Of a stretch of DNA of 64,000 bases, positions 1 through 64,000 are shown piece after piece; position 1 is the stretch's first letter; each line of letters opens with the position of its first letter. The translations under genes were made by a program, and so were the position numbers. The stretch comes from Levilactobacillus tongjiangensis (lineage in GTDB: Bacteria; Bacillota; Bacilli; Lactobacillales; Lactobacillaceae). The notes under the pieces were generated by a model. The model saw only the letters and a list, made by a program, of their open reading frames with translations, ran no database searches and was not told where the DNA came from. The stretch covers positions 62,001 to 126,000 of the forward strand of contig NZ_RHNY01000001.1 of assembly GCF_003946345.1 (NCBI RefSeq), in the 5' to 3' direction.

Positions 1-524
1 CTATCGATACCTCAATGGGCTTCACGCCGCTCGCAGGGGCCATGATGGGGACCCGTTCCGGGGACATTGACGCTTCACTGGTCGCCTTCCTGGCGGAGAA
101 GCTCCACAAGACCATGCCAGAGATGATCGACGTCTTAAATAACAAGTCTGGTTTACTTGGTATTTCAGAACTCTCACCTGACCAACGGGATTTGGAGCAG
201 ACACAGGATGAACGGCCGAAGTCAAAGCTGGCCCTGCAGATGTTTGTTGACCGTGTTGTTCGCTACGTGGGGAGCTACATCGCTGAATTAGGTGGCTTAG
301 ATGCCATTGTCTTCACGGCGGGTTCTGGTGAAAATGGTGTTGAGATGCGCCAGGCGGTTGCTGACAAGCTGAGCTACTTTGGCATTGCTATCGATCCAGC
401 CAAGAACGATTTCCGTGGGGAAGAACACATTGTGAGTCCTGATGGCAGTCATATCAAGACGTTGGTGGTACCAACGAATGAAGAATTAATGATTGTCCGG
501 GACGTTGAACGTCTGACTAAATAG
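1..524 (+). CDS. ackA: Acetate kinase, C-terminal part (cut by the window edge)
   Basis: Acetate kinase interconverts acetyl phosphate + ADP and acetate + ATP in the cytosol, the ATP-yielding step after phosphoketolase cleavage. The reading frame is open to the window edge (codons from base 3), and the first visible residues, DTSMGFTPLAG then MGTRSGDID, are the conserved acetate kinase signature of the ASKHA fold. About 173 residues are visible of a family length near 400, so more than half lies outside. The C-terminus carries the expected TAGSGENG nucleotide-binding loop. An in-frame ATG at 15 is internal, not the start. A hairpin terminator follows about 30 bp after the stop. It is not adjacent to the phosphoketolase gene at 12658. 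Confidence 0.93.
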   Translation, partial: IDTSMGFTPLAGAMMGTRSGDIDASLVAFLAEKLHKTMPEMIDVLNNKSGLLGISELSPDQRDLEQTQDERPKSKLALQMFVDRVVRYVGSYIAELGGLDAIVFTAGSGENGVEMRQAVADKLSYFGIAIDPAKNDFRGEEHIVSPDGSHIKTLVVPTNEELMIVRDVERLTK

Positions 525-556
525 GGCACGGATTTAAGTGTGGATGATTGTTGCTA

Positions 557-602
557 GTTAAAAGTAGTCTGACCAAGTTAGCTTGGCGGGACTGCTTTTT
601 TC
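557..602 (+). terminator. Rho-independent terminator of ackA
   Basis: The stem aaaagtagtc / gactgctttt (one G-U pair) closes a loop of about 20 bases and ends in a T run, some 30 bp after the acetate kinase stop codon. Confidence 0.8.
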
Positions 603-835
603 GTTTAGCGAGCAACGGGACGACGGCGTACAAATCCCCAATAATACCGTACCATAACGGTGTTAAGGGTAACTTAAGTGGACCATTAACCCTTTCTTGA
701 ACACTATGTCATTTCGGTAAAGACCGTGACAAATTGTCATGAAATTTACGTTCGTTTAATCAAGCGGTAACGTGATAATCACGGGTTTGAGATATTGCGG
801 CAGTAAGCTATGGGTAATCGAAAGGGAGGAACACA
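603..835. other. Intergenic region upstream of the 3D-like secreted protein
   Basis: No gene is seen. A 13-bp perfect palindrome (tgacaaattgtca, 727-739) lies about 100 bp before the next start codon and could be a regulator site. The ribosome binding site gggagga is at 823-829. Confidence 0.4.
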
Positions 836-838
836 TTG

Positions 839-1330
839 ATGATTAAGAAAGTAATTATCACCACGTTAAGTACCGCCGCCGTTTTAGCCGCAGGTATCGG
901 CGCCTCCAGTGTGACCGCTAATGCCAGTACCCTTCGTTCGCAGGCACCACGGAGCGCACAACGTTATCACTACCAACCACAAACTTCAACCTATGGGGCG
1001 ACCGCCTCAGCTACGACGAATGACACCACGATGACCACTACTAGTGCCACGACTAGCCAGGCAAGCGGGGCCACCATTACAGTTGCCCAATTTGAAAGTC
1101 AGGGTGTCGTTTACCTCAACGGAAATAAGTGGACGTACTATTCCGGGAGCCTGACCGCTGACGGCACGAAGATCAGTGCCAACGGTCTGGATCCTAATGG
1201 TTACCGGGTCGTGGCCGCACCGGCCAATGTGGCCTTTGGGACGAAGATTATGACGCCGTTAGGGATGGGTGTCGTGCATGACCGCGGAACGGCCATCACT
1301 GGTAACCACTACGACGTTGTTATCCAGTAG
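839..1330 (+). CDS. Secreted protein with a C-terminal 3D (Asp-Asp-Asp)-like domain
   Basis: A 163-residue exported protein. Residues 1-30 form a signal peptide (two Lys, an Ala/Val-rich core, cleavage near TANAS). Residues 31-80 are a Ser/Thr/Ala-rich linker. Residues 85-163 include WTYYSGSLTADG and then FGTKIMTPLGMGVVHDRG...GNHYDVVI, which resembles the 3D domain of wall-active double-psi beta-barrel hydrolases. A wall-cleaving or wall-binding role is inferred. The ATG at 839 is chosen because gggagga lies 9 bases upstream; a TTG three bases earlier is possible. The protein stops soon after the 3D-like motif, and a long hairpin repeat begins 2 bp after the stop codon, so the original 3' end may have been altered. 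Confidence 0.7.
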   Translation: MIKKVIITTLSTAAVLAAGIGASSVTANASTLRSQAPRSAQRYHYQPQTSTYGATASATTNDTTMTTTSATTSQASGATITVAQFESQGVVYLNGNKWTYYSGSLTADGTKISANGLDPNGYRVVAAPANVAFGTKIMTPLGMGVVHDRGTAITGNHYDVVIQ

Positions 1331-1332
1331 TC

Positions 1333-1497
1333 GTCGCCTTACCGGTCACAGCAGATGGGCTGGAACGGTGCCGACACAATTTTAAGCCTCACCAAGCCCG
1401 TGAGTCTTAAAACTTGGTCTTATTCTAACTGCCAGAAAACCGCTAGCACTAAGAATAACGAGGCGCCTGAGCCCATCTACTGCGACCTCTCGGCTTT
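1333..1497 (+). repeat. Family A long-hairpin intergenic repeat, copy A1
   Basis: About 165 bp running from cgccttaccgg to gacctctcggct. The arms (gcagatgggct / agcccatctactgc) pair. The interior carries the shared motifs ctggaacggtg, aagcct...gagtctt, and aagaataacga(g/c)gcgcctgag. It is homologous to copies at 29678, 34133 and (inverted) 53370. It lies between the stop of the 3D-like gene and its terminator, so it is probably in the 3' untranslated region. Confidence 0.85.
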
Positions 1498-1573
1498 GAT
1501 TGCTGACCACAAATTAAAGTGAGTAGATTTTGTATGGTATGATAGCCCCTTGCTCGAATAGCAAATCATAAAT

Positions 1574-1618
1574 TAACCGCGTCATCTCCTGGTTCTAGCC
1601 GGGGATGACGCGGTTTTT
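1574..1618 (+). terminator. Rho-independent terminator
   Basis: A strong stem, aaccgcgtcatc / gatgacgcggtt, with a T run at 1613-1617. It is placed to end transcription from the 839 gene after repeat A1. Confidence 0.85.
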
Positions 1619-1810
1619 AGGTGCTTTTTAGAAGGCTGGGGGAGCCAACATAAAATAGCATACTGGAAGCTTGAAAAAATTGCGAGGATTATCACGCCAT
1701 ACTAATTGGACCATCACTGGTCTGAGGTGGTAATCGGGTAGTTGTTGAAATGGTTTAAAATGTGTGACTAGTTCAGTAATCTCGATGATAGATTCGCGGG
1801 CTAATTGTTA

Positions 1811-1918
1811 CTAGCCAAATAATACTGAAATGAGGCACGGAATCAAAAAATAGAGCAGAAATGCGGAAATAATGATGCTTGTGCAACCACAACCGTCCGT
1901 GTCGTACTTTTCACACAT
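1811..1918 (-). CDS. 35-residue Cys-rich small membrane protein
   Basis: A short gene with a very good ribosome binding site (gggaggt, 7 bases before the ATG on the minus strand). It begins MCEKYDTDGCGCTS (three Cys in the first 12 residues) and continues as a single hydrophobic helix (IIISAFLLYFLIPCLISVLFG) to the stop. There is no signal-cleavage motif. The Cys-x-Cys head suggests metal or thiol chemistry, but this is only inference. No family is recognised. It lies in an otherwise empty 730-bp gap. Confidence 0.6.
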   Translation of the reverse strand: MCEKYDTDGCGCTSIIISAFLLYFLIPCLISVLFG

Positions 1919-2064
1919 GTCTTTTACCTCCCAACATCAGGCTTTTTCAAAAATTAGCGGGGGGAGCGTTACGAAAGTTATGCGGCCGAGCTATTTTACC
2001 TGAGGTTATTCCTAAGAGTGAATGCATTGTACACATGTTAGTTGCAAACAACTTTTAAGACAGC

Positions 2065-2805
2065 TTACTGCTGTGGTGCTAAGTAAATGGCTACGTCACC
2101 AAAGTTGACGCCCTCCCCAAATTCTCGGTCGGTTTGGGTGGCGACCCCAATGTGCCAGTTCTTAAACGTGGCCAACTTGGCGGCAGAGTAGCCAGCAGTA
2201 ATTAAGGCCTCACGGTAACTCTGGATAGTTGGGTGTGCCACTTGGTTGTAGAGGCGAATGTAGATTTGTCCTGCTGGTACTCTGGGAGAGCGTTCCCCGT
2301 CGGAGGGGTTGATGGCGGCACTGGCCTGGCTTCTCAGAGCGTCGTCGTTCACGGTTCCAGGGAAAAGACTCCGGACAGCATTGTCGAATCGTTGTCCCTG
2401 TTCCTGGCCAGGATCGACGGACGGCTTATTGGTGGGGTTCGGTTTAACGGTGGCACCACCAGGGATTAAATATCCGCGCCAGATCCAGCCGCCGTGGCGC
2501 CCATCAAAACTGTTCACGTGGTAGTAAATAGCGGCTTTGTGGGTGCGTTTGTCATAAAGTTTTTCATGAGCGTTTGTGAGCCACGTGATGTCCTCCGTAT
2601 TGCGGCCATAACGGACGCCTAAATGCTTAGAGTAGCGGGAGCCGCGGTGAGTATGGTAGAGGTGTTGGTGCATAGAATGGCGCCAAACCAAGCGGACTGA
2701 GTTGGCGCGAGCGGCAGAGTATTCTGATGCCTGAACACTAGTAGGGACCAGAAATGTGGTGGTTAGGGTGGTACCGATGAGCAATAAGATGGCTGATGGT
2801 TTCAT
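2065..2805 (-). CDS. Secreted SH3-like surface protein (paralog of 33021-33839)
   Basis: A 246-residue exported protein: signal peptide residues 1-26 (cleavage near VQAS). An N-terminal module at about 27-115 contains RLVWRHSMHQH, SKHLGVRYG, LTNAHEKLYDK and IYYHV...GWIWRGYL. Such W/Y-rich modules ending in WIWRGY are typical of lactobacillus SH3-like wall-binding proteins. Residues 115-155 are a Pro/Asn linker, and 155-246 form a C-terminal module (LFPGTVNDD, KNWHIGVATQ, GEGVNFGDVAIYL). The same architecture occurs in the 33021 gene. No LPxTG motif or extra membrane segment is seen. The start is supported by aaaggagg 8 bases upstream. The function is unknown; extracellular wall attachment is likely. 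Confidence 0.7.
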   Translation of the reverse strand: MKPSAILLLIGTTLTTTFLVPTSVQASEYSAARANSVRLVWRHSMHQHLYHTHRGSRYSKHLGVRYGRNTEDITWLTNAHEKLYDKRTHKAAIYYHVNSFDGRHGGWIWRGYLIPGGATVKPNPTNKPSVDPGQEQGQRFDNAVRSLFPGTVNDDALRSQASAAINPSDGERSPRVPAGQIYIRLYNQVAHPTIQSYREALITAGYSAAKLATFKNWHIGVATQTDREFGEGVNFGDVAIYLAPQQ

Positions 2806-3060
2806 GAAGGAACCTCCTTTTGCTCTTGATATTACGACTAATTCGCCAGATTACTAGGTTAAATTCGGTCGGATAGTCTCAATATAAATACTGATATAAC
2901 AGTATTTTTAAGGGGCTGTAGTTAGAAAATTAAGCGGGCGGAAGAAGTCTGGAGAGTCATATTAAATTGGTAAATATTCTGTGTGTAAAGGTATATTCGG
3001 GGCAATAAATATTTCTATTATTTAATTCATCAACGATTCCATGGATTTAGAATTAAATAA

Positions 3061-3103
3061 AAAGTGGTGGTATTGCCAGTTTGAAGGCAATGCCACCACT
3101 TTC
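3061..3103 (-). terminator. Terminator downstream of the ABC exporter operon
   Basis: The near-perfect stem aaagtggtgg-attgcc / ggcaat-ccaccacttt has an A run on its left side, giving a U run for minus-strand transcripts. Repeat B1 lies between the permease stop (3348) and this terminator. Confidence 0.8.
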
Positions 3104-3160
3104 ATTTATGATTCACGAATAGGTTAAATTCACTAAAAATTTCACATGGATTACAGTGTA

Positions 3161-3343
3161 GCCGCAGGTAGTCAGGGGACGGGACCGCAGTGTCGGCGGT
3201 GTTGGTCGGGGTATTTTCCCGGCCTACAGCGCGGGTCGAGCTTGGAGATACGGGCTTTCGTAGCTTCAAGTCGAGGTGGAACCCCGGGTTGGGGGGTGGA
3301 ACCGACCCCACAGCGGGTCCCGTCCCCTGACTGCCGTAGGCGG
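3161..3343 (+). repeat. Family B long-hairpin intergenic repeat, copy B1
   Basis: A GC-rich 183-bp unit whose ends pair perfectly over 15 bp (3171-3185, gtcaggggacgggac, with 3317-3331). The core has gtcgagcttggaga...tagcttcaagtcgag and a gtgtaggcc-like inner stem. It begins with the shared tagccg(c/g)aggt and ends with gccgtaggcgg. It ends 5 bp from the permease stop codon. Confidence 0.85.
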
Positions 3344-3347
3344 ACAA

Positions 3348-4970
3348 TTAACTCATGTGTAAATCACGTCGCCGGTAGCCCATCCAACCGATTAAAATCA
3401 GCACCAGAGCCAAGCTAACCATCCAGCTAAAGGTGGTCCAGTTAACGTCGTGAATTGGGACCCGCGGCATCCAGCCGGCCGGTGTCAGGTTTTTGACCCA
3501 GCCAGGAAGTTTCAAGAGACTGCCCATATAGACGCTCACGAAACCCAGAGCCAGGTACGCCCAACTCAGTGACTTCAGTCGTGGCCAGCAACCAACGAGT
3601 AACACACTCAACGCGAGAAATACCCAGATTTCAGGGAGTTGGGCAGCCGCGGCTTGCCAAAACTCTGACGCACTAATACCATCCTTAACGTGTGTCAGGC
3701 TGGCGTCACCCATGACGACAATGCCCGCTAGACCGCCAATGTAGGCCAGCGTGCTGGTAACAAAGGCGGTGCCCACGTAACTGAATAGCAGGCGAGTGCG
3801 GCTCAATGGCCGTGCATAGAGGGCTTCTAGCCAACCACGTGTCTCATCGGTGTGCAGCTTTAAAATTAACTGCATTCCGGGAATAACGGCAACGGCGGCC
3901 ATCACAACAGCCAGCAAGGCGGTAAAGCTCACTAGGATGCTGTGGTTGGCCTCGTGGACCATGGTGGCACCGAAGACCTGTTGCATAGTCGGATTGGTCT
4001 TCAGAATGTCGCCAATGGTGTTGAAGACCGTCCCATAGGCGGCACCAAAGATAATAATACCGACTAGCCACCCAATCAGCACGTTACGTTGCCGTCGCCA
4101 AATCAGGGAAATGGGACCGCGTAAGAAAACGGAGGCTTGCTTGCGGCCAGGACGGGTCGTGATGGCGCCAACACCCAGGTCCCGGTGACTATTGGCCCAG
4201 AAGGCAATGGCTAAGAGGATGAGGGCTAAGCCCAAACTCAACCAGACAGGGAGCCAGGTAGGGTTATTGTAAGGTGCTAATTTTTCTACCCAACCCAGTG
4301 GTGACCACCATGTCAGCTTAGGGTGCTGAACGTCGGTGACCATTTGAGCCAGGTAGCTCAGGCCGAACAACGTGTAAGCGAGGCCGGTGGCACTTGAAGA
4401 ATGGTCGGCGACTTGGGCAGTTAGGAGTCCCAGCATGCCGAACAACAGACCCGCGGCTGCCAATCCGATACCAATCAGCCAATTACCTTGGATAGTGGCG
4501 CCGGGCATGTTTGCGGCGGTCAGTCCGGCACCGTAAAGGAGTCCCAGTAAACCGTTGACTAAGACAAGCTCAATCGCTGCGGCTGAAAGTGGGGCTAACG
4601 TTCCCACGGCGTGTGCCCGCACGAGCTCAGTAATACCTAAATCTTCTTCAGCCCGCGTTGCGTGTACACTCAGGGCCAGGTTCATGACAACCTGAATCAA
4701 GCCCATGAACAGAAGCATTTCATTGGCAAAGATTTCGGCCGTGGTGACTTTGCCGCTAAAGGAAAAGGCGCCAAACATGGCAACGATACCGGGGCTGGCC
4801 AGGGTCCCTTTGATAGCGTTGATTTCCGTGGGTGTGCCGTAAATGCCTTCAAATTTCCAGGCAACGCTGGCCATTAGAGCGGCCAGAATAAGAATCCACA
4901 TGAGAATGCGAAACCGGTCCCGGCGTAAGTTTAACCGAACCAGTTGGCCAGTACGTCCATAACGAGACAT
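3348..4970 (-). CDS. ABC-2 type exporter permease (polyketide/multidrug exporter family)
   Basis: A 540-residue integral membrane protein with about twelve hydrophobic segments in two similar halves. This is the layout of fused ABC-2 permeases annotated as exporters of polyketide antibiotics. It pairs with the ATPase encoded 5 bp upstream. I place the start at ATG 4970 (MSRYGRTGQLVRLN), where aaaggagtg precedes it; upstream in-frame ATGs lie inside the ATPase gene. It probably exports a hydrophobic toxin or drug, substrate unknown. It is transcribed after the ATPase and is likely controlled by the divergent TetR protein. Confidence 0.85.
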   Translation of the reverse strand: MSRYGRTGQLVRLNLRRDRFRILMWILILAALMASVAWKFEGIYGTPTEINAIKGTLASPGIVAMFGAFSFSGKVTTAEIFANEMLLFMGLIQVVMNLALSVHATRAEEDLGITELVRAHAVGTLAPLSAAAIELVLVNGLLGLLYGAGLTAANMPGATIQGNWLIGIGLAAAGLLFGMLGLLTAQVADHSSSATGLAYTLFGLSYLAQMVTDVQHPKLTWWSPLGWVEKLAPYNNPTWLPVWLSLGLALILLAIAFWANSHRDLGVGAITTRPGRKQASVFLRGPISLIWRRQRNVLIGWLVGIIIFGAAYGTVFNTIGDILKTNPTMQQVFGATMVHEANHSILVSFTALLAVVMAAVAVIPGMQLILKLHTDETRGWLEALYARPLSRTRLLFSYVGTAFVTSTLAYIGGLAGIVVMGDASLTHVKDGISASEFWQAAAAQLPEIWVFLALSVLLVGCWPRLKSLSWAYLALGFVSVYMGSLLKLPGWVKNLTPAGWMPRVPIHDVNWTTFSWMVSLALVLILIGWMGYRRRDLHMS

Positions 4971-4975
4971 CTTGG

Positions 4976-5872
4976 TCACTCCTTTCCCGTGTAGTAGTGC
5001 ATGAAGAGGTCTTCCAGCGTGGGTGGTGTGCTTTGCAGAGCCACGATGTCGTGTTGCGCTAGCGTGGCCATAACGGCTTTCAGTTGGGCATCTTCCACCG
5101 CAAATTGCCATTCTTGAGGTTGGTGGCCGGCAGTCACACCGTGGACGCCGGCTAACGTAGTGACGTCAAAGTCATCGCCCAACGTCACGGTGATCATGGT
5201 TCGCGTCAGGTGGCGCATCTCGGCTAAACTTCCGGTCTCGATAATCTGGCCTTCACGGATGATGCCGATCCGGTCACACATGCGTTCAACCTCTGAGAGA
5301 ATGTGGCTGGATAAGAGAACCGCTTTGCCGCGGGCCTTTAAGTCCAGAACAGCTTCTTGGAAGATGCGTTCGTTCAGCGGATCGAGTCCGGACGTTGGTT
5401 CGTCAAAGATGTAGAAATCTGCGTCCTGGGAAAAGGCCGCAATGAGTGCCACTTTTTGGCGATTGCCCTTTGAATAAGTCCGGGCCTTTTTGGTGGGATC
5501 GAGACCGAAGCGTTTAATGAGTTCATCGGTTTTTTCGGTGTGGTCCGTCCCGTTCATCTTGAGCAGGAGGTCGATGATTTCGCCACCAGTCAGATTCGGC
5601 CACAGGTAAACGTCGCCGGGAACGTAGGCCAGTCGCTGATGAATCTTGACGCTGTCGTGCCAAACGTTTTGACCGAAGATACTAGCACTTCCGCCGCTGG
5701 CCCGGATGATGCCCAAGAGAACGCGAATCGTGGTGGATTTACCCGCACCATTAGGGCCAATGAAGCCGAAGACCTCGCCAGGGTGGACGTCAAATGTGAT
5801 ATCTTTTAGGGCCTGAAAATGCCCGAATTTTTTTTGTAGATGGGTGATTTGAAGTACAGGATTAGTTGTCAT
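4976..5872 (-). CDS. ABC exporter ATP-binding protein
   Basis: A 298-residue cytosolic ATPase that powers the 540-residue permease. Walker A is GPNGAGKST (residues about 41-49), the signature is a variant, YSKGNRQKVAL (LSGGQ replaced by YSKGN), Walker B is FYIFDEPTSGLDP, and the switch His lies in LLSSHILSEVE. The C-terminal 70 residues form the extension usual in DrrA/CcmA-type exporters. The start at 5872 (MTTNPVLQITHL) is chosen from the gaggaggggatt ribosome site. The gene is divergent from tetR with a shared control region. Confidence 0.9.
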   Translation of the reverse strand: MTTNPVLQITHLQKKFGHFQALKDITFDVHPGEVFGFIGPNGAGKSTTIRVLLGIIRASGGSASIFGQNVWHDSVKIHQRLAYVPGDVYLWPNLTGGEIIDLLLKMNGTDHTEKTDELIKRFGLDPTKKARTYSKGNRQKVALIAAFSQDADFYIFDEPTSGLDPLNERIFQEAVLDLKARGKAVLLSSHILSEVERMCDRIGIIREGQIIETGSLAEMRHLTRTMITVTLGDDFDVTTLAGVHGVTAGHQPQEWQFAVEDAQLKAVMATLAQHDIVALQSTPPTLEDLFMHYYTGKE

Positions 5873-5944
5873 AAAAAATCCCCTCCTCGCAGTTTTTAAA
5901 TCGCTATCATCGTAATCCCGGGGATACCTAAAGTCAATGAAAAA

Positions 5945-5971
5945 GTGAACTATTTTAACAAAATAGTTCAC
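5945..5971. promoter_or_regulatory. Palindromic operator between the ABC exporter and tetR
   Basis: A perfect 12+3+12 palindrome (gtgaactatttt - aac - aaaatagttcac) lies between the divergent exporter and TetR genes. This is the usual size and place for a TetR-family operator, so autoregulation and repression of the exporter are inferred. A likely tetR -10 box (tatgat, 6000-6005, with ttaaaa 17 bases upstream) lies just to the right. Confidence 0.75.
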
Positions 5972-6045
5972 TAAAATTAAAAACGCTGGTGGAATGCGTT
6001 ATGATAAAATGAACGAAGAGAGTTTAGCGAAGGTGGCGACGGAAT

Positions 6046-6681
6046 ATGGCGACAAATCAGGAACGAAAGCAACGTCAACGTCAGAGTATTCTGGCCGCGG
6101 GGATGAAACTATTTATGCGCGATGGCTATAAACCAACTCACATCAAGGCGGTAGCAGCCGAAGCGGGCGTTTCTCAAGTCACGTTGTACAAGTACTTTGA
6201 TAGTAAACTAGAACTCGGACATCAGGTCGTTATTGACTTGATCAATCAGGGGTATGCGAGCTTTCGGGAAACGGTCGACAATCAGCAGATGTCCTTTACC
6301 GAAGTCGTTAAGTGGATGATGACGACCAAGGTCGCGATGAGTGATGGTCTGAACCCGGATTTTTACAGCTTTGTGATTGATGAAATGCAGGGGAATTTAG
6401 GCAGTCACGCGGTTAAGGACGCCTACGAGGCCGGCAAAAAGGAATTTTGGGATGCCATGGTTGCCCGTGGTCGCGCCGCTGGGAGCATTAACCCGCAGAT
6501 TTCCAATGAAGCCTTAATGCTATTTCTAGATATGTATGTCGATTTCTTTAGTCGCGCTAAAGTAGGACCGGACGAGTATCAACACTTGGTTGATCAGTTG
6601 ATGCATCTCTTTTTCTATGGACTCGTTGGGGGTCCTGTACCACCCAAACCAGACCAGTCATCCAAGGAGGATCAAGCATGA
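6046..6681 (+). CDS. TetR/AcrR family transcriptional regulator
   Basis: A 211-residue regulator. Residues 8-55 form the TetR helix-turn-helix (QSILAAGMKLFMRDGY...IKAVAAEAGVSQVTLYKYFDSK). The rest is a helical ligand-binding domain with no recognisable specificity. The gene is divergent from the ABC exporter, with a perfect palindrome between them, so it probably represses the exporter and itself until a toxic ligand is bound. The stop overlaps the start of the HD-domain gene (ATGA), so the two are co-transcribed. Confidence 0.88.
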   Translation: MATNQERKQRQRQSILAAGMKLFMRDGYKPTHIKAVAAEAGVSQVTLYKYFDSKLELGHQVVIDLINQGYASFRETVDNQQMSFTEVVKWMMTTKVAMSDGLNPDFYSFVIDEMQGNLGSHAVKDAYEAGKKEFWDAMVARGRAAGSINPQISNEALMLFLDMYVDFFSRAKVGPDEYQHLVDQLMHLFFYGLVGGPVPPKPDQSSKEDQA

Positions 6682-7337
6682 CAGCAGCAACAGTATTAGC
6701 AGCAGTTCGTGAATTTTCAAAATCTAAAATGGGGGACGACGAGACGGGCCACGGGTTCGATCACATTCAACGCGTGGTGGGATTAGCCGACCGGTTAATT
6801 CAGTCGTATCCTGAGGCTGACCGCGTGGAAACGGTGACCGCCGCTTACCTCCACGATGTCATTGACGAAAAATTGGTGACGGATACCGCAGCAGCGAGTG
6901 CTGAAGTGACGCAATTTTTAACGGCACAAGGGTTTTCCACCACGCAAATCACCACGATTTTTCTGATTATGGATAACATGTCCTATCATAAAACCTTGGA
7001 TGGGACCGCTAAGCCATTGCCCTTGGAAGGCCAAATCGTGCAAGATGCTGATCGTTTAGATGCAATTGGAGCCATCGGTATTTCGCGAGCCATCTACTTT
7101 GGTGGTCACTTTGGTGAAAAGATTTACGACCCAGCGGTGAAGCCTAGAACGGCCATGACTCACGCCGAATATCGCAATTTAGATAACGAAACCATCATCA
7201 ATCATTTTTATGAAAAGCTCCTCACATTGAAGGATTTGATGAATACGGCGGCGGCAAAGCAGTTAGCTGAGCACCGCCAGCAAGTTATGTTAGATTTTCT
7301 AGCTGAATACAAAGCAGAATGGAATGCGGAAGCTTAG
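6678..7337 (+). CDS. HD-domain phosphohydrolase (YpgQ/YedJ-like)
   Basis: A 219-residue cytosolic protein with the metal-binding HD signature: His25/His29 (HGFDH), His59-Asp60 (LHDVIDE) and a later Asp in QDADRLDAIGAIG. Proteins of this kind include small nucleotide pyrophosphatases and phosphohydrolases, but the substrate cannot be told from sequence. It is translationally coupled to tetR by a 4-base overlap. A wrapping C-terminal helix (EHRQQVMLDFLAEYKAEW) is typical of the subfamily. Confidence 0.85.
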   Translation: MTAATVLAAVREFSKSKMGDDETGHGFDHIQRVVGLADRLIQSYPEADRVETVTAAYLHDVIDEKLVTDTAAASAEVTQFLTAQGFSTTQITTIFLIMDNMSYHKTLDGTAKPLPLEGQIVQDADRLDAIGAIGISRAIYFGGHFGEKIYDPAVKPRTAMTHAEYRNLDNETIINHFYEKLLTLKDLMNTAAAKQLAEHRQQVMLDFLAEYKAEWNAEA

Positions 7338-7446
7338 GCGACCGTGTTTTTTATTTTGAAACTGGATTAAATGAAATTAACCCATGCATTTTGGTAAAAA
7401 TGTGCGTATGATTGGTAGTAATGCTAATTTGAGAGAAGAGATTAAA

Positions 7447-8850
7447 ATGCAAACAACGACTCAACCGGAGAAGGTGCCGCGGGGGAACCTGATTGCCATC
7501 TTTGCGATAGCACTAATGGCCTTCCTGGGGATTCTGGTAGAAACATCAATGAACGTGGCATTCCCGGCCCTAATGAAACAGATGCATGTGTCCCTGAACA
7601 CCGTGCAGTGGATCACCACGGGGTATTTACTAATGGTGGCGTTACTGATGATTACCTCGGCATTCTTAAAGCAACGTTTTACGAATAAGCAATTATTTGT
7701 GACCGCCGCTCTGGCGTTTATTTTAGGCGATTTAATTTGTGCGCTCGCAACTAATTTTCCTATTTTGTTGATTGGCCGCTTGATCCAAGCGGGGTGTGCT
7801 GGTTTGGCGATTCCCCTGATGTTTAACATCGTGGTTGAAAGTGTCCCGCGGTCCCGGCTGGGATTTTACATGGGAATGGCTGGTTTGATCTTGATGATTG
7901 CACCAGCAAGTGGGCCAACGTTTGGTGGCCTGATGGTTTACTTGGCCAACTGGCGGTTGATCTTTTGGTCAACGATGCCAGTGGAGATGATTCTCTTATT
8001 ACTGGGGATGGGGGCTATCAAGCAATACGCACCTACGCAGAAAATTCGGTTCAACTGGGGCCAATTTGTCTTATTAGCCATAGCGTTTGTGAGCTTTACA
8101 CTGGGTGTTAACAGTTTGTCATCAGCTGGTTTGGTGAGTTGGCAGTTTTTAGGCGGCATCTTACTGGCTGTGGTGGCACTTCTTGGATACATCTGGATTT
8201 CTAAACGCAGTGATCGGCAGCTGTTGAAGTTGGAGATCTTCAAGAATCCGGTCTTCACGTACAGTTTCTTTGCCTACGTGATTCTGCAATTTTGTAATAT
8301 TGGGATTAACTTTGCCCTGCCTAACTATGCACAAATCGTGGTGGGCGCTACGTCACTGATTGGGGGCATGATGCTCCTACCAGGAAGTCTGATTACGGCG
8401 ATTCTGCAACCTTGGTTCGGCCACCTACTGGACGAGCACGGGGCCCGGTTACCAATTTTACTGGGGAGTAGTCTATTCCTGATTGCCGCGTTGATGTTTA
8501 CCTTATTTGGTCAGGGACTCAGTGTGATTATGATTGCCGTTCTCTATATTATCTTCAGTATTGGCCGGTCGATGGCCTTCAGTAACACGCTGACGAATGG
8601 TTTAAAGGAAGTCGACATGGGCCAACGGGCAGATGCCAACGCCATTTACAACACCGGGCAGCAGTTTGCCGGATCACTGGGGACCACGATTCTGGCGGCA
8701 TTGATGTCGTCGGTTAAGGTATCGGGCATGTCCTACGCGCATGAAACGGCAATTGGGAGCCAACTGGCGTTTGGTCTGATCTTTATCCTCAGTGTCGTTA
8801 ACTTTGGCTTTTACTTTATTGTTTTCCGTTATCAACGGACGGATAAGTAG
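7447..8850 (+). CDS. MFS drug:H+ antiporter, DHA2 (14-TM) family
   Basis: A 467-residue transporter with about 14 membrane helices. Conserved DHA2 features are NTVQWITTGYLL after helix 1, GRLIQAGCAGLAIPL in helix 4, and an antiporter motif C region (GLILMIAPASGPTFGG) in helix 5. It likely expels drugs or organic cations using the proton gradient. I use ATG 7447 (MQTTTQPEKVPRG) behind gagagaagag rather than the upstream in-frame ATGs at 7384 and 7411. It is separated from the HD gene by 110 bp and followed by a terminator. A truncated relative lies at 21493-22335. Confidence 0.88.
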   Translation: MQTTTQPEKVPRGNLIAIFAIALMAFLGILVETSMNVAFPALMKQMHVSLNTVQWITTGYLLMVALLMITSAFLKQRFTNKQLFVTAALAFILGDLICALATNFPILLIGRLIQAGCAGLAIPLMFNIVVESVPRSRLGFYMGMAGLILMIAPASGPTFGGLMVYLANWRLIFWSTMPVEMILLLLGMGAIKQYAPTQKIRFNWGQFVLLAIAFVSFTLGVNSLSSAGLVSWQFLGGILLAVVALLGYIWISKRSDRQLLKLEIFKNPVFTYSFFAYVILQFCNIGINFALPNYAQIVVGATSLIGGMMLLPGSLITAILQPWFGHLLDEHGARLPILLGSSLFLIAALMFTLFGQGLSVIMIAVLYIIFSIGRSMAFSNTLTNGLKEVDMGQRADANAIYNTGQQFAGSLGTTILAALMSSVKVSGMSYAHETAIGSQLAFGLIFILSVVNFGFYFIVFRYQRTDK

Positions 8851-8935
8851 TTAGGAAAGTGGTATTGCTAAGTTTGCGCTAGGGATACCGCCTGCTGTGA
8901 GCTTTTGGCTTTCAGACGAATGATTCCAAAAAGTA

Positions 8936-8967
8936 GGGTGTGGGACAAACGTCTCACACCCTTTTTG
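8936..8967 (+). terminator. Terminator of the gtgtgggaca...tctcacac family
   Basis: The stem gggtgtgggaca / tgtctcacaccc is followed by ttttt. Close relatives of this hairpin occur at 12434-12468, 30177-30212 and 56010-56042, so it is a dispersed terminator family. Confidence 0.82.
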
Positions 8968-9105
8968 CACACCGAACGTATACGGTCGAAACGTGCGACA
9001 AAAGGCAGCTAGTTCCGCTTAACCCCGAACGCCAAATAATCCAGGCCCGGGATTTTTCGACGTTCAGCGCTAATGCTCACTAGCTAATCGCCTTCTGTCC
9101 CACTC
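8968..9105 (+). repeat. Imperfect inverted repeat after the terminator (family E)
   Basis: The segment gacaaaaggcagctagt...gaacg (from about 8997) is matched in inverse orientation by the segment ending gctaatcgccttctgtc (about 9100). This gives a roughly 100-bp imperfect hairpin ending against the next gene's 3' end. The left part (accgaacgtatacggtcga, then aacgtgc) recurs inverted at about 12395-12425. Confidence 0.55.
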
Positions 9106-9109
9106 ATTT

Positions 9110-9637
9110 TTAATGAATTTTGCGAATCCGCCACAGATCGATGATTCCCATTACCGATCCAAAGAAGATGGTTCGCCAAATTAAGCCGGTGAGGCTCGTC
9201 CATTTGAGCAATTCCCGCAGCGCACTCACCTTATCAGTCGTGGCGTCAGTGATGGCGAATAGAAAATAGGTGGCCACGCCATACATTATTCCGCTAACGA
9301 TGGCTGCCCGTAAAACAAGCTTTAGCGCGCTGACCTTATCTGGGGCATCAACCGGATCCGGCGAACGAATTTCTACGCTCCGACCAGCGAAGCGCAGGTA
9401 GAACAGAAGATAGAAAATAAATATAATATCAGCGTAAATGAAAACTAGCAGTGCCGTGGCCGGTTGGGCAATCCAAATGCTCACGACGACGGGGACTACC
9501 AATAGAAAGCTAATACACATTAATAACGCATTGAAGATAATCTGGTGAAGGGCCCGACGCTGCTCAGAACTCAGGTCCCAGTTAATGCCGTAGAATCGCT
9601 TGATGAGGCGCTCACGAAATTCCCCTTGCTTTTGCAT
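9110..9637 (-). CDS. DUF3278-like integral membrane protein
   Basis: A 175-residue protein with a short cytosolic N-terminus (FRERLIKRFYGINWDLSSEQRRAL) and about four membrane helices. The N-terminal RFYGI...DEQRR-type motif followed by paired helices resembles the DUF3278 family of Gram-positive membrane proteins, whose function is unknown. The start at 9637 (MQKQGEF) is supported by gggagga 8 bases upstream; the longer in-frame ATG at 9727 lacks a ribosome site. It is monocistronic by appearance. Confidence 0.6.
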   Translation of the reverse strand: MQKQGEFRERLIKRFYGINWDLSSEQRRALHQIIFNALLMCISFLLVVPVVVSIWIAQPATALLVFIYADIIFIFYLLFYLRFAGRSVEIRSPDPVDAPDKVSALKLVLRAAIVSGIMYGVATYFLFAITDATTDKVSALRELLKWTSLTGLIWRTIFFGSVMGIIDLWRIRKIH

Positions 9638-9765
9638 AGCATGATTCCTCCCTTGAAACGACCCGTGAGTTGGGCGGACGAAGTCGCTGATTAGCCCTAG
9701 TCTGCGAGGTGACCGATTGCCAGTCAAGGCGGACCCCTTAGCTAGTTCGCTGACTGTTCGAGAAA

Positions 9766-9781
9766 TGTTTCATGTGAAACA
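9766..9781. promoter_or_regulatory. parS-like 16-mer
   Basis: The 16-mer tgtttcatgtgaaaca differs at one base (T for C at position 8) from the palindromic chromosomal ParB/Spo0J parS site. It lies in the gap upstream of the DUF3278-like gene. Function is not established; a chance near-match is possible. Confidence 0.35.
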
Positions 9782-9801
9782 GATGGGCGCTTGGATTATC
9801 A

Positions 9802-10085
9802 GGTTAGTAACTAAAGGTTGAAAGTACTGAAACACCCACTGTTCCTGATACAACAAGGGTTGGGTGCTGGGTTAGTCAGGCATAGTGGAAAATTGCCGCC
9901 TTACCGTTCGCCAAATTTGGACTGGAACGTGGTGGGAGACTGGCAGTTTTTCCAGGCTTCGAACCGAGCTGAAGAACCGTTTTTCAGGCCGTAGGTGGAT
10001 GGGTAAGACTAGTTTTAAGTTTATAACGCCTTACCATTCTTGACTTGATAACGGTTTTCGAACTTTCAACCTTTAGTTAGTAACC
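9802..10085 (+). repeat. MITE-like element with terminal inverted repeats, copy C1
   Basis: A 284-bp non-coding unit bounded by 23-bp inverted repeats that match at 22 of 23 positions (9802-9824, ggttagtaactaaaggttga...; 10063-10085). The interior includes gccgccttaccgttcgcc and ttggactggaacg, which echo family A. The first ~110 bp recur, inverted, at 22390-22500. No obvious target-site duplication is visible. Confidence 0.7.
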
Positions 10086-10152
10086 AAAAAAGCAGTATGA
10101 CCGCTGTCATACCGCTTCCTATGAAGCATAATTCAAATTGATCCAGTGGCCG

Positions 10153-10956
10153 TTAGTGATCCTTAATCTGCAAGCCCAAGCGGACAAGTAGATTAGTCAA
10201 GAAGGAGACAAACAGCGAGTAGCCCAGAACCAGTGCCAGCAAGGTAATTGCTGCCGCAACGACCTTTAAATAACCGTCTGCTAGATTCAACATGGTGAGA
10301 ATCACAGTTACAGCCGTGATAATGCCAACGAAGCCAATCAGTCCGATACGGGAGTTGGCAAAGTCCGCTGCACTTAAATCGAACCCACCAATACTAATGT
10401 TGAGTGATAGCAGAATCATAATTGTCCAACGCATGAACGGGTGGGTGTCACCACCCAATGCCTGCGAGAATCCTTGCCAATTCAGGTTGAAGGGGTCGGC
10501 TACTAATGCCAACATACCGTTGAAAATACTGGGAATCAAGAGCGCTGTCAAACCTAACAACACTGCGGCACAGCCGAAAATCGGGGCAATACCGATAAAC
10601 AGATTACCGATGGTTTGGTACCAGTTGCGTTGATTCCAGGTGTGATTGACGTAACCTAGGGCTAGGTCGGGTTGTCCATCGGCACCAACTCTGTCTGGAT
10701 GGGGTCGCTTTAATAATCGGACCCGATCGATACGATGGCCAAATAAGACGGCCGTTAACAGGTGACTGAGTTCGTGGAAGAAGATACCAATGAATCCCAG
10801 GTAGAGCTCGCTGTTTACGCCGAAGCCGTTGGCTAAGAATTTTTTCGTATCGCGGTTAAGGTAGGTGAGTAACGTGACAAAGATGAAGGGAATCACTAGG
10901 AGGTTTAGTCCCACGATGCCGAGATTTTTAAAAATCTCGGTTAGATCCGTATTCAT
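10153..10956 (-). CDS. M50-like membrane metalloprotease
   Basis: A 267-residue polytopic membrane protein (about six hydrophobic segments). Residues 61-65 are HELSH, a zinc-binding HExxH embedded in a membrane helix (FIGIFFHELSHLLTAVLFGH), as in intramembrane site-2-type proteases. A clear second-zinc-ligand motif (NxxPxxxxDG) is not seen, so activity is uncertain. The start at 10956 (MNTDLTEIF) follows ggagtaaggga and lies 4 bp after the upstream YbaK gene stop, so the two genes form an operon. Substrate unknown. Confidence 0.65.
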   Translation of the reverse strand: MNTDLTEIFKNLGIVGLNLLVIPFIFVTLLTYLNRDTKKFLANGFGVNSELYLGFIGIFFHELSHLLTAVLFGHRIDRVRLLKRPHPDRVGADGQPDLALGYVNHTWNQRNWYQTIGNLFIGIAPIFGCAAVLLGLTALLIPSIFNGMLALVADPFNLNWQGFSQALGGDTHPFMRWTIMILLSLNISIGGFDLSAADFANSRIGLIGFVGIITAVTVILTMLNLADGYLKVVAAAITLLALVLGYSLFVSFLTNLLVRLGLQIKDH

Positions 10957-10960
10957 TCCC

Positions 10961-11464
10961 TTACTCCAGCAAGTCGGTGAACGTGCCATGAACCAGTGTT
11001 GCTAGTTCTGTGGCATCGAGTTCCACCGACCGGCCAATCTGACCAGAGGAAACCAGTATCTGTCCCTGAGCTTGCGCCGTATTGTCAAAGTAGATGGGAA
11101 AATGGTTCTTTTCCCAAATCCCAACGGGCGTGTTGGCACCGTGTTCGTAGCCGGTAGTTTTAACCAAATCTTTTAACGGCACCATGTCGACTTTTTTATT
11201 ACCAGAGGCTTTCGCCAGCTTCTTTTCATCGAGGTGTTCATCGATTGGTAAAACGCCGACTACGGGACCAGTGGTGGGGCCACTCAGGACCAAGGTCTTA
11301 TAGATGTGATGTTCATCGACGTTATCGTGATCAACGTCTAACTGGGCCACGTCCCCCTTGGTGTGGGTGGCGAATTCAAACTGCTTGTAAGTGATTTTAT
11401 TCTTATCTAATATCTGTTCGACGAGCGTCTTGTGGAGACGCTTGCCCTTTTTCTTTTTAGCCAT
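10961..11464 (-). CDS. YbaK/EbsC-type aminoacyl-tRNA deacylase
   Basis: A 167-residue cytosolic protein of the YbaK/ProX editing fold. These enzymes hydrolyse mischarged tRNA, typically Cys-tRNA(Pro). The diagnostic features are the N-terminal LDKNKITY, IYKTLVLSGP, KKLAKASGNKKVDM with the conserved Lys, and GYEHGANTPVG. The length matches the family. The ATG at 11464 (MAKKKKGKR) behind aaaggtgag is preferred to a GTG at 11473. It is the first gene of a two-gene operon with the M50-like gene. Confidence 0.88.
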   Translation of the reverse strand: MAKKKKGKRLHKTLVEQILDKNKITYKQFEFATHTKGDVAQLDVDHDNVDEHHIYKTLVLSGPTTGPVVGVLPIDEHLDEKKLAKASGNKKVDMVPLKDLVKTTGYEHGANTPVGIWEKNHFPIYFDNTAQAQGQILVSSGQIGRSVELDATELATLVHGTFTDLLE

Positions 11465-11618
11465 GGGACTCACCTTTCAAAAAGTAATCTTTATAATTGG
11501 ACCGCACTTTAAAAATAAATGGAACGGTTGTTTTTGAAGAAAAGAAGACACTGCCACTAAAACCTGTTATACTCTAACACAGAGAATTGTCTAGTTGAAG
11601 AGTTTATGAGGAGATATC

Positions 11619-12344
11619 ATGGCAGATTTAGTCTATCGACAAGTAATGCGCGACTTGAAGCAACGCATTCATCAAAATGAATTTCCCAACAAACGGCTCC
11701 CAGATGAACGGAGTCTGAGCGAGGCCTATGGGGTCAGCCGCAGCTCCGTTAAGCGGGCCCTAAGTGTTTTGGCCAACCAGGGGATCATCTTTAAGAAGCG
11801 GGGATCGGGAACCTTCATTAACCCATTATATATGAAAAACCAATCGATTTTTCAATATGAAGGGTCTAATTTAGGAATTACTGACAGTATGAAGTCAGCG
11901 GGGAACACACCAGGGATTCGATTGTTAAAATTTGACGTGGTGCCCGCTAGTAAAGAAATCCAACAAGATTTATTCTTGGATGCCGGGGACTTTGTCTACG
12001 AAATCAAACGACTGCGGTTATTTGATGACAAACCCTTTATGATTGAAACGGGCTACATTCCCATCAAGATTGCGCCTAATCTATCCCAGAAAACGGTGGG
12101 GGACTCCATCTTTAATTACCTTGAAAGTCAGGGCAAGGTGGTTACCAAGTCCTTTATGTCAATTCAAGCCCAGCCCTCGACGGCGGAAGATCAAGAACTC
12201 CTAAACCTGAAGCCGGTGGAACCCGTCGGTATCATGGAGGGTGTGTTCTTCCTGGATGACGGTACGCCGTTTGAATTTTCTAACATGCGGCTACATTACC
12301 AGTATTTGAACTATAACACCTTTGTTTCATTAGAAGAAGAATAA
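11619..12344 (+). CDS. GntR-family (HutC/UTRA) regulator
   Basis: A 241-residue regulator. Residues 5-70 are a GntR winged helix (LPDERSLSEAYGVSRSSVKR...GSGTFI). Residues about 90-235 are a UTRA effector domain, which binds sugar phosphates or related small molecules. It directly precedes phosphoketolase in the same orientation but has its own terminator (12434), so it probably controls that gene in trans. Control of xpk is inferred from position only. Confidence 0.88.
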   Translation: MADLVYRQVMRDLKQRIHQNEFPNKRLPDERSLSEAYGVSRSSVKRALSVLANQGIIFKKRGSGTFINPLYMKNQSIFQYEGSNLGITDSMKSAGNTPGIRLLKFDVVPASKEIQQDLFLDAGDFVYEIKRLRLFDDKPFMIETGYIPIKIAPNLSQKTVGDSIFNYLESQGKVVTKSFMSIQAQPSTAEDQELLNLKPVEPVGIMEGVFFLDDGTPFEFSNMRLHYQYLNYNTFVSLEEE

Positions 12345-12433
12345 AGCGACCGTGGATTGTGGAAGTGGTTCGTCCGCAAAGCAATTTACCGGTTGTTGCA
12401 CGTTTCGACTATCTAGGTTCGGAGCGTAAAAAA

Positions 12434-12468
12434 GGTCTGAGACGTTTGTCTCAAACCTTTTTTTATGG
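12434..12468 (+). terminator. Terminator of the GntR gene
   Basis: The stem aaaggtctgagac / gtctcaaacctttt with a run of seven T. It belongs to the same dispersed hairpin family as 8936-8967. Confidence 0.82.
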
Positions 12469-12526
12469 CGTCAATTATCTGTGGTCTGTCTTTTTCTAAA
12501 TTGATACGGCCCAATTTTCTAAAAGG

Positions 12527-12554
12527 TTGACTTTTTAAAAAAAGAAGCTATGAT
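12527..12554 (+). promoter_or_regulatory. Phosphoketolase promoter
   Basis: A -35 ttgact (12527-12532) and a -10 tatgat (12549-12554) with a 16-bp A/T-rich spacer, leaving a leader of about 100 nt before the ATG at 12658. Confidence 0.65.
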
Positions 12555-12657
12555 AGAGGCTGTAAAAACATCCCGGTATTCAATACGAGATAAATTTTAC
12601 ACATTTTCTATCAACTAGATTATGCAGTTACGAATTCAAAGAAGGAGTGTTAATTAC

Positions 12658-15042
12658 ATGGCAAATACAGACTTCGACTCCAAGGCATACTTGGAAGGCG
12701 TAGACAAGTACTGGCGTGCAGCGAACTACCTGTCAGTCGGTCAATTATTTTTGCGTGACAACCCATTATTGAAGCGTGACTTAACCTCTGATGATGTAAA
12801 GATTAAGCCAATTGGTCACTGGGGAACGATCGTTTCTCAAAACTTTATTTATGCTCACTTAAACCGGGCAATCTTAAAGTACAACTTGAACATGTTCTAT
12901 ATTGAAGGTTCAGGTCATGGTGGCCAAGTTATGGTTTCTAACTCATATCTTGATGGAAGCTACAGTGAAATTTATCCAAACATTTCCCAAGACGAAGAAG
13001 GTTTGAAGCGTTTATTCAAGCAATTCTCCTTCCCAGGTGGTGTTGCCTCTCATGCCGCCCCTGAAACGCCAGGTTCTATCCATGAAGGTGGGGAACTTGG
13101 TTACAGCCTTTCCCATGGGACTGGTGCTATCTTAGATAACCCAGATGTCATTGCCGCAGTTGAAATTGGTGACGGGGAATCCGAAACTGGCCCATTGGCC
13201 GCTTCATGGTTCTCAGACAAGTTCATCAACCCAATCAAAGACGGTGCTGTTTTACCGATCATCAACATGAACGGGTTCAAGATTTCTAACCCAACCATCC
13301 TGTCACGGATGTCCGACGAAGACTTAACCAAGTACTTCGAAGGAATGGGCTGGGATCCTCACTTTGTTGAAATTGATGAAAACGAAAAGGACTTCACGCG
13401 GGTTCACGAAGACATGGCTAAGACGATGGATGAAGTTATTCCTGAAATCAAGGCCATTCAAAAGCATGCTCGTGAAAACAACGATGACTCATTGCCTAAC
13501 TGGCCAATGATTATCTTCCGTTCACCTAAGGGCTGGACTGGTCCTAAGGCTGACTTGGATGGTAACCCAATCGAAGGCTCCTTCCGTGCGCACCAAGTGC
13601 CAATTCCTGTTGCCGCTGGTGATATGGAACACGCTGACATGTTGGTCAACTGGATGAAGTCTTACAAGCCAGAAGAATTGTTCAACGAAGACGGTTCCGT
13701 TAAGGAAGAAGTCCGCGACATGGCCCCTAAGGGCGATCAACGGATGGCAATGAATCCTATCACTAATGGTGGGATCAAGCCAGAACCATTGAAGTTGCCA
13801 GACTACAAGAAGTACGCTTTGGACATCCCAGAACACGGGAAGACCATTGCGCAAGACATGTTAGTTTGGTCTGACTATCTGGCTGACGTCATGAAGTTGA
13901 ACCCAGAAAACTTCCGGGCTTTTGGTCCTGACGAATCCAAGTCTAACCGCCTTTACAGCATGTTGGACTATGGTAAGCGTCAATGGATGGAAAACATCAA
14001 GGAACCAAATGATGAAAACATGGCTCACGAAGGCCGGGTCATCGACTCACAACTTTCCGAACACCAAGCTGAAGGTTGGTTGGAAGGTTACGTTCTGACT
14101 GGTCGTCATGGTTTCTTCGCCACCTATGAATCATTCGGGCGGGTGGTTGACTCCATGTTGACGCAACACATGAAGTGGTTGCGTAAGGCTACGGAACAAG
14201 ACTGGCGTCATGACTATCCATCATTGAACTTCGTGGATACCTCAACTGTCTTCCAGCAAGACCACAACGGGTACACCCACCAAGATCCTGGTATGTTGAC
14301 CCACTTGGCTGAAAAGAAGCCAGAATTCATTCGTGAATACTTGCCAGCCGATGCCAACACCCTGTTAGCTGTTGGTGACGTGGCCTTCTCTAGCCGTCAA
14401 AAGATCAACTTGATCGTGACGTCTAAGCACCCACGTCCACAATGGTTCTCCATTGATGAAGCCACTAACCTGGTTCACAATGGGTTGGGCTACGTTGACT
14501 GGGCTTCTACTGACCAAGGTCAAGAACCTGATATCGTCTTTGCCGCAGCTGGTACTGAACCAACTTGGGAATCATTAGCCGCAATTTCATTATTGCATGA
14601 CGAATTCCCTGAAATGAAGATTCGCTTCATCAACGTGGTTGATCTCCTGAAGCTTCGTTCACCTAAGTTGGACCCTCGTGGGATCTCTGATGATGAATTC
14701 GACCGTCTGTTTACGACAGACAAGCCAGTCATCTTCGCCTTCCACGGTTACGAAGACCTGGTTAAGGATCTCTTCTTTGACCGGACGAACCACAACCTTT
14801 ACGTTCACGGTTACCGTGAAAACGGTGATATCACCACGCCATTTGATATGCGTGTCCTGAACCACTTGGACCGTTACCACTTGGCTAAGGAAGCCGTTAA
14901 CGCCATTGATTCATACGCTATCAAGGGTGCTTACTTCACTCAGCGGATGGACGACATGGTTGCTAAGCACAATGCTTACATCCGTGAGGTTGGGACCGAT
15001 TTGCCAGAAGTTAACGACTGGCAATGGAAGCCACTTAAGTAA
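12658..15042 (+). CDS. xpkA: Xylulose-5-phosphate/fructose-6-phosphate phosphoketolase
   Basis: A 794-residue thiamine-diphosphate enzyme, the key step of the heterolactic pathway. It cleaves xylulose-5-P (and often fructose-6-P) with phosphate to acetyl-P and glyceraldehyde-3-P (or erythrose-4-P). Diagnostic features are IEGSGHGG near residue 83, [14 protein letters not shown] (about 170-183, the TPP/Mg motif), [17 protein letters not shown]-type sequence, and [12 protein letters not shown] in the second half. Length and start (aaggagtgttaattac before ATG 12658) fit the family; the longer frame to 12622 is not coding. Codon use is strongly biased (gaa, aac, aag), as in a highly expressed gene. 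It is monocistronic with its own promoter and terminator. Confidence 0.97.
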
Positions 15043-15080
15043 TCTACGGATTACAGTGGTTTAAAAACCAAACTTAAATA

Positions 15081-15126
15081 AGACGCGCAAGAATTGCTCG
15101 AAAGGGCCGTTCTTGCGCGTCTTTTG
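15081..15126 (+). terminator. Phosphoketolase terminator
   Basis: A perfect 13-bp stem (agacgcgcaagaa / ttcttgcgcgtct) with a following T run. Confidence 0.9.
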
Positions 15127-15138
15127 TTGTCACTGCTT

Positions 15139-15326
15139 GTCACCGGTGGTCAGGGACTACGCCTGATGTGGGGACCGCCTGCGGCCAAAGGGCGGTCCTC
15201 CGGCTCGACTTGAAGCCCTGTTCAAGGTACGAACAGAGCTTCAAGCTCGTCCCACGCTGTAGGCTGGCTTAAAAACGCCAGCCAACACCGTCGACACAGC
15301 CGACTCCGTCCCTGACCACCGGTGAC
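15139..15326 (+). repeat. Family B long-hairpin repeat, copy B2
   Basis: A 188-bp unit closed by a perfect 19-bp outer stem (15139-15157, gtcaccggtggtcagggac, with 15308-15326). The interior has gtggggaccgcctgcgg...ggcggtcctccggc and cgacttgaagccctg...cagagcttcaagctcgtccc. It is just beyond the xpk terminator. Confidence 0.88.
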
Positions 15327-15497
15327 GGTGTTGGTTTCGGACAGAGATACCAAGGGATTTTGTTTTTTAAGAGCAACTTGGTTTTTTTTAGGGTTGTCTA
15401 TTTTTAGTGATACCATACAAAATATCGTTGATTATCAAGATTGCGTAGGCGATGATAGACCATGTTGAAGCGGTAATACCAAGGATGATTCATAGCG

Positions 15498-15543
15498 AAA
15501 AAGTTACCGACAACTCGTTAAGAAGTTATCGGTAGCTTTTTTC
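15498..15543. terminator. Hairpin with poly-A/poly-T flanks
   Basis: The stem aaaaagttaccgacaac / gttatcggtagctttttt could end transcripts in either direction. No gene is evident beside it, apart from repeats B2 and B3. Confidence 0.65.
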
Positions 15544-15615
15544 GTTATCAGTTTGCTGAAGATAATAGATGTTGCGGTTAGGTGGTTAGAGGTGATTTGT
15601 CTATCAGAATCAGTA

Positions 15616-15803
15616 TAGCCGGAAATCGTCAGGGGTGCCGGCAGCTGTGTCGGTGGCGTTAACTCGGTGGTTTTCCGAGTCTACGCCACGGGACGAGCTT
15701 TCAGCCTTGGTGAACTACCAAGGCTGAAAGTCGCGGGCCGAGACCGACCTGTGGCTTGGCCCGGTCCCCACAGCGGGTGGTACCCCTGACGGTTGGAGGC
15801 GGT
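15616..15803 (-). repeat. Family B long-hairpin repeat, copy B3
   Basis: An inverted copy. It starts agccggaaatcgtcaggggt and ends acccctgacggttggaggcgg, so the outer arms pair around cgtcaggggt / acccctgacg. The core has tcggtggcgttaactcgg, ccacgggacgagctt and ggtccccacagc as in B7. It lies 25 bp from the CBS-protein stop codon. Confidence 0.85.
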
Positions 15804-15828
15804 CAACATACATCAATACTAATGGCGG

Positions 15829-16452
15829 TTAAACCACGTCAAACCCAGCCTCCGCTAAAATCTGATTAACGTCAGCGGCCTGGTCGTTAGCGATGTGAAG
15901 CTCGATGACCCGCTCCTGGTTTTCACGGACCACCATTAACGTTTGGATGCTGAGGTCGTGGTCGGCTAAGACCTGGCCAACCTTGAAGATGACCCCCGTA
16001 TGGTCGTGCGCTACGCGAATACGACTGACGACACCAGGTTCACCGTAACCGGAAATGTTGAGGAAGGCGTCCAAAATATCGTTGTTGGTAATGATACCGA
16101 CGACGCGGTCATTGGCCATCACTGGCAGGACGCTGATTTTATGCTCCCGCATTTGGTAGATGGCATCTTCAAGTTGCGCGCCGGCCGGAATAGTTTGAAC
16201 GTTCTTTTCCATGATATCCGCAACGGTGGTCTTGGTCAGGAGGTAGTTGGTCTCGTAGACGGAAAGGCTGGTTGCCTGGGAGGGCAGTGCCCGGGAAATG
16301 ATGCCCTGAGTAATCAGGCCGACCATGGTTTCTCCGTCCATGACGGGGAGTCGGTGAATCTGATTTTGCTTCATTAATTCAACTGCGCCACTGACGGTCA
16401 TTTGGGGACTGACAACGACTAATTGTTGGGTCATGTAATCTGCTACACTCAT
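15829..16452 (-). CDS. CBS-pair protein with C-terminal ACT-like domain (AcuB-like)
   Basis: A 207-residue cytosolic protein. CBS domain 1 is about residues 1-52 (MSVADYMTQQLVVVSPQ...HRLPVMDGETMVGLIT), CBS 2 about 75-128 (VADIMEKNVQTI...ISVLPVMANDRVVGIITNNDI), and an ACT-like tail about 140-207 (SRIRVAHDHTGVIFKVGQVL). CBS pairs bind adenosine ligands and ACT domains often bind amino acids. It is the last gene of the branched-chain amino-acid importer operon, 2 bp after livF, so a role in sensing or regulating BCAA uptake is inferred. The ribosome site taggaggttaacc is clear. Confidence 0.82.
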   Translation of the reverse strand: MSVADYMTQQLVVVSPQMTVSGAVELMKQNQIHRLPVMDGETMVGLITQGIISRALPSQATSLSVYETNYLLTKTTVADIMEKNVQTIPAGAQLEDAIYQMREHKISVLPVMANDRVVGIITNNDILDAFLNISGYGEPGVVSRIRVAHDHTGVIFKVGQVLADHDLSIQTLMVVRENQERVIELHIANDQAADVNQILAEAGFDVV

Positions 16453-16454
16453 GG

Positions 16455-17159
16455 TTAACCTCCTAAATAAGCCTTTTGGACGGCGGAATTGGTGAGAAGT
16501 TCCTGACCAGTTCCGTGCAGTTTCAGCTCACCCGCGGCTAAAACGTAGCCGCGGTCGGCAATGGATAGGGCTTTTTTGGCGTTTTGTTCAATCAGTAAAA
16601 CCGTCGTACCGGCCTGATTGATGGCCTGAATAATTTCGAAAATTTCATTAATAAATAGTGGGGCTAGGCCCATAGAGGGCTCATCCAGCAACATTAGTTT
16701 GGGCTGGGCCATCAACGCCCGACCCATGGCGAGCATCTGTTGTTCCCCGCCAGAGAGGGTAGCGGCGTCTTGGTTAAGGCGCTGCTTAAGCACGGGGAAG
16801 TATTGATAGACGTCTTCATAGGCTTGGCTGAGGTGGGCACGGTCTTTTCTAAGAAAGGCGCCCATTTGGAGATTTTCCTGAACGGAGAGACCGGGGAAAA
16901 TGTGGCGCCCCTCCGGCACCTGAGAGATGCCAGCCTGCACAATTTTAGGAGCAGCAGTCTTTTGAATCGGGTGGTCGAGGTAGGTGATCTCACCACTCGC
17001 TGGTCGCATGATGCCGGAAATGGTGTGAAGGATCGTTGATTTGCCAGCACCGTTGGCTCCAATCAGAGTCACGATTTCACCCTGTTGGATGTTGAAGCTG
17101 ACCTTTTTAACGGCCTGAATCGCGCCGTAGTTGACGACCAGATTTTTGACGTTGAGCAT
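16455..17159 (-). CDS. livF: Branched-chain amino-acid ABC transporter ATPase LivF
   Basis: A 234-residue cytosolic ATPase of the HAAT family importing Leu/Ile/Val. Walker A GANGAGKST, signature LSGGEQQMLAMGRAL, Walker B LMLLDEPSMGLAP and the switch LLIEQNAKKAL are intact. The typical LivF length and the VPEGRHIFPGLSVQENL segment separate it from LivG. Its start overlaps the livG stop by one base (TAATG) behind gggaggtgaagcc, so translation is coupled. Confidence 0.95.
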   Translation of the reverse strand: MLNVKNLVVNYGAIQAVKKVSFNIQQGEIVTLIGANGAGKSTILHTISGIMRPASGEITYLDHPIQKTAAPKIVQAGISQVPEGRHIFPGLSVQENLQMGAFLRKDRAHLSQAYEDVYQYFPVLKQRLNQDAATLSGGEQQMLAMGRALMAQPKLMLLDEPSMGLAPLFINEIFEIIQAINQAGTTVLLIEQNAKKALSIADRGYVLAAGELKLHGTGQELLTNSAVQKAYLGG

Positions 17160-17941
17160 TAGGCTTCACCTCCCAGGTAAGCTTTGATGACGGCGGGGTT
17201 CTGTTGAATCTCGCTAGGTGTTCCCTCGGCCAGTAAGGCCCCGTGTTCCAATACGTAGAGGCGTTCCACGACGTTCATGACCAGTGACATGTCGTGTTCA
17301 ATCAGGACGATAGTAATGTGGAAATCATGTTGAATCTGACGAATCAACCGGGTTAAGTCGGCCGTTTCCTCCGGATTCATACCGGCGGCTGGCTCGTCCA
17401 AGAAGAGAAGCTTGGGCTTGGTAGCGAGGGCTCGGACAATCTCCAGCCGCCGCTGAATCCCATAGGGTAGGTTCTTAGCGGGTTGGTCGGCGACCCCCGT
17501 GAGGTCAAAGATTGCCAGTAATTTCTGGGCAGCAGTGGTCATGTCGGCCTCCGTACGGTAGAACTTGGGTGTGCGGAAGATACTGGTAAAGAAGCCTTCA
17601 CGGTAGTGGTTCGTCATGGCGATTCGGACGTTGTCGAGTACGGTAAGTTCCTTAAAGAGGCGGATATTTTGAAAGGTTCGTGAGATGCCAGCTTGAGCAA
17701 TTTCTGCCGGCTTTTTACCATTGAGGGACTGAACCCCCTGATCCGTGTAAAGGCTAATTGCGCCCGAAGTGACGGGGGTAACGCCGGTTAAAAGGTTAAA
17801 TAACGTGGTCTTACCAGCACCGTTGGGTCCAATCAGGCCAATCAGTTCATTCTGATCAAAGTGGACGGACACGTTGGCCACGGCGGTCAGTCCGCCGAAG
17901 CTTTTGACGATTTGTTGTGCGGTTAATAAAGGACTACTCAT
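17159..17941 (-). CDS. livG: Branched-chain amino-acid ABC transporter ATPase LivG
   Basis: A 260-residue ATPase partner of LivF. Walker A GPNGAGKTT, Walker B LLFLDEPAAGMNPEE and TIVLIEHDMSLVM are intact. The signature is the LivG-type NLPYGIQRRLEIVRAL rather than LSGGQ. ISRTFQNIRLFKELTVLDNV is typical of LivG. The ATG at 17941 (MSSPLLTAQQ) follows aaaggagcagtcc and overlaps the livM 3' end by 8 bp. An upstream in-frame ATG at 17974 would lie further inside livM and has no good ribosome site. Confidence 0.95.
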   Translation of the reverse strand: MSSPLLTAQQIVKSFGGLTAVANVSVHFDQNELIGLIGPNGAGKTTLFNLLTGVTPVTSGAISLYTDQGVQSLNGKKPAEIAQAGISRTFQNIRLFKELTVLDNVRIAMTNHYREGFFTSIFRTPKFYRTEADMTTAAQKLLAIFDLTGVADQPAKNLPYGIQRRLEIVRALATKPKLLFLDEPAAGMNPEETADLTRLIRQIQHDFHITIVLIEHDMSLVMNVVERLYVLEHGALLAEGTPSEIQQNPAVIKAYLGGEA

Positions 17942-18893
17942 GGACGGACTGCTCCTTTCGTTGGCGTGACCCAAGGCGTTTGAACGAGAATTCCCACGTC
18001 CCGAGGAGGCCGGATGGTTTGAAAATCATAATGAGAATCAGGGCTAGCGAGTAAATGATCATGCGTAGGGTCCCAAAGTTTTGGAGGACGGTATCCAACG
18101 TTCCCAAGACAATGGCGGCGATGAAGGTCCCGGTGATACTCCCAACGCCACCTAGGACAACGATGATCAGGATGGCAATCGAGGCCATGATGTTGAAGTC
18201 TCCCGGGGCAATCGTCTGAATGTAAGCGGCGTGGAGGGAGCCCCCAATCGCCGCCGTGCTAGCGCCGAAAACGAAGGCCGCTAATTTCCAACGGGTCGTG
18301 TTGATACCCATGGACTCGGCCGCAATTTCATCTTCACGAACGGACATGACGGCCCGCCCGCTACGGCTATGAATGAAGTTGACGGTCACGATGGTGGTCA
18401 CACACATGAAGACGTAGACCGTGGCCCAGGTCACCAGTGGTGGAATGTTAAAGAGCCCCGCGGCACCGTTGGTAATTTTGAGGTTGTTGATCAGAATCCG
18501 AATGATTTCGGCAGCCCCCATCGTCGCGATGGCTAGGTAGTCTCCACGTAGACGCAGAGTAGGGATTCCAACAATCAGGGCAGCGATAATCGCGATGACG
18601 ATACCGACCACCACGGATAGGTAGAAGCCGATGGGGGTGACTAGTGTCTGCGTGATGATCCCAGTGGCGTAGGCCCCAATGGCCATGAATCCGGCGTGGC
18701 CCAGTGAAAATTGACCGGAGAAACCAATGATCAGGTTCAGCCCAGTCGCCAGGATGATGTTAATACCAATGGTAACGAGCATGTTTTCGATGAAGGAGTT
18801 GATGATACCGAGAAATTCACAGGCGTCGATCACAACGAAGCCGAGCACCATCACGCCTAACCAGGCGGCATTGTATTTCAGATTGGCTTTCAT
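17934..18893 (-). CDS. livM: Branched-chain amino-acid ABC transporter permease LivM
   Basis: A 319-residue permease with 8-10 membrane helices. The LivM signature GFSGQFSLGHAGFMAIGAYATG is present, and the cytoplasmic coupling-loop region contains SVREDEIAAESMGINTTRWKL. It forms the translocation pore with LivH. The ribosome site is taggtgaatcataa, and the gene starts 11 bp after the livH stop. Confidence 0.94.
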   Translation of the reverse strand: MKANLKYNAAWLGVMVLGFVVIDACEFLGIINSFIENMLVTIGINIILATGLNLIIGFSGQFSLGHAGFMAIGAYATGIITQTLVTPIGFYLSVVVGIVIAIIAALIVGIPTLRLRGDYLAIATMGAAEIIRILINNLKITNGAAGLFNIPPLVTWATVYVFMCVTTIVTVNFIHSRSGRAVMSVREDEIAAESMGINTTRWKLAAFVFGASTAAIGGSLHAAYIQTIAPGDFNIMASIAILIIVVLGGVGSITGTFIAAIVLGTLDTVLQNFGTLRMIIYSLALILIMIFKPSGLLGTWEFSFKRLGSRQRKEQSVHE

Positions 18894-18904
18894 TTATGAT
18901 TCAC

Positions 18905-19783
18905 CTACACTTTCTCTTTGGTCTTCTTGCCGAAAATACCAGCAGGTAGGACCAGTAGAATCACGATTAGGACGAAGTAGACAACGGCATCCTTGTAAGC
19001 TGACAGACCCACGGCTTGGACGGCGGTTTCCAACAGGCCAATCAGGAAGCCCCCAAGGGAAGCGCCGGGAACGGAACCAATCCCACCAATGACAGCGGCA
19101 ACGAAGGCTTTGATCCCGGGGGTCATGCCCATCAACGGGTCAATCGAGTTGTAATACAGACCAATCAATACGCCCGCAGCCCCCGCCATGGCAGAACCTA
19201 AAGCAAAGGTGAAGGAGATGGTGTGGTTGATGTTGATTCCAACTAGTTGAGCGGCCTCGGGGTCCACGGAAACGGCCCGCATGGCTTTGCCCATCTTGGT
19301 GCGTTTGATAATCAATTCTAGCAGGAGCATCAGGAGACAGGCGGTTCCTAGAATGAGCAACTGAATATTAGAAATCCGAATGCCACCAATGTGGTAGGTC
19401 ACGGTCTGAATCGCCTGCGGAAAGTTGCGAGTATTTGCGGTAAAGAAGTAGGTCATCCCATTTTCAAGGAGAAAGGACACCCCAATCGCCGTGATCAATG
19501 CCGTGATACGGGGGGATTTACGTAGCGGCCGGTAGGCGAAGTACTCAATGATGACACCGACTAACGCACAGAAGAGCATGGCCGACAACATGGCGAAGAG
19601 GAAGTTGAAATGGAGCTTGTTGATGACGAAGTAACCCCAGAAGGCCCCAAGCATATAGATGTCACCGTGGGCGAAGTTGATCAGCTTGATGATGCCATAT
19701 ACCATGGTGTAGCCCAATGCGAGTAGCGCGTAAATGCTACCCAGCGAGAGTCCATTAATTAATTGTTGTCCGATTGTTTGCAT
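18905..19783 (-). CDS. livH: Branched-chain amino-acid ABC transporter permease LivH
   Basis: A 292-residue permease with about eight membrane segments. It carries the LivH signatures LINGLSLGSIYALLALGYTMVYG, LINFAHGDIYMLGAF and AVSVDPEAAQLVGIN (coupling loop). It pairs with LivM. The ribosome site is ttggagtgattac, and the start lies 15 bp after the livJ stop. Confidence 0.94.
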   Translation of the reverse strand: MQTIGQQLINGLSLGSIYALLALGYTMVYGIIKLINFAHGDIYMLGAFWGYFVINKLHFNFLFAMLSAMLFCALVGVIIEYFAYRPLRKSPRITALITAIGVSFLLENGMTYFFTANTRNFPQAIQTVTYHIGGIRISNIQLLILGTACLLMLLLELIIKRTKMGKAMRAVSVDPEAAQLVGININHTISFTFALGSAMAGAAGVLIGLYYNSIDPLMGMTPGIKAFVAAVIGGIGSVPGASLGGFLIGLLETAVQAVGLSAYKDAVVYFVLIVILLVLPAGIFGKKTKEKV

Positions 19784-19798
19784 GTAATCACTCCAAGT

Positions 19799-20992
19799 CT
19801 ATTTCACGTTGTACGTGCGCTGAACCTCACCCTTAGTCAATTGTTCAACGATCATGGACTTCTCAGGGTTGTGGTGTTGGTTCATGGTGATGGTCCCGGT
19901 GACGCCCTTGAAGTTCTTCAGCTTGGCCAACCCATCCGTGATTTTAACGGAGTTAGCTGAGCCTTCATTTTCAATGGCGGCCTTGACCATGTAGACGGAA
20001 TCGTATGCCAAAGCTGAGAAGGTTGGTGCCGAGGTGTGGTACTTTGCCTTGAAGGCCTTCAGGAAGCTAGCGGCAACGGCGTTCGTGTCACCGGACTTCG
20101 TGGAGAATGGCGTGGTGTAGTAGACGTTGTTGGCGCTGGCTTTACCCGCAATCTTAGTCAGCTTTGCGTCGGCCATGCCGTCACTGCCGACGATGGGAAC
20201 GTTGATGCCAGCTTGTCGTGCTTGCTTGATGATCAGGCCCAGTTCTGAGTAGTAGCCGGGAGCGTAAATGGCGTCGATCTTTTTGTGCTTGAGGGCGGTC
20301 AAGATGGCGTTGAAATCTTTGTCGCCTTCTTGGAACGTTTGGCTGCTAGCAACGGTACCCGTGTAGGTCTTCTTAAAGGCCTTGGTCAACCCGGTGCCGT
20401 AGTCACTGGAGTTATCGGCGAGGACGGCGACGCGTTTGGCTTTCAGTGTATTCGTCATAAATTTGGCTGCCGAGGATCCTTGAAAGTTGTTTTGGAAGCA
20501 AGCCCGGAAGATGTACTTTTGTACGTCGCCGTTCTTTTGCAGCGTGTAGTCAGGGTCGGTAGCGGAAGGACTGACGGATGGGACGGCAGCCTTGGTCATG
20601 TTGGGGATGGACGCTGTGCCGGCGTTGGTGGCAGCTGGTCCGACCACGGCAACCACCTTGTCATTGTTGACCAACTGGGCGGCAACGGAAGCGGCAGTGG
20701 TGTTAGAAGTCTTGTTATCACGAATGACCAGTTGAATTTTCTTCTTGGACTTGCCAACCTTAATTCCACCAGATTGATTGATCTTGTTAACGGCTAATTG
20801 AATACCTTGTTTCTGTTGTTGACCATAACCGGCAGCGGAACCTGAGAGCTCCATGTTGACCCCGATTTTAACGGTCTTACCAGGATTGTTGCCTTGACTG
20901 CCATTGTTCTTAGCAGTGCTACAACCGGCCATAGCGACGGCGGCGATGGAGAGTGCTGCGATTCTAATTGTCATTTTTTGCCATGTTTTCAT
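19799..20992 (-). CDS. livJ: Branched-chain amino-acid binding lipoprotein LivJ
   Basis: A 397-residue extracellular substrate-binding protein. The signal peptide ends in a lipobox AVAMAGC, with the acylated Cys24. The mature part is a type I periplasmic-binding fold (KIGVNMELSGSAAGYGQQ; NDKVVAVVGPAATNAGTAS; PSVSPSATDP). It captures Leu/Ile/Val for LivHMGF. It is the first structural gene after an attenuator-like leader with a short Leu-rich peptide. Confidence 0.94.
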   Translation of the reverse strand: MKTWQKMTIRIAALSIAAVAMAGCSTAKNNGSQGNNPGKTVKIGVNMELSGSAAGYGQQQKQGIQLAVNKINQSGGIKVGKSKKKIQLVIRDNKTSNTTAASVAAQLVNNDKVVAVVGPAATNAGTASIPNMTKAAVPSVSPSATDPDYTLQKNGDVQKYIFRACFQNNFQGSSAAKFMTNTLKAKRVAVLADNSSDYGTGLTKAFKKTYTGTVASSQTFQEGDKDFNAILTALKHKKIDAIYAPGYYSELGLIIKQARQAGINVPIVGSDGMADAKLTKIAGKASANNVYYTTPFSTKSGDTNAVAASFLKAFKAKYHTSAPTFSALAYDSVYMVKAAIENEGSANSVKITDGLAKLKNFKGVTGTITMNQHHNPEKSMIVEQLTKGEVQRTYNVK

Positions 20993-21063
20993 ATGTAATT
21001 CCTACTTTCTGAATTTGATGTGTGGTGATCAACTAAACTGGTTGATTCCCTCCCTTGTCTAAC

Positions 21064-21095
21064 AAAAAGGCCTCATCCACGGAATGGATGAGGCC
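21064..21095 (-). terminator. Attenuator terminator in the liv leader
   Basis: On the minus strand the hairpin ggcctcatcca / tggatgaggcc is followed by ttttt and lies about 70 bp before livJ. A competing upstream stem can form between gggctgagtac-like and gtactgagccc-like segments (21107-21158). The arrangement of leader peptide, alternative stem and terminator is that of transcription attenuation. Confidence 0.75.
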
Positions 21096-21173
21096 TAAGT
21101 ACGTGTACTCAGCCCGCCATCCACGCAATGGGAAAGAAGGGCTCAGTACTTGAATTTGAGTGTTACCTCAAGG

Positions 21174-21266
21174 TCAAGTGACCGGGTCCTTCTTCGTTAA
21201 TAATAAGGCTGCGTTTTGAACGGCAGGGGCGGCTGCCATGTTGGTTGTCTTTAGAGTTGTCATCAT
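21174..21266 (-). CDS. Putative liv leader peptide, 30 residues with three consecutive Leu
   Basis: On the minus strand, ATG 21266 opens a 30-codon frame (MMTTLKTTNMAAAPAVQN, then AALLLTKKDPVT) ending in TGA at 21174. Three TTA Leu codons in a row occur near the end. An upstream aaaggcaggg can serve as ribosome site. It lies between a good promoter (21325-21353) and the attenuator hairpin. Stalling at Leu codons when charged tRNA-Leu is scarce would be expected to favour readthrough into livJ. The role is inferred from layout. Confidence 0.6.
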   Translation of the reverse strand: MMTTLKTTNMAAAPAVQNAALLLTKKDPVT

Positions 21267-21324
21267 GATAGAATCCCTGCCTTTCAAAAGTTTTTTAATG
21301 TTACTGCATTAGTTGATGTGTTCT

Positions 21325-21353
21325 ACAATAATTAAAATTAGATGAGATGTCAA
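21325..21353 (-). promoter_or_regulatory. liv operon promoter
   Basis: On the minus strand, -35 ttgaca (21353-21348) and -10 tattgt (21330-21325) with a 17-bp spacer, about 60 bp before the leader peptide start. Confidence 0.65.
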
Positions 21354-21492
21354 GGGGAAATCTCATTTTTAATTTTAACATTCTTGAAAAACCCCTGGTA
21401 TATAAGTGTTTCGGGGACTTGAAAAATAAGAGAATTTCTAAAAGAACGTTAGCACCAACGCGTTTAATCGAGTTCACCCATTGCCCAGGCAC

Positions 21493-22315
21493 TTAGACGG
21501 GTTTGTGGCTCAGAAACCAAGCGGGGATGGCGGTGACGGCAATGAACCCAACGGACCCAACGGACCACATGAAGGCGGTTTGGTACGCAGCGTTTAAGCC
21601 GACTAGCGGGAATTCGTGTTGGATGATGGTTGCCAAAACGGCAGTCCCCATGGCACCACCAATGTTTTGTAACATCCGGGTGGCGGTTGTTGCCTCCGCA
21701 ACTAGGTGTTGTGGCAGGCCCGTGTAGCTATCTGCCATGACTGGAATGGTTAACCCACCCTGGCCGATTCCTCGAATGAAGAGCACGAAGAGAAGCAGCC
21801 AGGTACTGGTTTTAGCGGTAAAGAAGACGAAGGGGAGTGTGCCAGCGATGGCAATGAGAATTGATCCCAGAACGACCCATCGGGCGCCGATACTGTCCGT
21901 TAGCTTACCAATTTGACTCCGAGAAAGGAGCAGTCCGACTCCCTGAGCGATCAAATAAGTCCCAGACCAGACGACACTAAGGCCGCGGCTGTTTTGCAGG
22001 TAGAGCGGGAGTAAAAACATAGCACCGTTGACGGCAATTCCGGAGAGCATCAGGATGATGGCCGAGGCGTTGAACGTGGGAGATTTGAAGAGTTGCAGGC
22101 TGACCAGGGCTTTGGTAGGGCGCAACCAGGCATAAAGGATGTAGCCCAGAAGCAACGCAGTAGCCATAATGAGCGGGGTTAAGACGTTGGCAGATAGGAA
22201 CTTATCACCACTACTAAAACGCGTGATGCCAATGATTGCCGTGATGAAGAGACCTGCCAACAGACTAATACTTGGAATATCTAAGTGCTTGCCCGCTTTT
22301 GGAGCTGGAAAGGCC
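21493..22315 (-). pseudogene. DHA2-type MFS transporter, N-terminal half missing
   Basis: About 275 residues that match only the C-terminal half of a 14-helix DHA2 drug exporter (compare the intact gene at 7447). About eight membrane helices remain (for example PTFNASAIILMLSGIAVNGAMFL, GGLTIPVMADSYTGLP, HLVAEATTATRMLQNIGGAMGTAVLA). The first six helices, motif A and any normal start are absent. The reading frame runs on a few codons into a copy of repeat C (22315-22500) that replaces the 5' half, with an in-frame ATG at 22335 inside the junction. Most likely a dead gene made by an element-associated deletion. Confidence 0.8.
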
Positions 22316-22500
22316 GGCATTTTCCAGGCCAGCAAGACCGCTCTTTGGCTTGTCCCGTCCTTTCCACCGCGTTCCAGTCCAAATGTGGCGAACGGTAAGG
22401 TGACAATTTCCCGCTATATCTGACTAAACCCTAACACCCAATCCTTGCTGTATCAGGTATAGTGGGTATTTCGGTGCTTTCAACCTTTAGTTTGCGAACT
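22315..22500 (-). repeat. Element C, copy C2 (inverted, abutting the MFS pseudogene)
   Basis: The minus strand from 22500 repeats the left part of C1: a terminal repeat (aactaaaggttgaaag), acccactatacctgatacagc, accttaccgttcgcc and ttggactggaacg. Similarity to C1 fades after about 110 bp and is replaced by family-B-like sequence (gggacaagccaaagagcgg). Only one terminal repeat is seen, so the far end is lost or merged with the gene remnant. Confidence 0.7.
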
Positions 22501-22668
22501 AAACTGGTTTTGAAGTAATGGTGGCTATGGCACGACAATTACGCATTTAAAGTAATACAATTTCAGTTAAACGAGATTTTAGCTACCAAGATAATCAGCC
22601 CCCACTCCTGACCGCCGGAGTGCACACTAATCCAAGTTCATTAGAATGTATTAAAAAATCAACTAAAC

Positions 22669-22713
22669 AAAAAGTCTACTTAGAATTCGTCATCATTCTA
22701 AGTAGACTTTTTG
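22669..22713 (-). terminator. GreA-paralog terminator
   Basis: A perfect stem, aaaaagtctacttagaa / ttctaagtagacttttt, 16 bp beyond the stop of the minus-strand gre gene; usable in both directions. Confidence 0.88.
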
Positions 22714-22728
22714 ACTTGTATACTGTGT

Positions 22729-23217
22729 TTACGCTGTGGGGGCGGTGAGGCTGACCGTGAGAATGCGAACGTCATAGCTGGCGTTGGGTGCCTGAATGGT
22801 GACCGTGTCGCCTGGTTGGTGGCCCAATAACGCCTTGCCTAGCGGAGACACACGGGTAACTTTGCCCGCCTCTAAATCGGCCTCCTGGGTGCCGACTAGC
22901 TGGTAGGTGGCTTGGTCCGCATCATCCAGGAAGGTGACGGTGACCCACTTGCCGAGTTCGACCACGTTGTTGGTGGAAGGGTCCACGACTTTGGCATACT
23001 GTAGTTGCTTATTGAAAAAACGTAGCTGGCTTTCTAGGTGACGAAGGTCTCGCTTTGCCGCTGAGTATTCGGCGTTTTCTGAAAGGTCCCCGTGAGCTCG
23101 CGCTTCCGCTAAAATTGCAATTTTTTCTGGTCGGTCGGCTTCCAGCGCAGCGATTTTCGCCTGTAACTCCTGATAGCCAGCGGCTGTGATGGGGTTGAAG
23201 TCCCGTGAATCTGCCAT
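22729..23217 (-). CDS. GreA/GreB-family transcript cleavage factor
   Basis: A 162-residue factor that binds RNA polymerase and stimulates cleavage of backtracked transcripts. Residues about 8-77 form the N-terminal coiled coil with the acidic tip region LSENAEYSAAKRDL. Residues 80-160 form the FKBP-like C-terminal domain (GKWVTVTFLDDADQATYQLVG, SPLGKALLGHQPGDTV). It is solitary and somewhat divergent (AEARAHGDLSENAEY), so it may be a second Gre protein beside a housekeeping GreA elsewhere. ATG 23217 is chosen over a TTG three bases upstream because it follows tggagtgattt. Confidence 0.87.
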   Translation of the reverse strand: MADSRDFNPITAAGYQELQAKIAALEADRPEKIAILAEARAHGDLSENAEYSAAKRDLRHLESQLRFFNKQLQYAKVVDPSTNNVVELGKWVTVTFLDDADQATYQLVGTQEADLEAGKVTRVSPLGKALLGHQPGDTVTIQAPNASYDVRILTVSLTAPTA

Positions 23218-23294
23218 CAAATCACTCCATCCATTTTAAGATTTAGGTCTAGTTTACAGCAATTTGGTTACGAAAGGAAAAGGAGGCGACTGGC

Positions 23295-23693
23295 ATGCAC
23301 TTTTCTGGCCGGTATTGGGTACAACAAGCGAGCTGTGGTTTAGTGGTGATTGGTTTCTTGCTTTTGTTAGGTCACTGGGATTATGCCACGGGCCAGTTAC
23401 TCACGCATTTTTCGGTGCTGGATGGCTATCTGATGGCGAGCTGGGTGTGCTTTCCGTGGGCTAAGTGGGTAGTTTTAGAAGATACCCGGCACGTGCAGGC
23501 CCCTATCATTCATCGACACCAACGAGAGCAGCCAGTCTCAGTCTATGAAAAGATGCAACAACCACGGGGACCCGTTGCCGCCTCCAAGCAGACGCTACGG
23601 TGGTACTGGCGCGGCTTGCTGGACTTTCTACTAGCCATCCTGGCCCCCGTAATTTTAGGAGGATTTATCGCTTATTTAGTTGGTCACAATTGA
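23295..23693 (+). CDS. Small membrane protein of unknown function
   Basis: A 132-residue protein with an excellent ribosome site (aggaggcgactggc). Helices are predicted at about 12-30 and 45-60 and near the C-terminus (LLDFLLAILAPVILGGFIAYLV); the middle is basic and hydrophilic (HRHQREQPVSVYEKMQQ). I recognise no family. It is divergent from the gre gene with only 70 bp between them. Confidence 0.6.
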   Translation: MHFSGRYWVQQASCGLVVIGFLLLLGHWDYATGQLLTHFSVLDGYLMASWVCFPWAKWVVLEDTRHVQAPIIHRHQREQPVSVYEKMQQPRGPVAASKQTLRWYWRGLLDFLLAILAPVILGGFIAYLVGHN

Positions 23694-24222
23694 ATTGCGC
23701 TGTTTTTCCCTACCTTAACGTTAGATAATTGACGTTTTCGCTACTTAGGAACTGATTAGCGGGGAACATGTTAAAGTAGTGACAGTTGGAAGGAGTCAGT
23801 TTTACGGCAACTGATTTTGCAGGTCAATCGGTTAAAGTATATGTGTTTGACAGTGGCTAACCGTTGACGCTAGTAATTCCATGAATCTAATCCAAAGGTT
23901 GAACTGGTAGTCTATCTAGTGGGCAATTAACGAAGTTAGTAAAGTAACGCGTTACCAATTGGCTGAAGAGTAAGTGGTGGTTATTGGAGAACCCGAGGGG
24001 ATTAGACGTGTTAGGTTAGAGCTTGGGGGAGTGCTAATTTGACAGAATAGAAGTATATAATCCACTTAAGAAGAGGCTGCCCAGGGTAGCTTCTTTTTTT
24101 GGTCGCAGAAATCTAACTGATTCTGCATATTTCGTGATAATAACGATTGCAAACAACCAGCTTTCAGGTTACATTAATGGGTGATAGGTATTACAACGGT
24201 TTAGTTAAGAGGGTGGCATAAA
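23694..24222. other. 530-bp gap upstream of the LytTR system
   Basis: No complete gene. Codons at about 23803-23860 read TATDFAGQSVKVYVFDSG then stop, without a start codon, and may be a gene remnant. A terminator-like hairpin lies at 24068-24101. No double-glycine pheromone precursor gene could be found here or downstream of the kinases. Confidence 0.5.
24068..24101 (+). terminator. Terminator-like hairpin before the LytTR operon
   Basis: The stem aagaagaggctgccc / gggtagcttctt (imperfect) is followed by a run of seven T. No plus-strand gene lies immediately upstream. Confidence 0.65.
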
Positions 24223-24978
24223 ATGCTAGCGGTTTATCTTTGCGAGGATAATCCAGAACAATTGAAGCATTACACCGATGTTGTTCAGCGGTATATCATG
24301 ATTAATGACTACGACATGCAGGTCCGGTTGGCAACGCCCAGTCCTCAAGAACTATTGGCTAATTTGACGGCCAACCCGCCGGAGTACGCGCTATTTTTCC
24401 TGGATATTGAATTTCCTGCGGAGGATACCACGGGCTTGGAAACGGCGATTACGATTCGGCAGCGCTTAGGCTTTGCGGAAATCGTGTTTGTGACGACGCA
24501 TTCAGAAATGGCGCTGCTCACATTTGAACGCAAAGTTGAGCCCATGGACTTCATCGTGAAGGATTTAGGGCGGGCTCAGATTGACCAAAAATTGCGGGAA
24601 AATATCGACTACGGGTATGAACGCTACACAAATTACTTAGGAAATACGGAAAATTTATTTAGCTACACAATTGGTGGTCGTCAGTTCAGTATGCCGATGG
24701 GCGACGTTTACTTCGTTGCCACTTCTGAGATGGCTCATAAGGTTACGGTGCACGCTGCTAATCAGTTGGTGGAGTTCCCTGGATTTTTGAAGGATATTGC
24801 CGACGACTATCCAGAACTCTACCGTACGGATAAGAGCTTTTTGGTTAACTTGGACAACGTTAGCGGACTAGACACCACCAATCGGCGGCTGATTTTTCCC
24901 AATGGGGACGAGACGGATGTGGCGACACGGCGATTTCATGAGGTTAAAACGTTGGTTCAGAAGCATTTAAAGGCCTGA
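24223..24978 (+). CDS. LytTR-family response regulator (AgrA/PlnC-like)
   Basis: A 251-residue cytosolic regulator. The receiver domain (about 1-130) has the acidic pair Glu8-Asp9 (CEDN), phosphoacceptor Asp61 (FFLDIEF), the Thr in VFVTTH and the conserved Lys in FIVKDL, so it should be phosphorylatable. Residues about 145-251 are a LytTR DNA-binding domain (MPMGDVYFVATS, YRTDKSFLVNLDNV, RRLIFPNGDE). Such proteins normally control bacteriocin or quorum genes with HPK10 kinases. It is the first gene of an operon with the two kinases that follow (12 bp and 4 bp spacing). Target genes are unknown. Confidence 0.92.
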   Translation: MLAVYLCEDNPEQLKHYTDVVQRYIMINDYDMQVRLATPSPQELLANLTANPPEYALFFLDIEFPAEDTTGLETAITIRQRLGFAEIVFVTTHSEMALLTFERKVEPMDFIVKDLGRAQIDQKLRENIDYGYERYTNYLGNTENLFSYTIGGRQFSMPMGDVYFVATSEMAHKVTVHAANQLVEFPGFLKDIADDYPELYRTDKSFLVNLDNVSGLDTTNRRLIFPNGDETDVATRRFHEVKTLVQKHLKA

Positions 24979-24990
24979 GAGGGTGACACG

Positions 24991-26307
24991 ATGCACATCT
25001 TTGATACACACTTTTGGATAAATTTTGTGTTGGCCATGACTATGCAGTGGTTTTGGACGCTGTGGATTGGGGTCATTCGTCCACGTAACTGGAAATTACC
25101 ACTGAAATGGGTGGGGTGGGCGTTGATTCCGGCCGTCATTGGGACCTCCTGGTCGTTGGCGATTCCCCCCGTCTCCGCTTTACTTTACTTAAATCATCAT
25201 CGACCGAAGATGTCACTGATATTTGTTAATGCGACGATTGTGATTTATCTGGTGGTCGTGTTAGTTAATGATGTGGTTCGTGCAGTAACCATTGAATTAT
25301 TTGGTTTTGTGACCAGTCAGACGGCCCCGTTGATTGCTGGCCGACTGGTTTTTCAGGTCATCATCTACACGCTCTGTTCGTTGGCGGTTTCGGGGATGCG
25401 GATTCAACCCGGGAACCTGGAGGAATTGGCGTTTAGTCGCAAGGAACAGTGGACGGTCATGGCGTTGCTAGCGAGCATGAGTGTCTTGGCACAGTTGTCG
25501 ACGGTAATCATTCACCGGCTGGCAATTACCCACGCGATGATGACCTTTGCGCTGAGTATTGAACTCATCATGATTCTGTTGATCAGCGCGAGTCTATTCT
25601 TCTTTTTACAGAGTTTCTTTTACCGGCAACGCGTTAAGTCGGGCTATCAGGAGTTACTATTGCGGTCGCGTTATGACCGGCGAATCTCTGATCAGGTCCG
25701 GGCTATTCGTCAGTTTAAACAACAGTACCAAAAGCAGATGCTGCGGTTGGGTGATTACTTGGATGCGGAAGACTATGATGGGCTAACGGCCTACTTTCAA
25801 ACGTTGGACTCACGCTGGCATGCGACCAGTCACGTGACTGATCTGGAAGAGGATGGGTTACAACGACTGAGTGATCCACCGTTAAAGAGTTTGTTGTTTC
25901 AAAAAATTCTGGCGGCTCAGGCTAAGGGCCGTGATTTACGCTTGGAGATTCCCGATGAGGTTCGAACCTTTCCCATAGATAGTCTCCTGTTAATTCGTAT
26001 CGTGGGAATTTTGCTGGATAATGCGTTGGAATCGGCGCCTGTTGCGGGTCAACGAGACATTTACTTTGCGATTCTGACGTATCCCGGGTCTATCGAAATT
26101 TCCGTGGCCAACCCCGTTTCACAGGACGAACCACCGCAGATCAATCGGTTCTTGACGACTGGATACACGACGAAGGGCCACGGCCACGGCCAAGGATTGA
26201 AAACTGTCCAAGAAATTGTCATGCAGACCGACAATGCGTCCCTGCAGATTGCGTTGAAGCGCGGGATGCTGTACTTTACGCTGATTCTAACCAAGGAAGG
26301 CGGGTGA
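24991..26307 (+). CDS. HPK10-type sensor kinase lacking the phosphoacceptor His
   Basis: A 438-residue membrane protein. About six helices fill residues 1-215, then a cytosolic region. The dimerisation/phosphoacceptor segment reads FKQQYQKQMLRLGDYL with Gln244 where the family (and the next gene) has His. The ATPase domain is intact: N-box RIVGILLDNALESA with Asn344 and G-box GHGHGQGL at 396-403. It can therefore be expected to bind ATP but not to autophosphorylate on this His. It lies between the regulator and the complementary kinase in one operon. Confidence 0.9.
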   Translation: MHIFDTHFWINFVLAMTMQWFWTLWIGVIRPRNWKLPLKWVGWALIPAVIGTSWSLAIPPVSALLYLNHHRPKMSLIFVNATIVIYLVVVLVNDVVRAVTIELFGFVTSQTAPLIAGRLVFQVIIYTLCSLAVSGMRIQPGNLEELAFSRKEQWTVMALLASMSVLAQLSTVIIHRLAITHAMMTFALSIELIMILLISASLFFFLQSFFYRQRVKSGYQELLLRSRYDRRISDQVRAIRQFKQQYQKQMLRLGDYLDAEDYDGLTAYFQTLDSRWHATSHVTDLEEDGLQRLSDPPLKSLLFQKILAAQAKGRDLRLEIPDEVRTFPIDSLLLIRIVGILLDNALESAPVAGQRDIYFAILTYPGSIEISVANPVSQDEPPQINRFLTTGYTTKGHGHGQGLKTVQEIVMQTDNASLQIALKRGMLYFTLILTKEGG

Positions 26308-26311
26308 GAAC

Positions 26312-27646
26312 GTGATTCAGGTCAGTGCGTTGAGTTTTTCACTATCAGAGTTTTCATTGGTCTTTTGGTTTGTTTACTGTCAATACTACTGGTTTCCCCA
26401 ATTACGGTTTAAAAAGAACTTTTCGTTGTACTGTGCACTGGTTGCTGCGGGTTACACGTTGATTGATTTTATTAATCCGTTTACCTTTCACAGTTCGTTG
26501 TTGGGAGCCCTTTCCGTGGTTATTATGTTGGGCGTCGAGCTGAGCTTGATTGGTTATCAACGGAAATGGGCGTACCTCCCCGCGTTTATTGAAGTTTCCA
26601 TTTTGGCGTACTTATTAATTGAATTTGTTGATATGGTAGTTATTGTGGCCACGATTTATCTGACGAACATGCGGTTTGCTACCAGTCTGTGGGGGACGCT
26701 GTCTGAAATAGCGATTGATAACATTATCTTTGTATTGATTATTATGGGCCTTTGGATGACCCGAGCTCCCATGGAAAATTTGATTGAATCCATGATCGGT
26801 CGTTCGATTGAGTACATGTTTTTGACGTTTATGGCGACTTTGGCGGTCGTGTACATTTTGTTTGAGTACTCCTTACAGATGCTCCAGCGGTCAGATCAGT
26901 ACCTGATTTTTTTAGCTGGAATTGCTGGGACACTGCTAGTGGGCCTATCTTTGAGTACCTACATGTTGATGCAGACCCACCTGCAAGAGGAACATACGCA
27001 ACTGCAACGGCAGCAACAAGCCTTTAGAGAACAGTATACGACCGAGTTGAACCGGCAAATGAGCGTGGTGAAGAAGTTTAGCCATGACTATCAGAACATG
27101 TTGTTGGGGCTGGGGGGCTACTTGGAAGATCAGGACTACGAGGGGTTCCGTCAGCTATATATCGATATTCGCTCTGGTTGGGCGACCAGTAATGCGGCCG
27201 AATTGACCATTGATGATTTGGAAAATGTGCCGGGCACTAGTCTGCGCTTTCGGCTATATCACAATTACCTGTTAGCTAGACGTGAGGGCGTTCAACTCTT
27301 CGTGAAAGTTTCAGACCCCTTGACGGCAACCGTTGCCGCGCTTAAGCAAATGGGAGCAGTGATCGATGAGCTGACACCAAAAATGCTACCAGTCATTAAA
27401 CAGGTTCCACCAGCCATGATTACGTTGGAGTTGAGTGAAACGCCACGATTGCTGCGATTACAGCTGACATTTCCCAGTCCGCCGAACGCACGAGTTGACG
27501 GCCACAACCGAATTGTCTCAGATTTAGGTGCATTAGATTTTTCTAATGCATTAGGAATGCTTCCCGAACAAGGAGCCAGCACATTACAGCTAAAATTCCA
27601 CTGGGGCCAGCTGATTGTGACCTTGCCGAAGGGTTCTGGGCAATAG
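26312..27646 (+). CDS. HPK10-type sensor protein with His but degenerate ATPase domain
   Basis: A 444-residue membrane protein with six to seven helices in residues 1-220. The phosphoacceptor segment FSHDYQNMLLGLGGYL carries His258 and aligns without gaps to the previous gene. The ATP-binding part is degenerate: the N-box aligns as QMGAVIDELTPKML with Glu353 in place of Asn, and no GxGxG box is present near the C-terminus (DLGALDFSNALGMLPEQG instead). It should not bind ATP in the normal way, but could be phosphorylated in trans by the preceding kinase. It starts 4 bp after the first kinase stop (a GTG start is possible at 26312). Confidence 0.9.
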   Translation: MIQVSALSFSLSEFSLVFWFVYCQYYWFPQLRFKKNFSLYCALVAAGYTLIDFINPFTFHSSLLGALSVVIMLGVELSLIGYQRKWAYLPAFIEVSILAYLLIEFVDMVVIVATIYLTNMRFATSLWGTLSEIAIDNIIFVLIIMGLWMTRAPMENLIESMIGRSIEYMFLTFMATLAVVYILFEYSLQMLQRSDQYLIFLAGIAGTLLVGLSLSTYMLMQTHLQEEHTQLQRQQQAFREQYTTELNRQMSVVKKFSHDYQNMLLGLGGYLEDQDYEGFRQLYIDIRSGWATSNAAELTIDDLENVPGTSLRFRLYHNYLLARREGVQLFVKVSDPLTATVAALKQMGAVIDELTPKMLPVIKQVPPAMITLELSETPRLLRLQLTFPSPPNARVDGHNRIVSDLGALDFSNALGMLPEQGASTLQLKFHWGQLIVTLPKGSGQ

Positions 27647-27723
27647 ACCGGGGCTTGGAGTATTCACAAAGTCCGGATGATGCATAGTTTATAGTTCGCT
27701 ACCATCAGTTGTAAATTATTTAC

Positions 27724-27760
27724 TGAAAACGCTTGCAATCTTGTACCCATCTGATATACT
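27724..27760 (+). promoter_or_regulatory. Promoter with an overlapping cre-like site
   Basis: A -35 ttgcaa (27733-27738), a 16-bp spacer and -10 tatact (27755-27760). The cre-like box tgaaaacgcttgca (27724-27737; one mismatch to the CcpA consensus) overlaps the -35, suggesting catabolite repression. No protein gene follows; the transcript would be the structured RNA at 27767-28044. Confidence 0.6.
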
Positions 27761-27766
27761 AAGACT

Positions 27767-28044
27767 TGTAATACCAATCAATCTGTCAGGGAAGTTGTAA
27801 AATAAAGTGATTTTATAAGTTCCCGACTTTGTGAAATAACTCTCATTTAAAAGATAAGAGTTATCTTTGCAGCACGATTAGTTTTCATTAACTGAACGTG
27901 TTTGAATTGCTCAATAACTACATATTGAGATTAATAACTGAATTCGAGTGAACAGCGTTTTCCTGACTACAAACTGTGATGATGTTGAATGCTCTAATGA
28001 TGTTAGTGGGAGTCGGAGAGTGGTTACTCCGACTTTTTTTGTGT
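27767..28044 (+). ncRNA. Candidate structured small RNA, about 280 nt
   Basis: It starts just after a good promoter and ends at a strong terminator (28011-28042, agtcggag / ctccgact plus seven T). Between them lie three more hairpins: 27785-27827 (gtcagggaa... / ...ttcccgac), 27835-27863 (ataactct / agagttat) and 27909-27928 (ctcaata / tattgag). The only short frame with any promise is a 30-codon one from about 27979 (MMLNALMMLVGVGEW...) that runs through the terminator and lacks a ribosome site. No Rfam family is recognised. Confidence 0.5.
28011..28042 (+). terminator. Terminator of the candidate small RNA
   Basis: A perfect 8-bp stem (agtcggag / ctccgact) with a run of seven T. Confidence 0.85.
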
Positions 28045-28079
28045 CTGAAATTAGTTTTCAAGTATGACTGATGTCGTGC

Positions 28080-28270
28080 TCCGCCTCCGGCTGGCAGGGC
28101 GGGTGTCTGCTGTGGGGAACGCTTGCAGCCAAAGTACAGGCTTCCGGCTCGACTTGAAGCCTCGGAAGTTCGCCGAGTTTCCAAGCTTGTCCCGTGGTGT
28201 AGACTCGGAAATTCACCGGGTTAACGCCACCGACACGGCTGCCGCCCGCCCTGCCAACCTGCGGCTACGA
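28080..28270 (+). repeat. Family B long-hairpin repeat, copy B4
   Basis: The outer arms ggctggcagggcggg and cccgccctgccaacc pair at 14 of 15 positions. The interior has cggctcgacttgaagcctcgg, gccgagtttccaagcttgtc and gttaacgccaccgacacggc as in the other B copies. Confidence 0.87.
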
Positions 28271-28460
28271 TTGTGGATAAGTTGAAATTGCTTTTTGGAA
28301 AGAGCTGGGGGAACAACAAGGTGATGGGGTAGGTTTCACTAGAAATAGTTGCAACGTACAATGATATTTTAGAATTGCCACTTATAGGATAGTTGCTCAT
28401 TGCATGTATAATCTTGGGTTACTAACAACTGAAGGTTAAGTAAACATTAGTATCTAAAAA

Positions 28461-28508
28461 GGCGCATGCCGCTAGGGGATTGAGACCCAGCGGCACGCGC
28501 CTTTTTTT
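28461..28508 (-). terminator. Terminator of the 32-residue membrane peptide gene
   Basis: The stem aaaaaggcgc-tgccgct / agcggca-gcgcctttttt is very strong. For minus-strand transcription it ends directly after the stop codon at 28507. Confidence 0.85.
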
Positions 28509-28605
28509 ACACAATATTCAGTAAATTCAAAATTCCCCAGACCAATAAGCTGGCTAGTAAAACTAATAGGATAAGGATTGCCCATTTTTGTGGCCAACGC
28601 ATCAT
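28507..28605 (-). CDS. 32-residue small membrane protein
   Basis: A minus-strand frame beginning MMRWPQKWAILILL and continuing as one hydrophobic helix to LLNIV and stop. A ggggg-rich ribosome site lies 4-7 bases before the ATGs, and the stop is fused to a strong terminator, so this is a complete compact transcription unit. One Trp/Lys-rich cytosolic end plus one helix resembles small regulatory or type I toxin-like peptides, but no family is recognised. Confidence 0.55.
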   Translation of the reverse strand: MMRWPQKWAILILLVLLASLLVWGILNLLNIV

Positions 28606-28698
28606 ATCCCCCCTAAGCCATTCAACTGACTCAAGTATACGAGATAAAGATGATTAACGGTTACAATCGTCTAAATCGTAGAAAAATTGACGATTACG

Positions 28699-29589
28699 CT
28701 AATTCGTGTGAAACGTGGCAAAATCAGCGGGTACGGGCGCCGTCACGGTGGTTAAGGGGCCATCTAGTGTCCATGGCTGAGGAAAGTCCAAACGCCAACA
28801 GTGTAGCCGTAAACGGTCCTGACTGGGTTCTGCGTAAAGGGGATCGCCAACTAGTGGATGTCTGGCGTTAGCCAAGTGGACCCGGAGTTGATGGGTCCGG
28901 CCAGTTTCTAGCCACAATTTGACTAGCGTGGCGCCGGGCTGGTGGTCGACGGCTTCGTAGTGGGTCACGGCGGGTTGAGCATGGACACCATTGACTAGGC
29001 GTTTGCGCTTGTCATTGGGATCACGACCGATGGGACCGGTAAACGTGCCCTGCCCCTGTAAAGTCCCACGAACCCAAGCCAAGTAGGTCCGCTGAACGCG
29101 TTTTTCAGCAATATTGCGTACCATCACAGGGACTACTGCGGGAGTCTTGGTCATCAAAAGAGCGCCAGTTGTTTCCTGGTCGAGGCGACTTAGAATGTAA
29201 GGACCTGGTTCGTTGGGCCCCAAGTAGGCGGCTACGTGATTCAGTGTGGTGCCACGTTCTGCTGGCTGATTGGGGTGTGTCTTACTGCCCCGTGTTTTGT
29301 TGATAACGAGCAGGTCGGCTGTTTCGTAGAGCACGCTGACGGTGGCCGCACTGTCAGGCAGCACATCTGGGAAGGGTTCCTTGAAATCAGTGGGAACAAA
29401 GGTGAGTTGGACGGTTTCACCAGCGTAAACGAGTTGATTCATGGTTCGGTAGCTGCCGTTAACTAACACACGCTGGTGAATTCGTAGGTCGTGGACGAGG
29501 TGACTAGGGAGTAACCAGGCCGTCAATAATGCTCTGAGCGGCATGGGTGCTTGTGTTGCGGGGATAGTCTGGGTATAGGTCCATTGCAT
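28699..29589 (-). CDS. RluA-family 23S rRNA/tRNA pseudouridine synthase
   Basis: A 296-residue enzyme converting uridine to pseudouridine in RNA. The catalytic Asp137 lies in ILSRLDQETTG; LLVINKTRG...HP precedes it and the KLWLETGRTHQLRVHLA motif follows, as in RluA/RluD. An S4-like N-terminal region (HQRVLVNGSYRTMNQLVYAGETV) is present. Which position is modified cannot be told. ATG 29589 follows aaaggagcgccacc. It is monocistronic on the minus strand. Confidence 0.9.
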   Translation of the reverse strand: MQWTYTQTIPATQAPMPLRALLTAWLLPSHLVHDLRIHQRVLVNGSYRTMNQLVYAGETVQLTFVPTDFKEPFPDVLPDSAATVSVLYETADLLVINKTRGSKTHPNQPAERGTTLNHVAAYLGPNEPGPYILSRLDQETTGALLMTKTPAVVPVMVRNIAEKRVQRTYLAWVRGTLQGQGTFTGPIGRDPNDKRKRLVNGVHAQPAVTHYEAVDHQPGATLVKLWLETGRTHQLRVHLANARHPLVGDPLYAEPSQDRLRLHCWRLDFPQPWTLDGPLTTVTAPVPADFATFHTN

Positions 29590-29677
29590 GGTGGCGCTCC
29601 TTTCCGTGACAGGGGAATTCCTGGTCACAAGCTGGTGGGTAATTGAACGTTGAAAGCTTTTAAAGATTGATAGCTTT

Positions 29678-29842
29678 CCGCCTTACCGGCCGCCAGATAT
29701 GGGCTGGAACGGTGCGGACACAACTTGAAGCCTCGAAAGCCCCGAGTCTCCAAGCTTGGTCTTCTACTAAGTCAGTAGGAAACCCGCCTACTAACTAAGC
29801 AGAACGACGCGCCTGAGCCCATATCTGGCGACCTCTCGGCTT
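29678..29842 (+). repeat. Family A long-hairpin repeat, copy A2
   Basis: A 165-bp unit from ccgccttaccgg to gacctctcggct. Arms gccagatatgggct / agcccatatctggc pair perfectly. It shares ctggaacggtgcgg, aacttgaagcctcg and acgacgcgcctgag with A1 and A3. Confidence 0.88.
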
Positions 29843-29938
29843 ACGCTGGATTTTTCCGAAGGTTAAAATTTCAGTTAGTTTTTTAAGAGTTGCATAAATA
29901 AATCGGTCAGTGTTTATCATGTTAAACCGCAATCAGAG

Positions 29939-30117
29939 TCGGAGGAGACCAGGGATGTAGCCGGCCGTGACGGTGGTGTTAACTGGTGTTTTGTGCCAGT
30001 TTACAGCACGGGCGACTTTGGAGACACGGGGCCTTCGTGGCTTCAAATCGAGCGAGAAGCCCGTTCTTTGGCTGAAGCGTCCCCACGGCAGGCGGAATCC
30101 CTGGACTCCGGAGTGCA
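29939..30117 (-). repeat. Family B-related repeat, copy B5 (divergent)
   Basis: Short outer arms (ccagggat / atccctgg), with inner gtgacggtggtgttaactgg, cttcgtggcttcaaatcgag and tggctgaagcgtccccac resembling family B. The sequence ttcaacctttagt at about 30160-30173 just beyond it resembles the end of element C. This copy is the most decayed of the group. Confidence 0.65.
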
Positions 30118-30176
30118 GCCAATGCTTGCTAGTCCTGGTTTGAAGCACCCAATGTATCATTCAACCTTTAGTGGGC

Positions 30177-30212
30177 AACAAAAAGAGTTTGGAACAATTG
30201 TCCCAAACCCTC
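30177..30212 (-). terminator. usp terminator
   Basis: The hairpin gagtttggaaca / tgtcccaaaccc with an A-rich left flank lies 24 bp beyond the usp stop on the minus strand, a member of the dispersed tttgggaca family. Confidence 0.7.
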
Positions 30213-30235
30213 ACATTAACTTTATCTAGAATCGT

Positions 30236-30682
30236 TTATTCTGGCTTAACGATCAGCACGTCGCAGATAGCGGAACGGCTAACGTAGTTGGTAACTGAGC
30301 CAACCATCAACCGTTCAACGGCCGTTAAACCGGTTGAACCGATGATAATCAGTTCCGTCTTGTGGTCAGCTGGGAATTCACGCGCAATGACGGGCTTTGG
30401 GTTCCCAAAACGAACGTGAATGCTGACGTCAGGGACGCCGGCGTCGATAGCTTGCTGCTTCAAGGCATCGAGACGATCTTGGACGTCTTGAGAAAGCTTG
30501 TAAATGACGTCACCACTGACGGCACCACCATAGGTATCACTAAACTGGTTAACTTCCAGTACGTTTAAAATATCAAGATGAGTGTTGTTACGCTTAGCAA
30601 CTTCAATCGCTTTGTCTAAGACTGGTTGGGTTGCTTTAGAACCATCAACTGGAACCAGAATGTTCTTGTATTGTTGTAACAT
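30236..30682 (-). CDS. Universal stress protein UspA family
   Basis: A 148-residue cytosolic protein with the Usp fold: ILVPVDGSKATQPVLDKAIEVA at the N-terminus and the ATP-binding G-x2-G-x9-G-S/T motif near the end (IIGSTGLTAVERLMVGSVTNYVSRSAICDVLIVKP). ATG-bound and ATP-binding Usp proteins are stress-induced; here the motif suggests ATP binding. I use ATG 30682 behind ggggtggcattgcat. It is monocistronic, with an AT-rich 230-bp upstream region. Confidence 0.92.
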   Translation of the reverse strand: MLQQYKNILVPVDGSKATQPVLDKAIEVAKRNNTHLDILNVLEVNQFSDTYGGAVSGDVIYKLSQDVQDRLDALKQQAIDAGVPDVSIHVRFGNPKPVIAREFPADHKTELIIIGSTGLTAVERLMVGSVTNYVSRSAICDVLIVKPE

Positions 30683-30936
30683 ATGCAATGCCACCCCTTC
30701 ACGATGCATCTTATACTTTACCTATACTATATCATTTATTCCCCAGCATGTAAGCACTTAATTCAACGGTGAACATTGAAAAAATGTGAAAAGGCCGCCA
30801 TTTAGGGCGTTCCTTGATTTCAAAAATTCAGTGGAAATATTCATAGTTTGGATGAATAAATAAATATACCGGTTTTGTTCCGCCGGTTTTGGCAAATTTG
30901 GATACAGAGTGGGTGGTCAAATGGCTAGCAATCAAG

Positions 30937-31911
30937 TTACTCAGTGGTCGTTTCAGTTCCTGGCATGACCATGAGGGCGGTCTCGGCGACCCCGTATTTT
31001 TGGGCCATCAGCGTGTTCATGGTCTGGGTCAACTGGTAAATGGTGGCGGCAGTCATTTGAGGGTCAACGGCAATGGTCACGCTGACCATCACTAAATTAC
31101 CGTCATAGTAAGCTTTGAGAAAAATAATGCGTTGGACTTGGGGGAGCTGTCCAATCGTCTGACAATACTGTTGTTCCAATTTGGGGTCAAAGTAGTCGAC
31201 CAGTTTAAGACTGCAATTCCGAAATATCTGAATCCCCGTGTAGAGGATGTAAATTCCCAGAAGTAAACTGGCCAGGCCGTCGATCCAGGTCCAATGTAGC
31301 CAGCCAACGCCCAGGATGGTTAGCACGGTCACAAGGCTAGTGAGCGCATCCGTATAGGTGTCCTGAGCGGCCGCAGTCAACGCGGTATTTTGGAGACGCT
31401 GGGCCCAGCGGTGATTGGACCGCCATAGAAGTAGGAGCACGCCACTGGAGATGAGAGCGGCAATGCCAGCGGTGTTGGGTTGCAAGTGATAACTAGGGTG
31501 CAGAATCAGTGTTCTGCTGGCCTTGTAGATAATGTCGGCGGCAATGATGACCATGACTAGGCCGGCCGTTAACGTATAGAGGGTTTCGAAACGAAAGCGT
31601 GATTGTTGGGTGCGAGGGCCGACGTGCTCCTGTTCAGTGGCAGCAATGGGAGCGCCCCAGAGGTCGTCATCCCTGGTTTTACTGGCAATGTAAAGACCAG
31701 TCATGAGCAGGCTAGTCGAAAAGATACCGGATAAGTTGTTGAACGCATCTGCCCGGAGAACCTGTGAATGACTCCAAGTGGCGGCGAGGTCCTCCACCAA
31801 AAACAGGCCTAAGTAGGTGGCCACGTTTTCCCACAGGTGTCCGTAGGCTAGTCGTAGGTCGTGGACCACGGCGTGTTGCACGCGATTCCAATCATTAGCG
31901 GATTGATTCAT
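30937..31911 (-). CDS. Cation diffusion facilitator (CDF) metal exporter
   Basis: A 324-residue transporter, probably Zn2+/Mn2+/Co2+:H+ antiport out of the cytosol. About six membrane helices are followed by a 90-residue cytosolic domain (DPKLEQQYCQTIGQLPQVQRI). The helix 2 motif is VLRADAFNNLSGI and the helix 5 motif is QDTYTDALTSL, both with metal-binding Asp/Asn residues. Metal specificity is not clear. It is followed 21 bp away by the CPBP gene upstream on the same strand, so the two are probably co-transcribed. Confidence 0.87.
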   Translation of the reverse strand: MNQSANDWNRVQHAVVHDLRLAYGHLWENVATYLGLFLVEDLAATWSHSQVLRADAFNNLSGIFSTSLLMTGLYIASKTRDDDLWGAPIAATEQEHVGPRTQQSRFRFETLYTLTAGLVMVIIAADIIYKASRTLILHPSYHLQPNTAGIAALISSGVLLLLWRSNHRWAQRLQNTALTAAAQDTYTDALTSLVTVLTILGVGWLHWTWIDGLASLLLGIYILYTGIQIFRNCSLKLVDYFDPKLEQQYCQTIGQLPQVQRIIFLKAYYDGNLVMVSVTIAVDPQMTAATIYQLTQTMNTLMAQKYGVAETALMVMPGTETTTE

Positions 31912-31932
31912 CTCATCACCTCCAACTAGTTG

Positions 31933-32682
31933 TTAGGCCAAGTGGAATTTCTGCTGGATATCAAAGCGTTCTTCTGGACGGAGCAACCAAGCGGTCGTGA
32001 TAAGTGCAATCACTAGTTCACTGCCGCTGACGGCTACCTGGATACCGTAGTGAATGGGACCTGGGCTAGAGAGGGAGCCAGACGCCGCCAGAATCAAAAA
32101 ATCGTTTAGAAAGTGCCCCGCGATTGGCCACCAGAGGCTGTCGGTTCGTAGGTAAACTGCGGCGAATAGGAGGCCAATCGCCAAGGCGCTAGTGGCTTGG
32201 AATCCCGTTAATAGCAGTGATTGGTGGGTGAGATTCAGGAGGTGACTTAGACTGAAGAGCAGGCTGCTAACAAAGGTGATGGTCAGTAAATGGCGGGCTC
32301 CCCAGATGCGTAAGAGGCCACCCAACACGATGCCACGAAAGAAGATTTCTTCATACGCGGCAATGCAGATGGCCGGTGCAATTGCCTGTATCACTTGGTG
32401 ATTGGGAAGTGGTCCCACGGTCGAAACGCCCATCAAAATTAAGAGCACGTAGATGACTGGAACGGCACTCACCCAGAGTTGATGCCAAAAAGTAAAGGGT
32501 GACTTGAACTTGAGCGGGGCGTGGATAATGGTGTGGTTGATAACCAATATGATGAGCAACAGGGTTAGGTCGGTGACCAGGATGCGGTTAACAAGGGATA
32601 GTGGTAAGTGGCCAGTCGGCAGCATGAGTGCCAGCATGAATAACCAGAAGAGCCCAATGATTCCGGTTTTACGAAGTTTCAT
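31933..32682 (-). CDS. CPBP (CAAX/Abi) family intramembrane protease
   Basis: A 249-residue protein with about seven to eight helices. The conserved motifs are Glu111-Glu112...Arg116 (YEEIFFRG), His147 (SLSHLLN) and His190...Asn193-Asp194 (GHFLNDF), all required for Rce1-type glutamyl/metallo proteolysis. In lactic acid bacteria such proteins often give immunity to bacteriocins, but no bacteriocin gene is nearby. Likely first gene of a two-gene unit with the CDF exporter. Confidence 0.85.
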   Translation of the reverse strand: MKLRKTGIIGLFWLFMLALMLPTGHLPLSLVNRILVTDLTLLLIILVINHTIIHAPLKFKSPFTFWHQLWVSAVPVIYVLLILMGVSTVGPLPNHQVIQAIAPAICIAAYEEIFFRGIVLGGLLRIWGARHLLTITFVSSLLFSLSHLLNLTHQSLLLTGFQATSALAIGLLFAAVYLRTDSLWWPIAGHFLNDFLILAASGSLSSPGPIHYGIQVAVSGSELVIALITTAWLLRPEERFDIQQKFHLA

Positions 32683-33020
32683 ACTAATTCCCCCTCGATG
32701 ACCATCATTCTAATCGCAAAGGACTTAAACCGTTGCGTGAATGGCTATAAAACGAGGGGTAATGATGGTCACGTGACAAACGATTATGGGGGTATTAGAA
32801 AATAAATTTACGGCTAATCGGTGATCCTTTGGGAGGACTCGGTTAGGCATAGTGTCTATGCCGATGGGGCAGGATTATTTGGTATAAGTGCCTTTATTTC
32901 GGGTGGTTAGCGGCTGTCAGAACGTTTGTCAAGGGTGTTATTAGCGGGTATAGTACGACGTAACTACGGGACGCTCTGAGGAGAACTGCCTGCAGAATTA
33001 GGCAAAAATGGGGCGGCAAT
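32683..33020. other. 338-bp divergent intergenic region
   Basis: Lies between the minus-strand CPBP gene and the plus-strand secreted-protein gene. I see no gene, hairpin repeat or clear operator. A possible plus-strand promoter is ttgtca (32931-32936)...tatagt (32949-32954), with a spacer that is too short to trust. Confidence 0.4.
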
Positions 33021-33839
33021 ATGAAACCAATTATTCAGGGGCTCTTGATTTTGGCAGTGGCAATTGGTGCTTGGATTGGGGGCAGTCGTCTGGCTTGGGC
33101 GAATAGCCAGTATTCTGCGGCACGGTCACGGTCAGTGCGGTTAGTTTGGCGCCGAAGCATGGGCCGACACGCGCTAGTGGCAACCCAAGGCGCGCGTTAT
33201 TCACGACACTTAGGTGTTCGGTATAGCAATAATGACGTGACGCTCAACGTCGTTTGGTACACGGATGCTCATGAAAAGTTGTATGAAAAGGGTAAGCATA
33301 AAAATGCGATTTACTATCATGTTAAAAGCGCTGATGGAACGCTGAGTGGCTGGATTTGGCGGGGATATTTAAAACCGGCTGCCAAACATTCAGCCAGCAC
33401 AGCCACTGGACCAGTGACGGTTGATAATCTGGACTGGAGTAAGACGCGGGTTTCTAAGCGAGAAGCCAAGCTGATGCAATTGTTCCCCGGAACCACCTAT
33501 GATGCGAGCGTCTTTCAAGCTGCAGATACGATATTGACGGTCGATGATGCGCCAGATGTTGCTGATGCAATGACCGAGATGGGCACCCAAAAGTTCTTGG
33601 ATTTTTATAAGGTAAGCTATCAGCAATTTAAGCGGATTAATTTTGTGGCGAAGGATCCGGATAGTGCCACCAGTATTGCACAGGGCTTGACAGCGGCGGG
33701 ATATAATCAAACCACACGTCAGCAATTTGCCGGTTGGCATATCGGCGGGAGTCTAATTGGACCAGATGATGGCAATGACGACAATATTTTAGAGGGCACC
33801 GTTCCTGGAGAGGGTTACCTCATATTGGTGAAGAAATAA
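33021..33839 (+). CDS. Secreted SH3-like surface protein (paralog of 2065-2805)
   Basis: A 272-residue exported protein. The signal peptide is about 1-29 (cleavage near SRLAWANS). Residues 30-118 match the N-terminal module of the 2065-2805 protein nearly motif for motif (SVRLVWRRSMGRH, SRHLGVRYS, TDAHEKLYEKGKHKNAIYYHV, GWIWRGYL). The C-terminal module (LFPGTTYDAS..., GYNQTTRQQFAGWHIGG, EGYLILVKK) is also related. The paralogs lie 30 kb apart on opposite strands. Wall binding is inferred; function unknown. Confidence 0.7.
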   Translation: MKPIIQGLLILAVAIGAWIGGSRLAWANSQYSAARSRSVRLVWRRSMGRHALVATQGARYSRHLGVRYSNNDVTLNVVWYTDAHEKLYEKGKHKNAIYYHVKSADGTLSGWIWRGYLKPAAKHSASTATGPVTVDNLDWSKTRVSKREAKLMQLFPGTTYDASVFQAADTILTVDDAPDVADAMTEMGTQKFLDFYKVSYQQFKRINFVAKDPDSATSIAQGLTAAGYNQTTRQQFAGWHIGGSLIGPDDGNDDNILEGTVPGEGYLILVKK

Positions 33840-34132
33840 CGGCATTAGATATTGCAAAATAAATATTCAATTGTTGGGATGTTGACCATTTTTAGGGCAA
33901 TTAACGGATGGTGTGCCGAGAAGTGGGGAATCGAATAGGCAGTTGAAAAACAAGCTTATTAATTTTAGCGTTTTTTCCGCGAGGTGACGGGGTTGGCAAG
34001 GCCTGGACCTTCCGGTATAGTACGAGTTACCCACCTAAAGAGATTCACTTCCTTCCAAACAAAAAGCCGACGAATCAGAAACGATTCGTCGGCTTTAGTG
34101 GGTTTTCACTGAAGATTTTAAGCAATGGTATG
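33840..34132. other. Gap between the secreted protein and repeat A3
   Basis: AT-rich; no gene. The only structured element is the terminator at 34061-34097. Confidence 0.4.
34061..34097 (-). terminator. Terminator of the opp operon
   Basis: A perfect 14-bp stem (aaagccgacgaatc / gattcgtcggcttt) with flanking A and T runs. Repeat A3 lies between this terminator and the oppA stop codon. Confidence 0.85.
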
Positions 34133-34295
34133 GCCGCCTTGCCGGTTGTCAGTTATGGGCTGGAACGGTGCGGGCACAACTTGAAGCCTCAAAAACCCTG
34201 AGTCTTCAAGCTTGGCCTTATTCTAAGCTAGCGGGAAATCACCGCTAACTAAGAATAACGACGCGCCTGAGCCCATATCTGACAACCTCACGGCT
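34133..34295 (+). repeat. Family A long-hairpin repeat, copy A3
   Basis: A 163-bp unit from ccgccttgccgg to acctcacggct. Arms gtcagttatgggct / agcccatatctgac pair with one mismatch. It shares aacttgaagcctca and gagtcttcaagcttgg with A2. It sits in the opp 3' untranslated region. Confidence 0.88.
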
Positions 34296-34411
34296 AGCAT
34301 TGTTAAACATCTTCAGTCGTCGGTGGTATAGGCGGGATGAGCATATTCAGTTGATATTCAGTGCCATGACTTTATTCAAGGAACTTGGATATTCATGTCA
34401 GTGACGTTCAG

Positions 34412-36232
34412 CTAGTCCAAACTGTTAGACGTTAATGACAAGTTGCTCCAGAATTCAGAGTTGCCATTGCTAATGTCGTAGCCCTTGACCCGGTGGTTAA
34501 CGGGAGCCCAAGTGTAGTTGAATGCCCTTGGAACGACGTAAGCCTCTTCGTTCATGTATTCTTGCCATTCCTTGAAGATCTTAGTCCGGTAAGTGTCGTT
34601 CCAGGACTTCGAGTTGTTCATTTCACTGATCAACTTGTCGTTCTTGGTTTCAACAAAGTGGCTGAAGTTAAAGGTTGCGGACTGTCCGTACAACGTGGTT
34701 GGTGTTGGTTCGGAGGACAGGCTGAAGTTCGCGTCAAAGATATCCATCTTGTCTTGCTTTGGTTGTTGCAAGAGGTTGTAGAAACTGTTCATTTCCATCG
34801 TCTTGCCAGTGGCTAACTTAACGTTCAAACCAACCTTGTGCCATTGCTGCAGGTAGTCTTGATATTCAGCAGCTTGGACGGATGTTTCAGTCATGGCACC
34901 GAAGTAGATAGTCAATGGTTTGCCGTTTGGTTGGACCCGCCACTTGCCCTTCTTCTTGTAGCCGGCTTCGTCCAGTAACTTGTTGGCCTTGCTCAGGTTG
35001 TAAGGGTAGCCCTTAGCTGAGGAATCCCAGTACTTTGCGAAGATTGGTGGAATCAGCGAGTTAGCCCGCCAAGTAATGCCATTACCGAACTTCTTGTTGA
35101 CGGCATCGAGGTTCAGGGCGTACATCATGGCTTGCCGAAGGTTCTTGTTGGCCATTTTGCTCTTTGGGTTCATGACATTTTTGCCGGCCTTGGTATCAAA
35201 TTGTCCCACATTGAAACCGAAGTAGCCGTAACCCAGCTCTGGTTGGCCAACTGGCGTGTAATTCTTTAAGTTCTTCAGTTCCTTGTAGTCGGTCCCACGC
35301 ATGACCCCAGCGGGTGAGGTAAAGTCGTATTTACCAGATTGAATCGCCTTGTCGATGTTGTTCGGGGAGACCACAGTGATGGTGATGTGTTGAATTTGAG
35401 GTGTCTTGCCATAGTAGTATTTGTTAGGTGACCAGGATGTTGATTCACCTTCAACGACCTTGTCTAGCTTGTAAGGACCCGTGAAGAGGGGATCCTTCCG
35501 AATCTGAGCGGAAGCAGCTAGTTTAGCAATTGGCACATTCTTGATGTACTCGTAAGGTTCTACGGCACCCCAGATGAAGGTGTTGCCAATGTATTTCATA
35601 CTTGGTGACATCTTATCAAAATGAATGACGGCTACCTTACCGGTTGGGCCATCTGGGAAGGTGATCCCAGGAATAGTCTTAGCGGTGCCGGCGTGGTACG
35701 CGGCCATGCCCTTAATGGCGTTGAAGTCGGATGAGTACTGCTGTGAAGTCGTGTTCTTATTACCGATAACTTCGTAGGCGTATTCGATGTCCTTAGCGGT
35801 GACGGGCATGCCGTTGGACCACTTGCCATCTTTACGAATGGTGATGGTGGCGGTCTTATCCTTTAGATTCAGCCGTTGATTGGCCAGCCCACCGTCAACA
35901 ATCTTAAAGTCTTTGTCGTAGTTGAAAAGGCCATCGATATTACCAGGTTGGTTACCGCCAGGAGCGAAGACGTCGGTATCCTCAGCGTTGGTAATCAGGG
36001 ATGGATCTGTCAAACCTTGGAATGGAGCACTGTTGGGTTCAGCAATCTTTAAAGTGCTGTTTTTCGTGGCCGATTGATCGGTAGCCTTAGAATTATGATA
36101 GATTTCAGCCAGGTTGATAGATGAACCGACCTCACCCGAACTGTTGGAACTCGAACTCTTTTTGGAACAGGCGGCCAATCCAATTACGGCTAGCAACGCC
36201 ATGGTAGACAGGACGATTTTATTTTTCTTCAT
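34412..36232 (-). CDS. oppA: Oligopeptide ABC transporter substrate-binding lipoprotein OppA
   Basis: A 606-residue extracellular lipoprotein: signal peptide with lipobox VIGLAAC (acylated Cys22), then a Ser-rich tether and an SBP_bac_5 domain (KDKTATITIRKDGKWSNGMPVTAKDIEYAYEVI; NKNLRQAMMYALNLDAV). It captures peptides for OppBCDF. ATG 36232 follows cgagggggaaactttgac; the longer frame to 36436 is not used because it would run into oppC. It is the last gene of oppDFBCA, 87 bp after oppC. Confidence 0.95.
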   Translation of the reverse strand: MKKNKIVLSTMALLAVIGLAACSKKSSSSNSSGEVGSSINLAEIYHNSKATDQSATKNSTLKIAEPNSAPFQGLTDPSLITNAEDTDVFAPGGNQPGNIDGLFNYDKDFKIVDGGLANQRLNLKDKTATITIRKDGKWSNGMPVTAKDIEYAYEVIGNKNTTSQQYSSDFNAIKGMAAYHAGTAKTIPGITFPDGPTGKVAVIHFDKMSPSMKYIGNTFIWGAVEPYEYIKNVPIAKLAASAQIRKDPLFTGPYKLDKVVEGESTSWSPNKYYYGKTPQIQHITITVVSPNNIDKAIQSGKYDFTSPAGVMRGTDYKELKNLKNYTPVGQPELGYGYFGFNVGQFDTKAGKNVMNPKSKMANKNLRQAMMYALNLDAVNKKFGNGITWRANSLIPPIFAKYWDSSAKGYPYNLSKANKLLDEAGYKKKGKWRVQPNGKPLTIYFGAMTETSVQAAEYQDYLQQWHKVGLNVKLATGKTMEMNSFYNLLQQPKQDKMDIFDANFSLSSEPTPTTLYGQSATFNFSHFVETKNDKLISEMNNSKSWNDTYRTKIFKEWQEYMNEEAYVVPRAFNYTWAPVNHRVKGYDISNGNSEFWSNLSLTSNSLD

Positions 36233-36318
36233 GTCAAAGTTTCCCCCTCGAAGTAAACTCCTCACATTGGTGACACAGGTTAAATGAAGTAGGCACCATC
36301 TCCTTAAATGATGATGAA

Positions 36319-37269
36319 TTAGTCCGCAGTTCCTTGCCGTTGAGAAGCATCGGCGGCCCGACGAAGGACTTGGCCGATGTAGCTGATAGCTAAACACAGG
36401 ATGATGATTTCGAGCGCGGCGGGCAACCAGGTCCACCAGTACTGCGTAATATTATTGGGATCGTTGGCGTTAGCAATCATGGTCCCCAGCGAGGGTGTTT
36501 GGCTCGGTAGACCGAATCCCAAGTAGGATAGTCCCGTTTCAACCCCGATATTTTCAGCGAATGATAATGTCGTGTCCACGATAATCAGTGACGAAATATT
36601 GGGCATGATGTCGCGGAAAATAATTTTCCACCGGTTAGTTCCGGAAGTCAGGGATGCAGCGGCATAGTCCTTGCCAGACTCCGCCAAGGTCCGTGAGCGA
36701 ATCAAACGCGACGTGCCTTCCCAGTAAAAGATGGAGAAAATTAAGGTTAGGGTGACGGCGTTGTAGTGCGGGATGATGGTGACCAAGACGATGATCATCA
36801 TAGTCATTGGCAGCATCATCATGAAGTCGTAGACCCGTTGCATCCCCCAGTCAACGTATCCGCTGAAGTATCCGGAAATCAGGCCCCAGCAGATGCCAAA
36901 CGTCGATGAAATAACGGTTAGCCCTAATGCGATACCAATGGAATTTCGTGAGCCAACAATTAGTTCCAGGAGGATGGAACGACCGCCAGCATCCGCTCCC
37001 AACGGAAAGCCAGCAGTCAGTGGGCGATTAAAGTAGTTCACGATATTCGTCTCCATCATTTTGGGTGTGTCGATGAATAGGGCGCCTACCATGACGAAGA
37101 GAATAAAACCAACGACGACAAAGAGTGAAATCAACGCCGGTCGGTCCGCTTTGAACTCATTCCAGATAATACGGGCGGTGGAGGGCGTTGCTTCGGCCTG
37201 TGCTTCGCGAGTCAACCGATCCAGGTCGGCGGCCGAGATATTTGAGTGTTGTGCAAAATTTTCAGCCAT
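36319..37269 (-). CDS. oppC: Oligopeptide ABC transporter permease OppC
   Basis: A 316-residue permease with six helices. It has a long cytosolic N-terminus, FPLGADAGGRSILLELIVGSRNSIGIALG, and the EAA-type coupling loop (AAASLTSGTNRWKIIFRDIMPN). It pairs with OppB, 12 bp downstream of it. Confidence 0.94.
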   Translation of the reverse strand: MAENFAQHSNISAADLDRLTREAQAEATPSTARIIWNEFKADRPALISLFVVVGFILFVMVGALFIDTPKMMETNIVNYFNRPLTAGFPLGADAGGRSILLELIVGSRNSIGIALGLTVISSTFGICWGLISGYFSGYVDWGMQRVYDFMMMLPMTMMIIVLVTIIPHYNAVTLTLIFSIFYWEGTSRLIRSRTLAESGKDYAAASLTSGTNRWKIIFRDIMPNISSLIIVDTTLSFAENIGVETGLSYLGFGLPSQTPSLGTMIANANDPNNITQYWWTWLPAALEIIILCLAISYIGQVLRRAADASQRQGTAD

Positions 37270-37281
37270 AGAACCGCCCCC

Positions 37282-38241
37282 TTAGTCGATACGAATCCGT
37301 GGATCAACCAGGCTGAGAATGATATCCGAAAGTAATGTTCCCAGTAAGTTCAGAATGCCGTAAATTAGGACCAACGCTGTGATTACCGTGTAGTCCCGGT
37401 AGATAATGGAGTTCACGAAGAGCAACCCCATACCCGGGTAGGAGAAGACTGTCTCCGTAAAGATAGAGCCGTTGAGCAATCCGGTGATGGAATAGCCAGC
37501 AAATGCGGCAATCGGTAGGAGAGAGTTGCGGAAAATATGGTGCCGATAGATATCCTTGCTAGGAACACCCTTTGATTGGGCAGTTCGTACGTAGTCGGAA
37601 TGCTTGGCATCGATGACCTCAGAACGGAGGTATTGCACGATATTGACGGTCCCAAACAACGCGCCGAGGAGGCCGGGCAACAGAATGTGGGTTAAATGCG
37701 ATCCAATGGTTTGTGCCCAGCCATTGGCATTTGGTGAAATGGACCCGGTCGTTGGGAACCAACCCAGAATGTAGCCGAAGACCCAGATACCAATGACTAA
37801 GATGACGAAGAAGGGAATGCAGTAGGTCACGTAGGTGTAGACCCGAATGACCGTATCAGGGAGTTGCCCTTCGTGTCGCCCAGCGAAGACGCCCATGGGT
37901 AATGCCATGGCGTAGGTTAAAATCATCGTGAAAAGGGCCAACCAGAGGGTGTTGCCTGCCCGTCCGGCAATTAAGCGGGAGACGGGTTCTTGGTACTGGT
38001 AGCTGTTACCTAAGTTACCGTGAAATAAGTGGACGACCCAGTGCCAATATTGCTGGTACCAGGGATCGTACAAGCCGTTGAGCTTCATCAAGTGATGAAT
38101 TTGTTCGGGATCCGCTTTGGGATTGATGGATCCCGTAAAAGGGTCACCAGGCATCGCCTTAGCTAGTAAGAAAACCAGAATACTAAGGATGATAACTTCG
38201 GGAATCATAATTAAGAGGCGACGAAGAATTGTTTTCCACAT
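37282..38241 (-). CDS. oppB: Oligopeptide ABC transporter permease OppB
   Basis: A 319-residue permease with six helices. LLIMIPEVIILSILVFLLAK at the N-terminus, and the coupling loop RTAQSKGVPSKDIYRHHIFRN with the C-terminal YTVITALVLIYGILNLL, are typical of DppB/OppB. Its start codon shares a base with the oppF stop, so translation is coupled. Confidence 0.94.
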   Translation of the reverse strand: MWKTILRRLLIMIPEVIILSILVFLLAKAMPGDPFTGSINPKADPEQIHHLMKLNGLYDPWYQQYWHWVVHLFHGNLGNSYQYQEPVSRLIAGRAGNTLWLALFTMILTYAMALPMGVFAGRHEGQLPDTVIRVYTYVTYCIPFFVILVIGIWVFGYILGWFPTTGSISPNANGWAQTIGSHLTHILLPGLLGALFGTVNIVQYLRSEVIDAKHSDYVRTAQSKGVPSKDIYRHHIFRNSLLPIAAFAGYSITGLLNGSIFTETVFSYPGMGLLFVNSIIYRDYTVITALVLIYGILNLLGTLLSDIILSLVDPRIRID

Positions 38242-39215
38242 TAGTCCTGCGCCTCACTTTCTTGAGCCAGTAGTTGGTGGGCGAGTTCTGGGGGCAGCGC
38301 GACCGAGTGGGTCGGACTGACCTGAACGAGTGGGTAAGCTTCCCCAGTGTCGTCGTAGTAATCGTGCCGGTTGGATTGGTAGATTTGTTCAACCTTCTGC
38401 CGCATGGCCCGGTGAGCAGCCCGTTCACTGACATTGACGTCCGGGATAGCGGCTAGTAGGCGTTTGGTGTAGATGTGCAGGGGATGATTGTAAATGTCAT
38501 CGCGAGTGCCTACTTCGACCAGTCGGCCGCGGTTCATGATGGCAATGTTGGTACACATATGCCGGACGACGCCAAGATCATGCGAGATAAACAGGTAGGA
38601 GATGCCAAAGTCCCGTTGAATCTTCTTCATGAAGTTCAGGACTTGTGCCTGGACGGAAAGGTCTAGGGCGGAAACGGGTTCATCGGCGATGATGAGTTTA
38701 GGATTGGTTGCCACGGCGCGGGCGACCCCGATTCGTTGTCGTTGCCCTCCAGAGAATTGATGAGGATATTTGTACAGCGCGTCGGCATCTAGCCCGACAA
38801 TGTCTAAGAGCTGCAAAACTCGCAGCTTTTCTTGATCCTTAGTGAGGTGTTCAAAGTTACGTAAGGGTTCCGCGATGATGTCCTCAATGCGTTTGCGGGG
38901 GTTCAGGCTGGATAGCGAGTCTTGAAAAATCATCTGAACGTCGCGGTTGTAGTCTAAAAGCTGGCGATTACGCCGCTGCGTAATGTCCTTTCCCTGATAC
39001 AGGATGGAGCCGCTGGTGACCTTCTCGAGACCAACCACAGATTTCCCGGTGGTTGATTTTCCCGAACCAGATTCACCGACGAGACCGTAAGTTTCGCCAG
39101 CCTCAATATTAAAAGTGATGCCATCCACGGCTTTGACAGAATCCGTCACTCGATTCCAGAATCCCGACCGGATGGGGTAGTGGACTTTTAGATCCTTGAT
39201 TTCAATTAAGCTCAT
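38241..39215 (-). CDS. oppF: Oligopeptide ABC transporter ATPase OppF
   Basis: A 324-residue ATPase. Walker A GESGSGKST, signature FSGGQRQRIGVARA, Walker B LIIADEPVSALDLSVQ and the switch ISHDLGVVRHM are intact. The C-terminal oligopeptide-transporter extension is present (HPLHIYTKRLLAAIPDV). ATG 39215 overlaps the oppD stop by four bases (ATGA) and follows gagggaggcgtcacgg. Confidence 0.95.
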   Translation of the reverse strand: MSLIEIKDLKVHYPIRSGFWNRVTDSVKAVDGITFNIEAGETYGLVGESGSGKSTTGKSVVGLEKVTSGSILYQGKDITQRRNRQLLDYNRDVQMIFQDSLSSLNPRKRIEDIIAEPLRNFEHLTKDQEKLRVLQLLDIVGLDADALYKYPHQFSGGQRQRIGVARAVATNPKLIIADEPVSALDLSVQAQVLNFMKKIQRDFGISYLFISHDLGVVRHMCTNIAIMNRGRLVEVGTRDDIYNHPLHIYTKRLLAAIPDVNVSERAAHRAMRQKVEQIYQSNRHDYYDDTGEAYPLVQVSPTHSVALPPELAHQLLAQESEAQD

Positions 39216-40222
39216 ACCGTGACGCCTCCCTCGTCCGGAAACTGAAAGGTTTGATAACACGTGCACCGCACCCAGTGGCCAGGAACCACCTCGTGCATCT
39301 GCGGATCGGCCTCATGGGCACTGGCAGGAACCCAGGGAATTCGGGGCGCAAAGCGGTCACCCTTGGTGGGCATCTTTTGCAGGGATGGCACGTTGCCTTT
39401 GATGACGTAAAGGTCATCTTGTTGATTGTCGAGCTGTGGCATGGAGCGCAAGAGCGAGCGCGTATACGGATGCTCAGGAGTGTCAAAGATTTGTTTGGCC
39501 GACCCCTTTTCAACAATCTGGCCGGCATACATCACAGCCACCTGGTCAGCCGTTTCGGCGACGACACCTAGGTCGTGGGTGATGAGGATAATGCCGGCGT
39601 GATTTTCGCGCTGGATGTCACGCAGGACGTCTAGAATTTGAGCCTGAATCGTGACATCTAGGGCAGTCGTGGGTTCATCGGCAATAATCAGATCTGGCTT
39701 GCAGGCAATCGCGATGGCAATGATGACGCGCTGACGCATCCCACCTGATAATTCATGGGGGTACTGACGGGCCGTACGCTGAGGGTTAACGATCCCAACT
39801 TGGTTCAGTAGCTCCAGGACGCGGTCGTGCTTAGCCGCCTTAGAGAGGCTCGTATGGTAGGTCATGACTTCACTGATTTGATCTTCGATTCGTTTCAATG
39901 GGTTTAGCGCGGAGAGGGGATCTTGAAAAATCATCCCAATCTTGGCGCCCCGAAATCGGTTGTAGCCGGCGTCATCAAGCTGGAGAAGGTCAGTGTCTTC
40001 AAAGTCGATCTCGCCGGTGATGTGTGTTTCACTCGGATCATGGAGGCCCATGATGGTCGTGGCCAGCGTACTCTTACCGCAGCCTGATTCTCCCACGATA
40101 GCCAAAATTTCATCATGATGGACTTCAAGATTAATGTGAGAGATGGCGTCGTAGTACTGACCGTTGATTTTAAACGCTGTGCTGACATCTTTGATTCTTA
40201 GAAAATTATTGGCAGTCTCCAC
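39212..40222 (-). CDS. oppD: Oligopeptide ABC transporter ATPase OppD
   Basis: A 336-residue ATPase, first gene of the opp operon. Walker A GESGCGKST, signature LSGGMRQRVIIAIAIA, Walker B LIIADEPTTALDVTIQ and the switch ITHDLGVVAET are intact. The C-terminal Cys-containing extension (PGHWVRCTCYQ) is usual in OppD/DppD. I place the start at GTG 40222 because gggagg lies 6 bases upstream. The open frame continues to 40408 but has no ribosome site there and begins with low-quality sequence. Confidence 0.93.
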   Translation of the reverse strand: METANNFLRIKDVSTAFKINGQYYDAISHINLEVHHDEILAIVGESGCGKSTLATTIMGLHDPSETHITGEIDFEDTDLLQLDDAGYNRFRGAKIGMIFQDPLSALNPLKRIEDQISEVMTYHTSLSKAAKHDRVLELLNQVGIVNPQRTARQYPHELSGGMRQRVIIAIAIACKPDLIIADEPTTALDVTIQAQILDVLRDIQRENHAGIILITHDLGVVAETADQVAVMYAGQIVEKGSAKQIFDTPEHPYTRSLLRSMPQLDNQQDDLYVIKGNVPSLQKMPTKGDRFAPRIPWVPASAHEADPQMHEVVPGHWVRCTCYQTFQFPDEGGVTV

Positions 40223-40642
40223 GAAAATCCCTCCCCAGAATTGATGGTCGGTCAGCCTCAGTCGATCGACTACGGAAATGTATAAATTTACGATAACTTG
40301 CACCCACATCTTGGGCGACTGAAAGCTTGCAGCGATTGGTCGCTTAGAAAAAATAAAGCTATGGAAATTGGGACCAGAATCCTTGATAAGCTTCAATGGC
40401 GCAATCATCGCAGATAACGCCGTTGATGGTAAAATTTTCGGCTTAAAAGTGGTTGGTTGGATAACGGGCTTGCCAAACTAATGGTTGAGGACCGACATTT
40501 ATACAAGCTCTTGAAATAATATACATAACCAGGAACTAATGAAAATTGGGTGAGGAAATTTAGTTACGGCTACTAACGAACCAACTGAATGTGTTATGAT
40601 AACAGTAATAAGAACAGATTTTTCGAAAGCGATGGCTGAACG
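40223..40642. other. 420-bp divergent control region of opp and rrf2
   Basis: No gene. A possible opp -10 (ttatac on the minus strand near 40282) and a plausible rrf2 -10 (tatgat, about 40597) are visible, but no convincing operator. Confidence 0.4.
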
Positions 40643-41122
40643 ATGAGACTAGACTTTTCCGTTGCCGTTCATAGCTTGCTGTATCTGGATGAGAACCGTC
40701 CCCGGAAGATAGCGAGTCGTGAGTTGGCAACCTCCTTACAATTGAATGCGGTCATGATTCGTAACATCCTCTCGGTTCTGCATAAGCAGGGCTACATTGA
40801 GGGCTCCGTTGGTAAAAATGGGGGTTACCAATTAATCCGTGATCTTGCCGATATCAACGTGGGTGAGCTGTATGATTTGACGATTCCGCCAACCATTAGC
40901 TACGCCCGTTTTATTACGGGGGACTCTAAGGGCACCAAAACGAGTGATCAAACGGATATCTCTGCCAACATTTCTCAAACGTTAACGGACCTGTTTACAC
41001 TGGCCGACGAGGATTATCGTAAGTTTTACCACCAATTCACGATGACTGACTTGAAGAAGGACCTGCACGCGCATGGTTTTTTCCGACAGTTAATTAAGCA
41101 ACCAGAGACGCCAACTGACTGA
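40643..41122 (+). CDS. Rrf2-family regulator without cysteines
   Basis: A 159-residue regulator with the Rrf2 winged helix (residues 1-80: AVHSLLYLDENRPRKIASRELATSLQLNAVMIRNILSVL, GSVGKNGGYQL). Iron-sulfur sensing members have three Cys; this protein has no Cys at all, so it belongs to the cluster-free (YwnA-like) type. It is divergent from oppD, but its target is not known. Confidence 0.85.
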   Translation: MRLDFSVAVHSLLYLDENRPRKIASRELATSLQLNAVMIRNILSVLHKQGYIEGSVGKNGGYQLIRDLADINVGELYDLTIPPTISYARFITGDSKGTKTSDQTDISANISQTLTDLFTLADEDYRKFYHQFTMTDLKKDLHAHGFFRQLIKQPETPTD

Positions 41123-41204
41123 GCTAAACGCTGCCTTTTTGTTAGTAAAGCGTCTATAATTGAACTTGTAGATAAGGGATGGCGGTTACGGCCACCATTA
41201 ATGA

Positions 41205-41245
41205 TGTTGGAAGCTGCCCGGGGTGAACTTGGACGGCTTTTTAGT
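41205..41245 (+). terminator. Possible rrf2 terminator
   Basis: An imperfect stem, agctgcc...ggacggct, followed by ttttta about 90-120 bp after the rrf2 stop. Confidence 0.4.
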
Positions 41246-41352
41246 TTGCTCAAAACACTGTTATATGGGCAATTACGGCAGATAAGTGACTAATTTTGCC
41301 CTACCAGTAACTGGTCCAGATTTTCATGACAAATCAATGATTAACCCCTAAA

Positions 41353-41381
41353 TTGTAATCGTTTGCAAAGCGTGCTATGAT
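41353..41381 (+). promoter_or_regulatory. lplA promoter with embedded cre-like site
   Basis: A -35 ttgtaa (41353-41358), a 17-bp spacer and -10 tatgat (41376-41381). The box tgtaatcgtttgca (41354-41367) matches the CcpA cre consensus with one mismatch, of the same type as the one at 27724, and overlaps the promoter, so catabolite repression is inferred. Confidence 0.65.
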
Positions 41382-41453
41382 TTAAAGTAACCGGGATTAC
41401 GACAGTTTAAGTCCGCCCCCCGGGTTGGTTAATTTGAAAGGGGTTTTGGGTTT

Positions 41454-42467
41454 ATGTATTGGTATGCCATGGAATCACATGATATTCGTCACAACTTAGC
41501 GACTGAACAATATTTGATGAACAACAAAAAGTTTGATGAACCACTGGTCTTGTTCTACTACGAAGGTCCTTGCATCATCGTTGGTCGTAACCAAAACACA
41601 TTGGAAGAGATCAACCAAAAGTACGTGGAAGAAAACAACATCACAGTTACCCGTCGGTTATCGGGTGGCGGTGCTGTGTACCAAGATCTCGGCAACCTTT
41701 GCTTTAGCTTCGTGGTTGATAGCGATAGTGAAGAGTTTGGCGATTTCAAATCCTTTGTGCAACCCGTCGTGGATGCCTTACACGCCATGGGTGCAACGAC
41801 TGCCGAAGTTTCTGGCCGGAATGACATTTTAGTTGATGGTAAGAAGTTCTCCGGTAACGCCATGTACTCACACAGCGGCAAGACCTTCTCCCATGGGACT
41901 TTGATGCTGGACGTGGACCAAGATGTGATTGCTCACGCCTTGAACGTGCCAGAAGATAAGATGAAGTCCAAGGGAATCAAGTCTGTTCGCTCACGGGTGA
42001 CGAACCTGAAGCCTTACTTAGCACCTGAATATCAAAACTTAACGGTTCCAGAATTCCGGGACACGTTACTCAAGGAACTGTTCCACGTGGACAATCTGGA
42101 TGACATTGCTGCCAAGAAGGTTGAAATCAAGGACGACGAAAAAGCCGCTATTGATAAGATCTACAACGACTACTACAGCAATTGGGACTGGGTTTACGGG
42201 AACTCTCCTGAGTTTACGGTCAAGAAGCGGAAGCACTTTACGGCCGGTACGATTGATGCTCGCCTGTTAGTTGACGGTGGGAAGATCAAGAACATTAAGT
42301 TCTACGGCGACTTCTTTGGCCCATCTGATGTAACGGAACTGGCCGATAAGCTTGAAGGCGTTCGGTATGACCGTGAACACGTTGGCGAAGTGCTGAACAG
42401 CGTTAACAGCCAACTGTATTTCAATGGGATTGATGTGCAAGATGTCGTTGACCTGCTCGTAGAGTAG
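41454..42467 (+). CDS. lplA: Lipoate-protein ligase
   Basis: A 337-residue enzyme that adenylates lipoate and transfers it to Lys of 2-oxoacid dehydrogenase E2 or GcvH. Diagnostic features are GPCIIVGRNQNTLEEIN, RRLSGGGAVYQDLGNLCFSF, GRNDILVDGKKFSGNAMY (with the catalytic Lys) and a C-terminal accessory domain (residues about 250-337). Ribosome site aaaggggttttgggttt is adequate. No dehydrogenase gene is beside it. Confidence 0.93.
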   Translation: MYWYAMESHDIRHNLATEQYLMNNKKFDEPLVLFYYEGPCIIVGRNQNTLEEINQKYVEENNITVTRRLSGGGAVYQDLGNLCFSFVVDSDSEEFGDFKSFVQPVVDALHAMGATTAEVSGRNDILVDGKKFSGNAMYSHSGKTFSHGTLMLDVDQDVIAHALNVPEDKMKSKGIKSVRSRVTNLKPYLAPEYQNLTVPEFRDTLLKELFHVDNLDDIAAKKVEIKDDEKAAIDKIYNDYYSNWDWVYGNSPEFTVKKRKHFTAGTIDARLLVDGGKIKNIKFYGDFFGPSDVTELADKLEGVRYDREHVGEVLNSVNSQLYFNGIDVQDVVDLLVE

Positions 42468-42537
42468 GAATCCAGTAGTTTTCGTGGATTAGCTGATTTT
42501 CCGCGGGGAATACGTTAGAATAGAAGAGGAAATTGAC

Positions 42538-42569
42538 TAAAACGTGGTCGGTTTGACCACGTTTTTTAT
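42538..42569 (+). terminator. lplA terminator
   Basis: The stem aaaacgtggtc / gaccacgtttt with a following T run lies between lplA and the next gene. Confidence 0.87.
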
Positions 42570-42601
42570 TTTAGCGAAATTATTGAGGGGTTTATTTAAA
42601 A

Positions 42602-43018
42602 ATGAAAGATCGTAACGTTATTGCTTGGGCGATTGTGTCCCTGATTGGCTTTATCGCCATTAATTTTCTGATGTCCCGTCCCTTCGTTGAAGTTGCTGGC
42701 GCACAGATGAACATGAGTGAGTTCTGGCGGTCAACGATTTTGGCGGTCGTCCTGTACGCAGTGCCCATTGTGTTAGCCGCACTAAACTGGCGGCCATCGT
42801 TTTACCTCATGGGGCTCGTGATTGCGATGTACACGTTGTCCCTGATTGGGGTGCTCTTGAACATGTGGAGCAACAGTAGTGCTGACATGCTGATTCGGGT
42901 GCTGATGTCGGCCTTTGCCGTGGCACTGATGGTGGCCAACGCTTACTGGTTGGTATTAGCGTTACGTTTGCGGAAACGCGACCGGGATTCTAGAGATCGC
43001 CGACGCTTCAGTAATTAA
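42602..43018 (+). CDS. Small four-helix membrane protein of unknown function
   Basis: A 138-residue protein with four hydrophobic helices (VIAWAIVSLIGFIAINFLM; ILAVVLYAVPIVLAAL; FYLMGLVIAMYTLSLIGVLL; LMSAFAVALMVANAYWLVLAL) and an Arg/Lys/Asp-rich cytosolic tail (RKRDRDSRDRRRFSN). No family recognised. It is 14 bp from the next gene and probably co-transcribed. Confidence 0.65.
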   Translation: MKDRNVIAWAIVSLIGFIAINFLMSRPFVEVAGAQMNMSEFWRSTILAVVLYAVPIVLAALNWRPSFYLMGLVIAMYTLSLIGVLLNMWSNSSADMLIRVLMSAFAVALMVANAYWLVLALRLRKRDRDSRDRRRFSN

Positions 43019-43032
43019 AACGAGGTGGAAAG

Positions 43033-43515
43033 ATGAAACGAGAAATTCAAACGTTTATTGATGCTGCGGAAGCCGATGAGGTGGAACACTTCACGGCTGA
43101 AACGACACAAGCTAAATTTTTTGCAGATGCGGACAAGTTGATGGCACCATTGGCTGACTTTATTCGCCAACAAATTGGCGCAGATCAGCTGGCACAGGCG
43201 GAACTGAAGCTGACTGACACGGACGTTTCAGTTCGACTGGAAATGAGTGTCATCAATTTACCGCTGCAAGACAGTAAGACCATTGGAAAGATCATGGAAA
43301 CGACGGATGAGGCGGATATCAACGTTTACGCGGTGATTGAGACACCGGACATCAACGTTTCCGGTTTACGAATCGACGCCTTAGCACCCGCCACGACTTA
43401 CGTGGATCAGGCGAAGGTGGCGGATCAAAGCCTGCATGATTGGTTGGGGTTGCAGATTGAGAAGCTCCAAGCGGCGGCTAGCAACAAGGAAGAAAGTGAC
43501 GTTAAAAAGAAGTAG
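43033..43515 (+). CDS. Cytosolic acidic protein of unknown function
   Basis: A 160-residue, Asp/Glu-rich soluble protein (MKREIQTFIDAAEADEVEHF; a possible beta-rich centre VRLEMSVINLPL, INVYAVIETPDINVSGLRI) with a Lys-rich end. No family recognised and no export signal. The ribosome site aacgaggtggaaag is clear; it follows the membrane protein in one operon. Confidence 0.65.
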   Translation: MKREIQTFIDAAEADEVEHFTAETTQAKFFADADKLMAPLADFIRQQIGADQLAQAELKLTDTDVSVRLEMSVINLPLQDSKTIGKIMETTDEADINVYAVIETPDINVSGLRIDALAPATTYVDQAKVADQSLHDWLGLQIEKLQAAASNKEESDVKKK

Positions 43516-43516
43516 C

Positions 43517-43545
43517 CTTGTGTTTCGAGGACTTGTGTGCTAACA
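43517..43545 (+). promoter_or_regulatory. Promoter of the 43.55-43.76 kb RNA
   Basis: A -35 ttgtgt (43517-43522), a 17-bp spacer and -10 taacat (about 43540-43545). Moderate match. Confidence 0.45.
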
Positions 43546-43549
43546 TAGT

Positions 43550-43762
43550 TTCTATGCGATGAGTCGAGAAATCACGCATTCTTTGCTTGCAAGGGATGTC
43601 CGCGCAAGCGGCTAGGTGAATTTGTCAGCAGGGCACATATGTCACCGGATTTGTGACGTGTCTGGTTTTGAGGGAATGTGGATTCCGAGATAAACCCATT
43701 CGTTTCGACGAATGCTGTGTGAAGAACGTCCAATCAGTCTTTTGACTGGTTGGACGTTTTTT
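43550..43762 (+). ncRNA. Candidate structured RNA, about 210 nt
   Basis: A chain of hairpins with no open frame: gcttgc / gcaagc (43584-43609), a long stem around gtcac / gtgac (43632-43664), ggaat-gtgg-attcc (43672-43685), cattcg / cgaatg (43699-43716), then a strong terminator (43723-43762, aacgtccaatcagtc / gactggttggacgtt plus T7). It could be an independent small RNA or an attenuating leader of the surface-protein gene starting 110 bp later, but that gene has its own possible promoter. No Rfam family is recognised. Confidence 0.45.
43723..43762 (+). terminator. Strong terminator of the structured RNA
   Basis: The stem aacgtccaatcagtc / gactggttggacgtt with a run of seven T. Confidence 0.88.
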
Positions 43763-43872
43763 TATGGATTTTTTCAGCAGAATCAAACAGGTGGCCGGAA
43801 AAGATGACATTGGGTGAATAAGACGTGTTATATTTAGAATAATGAGAACGCTTCACACAGGAGATGATGGAC

Positions 43873-45573
43873 ATGAAATGGGTCAAACGGTTACTTATGT
43901 TAGGTGTGGGAGTCATGAGCCTATTTTTAGGATGGAATTTTATCGTCCAACCAGGCGTTATGGCCCAAGCGGCTACACAATCGTATAAGTTCACTTTGCG
44001 ACCGGTTGATGAGAGCGGAAATACTATTTTTTTAAACGATTCGGGAAGCAGTGATCTTGCGATACCAGTATCGGGAACCTATGACATCGACTCACAGACG
44101 ACTTATCAAGATATTTTGGATCAGGAAAAGGCTAATGGGTCAGGCAGGGACTATGTTCAACTGTGGAAAAACTATTCTAAGTACACGGTTGATGATGCTG
44201 GTCCCAATGGATTGCTCTATGATGGTAGTAACCCGCCTAGCATTGCTGATGAAGATTGGTTTTCTGGTATGTACGACATTTGGAATAATCTGAAGGATGC
44301 GCAACCGACTAGATATACTTTGGACGTGCCGAAGTTTGAACAGAACTTGAAGGCTAAAGTTGGTTCAAGTGGCGCCACCGTTGATGTTCCATTCTAGAAA
44401 CTGACGGCTGGAATGAGCGTGAGCGCCATTGAGGTGACTGATGAAATTACAACACCAGCTTTTCTGATTTCGAAGATCCATGGAATCAAAGGTCAGCAAA
44501 TTGACCTTACCGAGACTAAGTTTAGCAGTTTACCTGGATATACGTGTATTCCGTCCACGCTGACCTTTGATGGTAGTCCAGATCAGAAAGAAACTTTTTC
44601 AGTTGTGCAGGATAGTTTGATAAAGCAAGTCACGATTCACTACGTTAAGTCGGACGGGTCGCAGGCGGCTCCCGACAAGGTTGTTCAGGGTTACGGTAAT
44701 AAGACAGAGTCAGCGCAGTCGCCAACTGTTGCGGGTTACCAACCGGATAAACCAACTGTTGCAGTCGACTTTACGGGGCTGACGGTTAATGATAGTGATG
44801 GTCAAGGGACTAATCCGGCAGTCACGGTGACCTATTCGGCTATTCCGACTACCGGGTCTGAGACCGATACGGACGCAGCTAGTGACAGTTCATCAACACC
44901 TGATCAAGCAACACCCACCGCAATTTTCAAAATCTACGGCAAGCAACGGCTCTACCGTTATCAACAGGCAGATTTCAAGCAGAGTGACCGTATTCAGGGT
45001 TATGCCAAGAAGGCTAAAGCCTATGCGCCAGTCTTTACGGTGGTTAAAACGGTGAAATCCAGTCAGGGGACGCCGCGTTATGAATTAGCTGACGGGAGCT
45101 ACATTACCGCTAATCCGGCCTACGTAGGTCGCTTATATTGGCGGAGTAGTACATACAAAACACTCTACGTGACATCACCAAAGGGTATCTACATTCACCC
45201 TAGTGCCGCACTAGCCAAGCGGGGGAAGTACCTGAAGCAAGGAACGGCCGTCAGCGTGGTCAAGGCAGTGAAGGTTGGCCAAAAGACGCGGTATGAGCTA
45301 AGCGACGGGACTTTTATTACGGGGAACAAGCAGTTTGTTTCACCGACGACCCCTAAAACAGTCGTCAAGGTTAAGGCAAAGACTAAGATTGGCTTGTATC
45401 ATACCGCTAACTTGCGCCAAAAAATCAAGACCTATAAACGTGGGACGACGATTAAGGTGACAGGTTGGGACTATTCTCATGGCAGTGATACCAGTCGCTC
45501 GGGCGTTCAGCGCTTTCGTACGGCTGGCGGGTACATTACCGCTAACCGGCAGTATGTGGCGATTATCAAGTGA
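43873..45573 (+). pseudogene. MucBP/DUF5776-type surface protein split by an in-frame amber codon
   Basis: Two consecutive open frames (43873-44397 and 44413-45573) are in the same frame, separated by a single TAG at 44395-44397 followed by AAA CTG ACG. Joined they would be about 566 residues. The signal peptide is residues 1-32 (GVGVMSLFLGWNF, cleavage near VMAQA). An N-terminal globular region is interrupted by the stop, then comes a MucBP-like repeat (VTIHYVKSDGSQAAPDKVVQGYG) and three C-terminal DUF5776-like modules each with YxLADG/YELSDG-x-ITxN. These attach many lactobacillus proteins to the wall. There is no LPxTG motif. The likely true start is 43873 (MKWVKRLL) behind aggag; the downstream half could restart at ATG 44413 but would lack a signal peptide. 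Confidence 0.75.
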
Positions 45574-45616
45574 GTGATGAGATTGACGTCACACAAAGAC
45601 TATTGGTTTTTAACTA

Positions 45617-45646
45617 GAAATCGTCAGGTATCTGGCGATTTTTTTA
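45617..45646 (+). terminator. Terminator of the split surface protein
   Basis: The stem aaatcgtcag / ctggcgattt with a T run, about 40 bp after the stop. Confidence 0.82.
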
Positions 45647-45734
45647 ATCTCCCAAAGTTTTCTAGCCTTCACCAATCACTCCCTACAGTAACTGTGCTAT
45701 TCTAAAATTAACTTGAAATTTAGGGGACCTGAAG

Positions 45735-46325
45735 ATGAATAAAGGACGCGTGGAGGCCTTCACTGATGCAGTGGTGGCTATCGTTTTAACGATTATGGTT
45801 TTGGAGTTTAAGACGCCAGAGGAGCCGACCTTTGCGGCTTTGGCCACAGAGTGGAGCTATTTAGTAGCTTACTTGATTAGTTTCTTATTTATTGGGGTGG
45901 CTTGGTACAATCACCATTACATGTTTTCACTGACGAAACGAGTGACCAAGGGTATCTATTGGATGAATAACCTCTGGATCCTAATCATGGCGATGTTACC
46001 GGTGTCGACGGCCTGGGCCGGTCGTTTTATTAGTGATGTTCAGCCGGAGCTTTTTTACTTTATTATCTTCACTCTCTGGCAGTGGGCCTACGCGGGCCTT
46101 TCTTACGTGGTCATGCGGACCAATCGGGAGCACCATCCAGAAGTGGCCCAGAAGATTCGCCAAATGTCCGTCTATCGGATGAACGTTAACGTTGGCTATT
46201 GGCTTGTCTGGGTTATCGTGACGGTGTTAATTTTTCAGTGGCCACCAATTGTCCTCGTCTTTACGGTAGTAGAATTGATCGTGATGGCAATTTCTACACC
46301 AAAAGATAGTGACAAATTGTTTTAG
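45735..46325 (+). CDS. TMEM175/DUF1211-family channel protein
   Basis: A 196-residue protein with five to six helices. It begins MNKGRVEAFTDAVVAIVLTIMVLEFK, matching the R-x3-F(S/T)D filter-forming signature of bacterial TMEM175 potassium channels (which assemble as tetramers). Ribosome site is taggggacctgaag. It is 13 bp from the YdcF gene downstream, so they are co-transcribed. Confidence 0.85.
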   Translation: MNKGRVEAFTDAVVAIVLTIMVLEFKTPEEPTFAALATEWSYLVAYLISFLFIGVAWYNHHYMFSLTKRVTKGIYWMNNLWILIMAMLPVSTAWAGRFISDVQPELFYFIIFTLWQWAYAGLSYVVMRTNREHHPEVAQKIRQMSVYRMNVNVGYWLVWVIVTVLIFQWPPIVLVFTVVELIVMAISTPKDSDKLF

Positions 46326-46338
46326 GGGAGTTTAAAAC

Positions 46339-47406
46339 ATGCAAGATAATTTATTCAATATTCCGGCCGTCGCCTACCTGGGCTGGCTGATTCCGTTATT
46401 CTTCGGGGCTGGTTTTGTCATTAGCTACAACATTGAAAAGCGGCGACTGGGCAACGGATTGTGGTTTTCGCTATTTTTCTATTCATTTTTAACGCTATTA
46501 GCGATGACGATTTTAGGCACCAGTAATCGGTGGTTGATCGTCATCAGTCTGGTTTTATTCGTCCTGCTACTGTTATTGATTGGGGTGGTGTTTACCCTCC
46601 AAGCCTTCCTGCTACTCTGGAATGCGTGGATCGTTTGGAAACGAGAAAGTCATACACTAGCCAATATGTTGACGTTGTTTTTAGGAATCGCCATTTTGGT
46701 GGCGCCGTTCGTGGTCCGGGCCACAACCCTGTACCTGCCCGTTCCGGTGGCCACAGCGCTGAACCTATTTCCATCGCTGGTGATTTTTTACGTGCTATTT
46801 TGGTTCTATAACTACCTCACGATGCTCTTCATTTATCAGTTCAACCGGCCACGGTATAAGCAGGACTATCTGATTGTCCTGGGAGCTGGTCTGTTAAATG
46901 GTGACCAGGTGTCACCGTTATTGGGCCAGCGGATTGACCGGGCCTTGACCTTTTACCGCAAGCAACTAATCAAGACTGGCCGCGCGCCCGTCATCATCTT
47001 TTCCGGTGGTCAGGGCGGTGATGAAACGGTGCCAGAGGGTGTTGCCATGCGGCAATATGCTCTGGACCGGGGATTACCCGTTGACCATGCGCTAGCGGAG
47101 GATCGGTCGAAAACGACCTACGAGAATATGATTTTCTCGAAAAAAATCATTGATGAACGGGGACCACAGCAGCCGCGCGTGACCTTTGTGACGAATGGGT
47201 ACCACACATTTCGAGCGGGGATGATTGCCAAGCAAGCGGGTCTCAAGGCCAATGGTATTGGGGCGCACACGGCCAAGTTCTTTTTGCCTAACGCCATTTT
47301 GCGGGAGTACATTGCCATCTTTGTGGGCAATAAACGCTGGCACGCCGTAGCGATGGGGCTGATGCTCCTGTTGACGATTGGGCTCACGGTTGCTGAATAT
47401 TATTAG
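46339..47406 (+). CDS. YdcF/SanA-like (DUF218) membrane protein
   Basis: A 355-residue protein. Residues 1-165 form five or six membrane helices. Residues about 175-320 are a DUF218/YdcF Rossmann-like domain (YLIVLGAGLLNGDQVSPLLGQRIDRAL, FSGGQGGDETVPEGVAM, DRSKTTYENMIFSK), probably outside or in a wall-facing loop. A last helix lies at about 333-352. Roles in envelope maintenance are known for relatives, but the reaction is unknown. Confidence 0.85.
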   Translation: MQDNLFNIPAVAYLGWLIPLFFGAGFVISYNIEKRRLGNGLWFSLFFYSFLTLLAMTILGTSNRWLIVISLVLFVLLLLLIGVVFTLQAFLLLWNAWIVWKRESHTLANMLTLFLGIAILVAPFVVRATTLYLPVPVATALNLFPSLVIFYVLFWFYNYLTMLFIYQFNRPRYKQDYLIVLGAGLLNGDQVSPLLGQRIDRALTFYRKQLIKTGRAPVIIFSGGQGGDETVPEGVAMRQYALDRGLPVDHALAEDRSKTTYENMIFSKKIIDERGPQQPRVTFVTNGYHTFRAGMIAKQAGLKANGIGAHTAKFFLPNAILREYIAIFVGNKRWHAVAMGLMLLLTIGLTVAEYY

Positions 47407-47480
47407 GCGATTTATGATGCAAACTAATCGCTTATTTGCAGCAATGTAGGTATAGTGAGGCGTGAAGGGAGTGAATTTCA

Positions 47481-47750
47481 ATGATGGAAAAAGACCCCGA
47501 AAACTTTGAACAGAACATTAAGCCCATTTCAGAACTTCGTTCGTATAACAAGTTGCTGGAAGAGGTTAGCCCACAGAACCCGGTTATTTTGACGAAGAAC
47601 GGGTATGGTAAGTACGCTTTGATGGATATCTCGGATTTTAAAAAATTTCAAGAGTCTATTTTTGCTGCAAAAATGATGAAAGTTGCTGATGAGGCCCGAA
47701 GGGGAAAAAAGTATTCTTGGGACGACGTCAAAAAAGAGTTGGAGAGCTAA
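47481..47750 (+). CDS. Phd/YefM-type antitoxin
   Basis: An 89-residue protein with a Phd/YefM N-terminal DNA-binding fold (NIKPISELRSYNKLLEEVS, PVILTKNGYGKYALMDISDF) and a charged C-terminal tail that would wrap the toxin (EARRGKKYSWDDVKKELES). Ribosome site aagggag precedes the ATG. It overlaps the toxin start by one base (TAATG). Its partner is frameshifted, so it may be an orphan. Confidence 0.85.
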   Translation: MMEKDPENFEQNIKPISELRSYNKLLEEVSPQNPVILTKNGYGKYALMDISDFKKFQESIFAAKMMKVADEARRGKKYSWDDVKKELES

Positions 47751-48093
47751 TGATGTACCAACTGGCGTTATATGCAGAAGCTAGGAATGATTTGTTGCGC
47801 TTAAAGGAGTACTTAATCACTACTTTCGACAAAACTGTGCAAGAAAAAACCCTAACCAGTATTGCTGGGAAGACCAATTGGCCCATTTTCCTAACTTAGG
47901 GTTGCCGGTTAGCTCGTTGGTTGATGAGGATATTTATTTGGCAGGATTCTTTGTATTCCAAACGGCCAGAAATACAATTTTGTATGAAATTGATGAGCTA
48001 GCTAATCAGGTCATTATCTTAAGAATTTTTGGTAATCGGCAGGATGTTGCGCATAAGGTCCAGTATTATTTAATGAATCAAAAGAGAGGGTAG
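47750..48093 (+). pseudogene. ParE/RelE-type toxin, frameshifted
   Basis: The gene begins MMYQLALYAEARNDLLRLKEYL in one frame and continues as HFPNLGLPVSSLVDEDIYLAGFF...IFGNRQDVAHKVQYYL in the previous-base frame. The shift is near 47860-47876, consistent with loss of one base. The fused frame is about 114 residues, the normal size of a ParE/RelE toxin. The core Arg and Tyr region (ILRIFGNRQDV) remains but cannot be made in one piece. A terminator follows. Confidence 0.75.
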
Positions 48094-48096
48094 AAA

Positions 48097-48134
48097 AAAC
48101 ACCGATCAGTCCAAATGGACGGGTCGGTGTTTTA
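48097..48134. terminator. Bidirectional terminator
   Basis: The stem aaaacaccgatc-gtcca / tggac-gggtcggtgtttt, shared by the toxin remnant (plus) and the small membrane peptide gene (minus). Confidence 0.8.
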
Positions 48135-48136
48135 GA

Positions 48137-48241
48137 TTATTCATCGCGATGTGCTTGGTAACTAGCAAACGCTGCGTAGCCAAGTGCGGCTATCAGTAAG
48201 GTCCCCAAGCCGTAAAATAAAATATTCCCCAACGCTAACAT
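48137..48241 (-). CDS. 34-residue small membrane protein
   Basis: A minus-strand frame with a strong ribosome site (gggaggattcacagc before ATG). It reads MLALGNILFYGLGTLLIAAL, then a short soluble tail ending SYQAHRDE. One helix and a charged tail. No family is recognised; it shares the terminator at 48097-48134. Confidence 0.55.
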   Translation of the reverse strand: MLALGNILFYGLGTLLIAALGYAAFASYQAHRDE

Positions 48242-48356
48242 GCTGTGAATCCTCCCTGTATTAATTAACCAGTAATATCATATCAGACGGTTAATACAAG
48301 GTAAATAGGTCACTGTCAGTTTGGTAAAATGTCATATTTATTGCTGAACTGTTCAG

Positions 48357-49208
48357 TTACTTGACCAAGTAAACGTGGTCTTGAACCAGATCAATTTGCG
48401 TGTAGTGGCGGTTTAAATCACGGGTGTCCTTGTTTTCCAACAGGTCAGCGTGGTTCCAGAAGTCCTCTGATCCCGTGGCACCATGGGGTTCCCCAATGAC
48501 AACGAAGTCCACGTCTTTGCTAGACTGGCGAATAGCTTGGAGCAGTTCCCAATCTAATGGCAGGCCATCTGGTGACCAGGACATGACGACAACGCCAACC
48601 TGGTCTTGGTACTTGTTCCAAGCATCCACAGCGCTCAATGGTTCGATTGGTGTTAATGGGTGGCGGCCGGTTTCATTTTCTGCCGTCCATGCCTGACTAT
48701 CCGTTGCGTAGACTGTCTTGTGGGCGTCACGCAAGCCTTTGGAAATGTAGCCGTTGCCCGCCATCACTTCTAGTACGGATCGGTCACCAACGAACTTGGC
48801 GAGGTCGCCGACAAATGGCGCTGGCGTGTAAGCCCACATGCCATAGTGATTTTCCAGGTAGTCTCTGAAGGACCGCAAGTCGTGGTCTAGGTTTGGCAGG
48901 GCGTCACTCAGCTCGTTCCAAAGCTTATCGCCCGTAGCGTCACCGGCCGGGTAGGTCTCGTTGAGTTTTTGGTAGATTTGATCTTGGCTGTCGTCTGGGA
49001 GTTGCAGGAGCGGTACCTGTTGCGGCAAGTCGCCGGCTGCCAGCATTCGGTCGGCTAAGAGGACGTTACTAATTAAAATCTTGATGGCCGGGTAATCGTT
49101 AAATTGGTGGTAGTAGGCCGTCATTCGCTCAATGTAGCTAGTTTTACGTTCACTGAGGGGGGCGTGCCGGATTTTTTTCTTTAATTTTTGCAGTTTCTTG
49201 GGATTCAA
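48357..49208 (-). CDS. SAM-dependent methyltransferase-like protein
   Basis: A 283-residue cytosolic protein. Residues about 145-160 (SVLEVMAGNGYISKGL) match the SAM-binding motif I, followed by an acidic loop (VYATDSQAW) and the motif IV-like DQVGVVVMSWSPDG. The first 130 residues are helical and family-specific. Substrate unknown. It is monocistronic, minus strand. Confidence 0.75.
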   Translation of the reverse strand: MNPKKLQKLKKKIRHAPLSERKTSYIERMTAYYHQFNDYPAIKILISNVLLADRMLAAGDLPQQVPLLQLPDDSQDQIYQKLNETYPAGDATGDKLWNELSDALPNLDHDLRSFRDYLENHYGMWAYTPAPFVGDLAKFVGDRSVLEVMAGNGYISKGLRDAHKTVYATDSQAWTAENETGRHPLTPIEPLSAVDAWNKYQDQVGVVVMSWSPDGLPLDWELLQAIRQSSKDVDFVVIGEPHGATGSEDFWNHADLLENKDTRDLNRHYTQIDLVQDHVYLVK

Positions 49209-49331
49209 AGTAAGGGTCCTTTCTGGATAAGAATTGGTAAGGAATGATTAAGTTCAGTTTTTGAGGGTGACAAATTGCGGCTGGATTTCGTTAGTGTTTA
49301 TAGACGGTCAATTATAATCAACGTAGAACGC

Positions 49332-49373
49332 GAAAAAAGTCGGCCGATTAGCATTGATTGCCGACCTGCCGAC
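49332..49373 (-). terminator. XRE regulator terminator
   Basis: For minus-strand transcripts, a gtcggc / gccgac stem with a flanking T run lies just beyond the regulator stop. Confidence 0.6.
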
Positions 49374-49379
49374 TCCTAA

Positions 49380-49799
49380 TTAATGATCGTCTAAATGAAG
49401 ATCCAGTTCTTCTTGCTGGTTTGTTTCTTGATTGGTAGCCCGGTTTTCCCGTCCGTGGAGATAACCGTCGATCAACTGGTAAATTTCATAACGGTCTTGG
49501 CCGCTTAGCAGCTCACGGTTGAAGCTGAGTTGTTTGCCAGAGAGGAAGAGTCGACCCAAGTCGTACTCATCACGTTCTGCTTTACCTGTCAGGTAATCCA
49601 TGGTCACATCAAAGTATTCGGCGAGCTTCCGGACTTCGATAAATGAAGGCGTCCGAATGCCCCGTTCCCAGTTACCAATCTGTGAGGCCGTGTTGGCGTG
49701 ATCGTCCGGCCCGGCCGTTTGCGCGTTTAAGGCCGCTGCCAGTTGTTCCAATGTAATATGTTGGCCGCGTCGCAAGGCCCGAAGTCGTTCTGAAAACAT
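49380..49799 (-). CDS. XRE-family transcriptional regulator
   Basis: A 139-residue regulator. Residues 1-66 are an XRE helix-turn-helix (FSERLRALRRGQHITLEQLAAAL...IGNWERGIRTPSFIEVRKLAEYFDV). The C-terminal half is short and acidic (ends QQEELDLHLDDH), without a recognised sensor domain. ATG 49799 is preferred to a GTG at 49808. Target unknown. Confidence 0.82.
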   Translation of the reverse strand: MFSERLRALRRGQHITLEQLAAALNAQTAGPDDHANTASQIGNWERGIRTPSFIEVRKLAEYFDVTMDYLTGKAERDEYDLGRLFLSGKQLSFNRELLSGQDRYEIYQLIDGYLHGRENRATNQETNQQEELDLHLDDH

Positions 49800-49838
49800 C
49801 CAACTCACCCGTTTCTTTCATTTGTTTTTGTAGTGTTC

Positions 49839-49938
49839 GTCCTGGTGGGCAGATGCGCCGCCCATGGGACCGTAAGTCCCAGTAAAACGCTGGGTCTAAC
49901 GGGTACCCTTCACGGGCTCAGCATCTGCCCACTAGGAC
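49839..49938. repeat. 100-bp palindromic hairpin (family D, single copy here)
   Basis: Arms gtcctggtgggcagatgc and gcatctgcccactaggac pair at 17 of 18 positions; an inner stem gggaccgtaagtccc is also present. It lies between the regulator and pepF and differs in sequence from families A-C. Confidence 0.7.
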
Positions 49939-50082
49939 TAGGTTGCGTGTTAATTTTACAATCGAGACAATCATGTTTGTAAACGTTAACACAGTGATTC
50001 TCGCCGTATTAGAGCGATACTGAAGTAGTCATGTTACTAAGATTATTATACCACTCTGTGTGGTTTTTAACGGAAAGTTGGA

Positions 50083-51891
50083 CTATTTCACGAGTGAATC
50101 AGTTAGGCGCATAAATTCAGCGACGTCGCGTTTGATCAACTTGACACCGGCTAGCCAGAAGTCTGGTTGAGTCAGGTCAACCCCCAGGTGCTTTTGGGCG
50201 AGTTGTTCCGTCGACATGTTGGCCGTATCCCGGAGTAAAGCGATGTAGTCATTTTCAAAATTACCGGCCTGTTGTGCCTTGGCGTAAATACCGAGGCTGA
50301 AGAGGTATCCAAAGACGTATGGGAAGTTATAGAAGGCTGGTTCGTCGATGTAGAAATGTAACTTGCTGGCCCACAAATGAGGTGAGTAGGTCGATAAGTT
50401 GTGACCAAACGCTTCTTTTTGCGCGTTAAGCATTAGTTCGTTTAGTTCGGCTGGGGTGACCAGTTTTTGCTGCCGCAATTGATAAAAACGAGTTTCAAAG
50501 AGGTACCGGGCCCGAATGTTGAGGAACATGGCGAGCGGATTATCCATCTTGGCGTTGAGTAATGTGATTTTTTCTGCGTCGGTCTTAGCTGCGCGAACGT
50601 TGGCGTCTGCCACGATGAGCTCGCCAAAAGTCGAGGCCGTTTCTGCCACGTTCATGGCATACTCTTGCCGCAACAGAGGCAGGTCAGCCATGACACTGGA
50701 ATGAAAGGCGTGACCGAGTTCGTGTGCCAGCGTTGAGACGTCGTTAGGCGAACCCGTAAACGTCATAAAAATACGGGATTCATGCGTTTCCGGTGCACTT
50801 TCCATCCAACCACCAGGTGCTTTCCCCGCGCGGTCTTCGGCTTCGATCCAGCGATTTTCAAATGCCCGTTGGGCGAGGGCGGCCATCTTAGGCGAGAACT
50901 CGCCGTAGTGTTTGATAATGAATTCGGCGGCCTCATCGTAAGTAAAGTGGTGTAGTTGACCACCTGGTAAATTCAGCGGTGCCTCAACGTCTTGCCAACC
51001 GGCGTGTTTCTTGCCTAGCAACGCGGCTTTACGATCCAGGTAGTCGAGCAAGAACTGCTTATTTTCATCAACGACTTGCCAAATCGTATTGAGGGTCTTG
51101 GCACTTAGCCGGTTTTGCTTAAGGGGTTCCTGGAGAAAATCAGTCACGCCGTGGGCCCCGTATTCGGTCAGTCGGAAACCTGCCAGATGGTTCAGCGTAT
51201 CGGCGAAGAGTTGTTCCTTGTCCGTCCAGGCTTGTTCCCAGGCAGGTAACAGCTCGGCGCGATACTGGGGGTCAGCGTTTCCCAGTAGGTTGTTGTCGGC
51301 TTGTCCGGCTGAGAGGGTCACGGGCTGACCGTCGGCGTCGTGGAAGGGAACGCTAATGGTGGCCACTAAAGAATCATAGTGACTACTCCAGGCGGCCTTA
51401 CCGTCGAGATTTAGTCGGTTGATCAAAGCTTCTGTCTTGTCGTCCAGCAGTTCCTTACCTTCGTTACGCATTTCCTGCAGATTAAAGGCAATTGGTTTGA
51501 GGTCAAAGTCGACCAGCATGGCGTTGAAGTTAGCGTCGGGTACTTGGACCAGCACTTTCTTTAATTTGCCACTGACGTTTTGAAGCTGGGTATCCAAATC
51601 TTGTAGGTCGGCTTCAACGGGGGCCACGTCGGGATTGTGAATATCCGCAGAACCGACGGCCATCACAAAGATACCAGCTTGGTCGAGGCCAGCGTCGATG
51701 GCTTGGAGTTGCGTGATTAATTTTTTGAATTGAGGATAGTTGGGGGCGTCACTGGCAGCGTCCCACCGATCGAGGAGGTCACCCAGAGCCGCGGTGGCGG
51801 TTTTGATTTGTGTTAATTTTGCTTTGAGCTGATCGGAGTTGATTCCGCCAGCGAATAGGGAGTCGAGATCCCATTTCATAGAGTATTTCAT
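50083..51891 (-). CDS. pepF: Oligoendopeptidase F
   Basis: A 602-residue cytosolic M3-family metallopeptidase that cuts imported peptides of about 7-17 residues. The zinc site is His390-Glu391-...-His394 (HELGHAFHSS), with the downstream Glu ligand in NVAETASTFGE. The conserved GGxMES-like loop (APGGWMESAPE) precedes the zinc site. ATG 51891 behind ctaggaggtattgtcg is preferred to the TTG six bases upstream. With the Opp importer in the same window it completes peptide use. Confidence 0.95.
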   Translation of the reverse strand: MKYSMKWDLDSLFAGGINSDQLKAKLTQIKTATAALGDLLDRWDAASDAPNYPQFKKLITQLQAIDAGLDQAGIFVMAVGSADIHNPDVAPVEADLQDLDTQLQNVSGKLKKVLVQVPDANFNAMLVDFDLKPIAFNLQEMRNEGKELLDDKTEALINRLNLDGKAAWSSHYDSLVATISVPFHDADGQPVTLSAGQADNNLLGNADPQYRAELLPAWEQAWTDKEQLFADTLNHLAGFRLTEYGAHGVTDFLQEPLKQNRLSAKTLNTIWQVVDENKQFLLDYLDRKAALLGKKHAGWQDVEAPLNLPGGQLHHFTYDEAAEFIIKHYGEFSPKMAALAQRAFENRWIEAEDRAGKAPGGWMESAPETHESRIFMTFTGSPNDVSTLAHELGHAFHSSVMADLPLLRQEYAMNVAETASTFGELIVADANVRAAKTDAEKITLLNAKMDNPLAMFLNIRARYLFETRFYQLRQQKLVTPAELNELMLNAQKEAFGHNLSTYSPHLWASKLHFYIDEPAFYNFPYVFGYLFSLGIYAKAQQAGNFENDYIALLRDTANMSTEQLAQKHLGVDLTQPDFWLAGVKLIKRDVAEFMRLTDSLVK

Positions 51892-52015
51892 CGACAATAC
51901 CTCCTAGGGTTAATTGTTGTGACTATTATAGCAAACATCGTCAGGATTGCGCTGATAAGAAGAACTCCGTATACTTACGACAGAGAGAATTTAGAGAAAC
52001 CGAGGAGAAGAAAAA

Positions 52016-52960
52016 ATGAGTAAACGTTTAAAGCGCTGGCTAATTGGTTTGGGGATTATTTTGGTATTAGTCGTGGGCGGTCTGGTGGGGGCCAGTCTGT
52101 ATTTCTACAACATGACCGTTGCCAGTGGTAAAAAAAGTTTTGTGGCGACAGATACCAGATTGAAAAAGAGTGACCCATTGTACGCCGAAAAGAATTGGTA
52201 TCGCAACGTTAAGAAACAACGCTGGACGGAACAGGCCGCCGGCGCTAATTTAAAATTGGTTGCCGACTACATTCCAGCGGAGCAGACCACCAAAAAGACC
52301 GTTGTCCTGGTGCACGGTTTTGGTTCCAACAAGGAAGCCATGGGTGGTTACGTGGCCATGTTCCACAAGCTGGGCTACAACACGCTGATTCCAGACACGC
52401 GTGGTCAGGGGCAGAGCCAAGGCAAGGTCATTAGCTACGGATATTACGAAAGTAAGGATTATTTGAAGTGGGTCAATCAGGTAATCGCCAAGCAGGGACA
52501 ACAGTCCCAAGTGGTGTTGTTCGGGGTGTCCATGGGGGGTGCCACGACCATGATGACCAGTGGACTCAAGACGCCAAGCCAACTAAAGGCGTACGTTGAG
52601 GATTGCGGGTACACCGATGCGCAGGAAGAAATCACGTACCAGGCCAAGCAAATGTATAACATTCCATACTGGCCGTTGGTACCGATGACCAGTACCGTTG
52701 CCCGGATCAAGGCTGGCTTCCATTTCAAGGACGCTAACGCGGTGGCGGCCGTTAAGAAGAACCACAAGCCAATGCTATTCATCCACGGGGGGGCGGATAA
52801 GTTCGTCCCAACGCGGATGGTGCACCAGGTTTACCGGGCAGATGCCGGTCCTAAGCAACTATTGATTGTTCCTGGGGCGAAGCATGCGGCTGCTCTGTCA
52901 CATAGTCCCGCTATTTACGAACGTACAGTTAAAGCTTTCTTAGCGAAGTATATTCAGTAG
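52016..52960 (+). CDS. Alpha/beta hydrolase with N-terminal membrane anchor
   Basis: A 314-residue hydrolase. Residues 10-32 are one transmembrane helix (LIGLGIILVLVVGGLVGASLYFY). The catalytic fold has VVLVHGFGSNKEAMGG (oxyanion loop), the nucleophile Ser in LFGVSMGGATTM, the acid in FIHGGADKFVPT and the His in PGAKHAAAL. The catalytic part probably lies outside the membrane. Substrate unknown (esterase/acylhydrolase type). Confidence 0.9.
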   Translation: MSKRLKRWLIGLGIILVLVVGGLVGASLYFYNMTVASGKKSFVATDTRLKKSDPLYAEKNWYRNVKKQRWTEQAAGANLKLVADYIPAEQTTKKTVVLVHGFGSNKEAMGGYVAMFHKLGYNTLIPDTRGQGQSQGKVISYGYYESKDYLKWVNQVIAKQGQQSQVVLFGVSMGGATTMMTSGLKTPSQLKAYVEDCGYTDAQEEITYQAKQMYNIPYWPLVPMTSTVARIKAGFHFKDANAVAAVKKNHKPMLFIHGGADKFVPTRMVHQVYRADAGPKQLLIVPGAKHAAALSHSPAIYERTVKAFLAKYIQ

Positions 52961-52979
52961 GTTTAATTGCTAAATTGCC

Positions 52980-53150
52980 ACCTCCAGTTGCCAGGGCTGG
53001 CGGTAGCCGTGGGGACCGCTTCCGGTCTGTGGGGCGGTCCTCCAGCTCGACTTGAAGCCTCGAAAATTCGCCGAGTTTTCAAGCTCGTCCCGAGGTTACG
53101 CCACTTTCACCGCTACCACCTGCCCTGACAACCTCCGGTTACATCGGCGG
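52980..53150 (+). repeat. Family B long-hairpin repeat, copy B6
   Basis: A 171-bp unit with outer arms around ttgccaggg / ccctgacaa. The core has ggtcctccagctcgacttga, cctcgaaaattcgccgag and ttttcaagctcgtcccgagg as in B2 and B4. Confidence 0.86.
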
Positions 53151-53369
53151 TGAAGCTATAATTCGCTGTGAATTGCTAGTAATCAGGTAAACTGAATTGA
53201 GATTGAATACTGCTTAAGTAAGTTGCCGGAAATATAATCGGCGATTGGCATTGATTCGGCTAGGATTCAGCGTTTGCAGTCGTAATGATACTTCGGCGGA
53301 AATGAACGTTATTAGTCTGCGCCAAGTAGTGGATTTACGATTACCACTAGATGGTGATGGCCAATCTTA

Positions 53370-53520
53370 GCCGTGAGGTCACAGGAGCTGGGCTCAGGCG
53401 CCTCGTTCTGCTTAGTCGTTTACGGCTTAGCAGAAGACCAAGCTTCAAGACTTATGATTTTCAAGGCTTGAAGTTGTGTCGGCACCGTTCCAGCCCAGCT
53501 CCTGTGACCGGTAAGGCGGC
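53370..53520 (-). repeat. Family A long-hairpin repeat, copy A4 (inverted)
   Basis: A 151-bp unit, reverse complement of the A1-A3 type. Outer arms ggtcacaggagctgggct (53377-53394) and its exact complement at 53492-53509 pair perfectly over 18 bp. The inner sequence has caggcgcctcgttctgctta and tcaaggcttgaagttgtgtc. Confidence 0.88.
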
Positions 53521-53557
53521 AATTACGAAATCACATTAAACCAGAAGGAGTGAGTTG

Positions 53558-54250
53558 ATGGCTGACGAACCATCGCATCAATTTAGACCGATGACCGAGA
53601 CCATCCTGACGTTAGGGGCCACCCTAGTGATGGGGATGGTTGATGCCGATACGTTCCTGAACCACGGGTCCGTCTTTGTCAGCGCCCAAACTGGTAACCT
53701 CATTGTCTTCATGGTGAAACTGGTGACGCACGGGTGGTCTGTGGCTTGGGTCAACGTACCTGTCTGGATCGGTTATTTTCTGGGCTGTTTCGGTGCCCAG
53801 GCGTTAAGCGAACACTTCAATCGTGGGAATAATCGTCGGCAAATGCGGTGGTTGATGCTGTTGAACGTGGTGGCGTACCTGGTCTTGTCCAGCCTGCAAA
53901 CCGTGATTCCAGGAATGTGGCTAATTTTTCTGCTGGGTATTTTGGCTGGTTACGAACTCACCATCTTTCGTCAGGTGGGGGGGATTGCCCTAAATAATGG
54001 TGTTATGACGGGGAATACCAAGAGTCTCGCCATCAGTAGTTATCAGGCGTGGATCGGCGGCGATAAAGCCGCCCGTCATCGCCAAATGCAAGTCGTGCTG
54101 GTCCTAGGAATTTTCTTGCTGGGCTGTGGGGTCGGCGCCTGGTTGGCCAATCAGTTTACCCTGGGTGTGTTGTGGGTAGCGACGCTAATTAAGGCCTTTC
54201 TGTTGCTTTGGCTATTCTTACCAGTTGCTCAGCAGCGGCCGACCATTTGA
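53558..54250 (+). CDS. DUF1275 (YoaK-like) membrane protein
   Basis: A 230-residue protein with about five to six helices. It has the DUF1275 features GMVDADTFLNHGSVFVSAQTGNLI, QVGGIALNNGVMTGNTKSLA and a helix-rich end. Function unknown; relatives are widespread. ATG 53558 follows gaaggagtgagttg. Confidence 0.87.
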   Translation: MADEPSHQFRPMTETILTLGATLVMGMVDADTFLNHGSVFVSAQTGNLIVFMVKLVTHGWSVAWVNVPVWIGYFLGCFGAQALSEHFNRGNNRRQMRWLMLLNVVAYLVLSSLQTVIPGMWLIFLLGILAGYELTIFRQVGGIALNNGVMTGNTKSLAISSYQAWIGGDKAARHRQMQVVLVLGIFLLGCGVGAWLANQFTLGVLWVATLIKAFLLLWLFLPVAQQRPTI

Positions 54251-54254
54251 ATAG

Positions 54255-54283
54255 TTGGGTTGCGGGGCCAAATAGCGTATAAT
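54255..54283 (+). promoter_or_regulatory. rny promoter
   Basis: A -35 ttgggt (54255-54260), a 17-bp spacer and a consensus -10 tataat (54278-54283). It lies just after the DUF1275 stop. Confidence 0.65.
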
Positions 54284-54348
54284 TAACAAGAATAGGATGA
54301 AACTAGCCCGAGAAACAGTCGGGATTGAAAACTAAGGAGCACAGCATA

Positions 54349-55956
54349 TTGTTAATCACAGGAGTAATTATCGGTCTCTTGCTGATTGGGCTGGTGCTCG
54401 GCTACTTGGTGCGTCAGCATAAGCACCGGCAGGAACTTCTGGCGGTACAGGCGCAAGCGCGGACAATTATTGCCCAAGCAACCAAAGAGGCCCAGCAGCG
54501 TGTGGAGAAGATTCGCACAGATAGTCGCCGGGAAACCTTGGCCTATCAGCAATCAGTTAAAGATGAATTGACCGAACAACAGAGTGACATTGCGGTGCGT
54601 GAACAACGCCGCAAGCAACGGGAACAATTGATGAGTCAGGTCACAATCCGCTTAGACGATCAGACAGCTATGCTGGATGAACGGTCACAGGCGAATCGTG
54701 AACAGCGTCAAGGGATTCACGTCTTACGTGATCAAGCGGAAGAACTGAGCACGAAACGGGACGAAACGTTGGCCGAACGGGCTGGTATGGATGCCCAACA
54801 GGCTCAGAACACGGTAGTGCAGAGTGCTGAGTTTGCTTTGAAACGGGACCGCGACATTGAGGTAAAGGCCTTAAACGATAACGCCGTGGCTAACGCTGAA
54901 AAGTGGGCCAAGGACGTCGTTTTGTCGGCGACCGAGAGCGGGCCGCAAGACTTGCCTAAGGAACACTTGGAACACACGGTCACCGTACCTAATGGTGAAA
55001 TTCGCAGTAAAATCATTGGTCGTGAGGGGCAACATATTCGATTGCTCGAGACCTTGACCGGGACGGATTTAATTTTTGTGCCGGATGATAACTCGACCCT
55101 GTTTATCAGTACCCATGACCCTATTCGCCGAGAAGTGGCGCGGGTCGCTTTGACGAACTTGGTTGCCAGCCGGCGAATTTCAGCCAATCAGATTGAAACG
55201 CAGGTAGAAAATGCCCAGCGTGATGTGAACCACAGCTTGTGGGAAACGGGTGAACAAACCGTGAGCCTGTTGCACGTTGGTTGGATGCACCCCGATTTGA
55301 TGAAACTGATTGGGCGGCTCAAGTACCGGACCAGTTATGGTCAAAATGTGCTTTTGCATTCGATCGAAGTGGCCCAGTTAACGGGGGCCATGGCCGCACG
55401 ACTAGGGTATAACACCCGACTTGCGCGGCGGGCCGGCTTACTCCATGACTTGGGGAAGGCTATCGACCACGAAGTTGAGGGCACCCACGTGGAAATTGGG
55501 ACGGAATTTGCCCAGAAATATGGTGAAGATGCCGTGGTGATCAATGCCATTGCAGCGCACCATGGGGACATTGAAAAGACGTCGCCGATTTCTGATTTGG
55601 TGGCCGCAGCAGATGCGATTTCGGGTGCTCGTCCGGGTGCGCGGAGTGAATCCGTTGAAGACTACATCAACCGGTTACGGGCGCTTGAACAGATTGCCAA
55701 TGAGCAAAAGGGTGTCTCGGAAAGTTACGCCATTCAAGCGGGTCGTGAACTGCGGATCATTGTTAAGCCGCAAGAGTTGGATGACACGGCGGCAGCTAAC
55801 CTAACCAAGGAAGTGGCCCAACAGGTCGAAGAAAAGTTGACATATCCTGGTAAGATCAAGGTCACCACGATTCGGACGGCGACGGCGGTTGAGTACGTTG
55901 GCGATGAAAAGAAGAAAAAGAAGAAGAAAAAGAAAAAGGCCGCTAACGCGAGTTAA
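54349..55956 (+). CDS. RNase Y-like endoribonuclease with poly-Lys tail
   Basis: A 535-residue membrane-anchored endoRNase. One N-terminal helix is followed by a long coiled coil (about 25-200), a KH domain (GREGQHIRLLETLTGTDLIF), then an HD domain with LLHSIEVAQL, LLHDLGKAIDHE and AIAAHHGD. All HD metal ligands are present. The start is TTG 54349 behind aaggag (a TTG at 54325 lies upstream of the ribosome site). The last 17 residues (GDEKKKKKKKKKKAANAS-type) form a poly-Lys tail. The gene is not beside recA/cinA, where lactobacillus rny is usually found, and its KH/HD sequence departs from the usual RNase Y, so it may be a paralog. Confidence 0.85.
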   Translation: MLITGVIIGLLLIGLVLGYLVRQHKHRQELLAVQAQARTIIAQATKEAQQRVEKIRTDSRRETLAYQQSVKDELTEQQSDIAVREQRRKQREQLMSQVTIRLDDQTAMLDERSQANREQRQGIHVLRDQAEELSTKRDETLAERAGMDAQQAQNTVVQSAEFALKRDRDIEVKALNDNAVANAEKWAKDVVLSATESGPQDLPKEHLEHTVTVPNGEIRSKIIGREGQHIRLLETLTGTDLIFVPDDNSTLFISTHDPIRREVARVALTNLVASRRISANQIETQVENAQRDVNHSLWETGEQTVSLLHVGWMHPDLMKLIGRLKYRTSYGQNVLLHSIEVAQLTGAMAARLGYNTRLARRAGLLHDLGKAIDHEVEGTHVEIGTEFAQKYGEDAVVINAIAAHHGDIEKTSPISDLVAAADAISGARPGARSESVEDYINRLRALEQIANEQKGVSESYAIQAGRELRIIVKPQELDDTAAANLTKEVAQQVEEKLTYPGKIKVTTIRTATAVEYVGDEKKKKKKKKKKAANAS

Positions 55957-56009
55957 GTCGTGTTAATTGCCTGGTAAGATTCGTTTCAGCTAGTTAAATT
56001 TAGAGATCG

Positions 56010-56042
56010 TAAGGGTTTGGGACAGAAGTCTCAAACCCTTTT
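56010..56042 (+). terminator. rny terminator
   Basis: A hairpin of the dispersed tttgggaca...tctcaaaccc family (aagggtttgggaca / gtctcaaaccctt) with a T run. Confidence 0.82.
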
Positions 56043-56081
56043 TGTGTGCCGACCGCCTTATGTCGCACGCGCTTCTTTACA

Positions 56082-56122
56082 AAAAAAGTGATGAACAGCC
56101 AGGAACGGTTGCTCATCACAGA
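56082..56122 (-). terminator. 5'-nucleotidase terminator
   Basis: For the minus strand, gtgatgagcaacc / ggctgttcatcac (11 of 13 paired) is followed by a run of seven T. Confidence 0.8.
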
Positions 56123-56145
56123 TGAAATTTATGTAGCGAATAATA

Positions 56146-57723
56146 TTATGCGTGAGGATCGTTGACCACACTGAAGTTGTGGTTGGCGGTGGCATCGATG
56201 ACGGGATGTTCTTGCAGGTAGTCGGCGATGATTTCGCTCATGGCTCCTTGACTCTCAGCGATGATTTTATCGGCACTAAACATGCCGTAGTGGCCGCCGC
56301 CAACTGCTCGGTATTGGTTCAAGACAATGTGGAGTGGTTGATCAGGGGTCACGGGCTTCCCGTGATAGGTCAGATGCTCAACTCGTTCGCCGAATGGCTT
56401 GGCGACGTTCAGCCGGTAATCGATGCCTTCATACATATCGTAGTTGTATTGGCGCTTCTTAGGGTGAACGAAGGCGGGATTGACAGCAATCTGGCCATTC
56501 TTAACGGCGAAGTAGCGGGCACTGACTTCCAAGGCATCCTTCAGGTCGGCTCCGGTAATTTTCAAAAGGGAGAGGCCATTGGGATAAACGTAGTTAGTCA
56601 TGATGTTCCGCATGGTGATGGGATTTTCGAAGCCACGAGCTTCATTGCTGAACAGCGCGGTCGCGGAAATGTCAGCCCCCATCGTGGCCATTTGAACTTT
56701 TTGAATGAATTCGATGTATGGCGTCTCGTTGACTCGGGCATCGAAGGGATCGGTGAAGGTCATATCGCCCTGAATGTGGCCCAGCGGTTGATCGAGCCAG
56801 TGTGTGACCTGATTGTTGAGGTCGTGGGCTGCGGTCAAGACGTGTTCGTCTAAGGGGGCGTCCTTCGTGAGGACGAGGTCCGTTTGGTGACTGGTCACTG
56901 AGAACTGACCATCTTCGTTGCGGTCGAGGTCCAACGTGATTTTACCAATAGCCTGTCCTCGGAAGCCGGGTTGGGTCGTGGGAATATCAAAGACGTCGGT
57001 AGCCAACTGCCGATGTTGGTGACCAGTGACTAACGCATCGATGCCGGGAATGGCTTCTAAGATGTGGTAGGCTTCGTTTTCACCTACGTGAATGTCATTG
57101 GGCTCACCAGTCGTTAAATCGCGTTCAAAGCCCCCGTGATAGCAGACAATGACCACGTCGGCTTGTTCTCGGATGATGGGGACGTATTTCTTAGCGGCGA
57201 TGAAGGCCGACTCAAATTGAAGACCATCAATGTTGGTGGCCTTTTCCCATTTATAGACGGCTTGCGTCGTGAGGCCGAGGACGCCGATCTTAACGCCATC
57301 TTTTTCGATGATTTTGTAGGGCTGCCCGTATTCAGGCTCCCCATTGGCATCTAAGATGTTGGCACAAAGAATTGTGCGCTTGGCATCTCGAATAGCGGTC
57401 TGTAAGTATTTTTGGCCGTAATTAAACTCATGATTGCCTAAGATTCCGCAGTCATAGTCGATTTGATTGTAAATATTCATTAGGGGTTGTGGGTCCCGTT
57501 CGGGTTCTACCCGGGCAACGTAATAGGCCAGGGGAGATCCCTCTAGAAAATCGCCGTTCTCAATGGTCACCACCGGGCCTTCTGACTTGGCGGCGGCTTG
57601 CTCGCGGGCGATGACCGTGGCCGCACGGGCCAGGCCGAATCCCTGATTGCTTCCCTTTTTTACATAGTTCGTGGGGAAGACGTACCCGTGGGTATCACTT
57701 GTCGATAAAATTGTCAGCTTCAT
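56146..57723 (-). CDS. 5'-nucleotidase/2',3'-cyclic phosphodiesterase family
   Basis: A 525-residue metallophosphoesterase. The dimetal site is Asp8/His10 (STSDTHGYVFP), ENGDFLEGS, GNHEFNYG and VVIVCYHGGFE, VTGHQHRQLA. A C-terminal 5'-nucleotidase substrate domain (about 330-525; ISATALFSNEARGFENP, YVYPNGLSLLKITG) recognises nucleotides. No signal peptide is seen, so it is cytosolic, unlike UshA. ATG 57723 behind ggagggtgacatca is preferred to a GTG at 57732. Confidence 0.9.
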   Translation of the reverse strand: MKLTILSTSDTHGYVFPTNYVKKGSNQGFGLARAATVIAREQAAAKSEGPVVTIENGDFLEGSPLAYYVARVEPERDPQPLMNIYNQIDYDCGILGNHEFNYGQKYLQTAIRDAKRTILCANILDANGEPEYGQPYKIIEKDGVKIGVLGLTTQAVYKWEKATNIDGLQFESAFIAAKKYVPIIREQADVVIVCYHGGFERDLTTGEPNDIHVGENEAYHILEAIPGIDALVTGHQHRQLATDVFDIPTTQPGFRGQAIGKITLDLDRNEDGQFSVTSHQTDLVLTKDAPLDEHVLTAAHDLNNQVTHWLDQPLGHIQGDMTFTDPFDARVNETPYIEFIQKVQMATMGADISATALFSNEARGFENPITMRNIMTNYVYPNGLSLLKITGADLKDALEVSARYFAVKNGQIAVNPAFVHPKKRQYNYDMYEGIDYRLNVAKPFGERVEHLTYHGKPVTPDQPLHIVLNQYRAVGGGHYGMFSADKIIAESQGAMSEIIADYLQEHPVIDATANHNFSVVNDPHA

Positions 57724-57956
57724 TGATGTCACCCTCCAATTCGGTCGCTAGCTGGCCATGAAACCATAGCCGGCTGCTGGCGGACCGTTCGCGAAAAGAC
57801 GCCAAATCTTTAACGTGTTAAGGAAATTATAAGCTAGTTTGGCATGAGTGTAAATTTACGATGGCAAAAAACGTTAAATTATGAGATTTTTTCTAACAAA
57901 ATGGTGTAGGGGTGGGATGATTAACGCTCCTTTTGGCTTATGGTTGTTGTTAGTTT

Positions 57957-57993
57957 TAGATGCCACCCCCTGGCAACCTCCGGCTACACTAGT
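57957..57993 (+). repeat. Family B end fragment, B8
   Basis: The sequence ccccctggcaacctccggct then acac matches the right end of B4/B6 (for example cctgacaacctccggtt). The rest of the unit is absent, so this is a deletion remnant. Confidence 0.55.
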
Positions 57994-58269
57994 CGAAAAA
58001 AATAAGCCGCGTGTTATCTCCCGTGGTTAGTGAAGTTGTGAGAATAAATGTAGGTTAGTGAGTAACGTTGTGTCTTTTTGGTCATTTGTCTAATTATGTA
58101 TTGTTATCAATGTTTAGCAGAAGGTAAGCTAAATGGCGTGTTATTGTGTATAGTTTCGAAGTATAGATGCATGATGTTTATTTCAAACTATAAGCTAAGA
58201 TGATTGTGCTTGGCCGTATACGTTCCCGTCAGCACATCCAAGGTCGACCGTCTTTTTTTAGAACCAATA

Positions 58270-58459
58270 TAGCCGGAGGTCGTCAGGGTGGGTAGTAGCT
58301 GTGTCGGTGGCGTTAACTCGGTGGGTTGACCGAGTCTAGGCCACGGGACGAGCTTGAAGATTCGTGGGCTGTGCGAAGCTTCAAGTCGAGCCGGAGGACC
58401 GCTTCACAGGCCGAAGGCGGTCCCCACAGCAGCTGCCCACCCTGACGACCGGAGGCGGC
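58270..58459 (-). repeat. Family B long-hairpin repeat, copy B7 (inverted)
   Basis: A 190-bp unit with outer arms ggtcgtcagggtggg / cccaccctgacgacc that pair perfectly over 15 bp. The core has tcggtggcgttaactcgg, ccacgggacgagcttgaag and gaagcttcaagtcgagccgg as in B3. Confidence 0.87.
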
Positions 58460-58474
58460 AATCGAAACGAAAGC

Positions 58475-58513
58475 ATAAAAAAACGACGGCCAGACCTTGA
58501 TTGTCTGCGTCGT
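58475..58513 (-). terminator. nhaP terminator
   Basis: For the minus strand, cgacgacgcagac / gtctggccgtcg (imperfect) plus a T run, 175 bp beyond the antiporter stop. Confidence 0.65.
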
Positions 58514-58688
58514 CGCTGAATGATAAAAACGTAAATCACGTTTGGAGTGGGTCGGTTGCCGTAACAGAGCCGCCCATTATTTTTTACTTTGGAGGAGTAA
58601 AATTGTAACTTATTCGTTTGATTATTCGTAAGTTATGAGACCAGTTTAGCAAGAAATTGTGAAGAAAATGTGACGCATATCTTGCGTT

Positions 58689-60764
58689 TTAGTTAGTGTC
58701 CGCAATTTCTTGCATATAGAGCATCTGATCGGTTGAAACTTGTTGATAAAGTTCATCTGCCAACTCGGAGGACAGGGCGTTCGTACGCCGTTGTTGTCGA
58801 ATATAAGTGTATTCGTACTGGAAGGCTTGGATGAACAATTCGTTTTGCTGGTCGCCGTTTTCCTGAGACTTGAAGCGACGGTGGCGCGCGTTGTAGTAAT
58901 TACGTACCACGTTGACCTCGGTCTGGTTGTCGATATTGGCCTCAGCCGTTAAGAATTGAATCACGGCGTTGTAGATGTCGGCTTCAATTTTGAGGAAGTT
59001 TTCCCGGCGTTCCCGGTCGATACGGCTACTCCGAGATTGACGGCCTCGGGGTCGCTTTTGTTCCTGGGCGATGCGTTGTTCAGCCAGCCGTTGTTGTTCC
59101 TCTGAGTGGGGCTGAGCAGCGAGACGCTTCCGCTGCTTGGCGATACGCTTGTTACGGTGCCATCTGCGCGAGAAACCGTGCTCCAGTCGGTGCCAAACAA
59201 AGCGAATCCAGAGCGTCCCATTGACGAAAGGATTGTTACTGCTCATCTGGGACTTGAAAACTAAGATCCTCACGTAGCGGTTCGCAAAACTAGCTGGAAT
59301 CGTGCCATCGTCAGAGCGCTGTTGGACCGTTTCAGCTTCGATTTGGGTGGCTTGATTCAGAATAACCTGCAACTTCTTACGGTCGGGTCGCTGAGAAGTT
59401 ACCTGGCTATTTAAAATTTCGACGACTTCTTGTGTTTCTGCGGGATAATCGGGATTTTCTTGAACTAGGCGTTCTGTCGCGTAGGCTACCAGCGACCGGC
59501 GTTCCTTGAAGGCGGTGTCGGGGTCGACCGGTAGGGTTTTCTTGGGAAGGATAAATGGCAGAATTATCGTCGGCACTAAGAGACTCAAGATAATGACGAT
59601 GGCTGCGACAAAGATCATGGTATTACGGTACGGAAAGGCGTGACCGTTCAACGTTAAGGGCAGTGAAAAGGCCATGGCCAAAGTAATGGTTCCGTGGACC
59701 CCAGAAAGGGCCCCAATTACGGCATTTTGGCGGCGTTCTTTGGGTTCAGACTGAATCAATGCCCAGTCTAAACGAATCCAGACGTAGCGCAGGGCTAACA
59801 TTACGAGGTAAAGGATAATGGCCAACAAAACGAAGGCCGATAATGATTTAGTATGGTCTTGCTGAATATTTACCCAGACCGTTGGCAACGAGACACCCAA
59901 GAGCACAAACACGAACCCATTTAGGATGCTCGTTAAAATGCGCCAGGTTGACCGTGAAACCAGCTGTAACTCGGTACTAGACAGCCGCAGTTGGTTGTTA
60001 GAAATACTGTAGATCAACCCAGCAGCGACCACGGCCAGAATTCCCGAAAGTCCGAGATGTTCCGCTGCCAAATAGATGAGAAAGGGTATCGTCACATCGT
60101 AGGGAACAATTACACTGGAAGAATCTTTCCCACTCTGGACTAGATAGACCCGGGCCCAGACGGCCACGATTCCCAGAATGAGGCCAATGAGGAGCCCACC
60201 TAAGAAGACGACCAGAAAGTGCTTGACCCCACCGCCAACTGAGAATTTTCCGGTGGTGAAGGCGGTTAGGGCCAGACTGAAGGCCACCAAACCGGAAGCG
60301 TCGTTGAAGAGCGACTCACGTTCCAGCATGCCCATGACCCGCTCGGGGACGGCCATGTTGCTGGTGATCGATGAGACGGCGACGGCATCAGTAGGCGTTA
60401 CAATAGCGGCCAGGGCAAAGGCCAAAGCCAGTGGGATCCCCACCAGCATGGCATGGCTGACGTAGCCCATTAAGATGACGGTCAGGATGGCCAGGACCAC
60501 GGCCATCGATAAGATGGATCCTAGGTTTCGCCGGAGTTCCTTAGCGTTGGCATTTTGGCCGTCATAGAACATAAGTGGCGCAATGATGATGAGCATGAAT
60601 ACTTCGGGCTCAAGAATAAAATGATGATACAGGGGAACCAGTGACAAGATGGCACCGGCAAAGATTTGGTAGAACGCTTTTGGTATCAGTGGAAAATATG
60701 GATAAATCGTATTGGCCACAATGGTTGCGAGAACTAGCAACACGATGGCATAGAAGATTTCCAA
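58689..60764 (-). CDS. CPA1-family Na+/H+ antiporter (NhaP-like) with long C-terminal tail
   Basis: A 691-residue protein. Residues 1-410 hold about 12 membrane helices with the CPA1 motifs AIVTPTDAVAVSSI and ERESLFNDASGLVAFSLAL, which carry the ion-binding Asp residues. Residues about 415-691 form a charged cytosolic tail (RNKRIAKQRKRLAAQPHSEEQQRLAEQ, SRSSRIDRERRENFLKIEADIYNAVIQFL) of the YjcE-like kind. The start is TTG 60764 behind gggaggattcac. It probably removes Na+ or maintains internal pH. Confidence 0.9.
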   Translation of the reverse strand: MEIFYAIVLLVLATIVANTIYPYFPLIPKAFYQIFAGAILSLVPLYHHFILEPEVFMLIIIAPLMFYDGQNANAKELRRNLGSILSMAVVLAILTVILMGYVSHAMLVGIPLALAFALAAIVTPTDAVAVSSITSNMAVPERVMGMLERESLFNDASGLVAFSLALTAFTTGKFSVGGGVKHFLVVFLGGLLIGLILGIVAVWARVYLVQSGKDSSSVIVPYDVTIPFLIYLAAEHLGLSGILAVVAAGLIYSISNNQLRLSSTELQLVSRSTWRILTSILNGFVFVLLGVSLPTVWVNIQQDHTKSLSAFVLLAIILYLVMLALRYVWIRLDWALIQSEPKERRQNAVIGALSGVHGTITLAMAFSLPLTLNGHAFPYRNTMIFVAAIVIILSLLVPTIILPFILPKKTLPVDPDTAFKERRSLVAYATERLVQENPDYPAETQEVVEILNSQVTSQRPDRKKLQVILNQATQIEAETVQQRSDDGTIPASFANRYVRILVFKSQMSSNNPFVNGTLWIRFVWHRLEHGFSRRWHRNKRIAKQRKRLAAQPHSEEQQRLAEQRIAQEQKRPRGRQSRSSRIDRERRENFLKIEADIYNAVIQFLTAEANIDNQTEVNVVRNYYNARHRRFKSQENGDQQNELFIQAFQYEYTYIRQQRRTNALSSELADELYQQVSTDQMLYMQEIADTN

Positions 60765-61316
60765 GTGAATCCCTCCCAAGTGTGAGAATAATTGCTGTCC
60801 CCAATTTTACGCTAATGGCTACCAAATTGGGGGAGAATCACTCGAAACTCGAAAAAGTTTTGAGTGGTTAAATAATCGGGTTGGTTGGGAAGGTAGGTTG
60901 ATCAAGTTAGTGAGTTTCAGTGAATGAATATTAAAACATTGTATATGGATATTTATTCAAAATGGTAAAAAGGGAACGCCTGGAAGGGTCTGTGACAAAC
61001 ACAAGAAAGTTATCAGCAGATAATTGATTCAGTTTAAAAACTTTGTGATAACGCAAAAGATTGCTACATGAGACGTTGGCGTTTCCAATCACAAACAAAT
61101 TTATATTCGGATAACTGGTTGATGATAACAACCAACTCACTAAAAAATGTTGACTGTTATTTAGAAAGTTTCCAAAAAGGGTTGATTATTCATTCAGTTG
61201 TGATAACATATAAGTTGGTTCTACTAGATGGTTCAGCGAATTATTTTGGGGGAACCGAGCTAAGTCGTTTGTTTTTTTCTATCGTTACTCAATCCAACGA
61301 TAAGGAAGTGCTGAAT
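60765..61316. other. 550-bp divergent intergenic region
   Basis: AT-rich with no supported gene. One isolated hairpin (cactcgaaact / agttttgagtg, about 60839-60866) lies upstream of nhaP. The in-frame extension before the spx-like start (from 61068) has no ribosome site and looks non-coding. Confidence 0.45.
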
Positions 61317-61715
61317 ATGATTAATTTGTACATTGCACCAAGTAGCGCATCCAGCCGGAAGGCACGAGCATGGCTTAAGGAGCACGACATTGCGTTCAGA
61401 GAACGGAATATCAAGTCCAAGCCGTTGAATGCTTCCGAAGTCAAGCAGATTCTTCGCTTAACCGAAAATGGGAGTGAAGACATCATCTCTACCCGGTCGA
61501 ATGTATTTAAGCAACTACACGTTGACCTGGATAACTTATCAGTTAGTCAGTTGGTCGATCTAGTTGTGAAGTACCCTGACTTAATCAAGCGTCCAATCAT
61601 CTTTGATGACAAGCGCCTGGAAGTTGGCTACAACGAAGAAGAAATTCGGCGGTTCTTGCCACGTGATGTGCGGACTGCAGAATTACACCACTTGGAATCA
61701 CAACTAAGTTCATAA
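61317..61715 (+). CDS. Spx-like regulator lacking the CxxC redox switch
   Basis: A 132-residue ArsC/Spx-fold protein. It aligns without gaps to Spx (IxLYxxPSxxSxRKARAWL, RNIKSKPLNASEVKQILRLTENG, DIISTRSNVFKQL, RPIIFDDKRLEVGYNEEEIRRFLPR). Spx Cys10 and Cys13 are replaced by Ser10 and Ser13 (PSSASSRKA). Spx binds the RNA polymerase alpha subunit and redirects transcription under thiol stress; this version cannot form the usual intramolecular disulfide. ATG 61317 follows aaggaagtgctgaat. Confidence 0.92.
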   Translation: MINLYIAPSSASSRKARAWLKEHDIAFRERNIKSKPLNASEVKQILRLTENGSEDIISTRSNVFKQLHVDLDNLSVSQLVDLVVKYPDLIKRPIIFDDKRLEVGYNEEEIRRFLPRDVRTAELHHLESQLSS

Positions 61716-61722
61716 CACGAAT

Positions 61723-61757
61723 CGATCAGTTCTCGGGGGAGTGCTGGTCGGTTTTTT
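61723..61757 (+). terminator. spx-like gene terminator
   Basis: The stem cgatcag / ctggtcg (partly imperfect) with a T run, 10 bp after the stop. Confidence 0.7.
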
Positions 61758-61798
61758 ATTGAAATAATTATCAATGGTGCACAATCAATTTAGTAGGT

Positions 61799-61838
61799 AA
61801 AAGAAAGCGGTCGAGAATTCTCTCGACCGCTTTCTTTT
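61799..61838. terminator. Bidirectional palindromic terminator
   Basis: A perfect palindrome, aaaagaaagcggtcgagaat / its complement, flanked by A and T runs; usable by both the plus spx-like and the minus ATP-cone genes. Confidence 0.85.
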
Positions 61839-61868
61839 ACATATTAACGTTAATCACACATTCTGTGG

Positions 61869-62156
61869 TTAGACACGTTGTTGCTTGCGATAATTTTGCG
61901 CCATATTGGCGTAGCCTAACTGTTCTAAGGTCTCCGCAACTGTTGCATCGATCGTACCCGTTGCGACCACGTCAAAGCCCGCTAATTGGGCAACAATCAA
62001 GCTCTCAACTCGATGAACGACTGTCGGGTCGTTCGTGAGGTCTGTGAGTGATTCGTGAATCTTCCGGGGGTCGAACGGACTGTGTTCTCCCGCAACGTTC
62101 TCCACGGTCAGGCCGCCTGGGTGCATCGTGGTCTGTGATCTTCTTAAAACGTCCAT
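61869..62156 (-). CDS. Stand-alone ATP-cone-like protein
   Basis: A 95-residue protein: a short Arg/Gln head (MDVLRRSQTTMHPGGLTVENVAGE) and about 70 residues matching the pattern of an ATP-cone (PFDPRKIHESLTDL, VVHRVESLIVAQLAG, ATGTIDATVAETLEQLG, NMAQNYRKQQ). ATP-cones bind ATP/dATP in ribonucleotide reductases and NrdR, but there is no catalytic domain or zinc ribbon here. ATG 62156 follows aggagggctagagacg. The longer frame to 62231 lacks a ribosome site. Role unknown. Confidence 0.6.
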   Translation of the reverse strand: MDVLRRSQTTMHPGGLTVENVAGEHSPFDPRKIHESLTDLTNDPTVVHRVESLIVAQLAGFDVVATGTIDATVAETLEQLGYANMAQNYRKQQRV

Positions 62157-62310
62157 CGTCTCTAGCCCTCCTAGGTTTGCCGGACCTATCTCAATCATGA
62201 TCTTAGTGGTCGGTAAAAATTCGTCTATCACTATGTTACGATGAATGACCCTAAATTACAACTAGATATGGTGTGAAAATTTGACGTTTTTCTACATATA
62301 GTAGTAAAAC

Positions 62311-62331
62311 CACAGAGCGTGGTGCTCTGAA
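62311..62331 (-). terminator. Possible panE terminator
   Basis: The stem cagagc / gctctg with a short T-rich tail on the minus strand just beyond the panE stop; weak. Confidence 0.4.
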
Positions 62332-62338
62332 TTTTACG

Positions 62339-63268
62339 TTAGATACCGCGCAAAGCTTCTTGACTGTGAATAAGTTGGGCTAACAGGGCATTGTTAGGAG
62401 CCGCAACGCCTAATTTAGTCCCCAATTTAGCTACATAACCGTTTAAGAAATCAATTTCGGTCGGCCGGTGCTTAGCCATGTCCTGATGCATGGATGGGTA
62501 GTGGCCACCGTTGGTTTCTGGTGAGAATTGGGCGGCAATGAGGTCGGTGACGTCGGCCACGCTGAATTGGATCTTGGCGGCGTTAGCGACGGCTTGGAAT
62601 TCGTTGAGAACCCGGTCATTGAGTTCGCGCCAGTTAGGTAGCGCCCCAAATTCACCAATATTGCAGTCAAAGAGGGTGCAGTAGGTGTTCAACACACTGT
62701 TGAGGCCCGCCTTTTTCCAAATGGCGGCCATCACGTTGGCAGCTTCACTTGCGTGTAGTCCTGCGGCATTGAGGGTGTCGATCAATCCAGGTAGGTTCGG
62801 GAACTTATCGGGAACGACAGCCTGGAGCGAAATACTCCCAGTGCCAGTGACCGTAATGTGGCCGGGGCCAGCTAAGCCGGAAGACCAAACGGTGGTTCCG
62901 ACAACAATCTGTTCCTTAGGGACGTGGCGTTCGATGGTCTCTACGTTGCCGATTCCGTTGGCCAGGGTCAAGACGGCCGGCTGGTTGTCCAAGATACCAT
63001 TGAGCTGTTGTAGCATGGCATCCATCTGCATGGCTTTGGTGAAGAGGATGACGAGGTCGAACTGTTCAGTGACCTCGGCCGGGCGTTTGGCCGTCATGGG
63101 GATGACCTGGTCGCCCTGACCGTCCGTGGTGATGGTCAGACCGTCCCGGTTGATGACGTCCACGTGTTCCTGCCAGTTATCGATCAAGGTGACTTGGTTG
63201 CCTGCCTGCTGTAGCTTAACGCCGAAGCGGCTACCCATGGCACCCGCGCCAGCAATCGCAATTTTCAT
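62339..63268 (-). CDS. panE: 2-dehydropantoate 2-reductase (ketopantoate reductase) family
   Basis: A 309-residue NADPH-dependent enzyme reducing ketopantoate to pantoate in pantothenate synthesis. The Rossmann motif GAGAMGSRFG is at the N-terminus; the catalytic Lys is in AAIWKKAGLNSVLN; the C-terminal domain is helical (ANAAKIQFSVADVTDLIAAQ, DMAKHRPTEIDFLNGYVAKLG). Family paralogs act on other 2-oxo acids, so the exact substrate is not certain. Ribosome site aggagtgattcttc. Confidence 0.9.
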   Translation of the reverse strand: MKIAIAGAGAMGSRFGVKLQQAGNQVTLIDNWQEHVDVINRDGLTITTDGQGDQVIPMTAKRPAEVTEQFDLVILFTKAMQMDAMLQQLNGILDNQPAVLTLANGIGNVETIERHVPKEQIVVGTTVWSSGLAGPGHITVTGTGSISLQAVVPDKFPNLPGLIDTLNAAGLHASEAANVMAAIWKKAGLNSVLNTYCTLFDCNIGEFGALPNWRELNDRVLNEFQAVANAAKIQFSVADVTDLIAAQFSPETNGGHYPSMHQDMAKHRPTEIDFLNGYVAKLGTKLGVAAPNNALLAQLIHSQEALRGI

Positions 63269-63353
63269 GAAGAATCACTCCTATTATGATTGACTTAGCC
63301 TCAGTGTAGCAGTTTTTTGGTGAAAATGGTGTGGGAACGGTAAGGATTGGTAA

Positions 63354-63382
63354 TTGACATCATCCAAGCGCTGGGCTAACAT
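63354..63382 (+). promoter_or_regulatory. Promoter of the S9 peptidase gene
   Basis: A -35 ttgaca (63354-63359), a 17-bp spacer and -10 taacat (63377-63382). Confidence 0.6.
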
Positions 63383-63434
63383 GAAACTTACTATTAGATG
63401 AGAAAATAATGAGAAAAAAATAGGAGCGATGTGT

Positions 63435-64000
63435 ATGTCCAAGAGTGTTAGCGCGCAAGACTTGTTCAAGTTAGTAGCGCTGTCTCAACCATTAGCCAGC
63501 GACGGTCAGGTATTTTTCGTGGAAAATGGTGTCGATCAAGCTAGTAATGGGTATGTTTCTCAAATTAAACGACTCAGTGTTACTGGTGGTACGCAGGATG
63601 TGGCGGTTAATGGCCGGTTGAACCTACAACCCACCGTTGCCGGTGAGAGCCTATACTACACTGCTATCGTGGACCAGGCCAAGGCACAGCTCTTTCGGGT
63701 ACCGGTGACCGGTGGCGAACCAACGGCCGTTACGACAAGTACGCCCAATGAGGCCGTCAACACGGTGATCGCCGCTGCGGATGGTACCAGCATTTTCTTC
63801 AAGACCACGCAGACGGCGGAACGGCCTAAGTTACCAAATACCGAAGCGTTTCCGCAGCCCCGGCACGTTGAGAATTTGATCAACAAGGCTGACGGCTATG
63901 GGTGGCTCCCTTTGGACGTGGTGTACCGATTACGCCGCTATCAACCGAGCACCGGCGTCGTTGAAGAAATTTTTCAACAGGGTCACGATTTCGACCTGAC
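63435..64000 (+). CDS. S9-family peptidase, N-terminal part (cut by the window edge)
   Basis: The frame is open from ATG 63435 to the window end (188 residues visible). It has repeated beta-propeller-like segments (VSQIKRLSVTGGTQDVAVNG; LFRVPVTGGEPTAVTT; IFFKTTQTAERPKLPNTEAF). This is the layout of the propeller domain of acylaminoacyl-peptidase/prolyl oligopeptidase enzymes. The catalytic domain lies beyond the window, so the call is tentative. ATG follows taggagcgatgtgt. Confidence 0.75.
   Translation, partial: MSKSVSAQDLFKLVALSQPLASDGQVFFVENGVDQASNGYVSQIKRLSVTGGTQDVAVNGRLNLQPTVAGESLYYTAIVDQAKAQLFRVPVTGGEPTAVTTSTPNEAVNTVIAAADGTSIFFKTTQTAERPKLPNTEAFPQPRHVENLINKADGYGWLPLDVVYRLRRYQPSTGVVEEIFQQGHDFDL

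Follow-up and report, generated by a model that had tools for sequence, protein, structure and literature searches.

The AgrC kinase and the AgrA regulator of Staphylococcus aureus are related to the two kinases and the regulator that are the subject of this work, and AgrC mutants are said, in work by Cisar et al. in 2009, to complement one another in mixed dimers. The Mycobacterium tuberculosis pair Rv0600c and Rv0601c, which is not known to be an AgrC-type receptor, reportedly places an ATP-binding half and a histidine half on neighbouring genes beside the regulator TcrA; the excerpted literature has both kinases cooperating with TcrA. In Bacillus subtilis, the soluble protein Spo0B receives phosphate from Spo0F; it has a phosphoacceptor hairpin, and its ATPase-like domain is degenerate. 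In Rhodobacter sphaeroides, the kinase domain and the phosphoacceptor domain reside on different proteins, CheA3 and CheA4, and neither autophosphorylates alone, according to the portion of PMC3591291 cited here; the same text holds that other histidine kinases could also be split and that bifunctional split kinases are predicted to allow bistable responses. Likewise, Hik36/Hik43 of Synechocystis is described as a histidine kinase split over two genes, with both products interacting with Rre6 (PMC7656254, as excerpted), and Streptococcus equinus has operons in which a single regulator is accompanied by two to four sensor kinases (PMC9638458, as excerpted).

Here we describe an operon in which two adjacent AgrC-like kinase genes, HK1 and HK2, carry complementary losses. 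It lies in a window of 64,000 nucleotides of Levilactobacillus tongjiangensis DNA, the whole stretch that was analysed, to which the positions below refer. Levilactobacillus species are food-fermentation bacteria. On the strength of sequence comparison across this genus, we consider it likely that a single obligate sensor kinase of the AgrC (HPK10) kind is divided between HK1 and HK2, and that phosphate would pass from HK1 to His258 of HK2 and then to Asp61 of the regulator.

Operon layout

The operon consists of the following parts.

24223-24978, + strand: AgrA-type response regulator (REC and LytTR), 251 amino acids, with E8, D9, D61, T91 and K113
24991-26307, + strand: HK1, 438 amino acids, membrane AgrC-like kinase with intact ATP-site motifs and Gln244 replacing the phosphoacceptor histidine
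25714-25740, + strand: degenerate H box of HK1, FKQQYQKQM, codons 242-250 (Gln244 at 25720-25722)
26005-26031, + strand: N box of HK1, GILLDNALE, codons 339-347, intact
26173-26199, + strand: G box of HK1, KGHGHGQGL, codons 395-403, intact
26312-27646, + strand: HK2, 444 amino acids, GTG start, membrane AgrC-like kinase with an intact phosphoacceptor helix (His258) and a degenerate ATPase domain
27077-27097, + strand: H box of HK2, FSHDYQN, codons 256-262, with His258 and an HDxxN phosphatase-type motif
27365-27373, + strand: degenerate N-box position of HK2, DEL, codons 352-354, with Glu353 instead of Asn

All three genes are on the + strand, with 12 bases between the regulator and HK1 and four between HK1 and HK2, so an earlier note on this DNA had the kinase coordinates and the tight operon spacing right. 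It had also reported the lesion of HK1, and re-reading the sequence gives the same result: Gln244 within FKQQYQ, with Asn344 (in LLDNA) and KGHGHGQGL intact.

Profile searches place all three proteins in the agr-like family at different distances. The regulator contains the Pfam domains Response_reg and LytTR and matches NCBIfam AgrA at 9.7e-37, under the family cut-off. Both kinases match NCBIfam AgrC (HK1 at 9.2e-32, HK2 at 3.1e-9), well under the family cut-off, and the profiles of both match the AgrC kinase module 6e52, with E=2.9e-35 for HK1 and E=1.5e-9 for HK2 (profile of residues 223-392). A Pfam search identified HATPase_c_5 in HK1 (E=3.6e-9); for HK2, even a threshold of E=1 gave no HATPase domain. 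Both kinases retain dimerisation-helix regions as well as several membrane segments. When this genome was searched with PF14501, it returned HK1, one DcuS/MalK-type kinase and one ArlS-type kinase.

Distribution and selection

We compared the operon of this genome with those of 33 further genomes of the genus. Of 35 Levilactobacillus genomes, 34 gave a match to HK1, and the one that did not is 72% complete; HK2 lies directly after HK1 in every one of the 34 loci. An AgrA-type regulator precedes HK1 in 33 loci, two of these regulators being broken; in L053, the contig starts at HK1. Leaving out the broken regulators of L037 and L045 and that of L053, which is off the contig, E8, D9, D61, T91 and K113 are invariant in the 31 readable copies. 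The statement in the earlier note that Asp61 is intact is borne out, and the regulator, which keeps its phosphorylation residues, looks built for phosphorylation. A search with HK2 gave 42 loci, including 30 long matches at 48-95% identity; 28 of these are in Levilactobacillus and two in Lactobacillus sp., with L. yonginensis (95%), L. brevis, L. hammesii and L. spicheri among them. Carriage on plasmids was considered and rejected, as a search of 72,556 plasmid records with HK2 gave no match.

Both kinase genes are under purifying selection. Whole-gene dN/dS, from 12 chosen close species pairs, is 0.022-0.049 for HK1 and 0.023-0.045 for HK2. For single domains, the ranges are 0-0.033 in the acceptor DHp of HK2, 0.012-0.060 in its pseudo-ATPase and 0.019-0.092 in the HK1 ATPase, and 0.092 is the highest value over all computable domains and pairs, with dS of the HK1 DHp saturated in three pairs and several other dS values above 1. 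These results bear on the idea that HK1 and HK2 are copies in decay, left over from a quorum-sensing system no longer in use. In its favour, three of the 34 loci (L045, L037 and L035) contain a broken gene, and AgrB (PF04647) matched in none of the 35 Levilactobacillus genomes, in a search in which no control genome gave a match over the cut-off either. However, whole-gene values of 0.02-0.05 argue against decay, as do the invariance of the functional residues and retention in 34 of 35 genomes, and we give this explanation hardly any credence; the two genes do not look decayed, in agreement with the earlier note.

Several loci show individual disturbances. In L045, a transposase-like gene (6809-7984) interrupts the regulator, and in L049 two transposon-type genes (2109-3939) sit between the regulator and HK1, the identities in both cases being judged by eye. 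The HK2 of L035 is in two frames (6509-6754 and 5434-6567), as is the regulator of L037 (7690-8337 and 7575-7943); each is possibly a strain lesion or an assembly error.

HK1 keeps the ATP site and mostly lacks the acceptor histidine

The ATP-site motifs DNA and KGxxHGxGL are kept by HK1 in all 34 loci, with G339, D343, N344, A345 and E347 of the N box and K395, G396, H399, G400, G402 and L403 of the G box invariant throughout. The acceptor site presents a different picture. Position 244 is Gln in 24 loci, Arg in five and His in five, and the residue that follows, for which HK2 has an Asp, is always one of Q, N, R, L, I or T and never Asp or Glu. HDxxN is absent from HK1 in every locus, and in the genus alignment no other histidine of its DHp region is invariant.

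The claim that HK1 lacks a phosphoacceptor histidine thus holds for 29 of the 34 loci and fails for L. spicheri, L. hammesii, L. tujiorum, strain HBUAS51381 and genome G015, which have His244. Within the 29, the ATP-site half and the acceptor half of a histidine kinase lie on separate proteins, which is what defines a split kinase. In the other five, the histidine is in a non-canonical setting (HNYQQ or HTYQK) that also lacks the Asp and Asn of HDxxN, and His at this position takes at least two changes on the tree. An HK1 homodimer may work by itself in these five species, and for them the sequences weaken the proposal of the earlier note that only a heterodimer would be active. A more far-reaching version, in which HK1 acts alone by phosphorylating itself on another residue or on the histidine where there is one, draws on the same five species; the 29 loci without His244 and the lack of an invariant DHp histidine make it very improbable.

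Although the acceptor itself is mostly gone, its surroundings (F242, Y246, Q247, Q249, M250 and L251) are invariant in the 34 loci. Across the 27 two-kinase loci, mean pairwise identity of HK1 is 81% in the acceptor helix, 74% in the membrane part and 70% in the CA domain. Because the helix is more conserved than the protein's own ATPase domain, it appears still to have a role rather than simply to be drifting; perhaps this role is dimerisation.

HK2 and HK3 keep the acceptor motif and lack the ATP site

HK2 displays the reverse pattern. The F, H, D, Y, Q and N of the H box are invariant in all 39 aligned HK2 and HK3 sequences, in an alignment that leaves out both HK2-class genes of L035 (where HK2 is in two frames), and HDYQN is present in each of the 41 readable copies. 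Both ATP-site motifs are missing from the 39 aligned sequences, and neither DNA nor GxGxGL occurs in the C-terminal part of any of them. Column 353 is occupied by R (13), Q (10), E (6), K (5), A (3), S (1) or H (1) and never by N; five sequences have an Asn one column earlier, without the DNA motif. The earlier description of HK2 therefore stands as regards His258, the missing G box and Glu353 at the ungapped N-box position, but Glu353 is not conserved, and only the loss of the Asn is. Mean pairwise identity in the 27 two-kinase loci reflects the same division: 88% in the acceptor-helix blocks of HK2 versus 60% in its pseudo-ATPase, and 78% in the N-box stretch of HK1 versus 42% in that of HK2. 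The earlier note would have been refuted by relatives with two full kinases and random decay in this strain; the comparison gave the opposite result, with the complementary losses recurring throughout the genus under purifying selection.

Monomer models made by AlphaFold2, with the genus alignments as input, reach modest confidence: the mean pLDDT is 71.1 in HK2 and 64.6 in HK1. The C-terminal part of the HK1 model matches the AgrC ATP domain 4bxi with a TM score of 0.86 by target length. That of HK2 still matches ATPase domains (4bxi at 0.71 and DesK 3ehg at 0.75), so in the models the fold seems to have been kept without the ATP site. Foldseek matches of HK2 also include Spo0B (1f51_A, rank 19, E=2.1e-4).

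Seven of the 34 loci (L034-L040) contain a third kinase gene, HK3, a duplicate of HK2 that is likewise of the acceptor type with HDYQN; ATP-site motifs are missing from the six aligned HK3s. In these loci, a single ATPase half would have two acceptor halves to serve.

Kinases outside the genus and the origin of the pair

Among 397 family genomes, HK2 has strong matches only in the 25 Levilactobacillus genomes of the sample, and the five weak matches outside the genus are intact kinases. At E up to 1e-25, HK1 matched 50 non-Levilactobacillus genomes among the same 397. A control scan of HPK10 kinases in other genera covered 30 loci, of which some were second copies and two (L137 and L141) had no kinase ORF, leaving 19 distinct kinases. 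All three boxes are intact in 19 of 19, although the search pattern that led to 10 of these includes HDYQNML, so those 10 are no test of the His; similarity to HK1 or HK2 was the basis for picking the remaining nine, which come from nine of the 50 HK1-matching genomes. With these intact outside kinases, 10 of them chosen by a His-containing pattern, and with an intact regulator, the comparison supports the split-pair reading of the earlier note.

In a quick tree of 94 rows, which omits the short N-terminal piece of the L035 HK2 and keeps the longer one, the 34 HK1s fall on one side of a branch with support of 100, and another branch, also with support of 100, groups 41 HK2/HK3 rows. HK1, HK2/HK3 and one kinase of genome G100 come together with support of 97 and a long-branch warning at the join; since the outgroup branches are long, the sister relation of HK1 and HK2 is weak. 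Of the kinases from outside the genus, that of G100 stands closest in the tree; it is a single, intact kinase, and the regulator in front of it shares 38% identity over 245 residues with the regulator described here. A duplication before the radiation of the genus, followed by complementary loss, would account for the origin of the pair; the sequences fit this history and do not prove it.

Probable RNAs flanking the operon

Two further conserved elements lie on either side of the three genes.

27758-28039 (about), + strand: probable gene for a structured non-coding RNA, immediately after HK2
23912-24099 (about), + strand: conserved stretch upstream of the regulator, probably a non-coding RNA, that contains the motif CTTGGGGGAGTGCTAA

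The downstream element has two-sided changes in 17 of 39 predicted pairs (25 aligned sequences of the 34 loci), a promoter-like site in front and a terminator at its end. In 24 of 34 loci, a search expression found a cre-like box in it. We dropped the reading of a conserved downstream ORF as a small peptide because this ORF overlaps the conserved terminator stem. An Rfam search over 22500-29000 gave four matches, all below gathering scores and none near the downstream element. Of 25 Levilactobacillus genomes sampled, 24 contain the motif CTTGGGGGAGTGCTAA of the upstream element, each as a single copy, and the 372 other family genomes have no copy. The upstream element ends in a terminator-like stem; 5 of 23 pairs show two-sided changes, and all five belong to this stem.

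A predicted phosphate route through two proteins

The simplest phosphate route, judging from the motifs that each kinase keeps, would run from ATP on HK1 to His258 of HK2 and on to Asp61. HK1 would bind ATP, and its catalytic domain is predicted to phosphorylate His258; from HK2, the phosphate would then go to the LytTR regulator, at Asp61. AgrC works as a dimer (PMC6755735, as excerpted), which makes a membrane heterodimer of HK1 and HK2 the likeliest geometry, most likely held together by the two dimerisation helices. In such a receptor, the two sensor domains might receive separate signals. HDYQN of HK2 fits the HE/DxxN/T phosphatase motif cited in the excerpted part of PMC3591291, suggesting that HK2 could also be a phosphatase.

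The same phosphate route could be followed if HK1 and HK2 were separate homodimers, with HK1 phosphorylating HK2 between dimers. HK2, with its degenerate ATPase fold, does recall Spo0B, the Foldseek match 1f51_A; however, both proteins have dimerisation-helix regions and several membrane segments, and AgrC itself is dimeric (PMC6755735, as excerpted), which speaks against separate homodimers, although the present data suit either geometry. We regard separate homodimers as unlikely, with odds that overlap those of the heterodimer because geometry alone differs between them. A more distant possibility is that HK2 is chiefly a phosphatase or an allosteric pseudokinase that is switched by ATP binding to HK1, with phosphate coming from acetyl phosphate or another kinase. 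The fit of HDYQN to the phosphatase motif of PMC3591291 (as excerpted) is consistent with this, and the excerpted text of PMC12189002 describes the partner-switching pseudo-kinase DivL and the kinase heterodimer RetS-GacS. It offers no reason for the complete acceptor motif to be frozen in one protein, HK2, and the complete ATP site in the other, HK1, and we consider it improbable.

Building on the heterodimer, we tentatively suggest a wider scheme, about which we have more doubt than belief. HK1 would be part of a genus-wide obligate heterodimeric quorum-type receptor, serving HK2 or, in seven species, HK2 and HK3 as alternative partners. The receptor could act as an AND gate or a bistable switch, since it is the acceptor half that carries the phosphatase motif, just as theory supposes for bifunctional split kinases; the conserved RNAs that flank the operon would be part of its output, like RNAIII beside agr. 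An RNAIII-like role for these RNAs is a guess by analogy.

Comparison with known systems

Split CheA is already known, and the HK1/HK2 pair is filed as a variant of the split histidine kinases. Among the listed matches of a search of open-licence literature, as excerpted, there was no split pair of two full-length membrane receptors of the HPK10 or quorum type with complementary losses. The known cases differ from the Levilactobacillus pair in several ways. In CheA3/CheA4, as far as the cited excerpt describes them, whole domains are missing, whereas HK1 and HK2 are full-length HPK10 membrane proteins with matching layouts that have lost motif residues. Hik36/Hik43 is a CheA homologue whose genes are far apart (PMC7656254, as excerpted); HK1 and HK2, in contrast, are a membrane sensor pair in one operon. 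For the multi-kinase operons of S. equinus, compared by description, the excerpted text of PMC9638458 does not mention complementary lesions. Spo0B resembles HK2 in the modelled fold, but HK2 sits in the membrane, and its gene lies next to that of the kinase proposed for it. Unlike AgrC of S. aureus, which is one complete kinase, the kinase here appears to be divided, and no AgrB was found in the 35 genomes (nor over the cut-off in the controls).

HK1/HK2 looks like a case of complementary loss after gene duplication. If this is true, the pair is a natural, genus-wide split kinase built from two full-length receptors, and it offers a way into how two receptors share one catalytic cycle, maybe while reading two signals.
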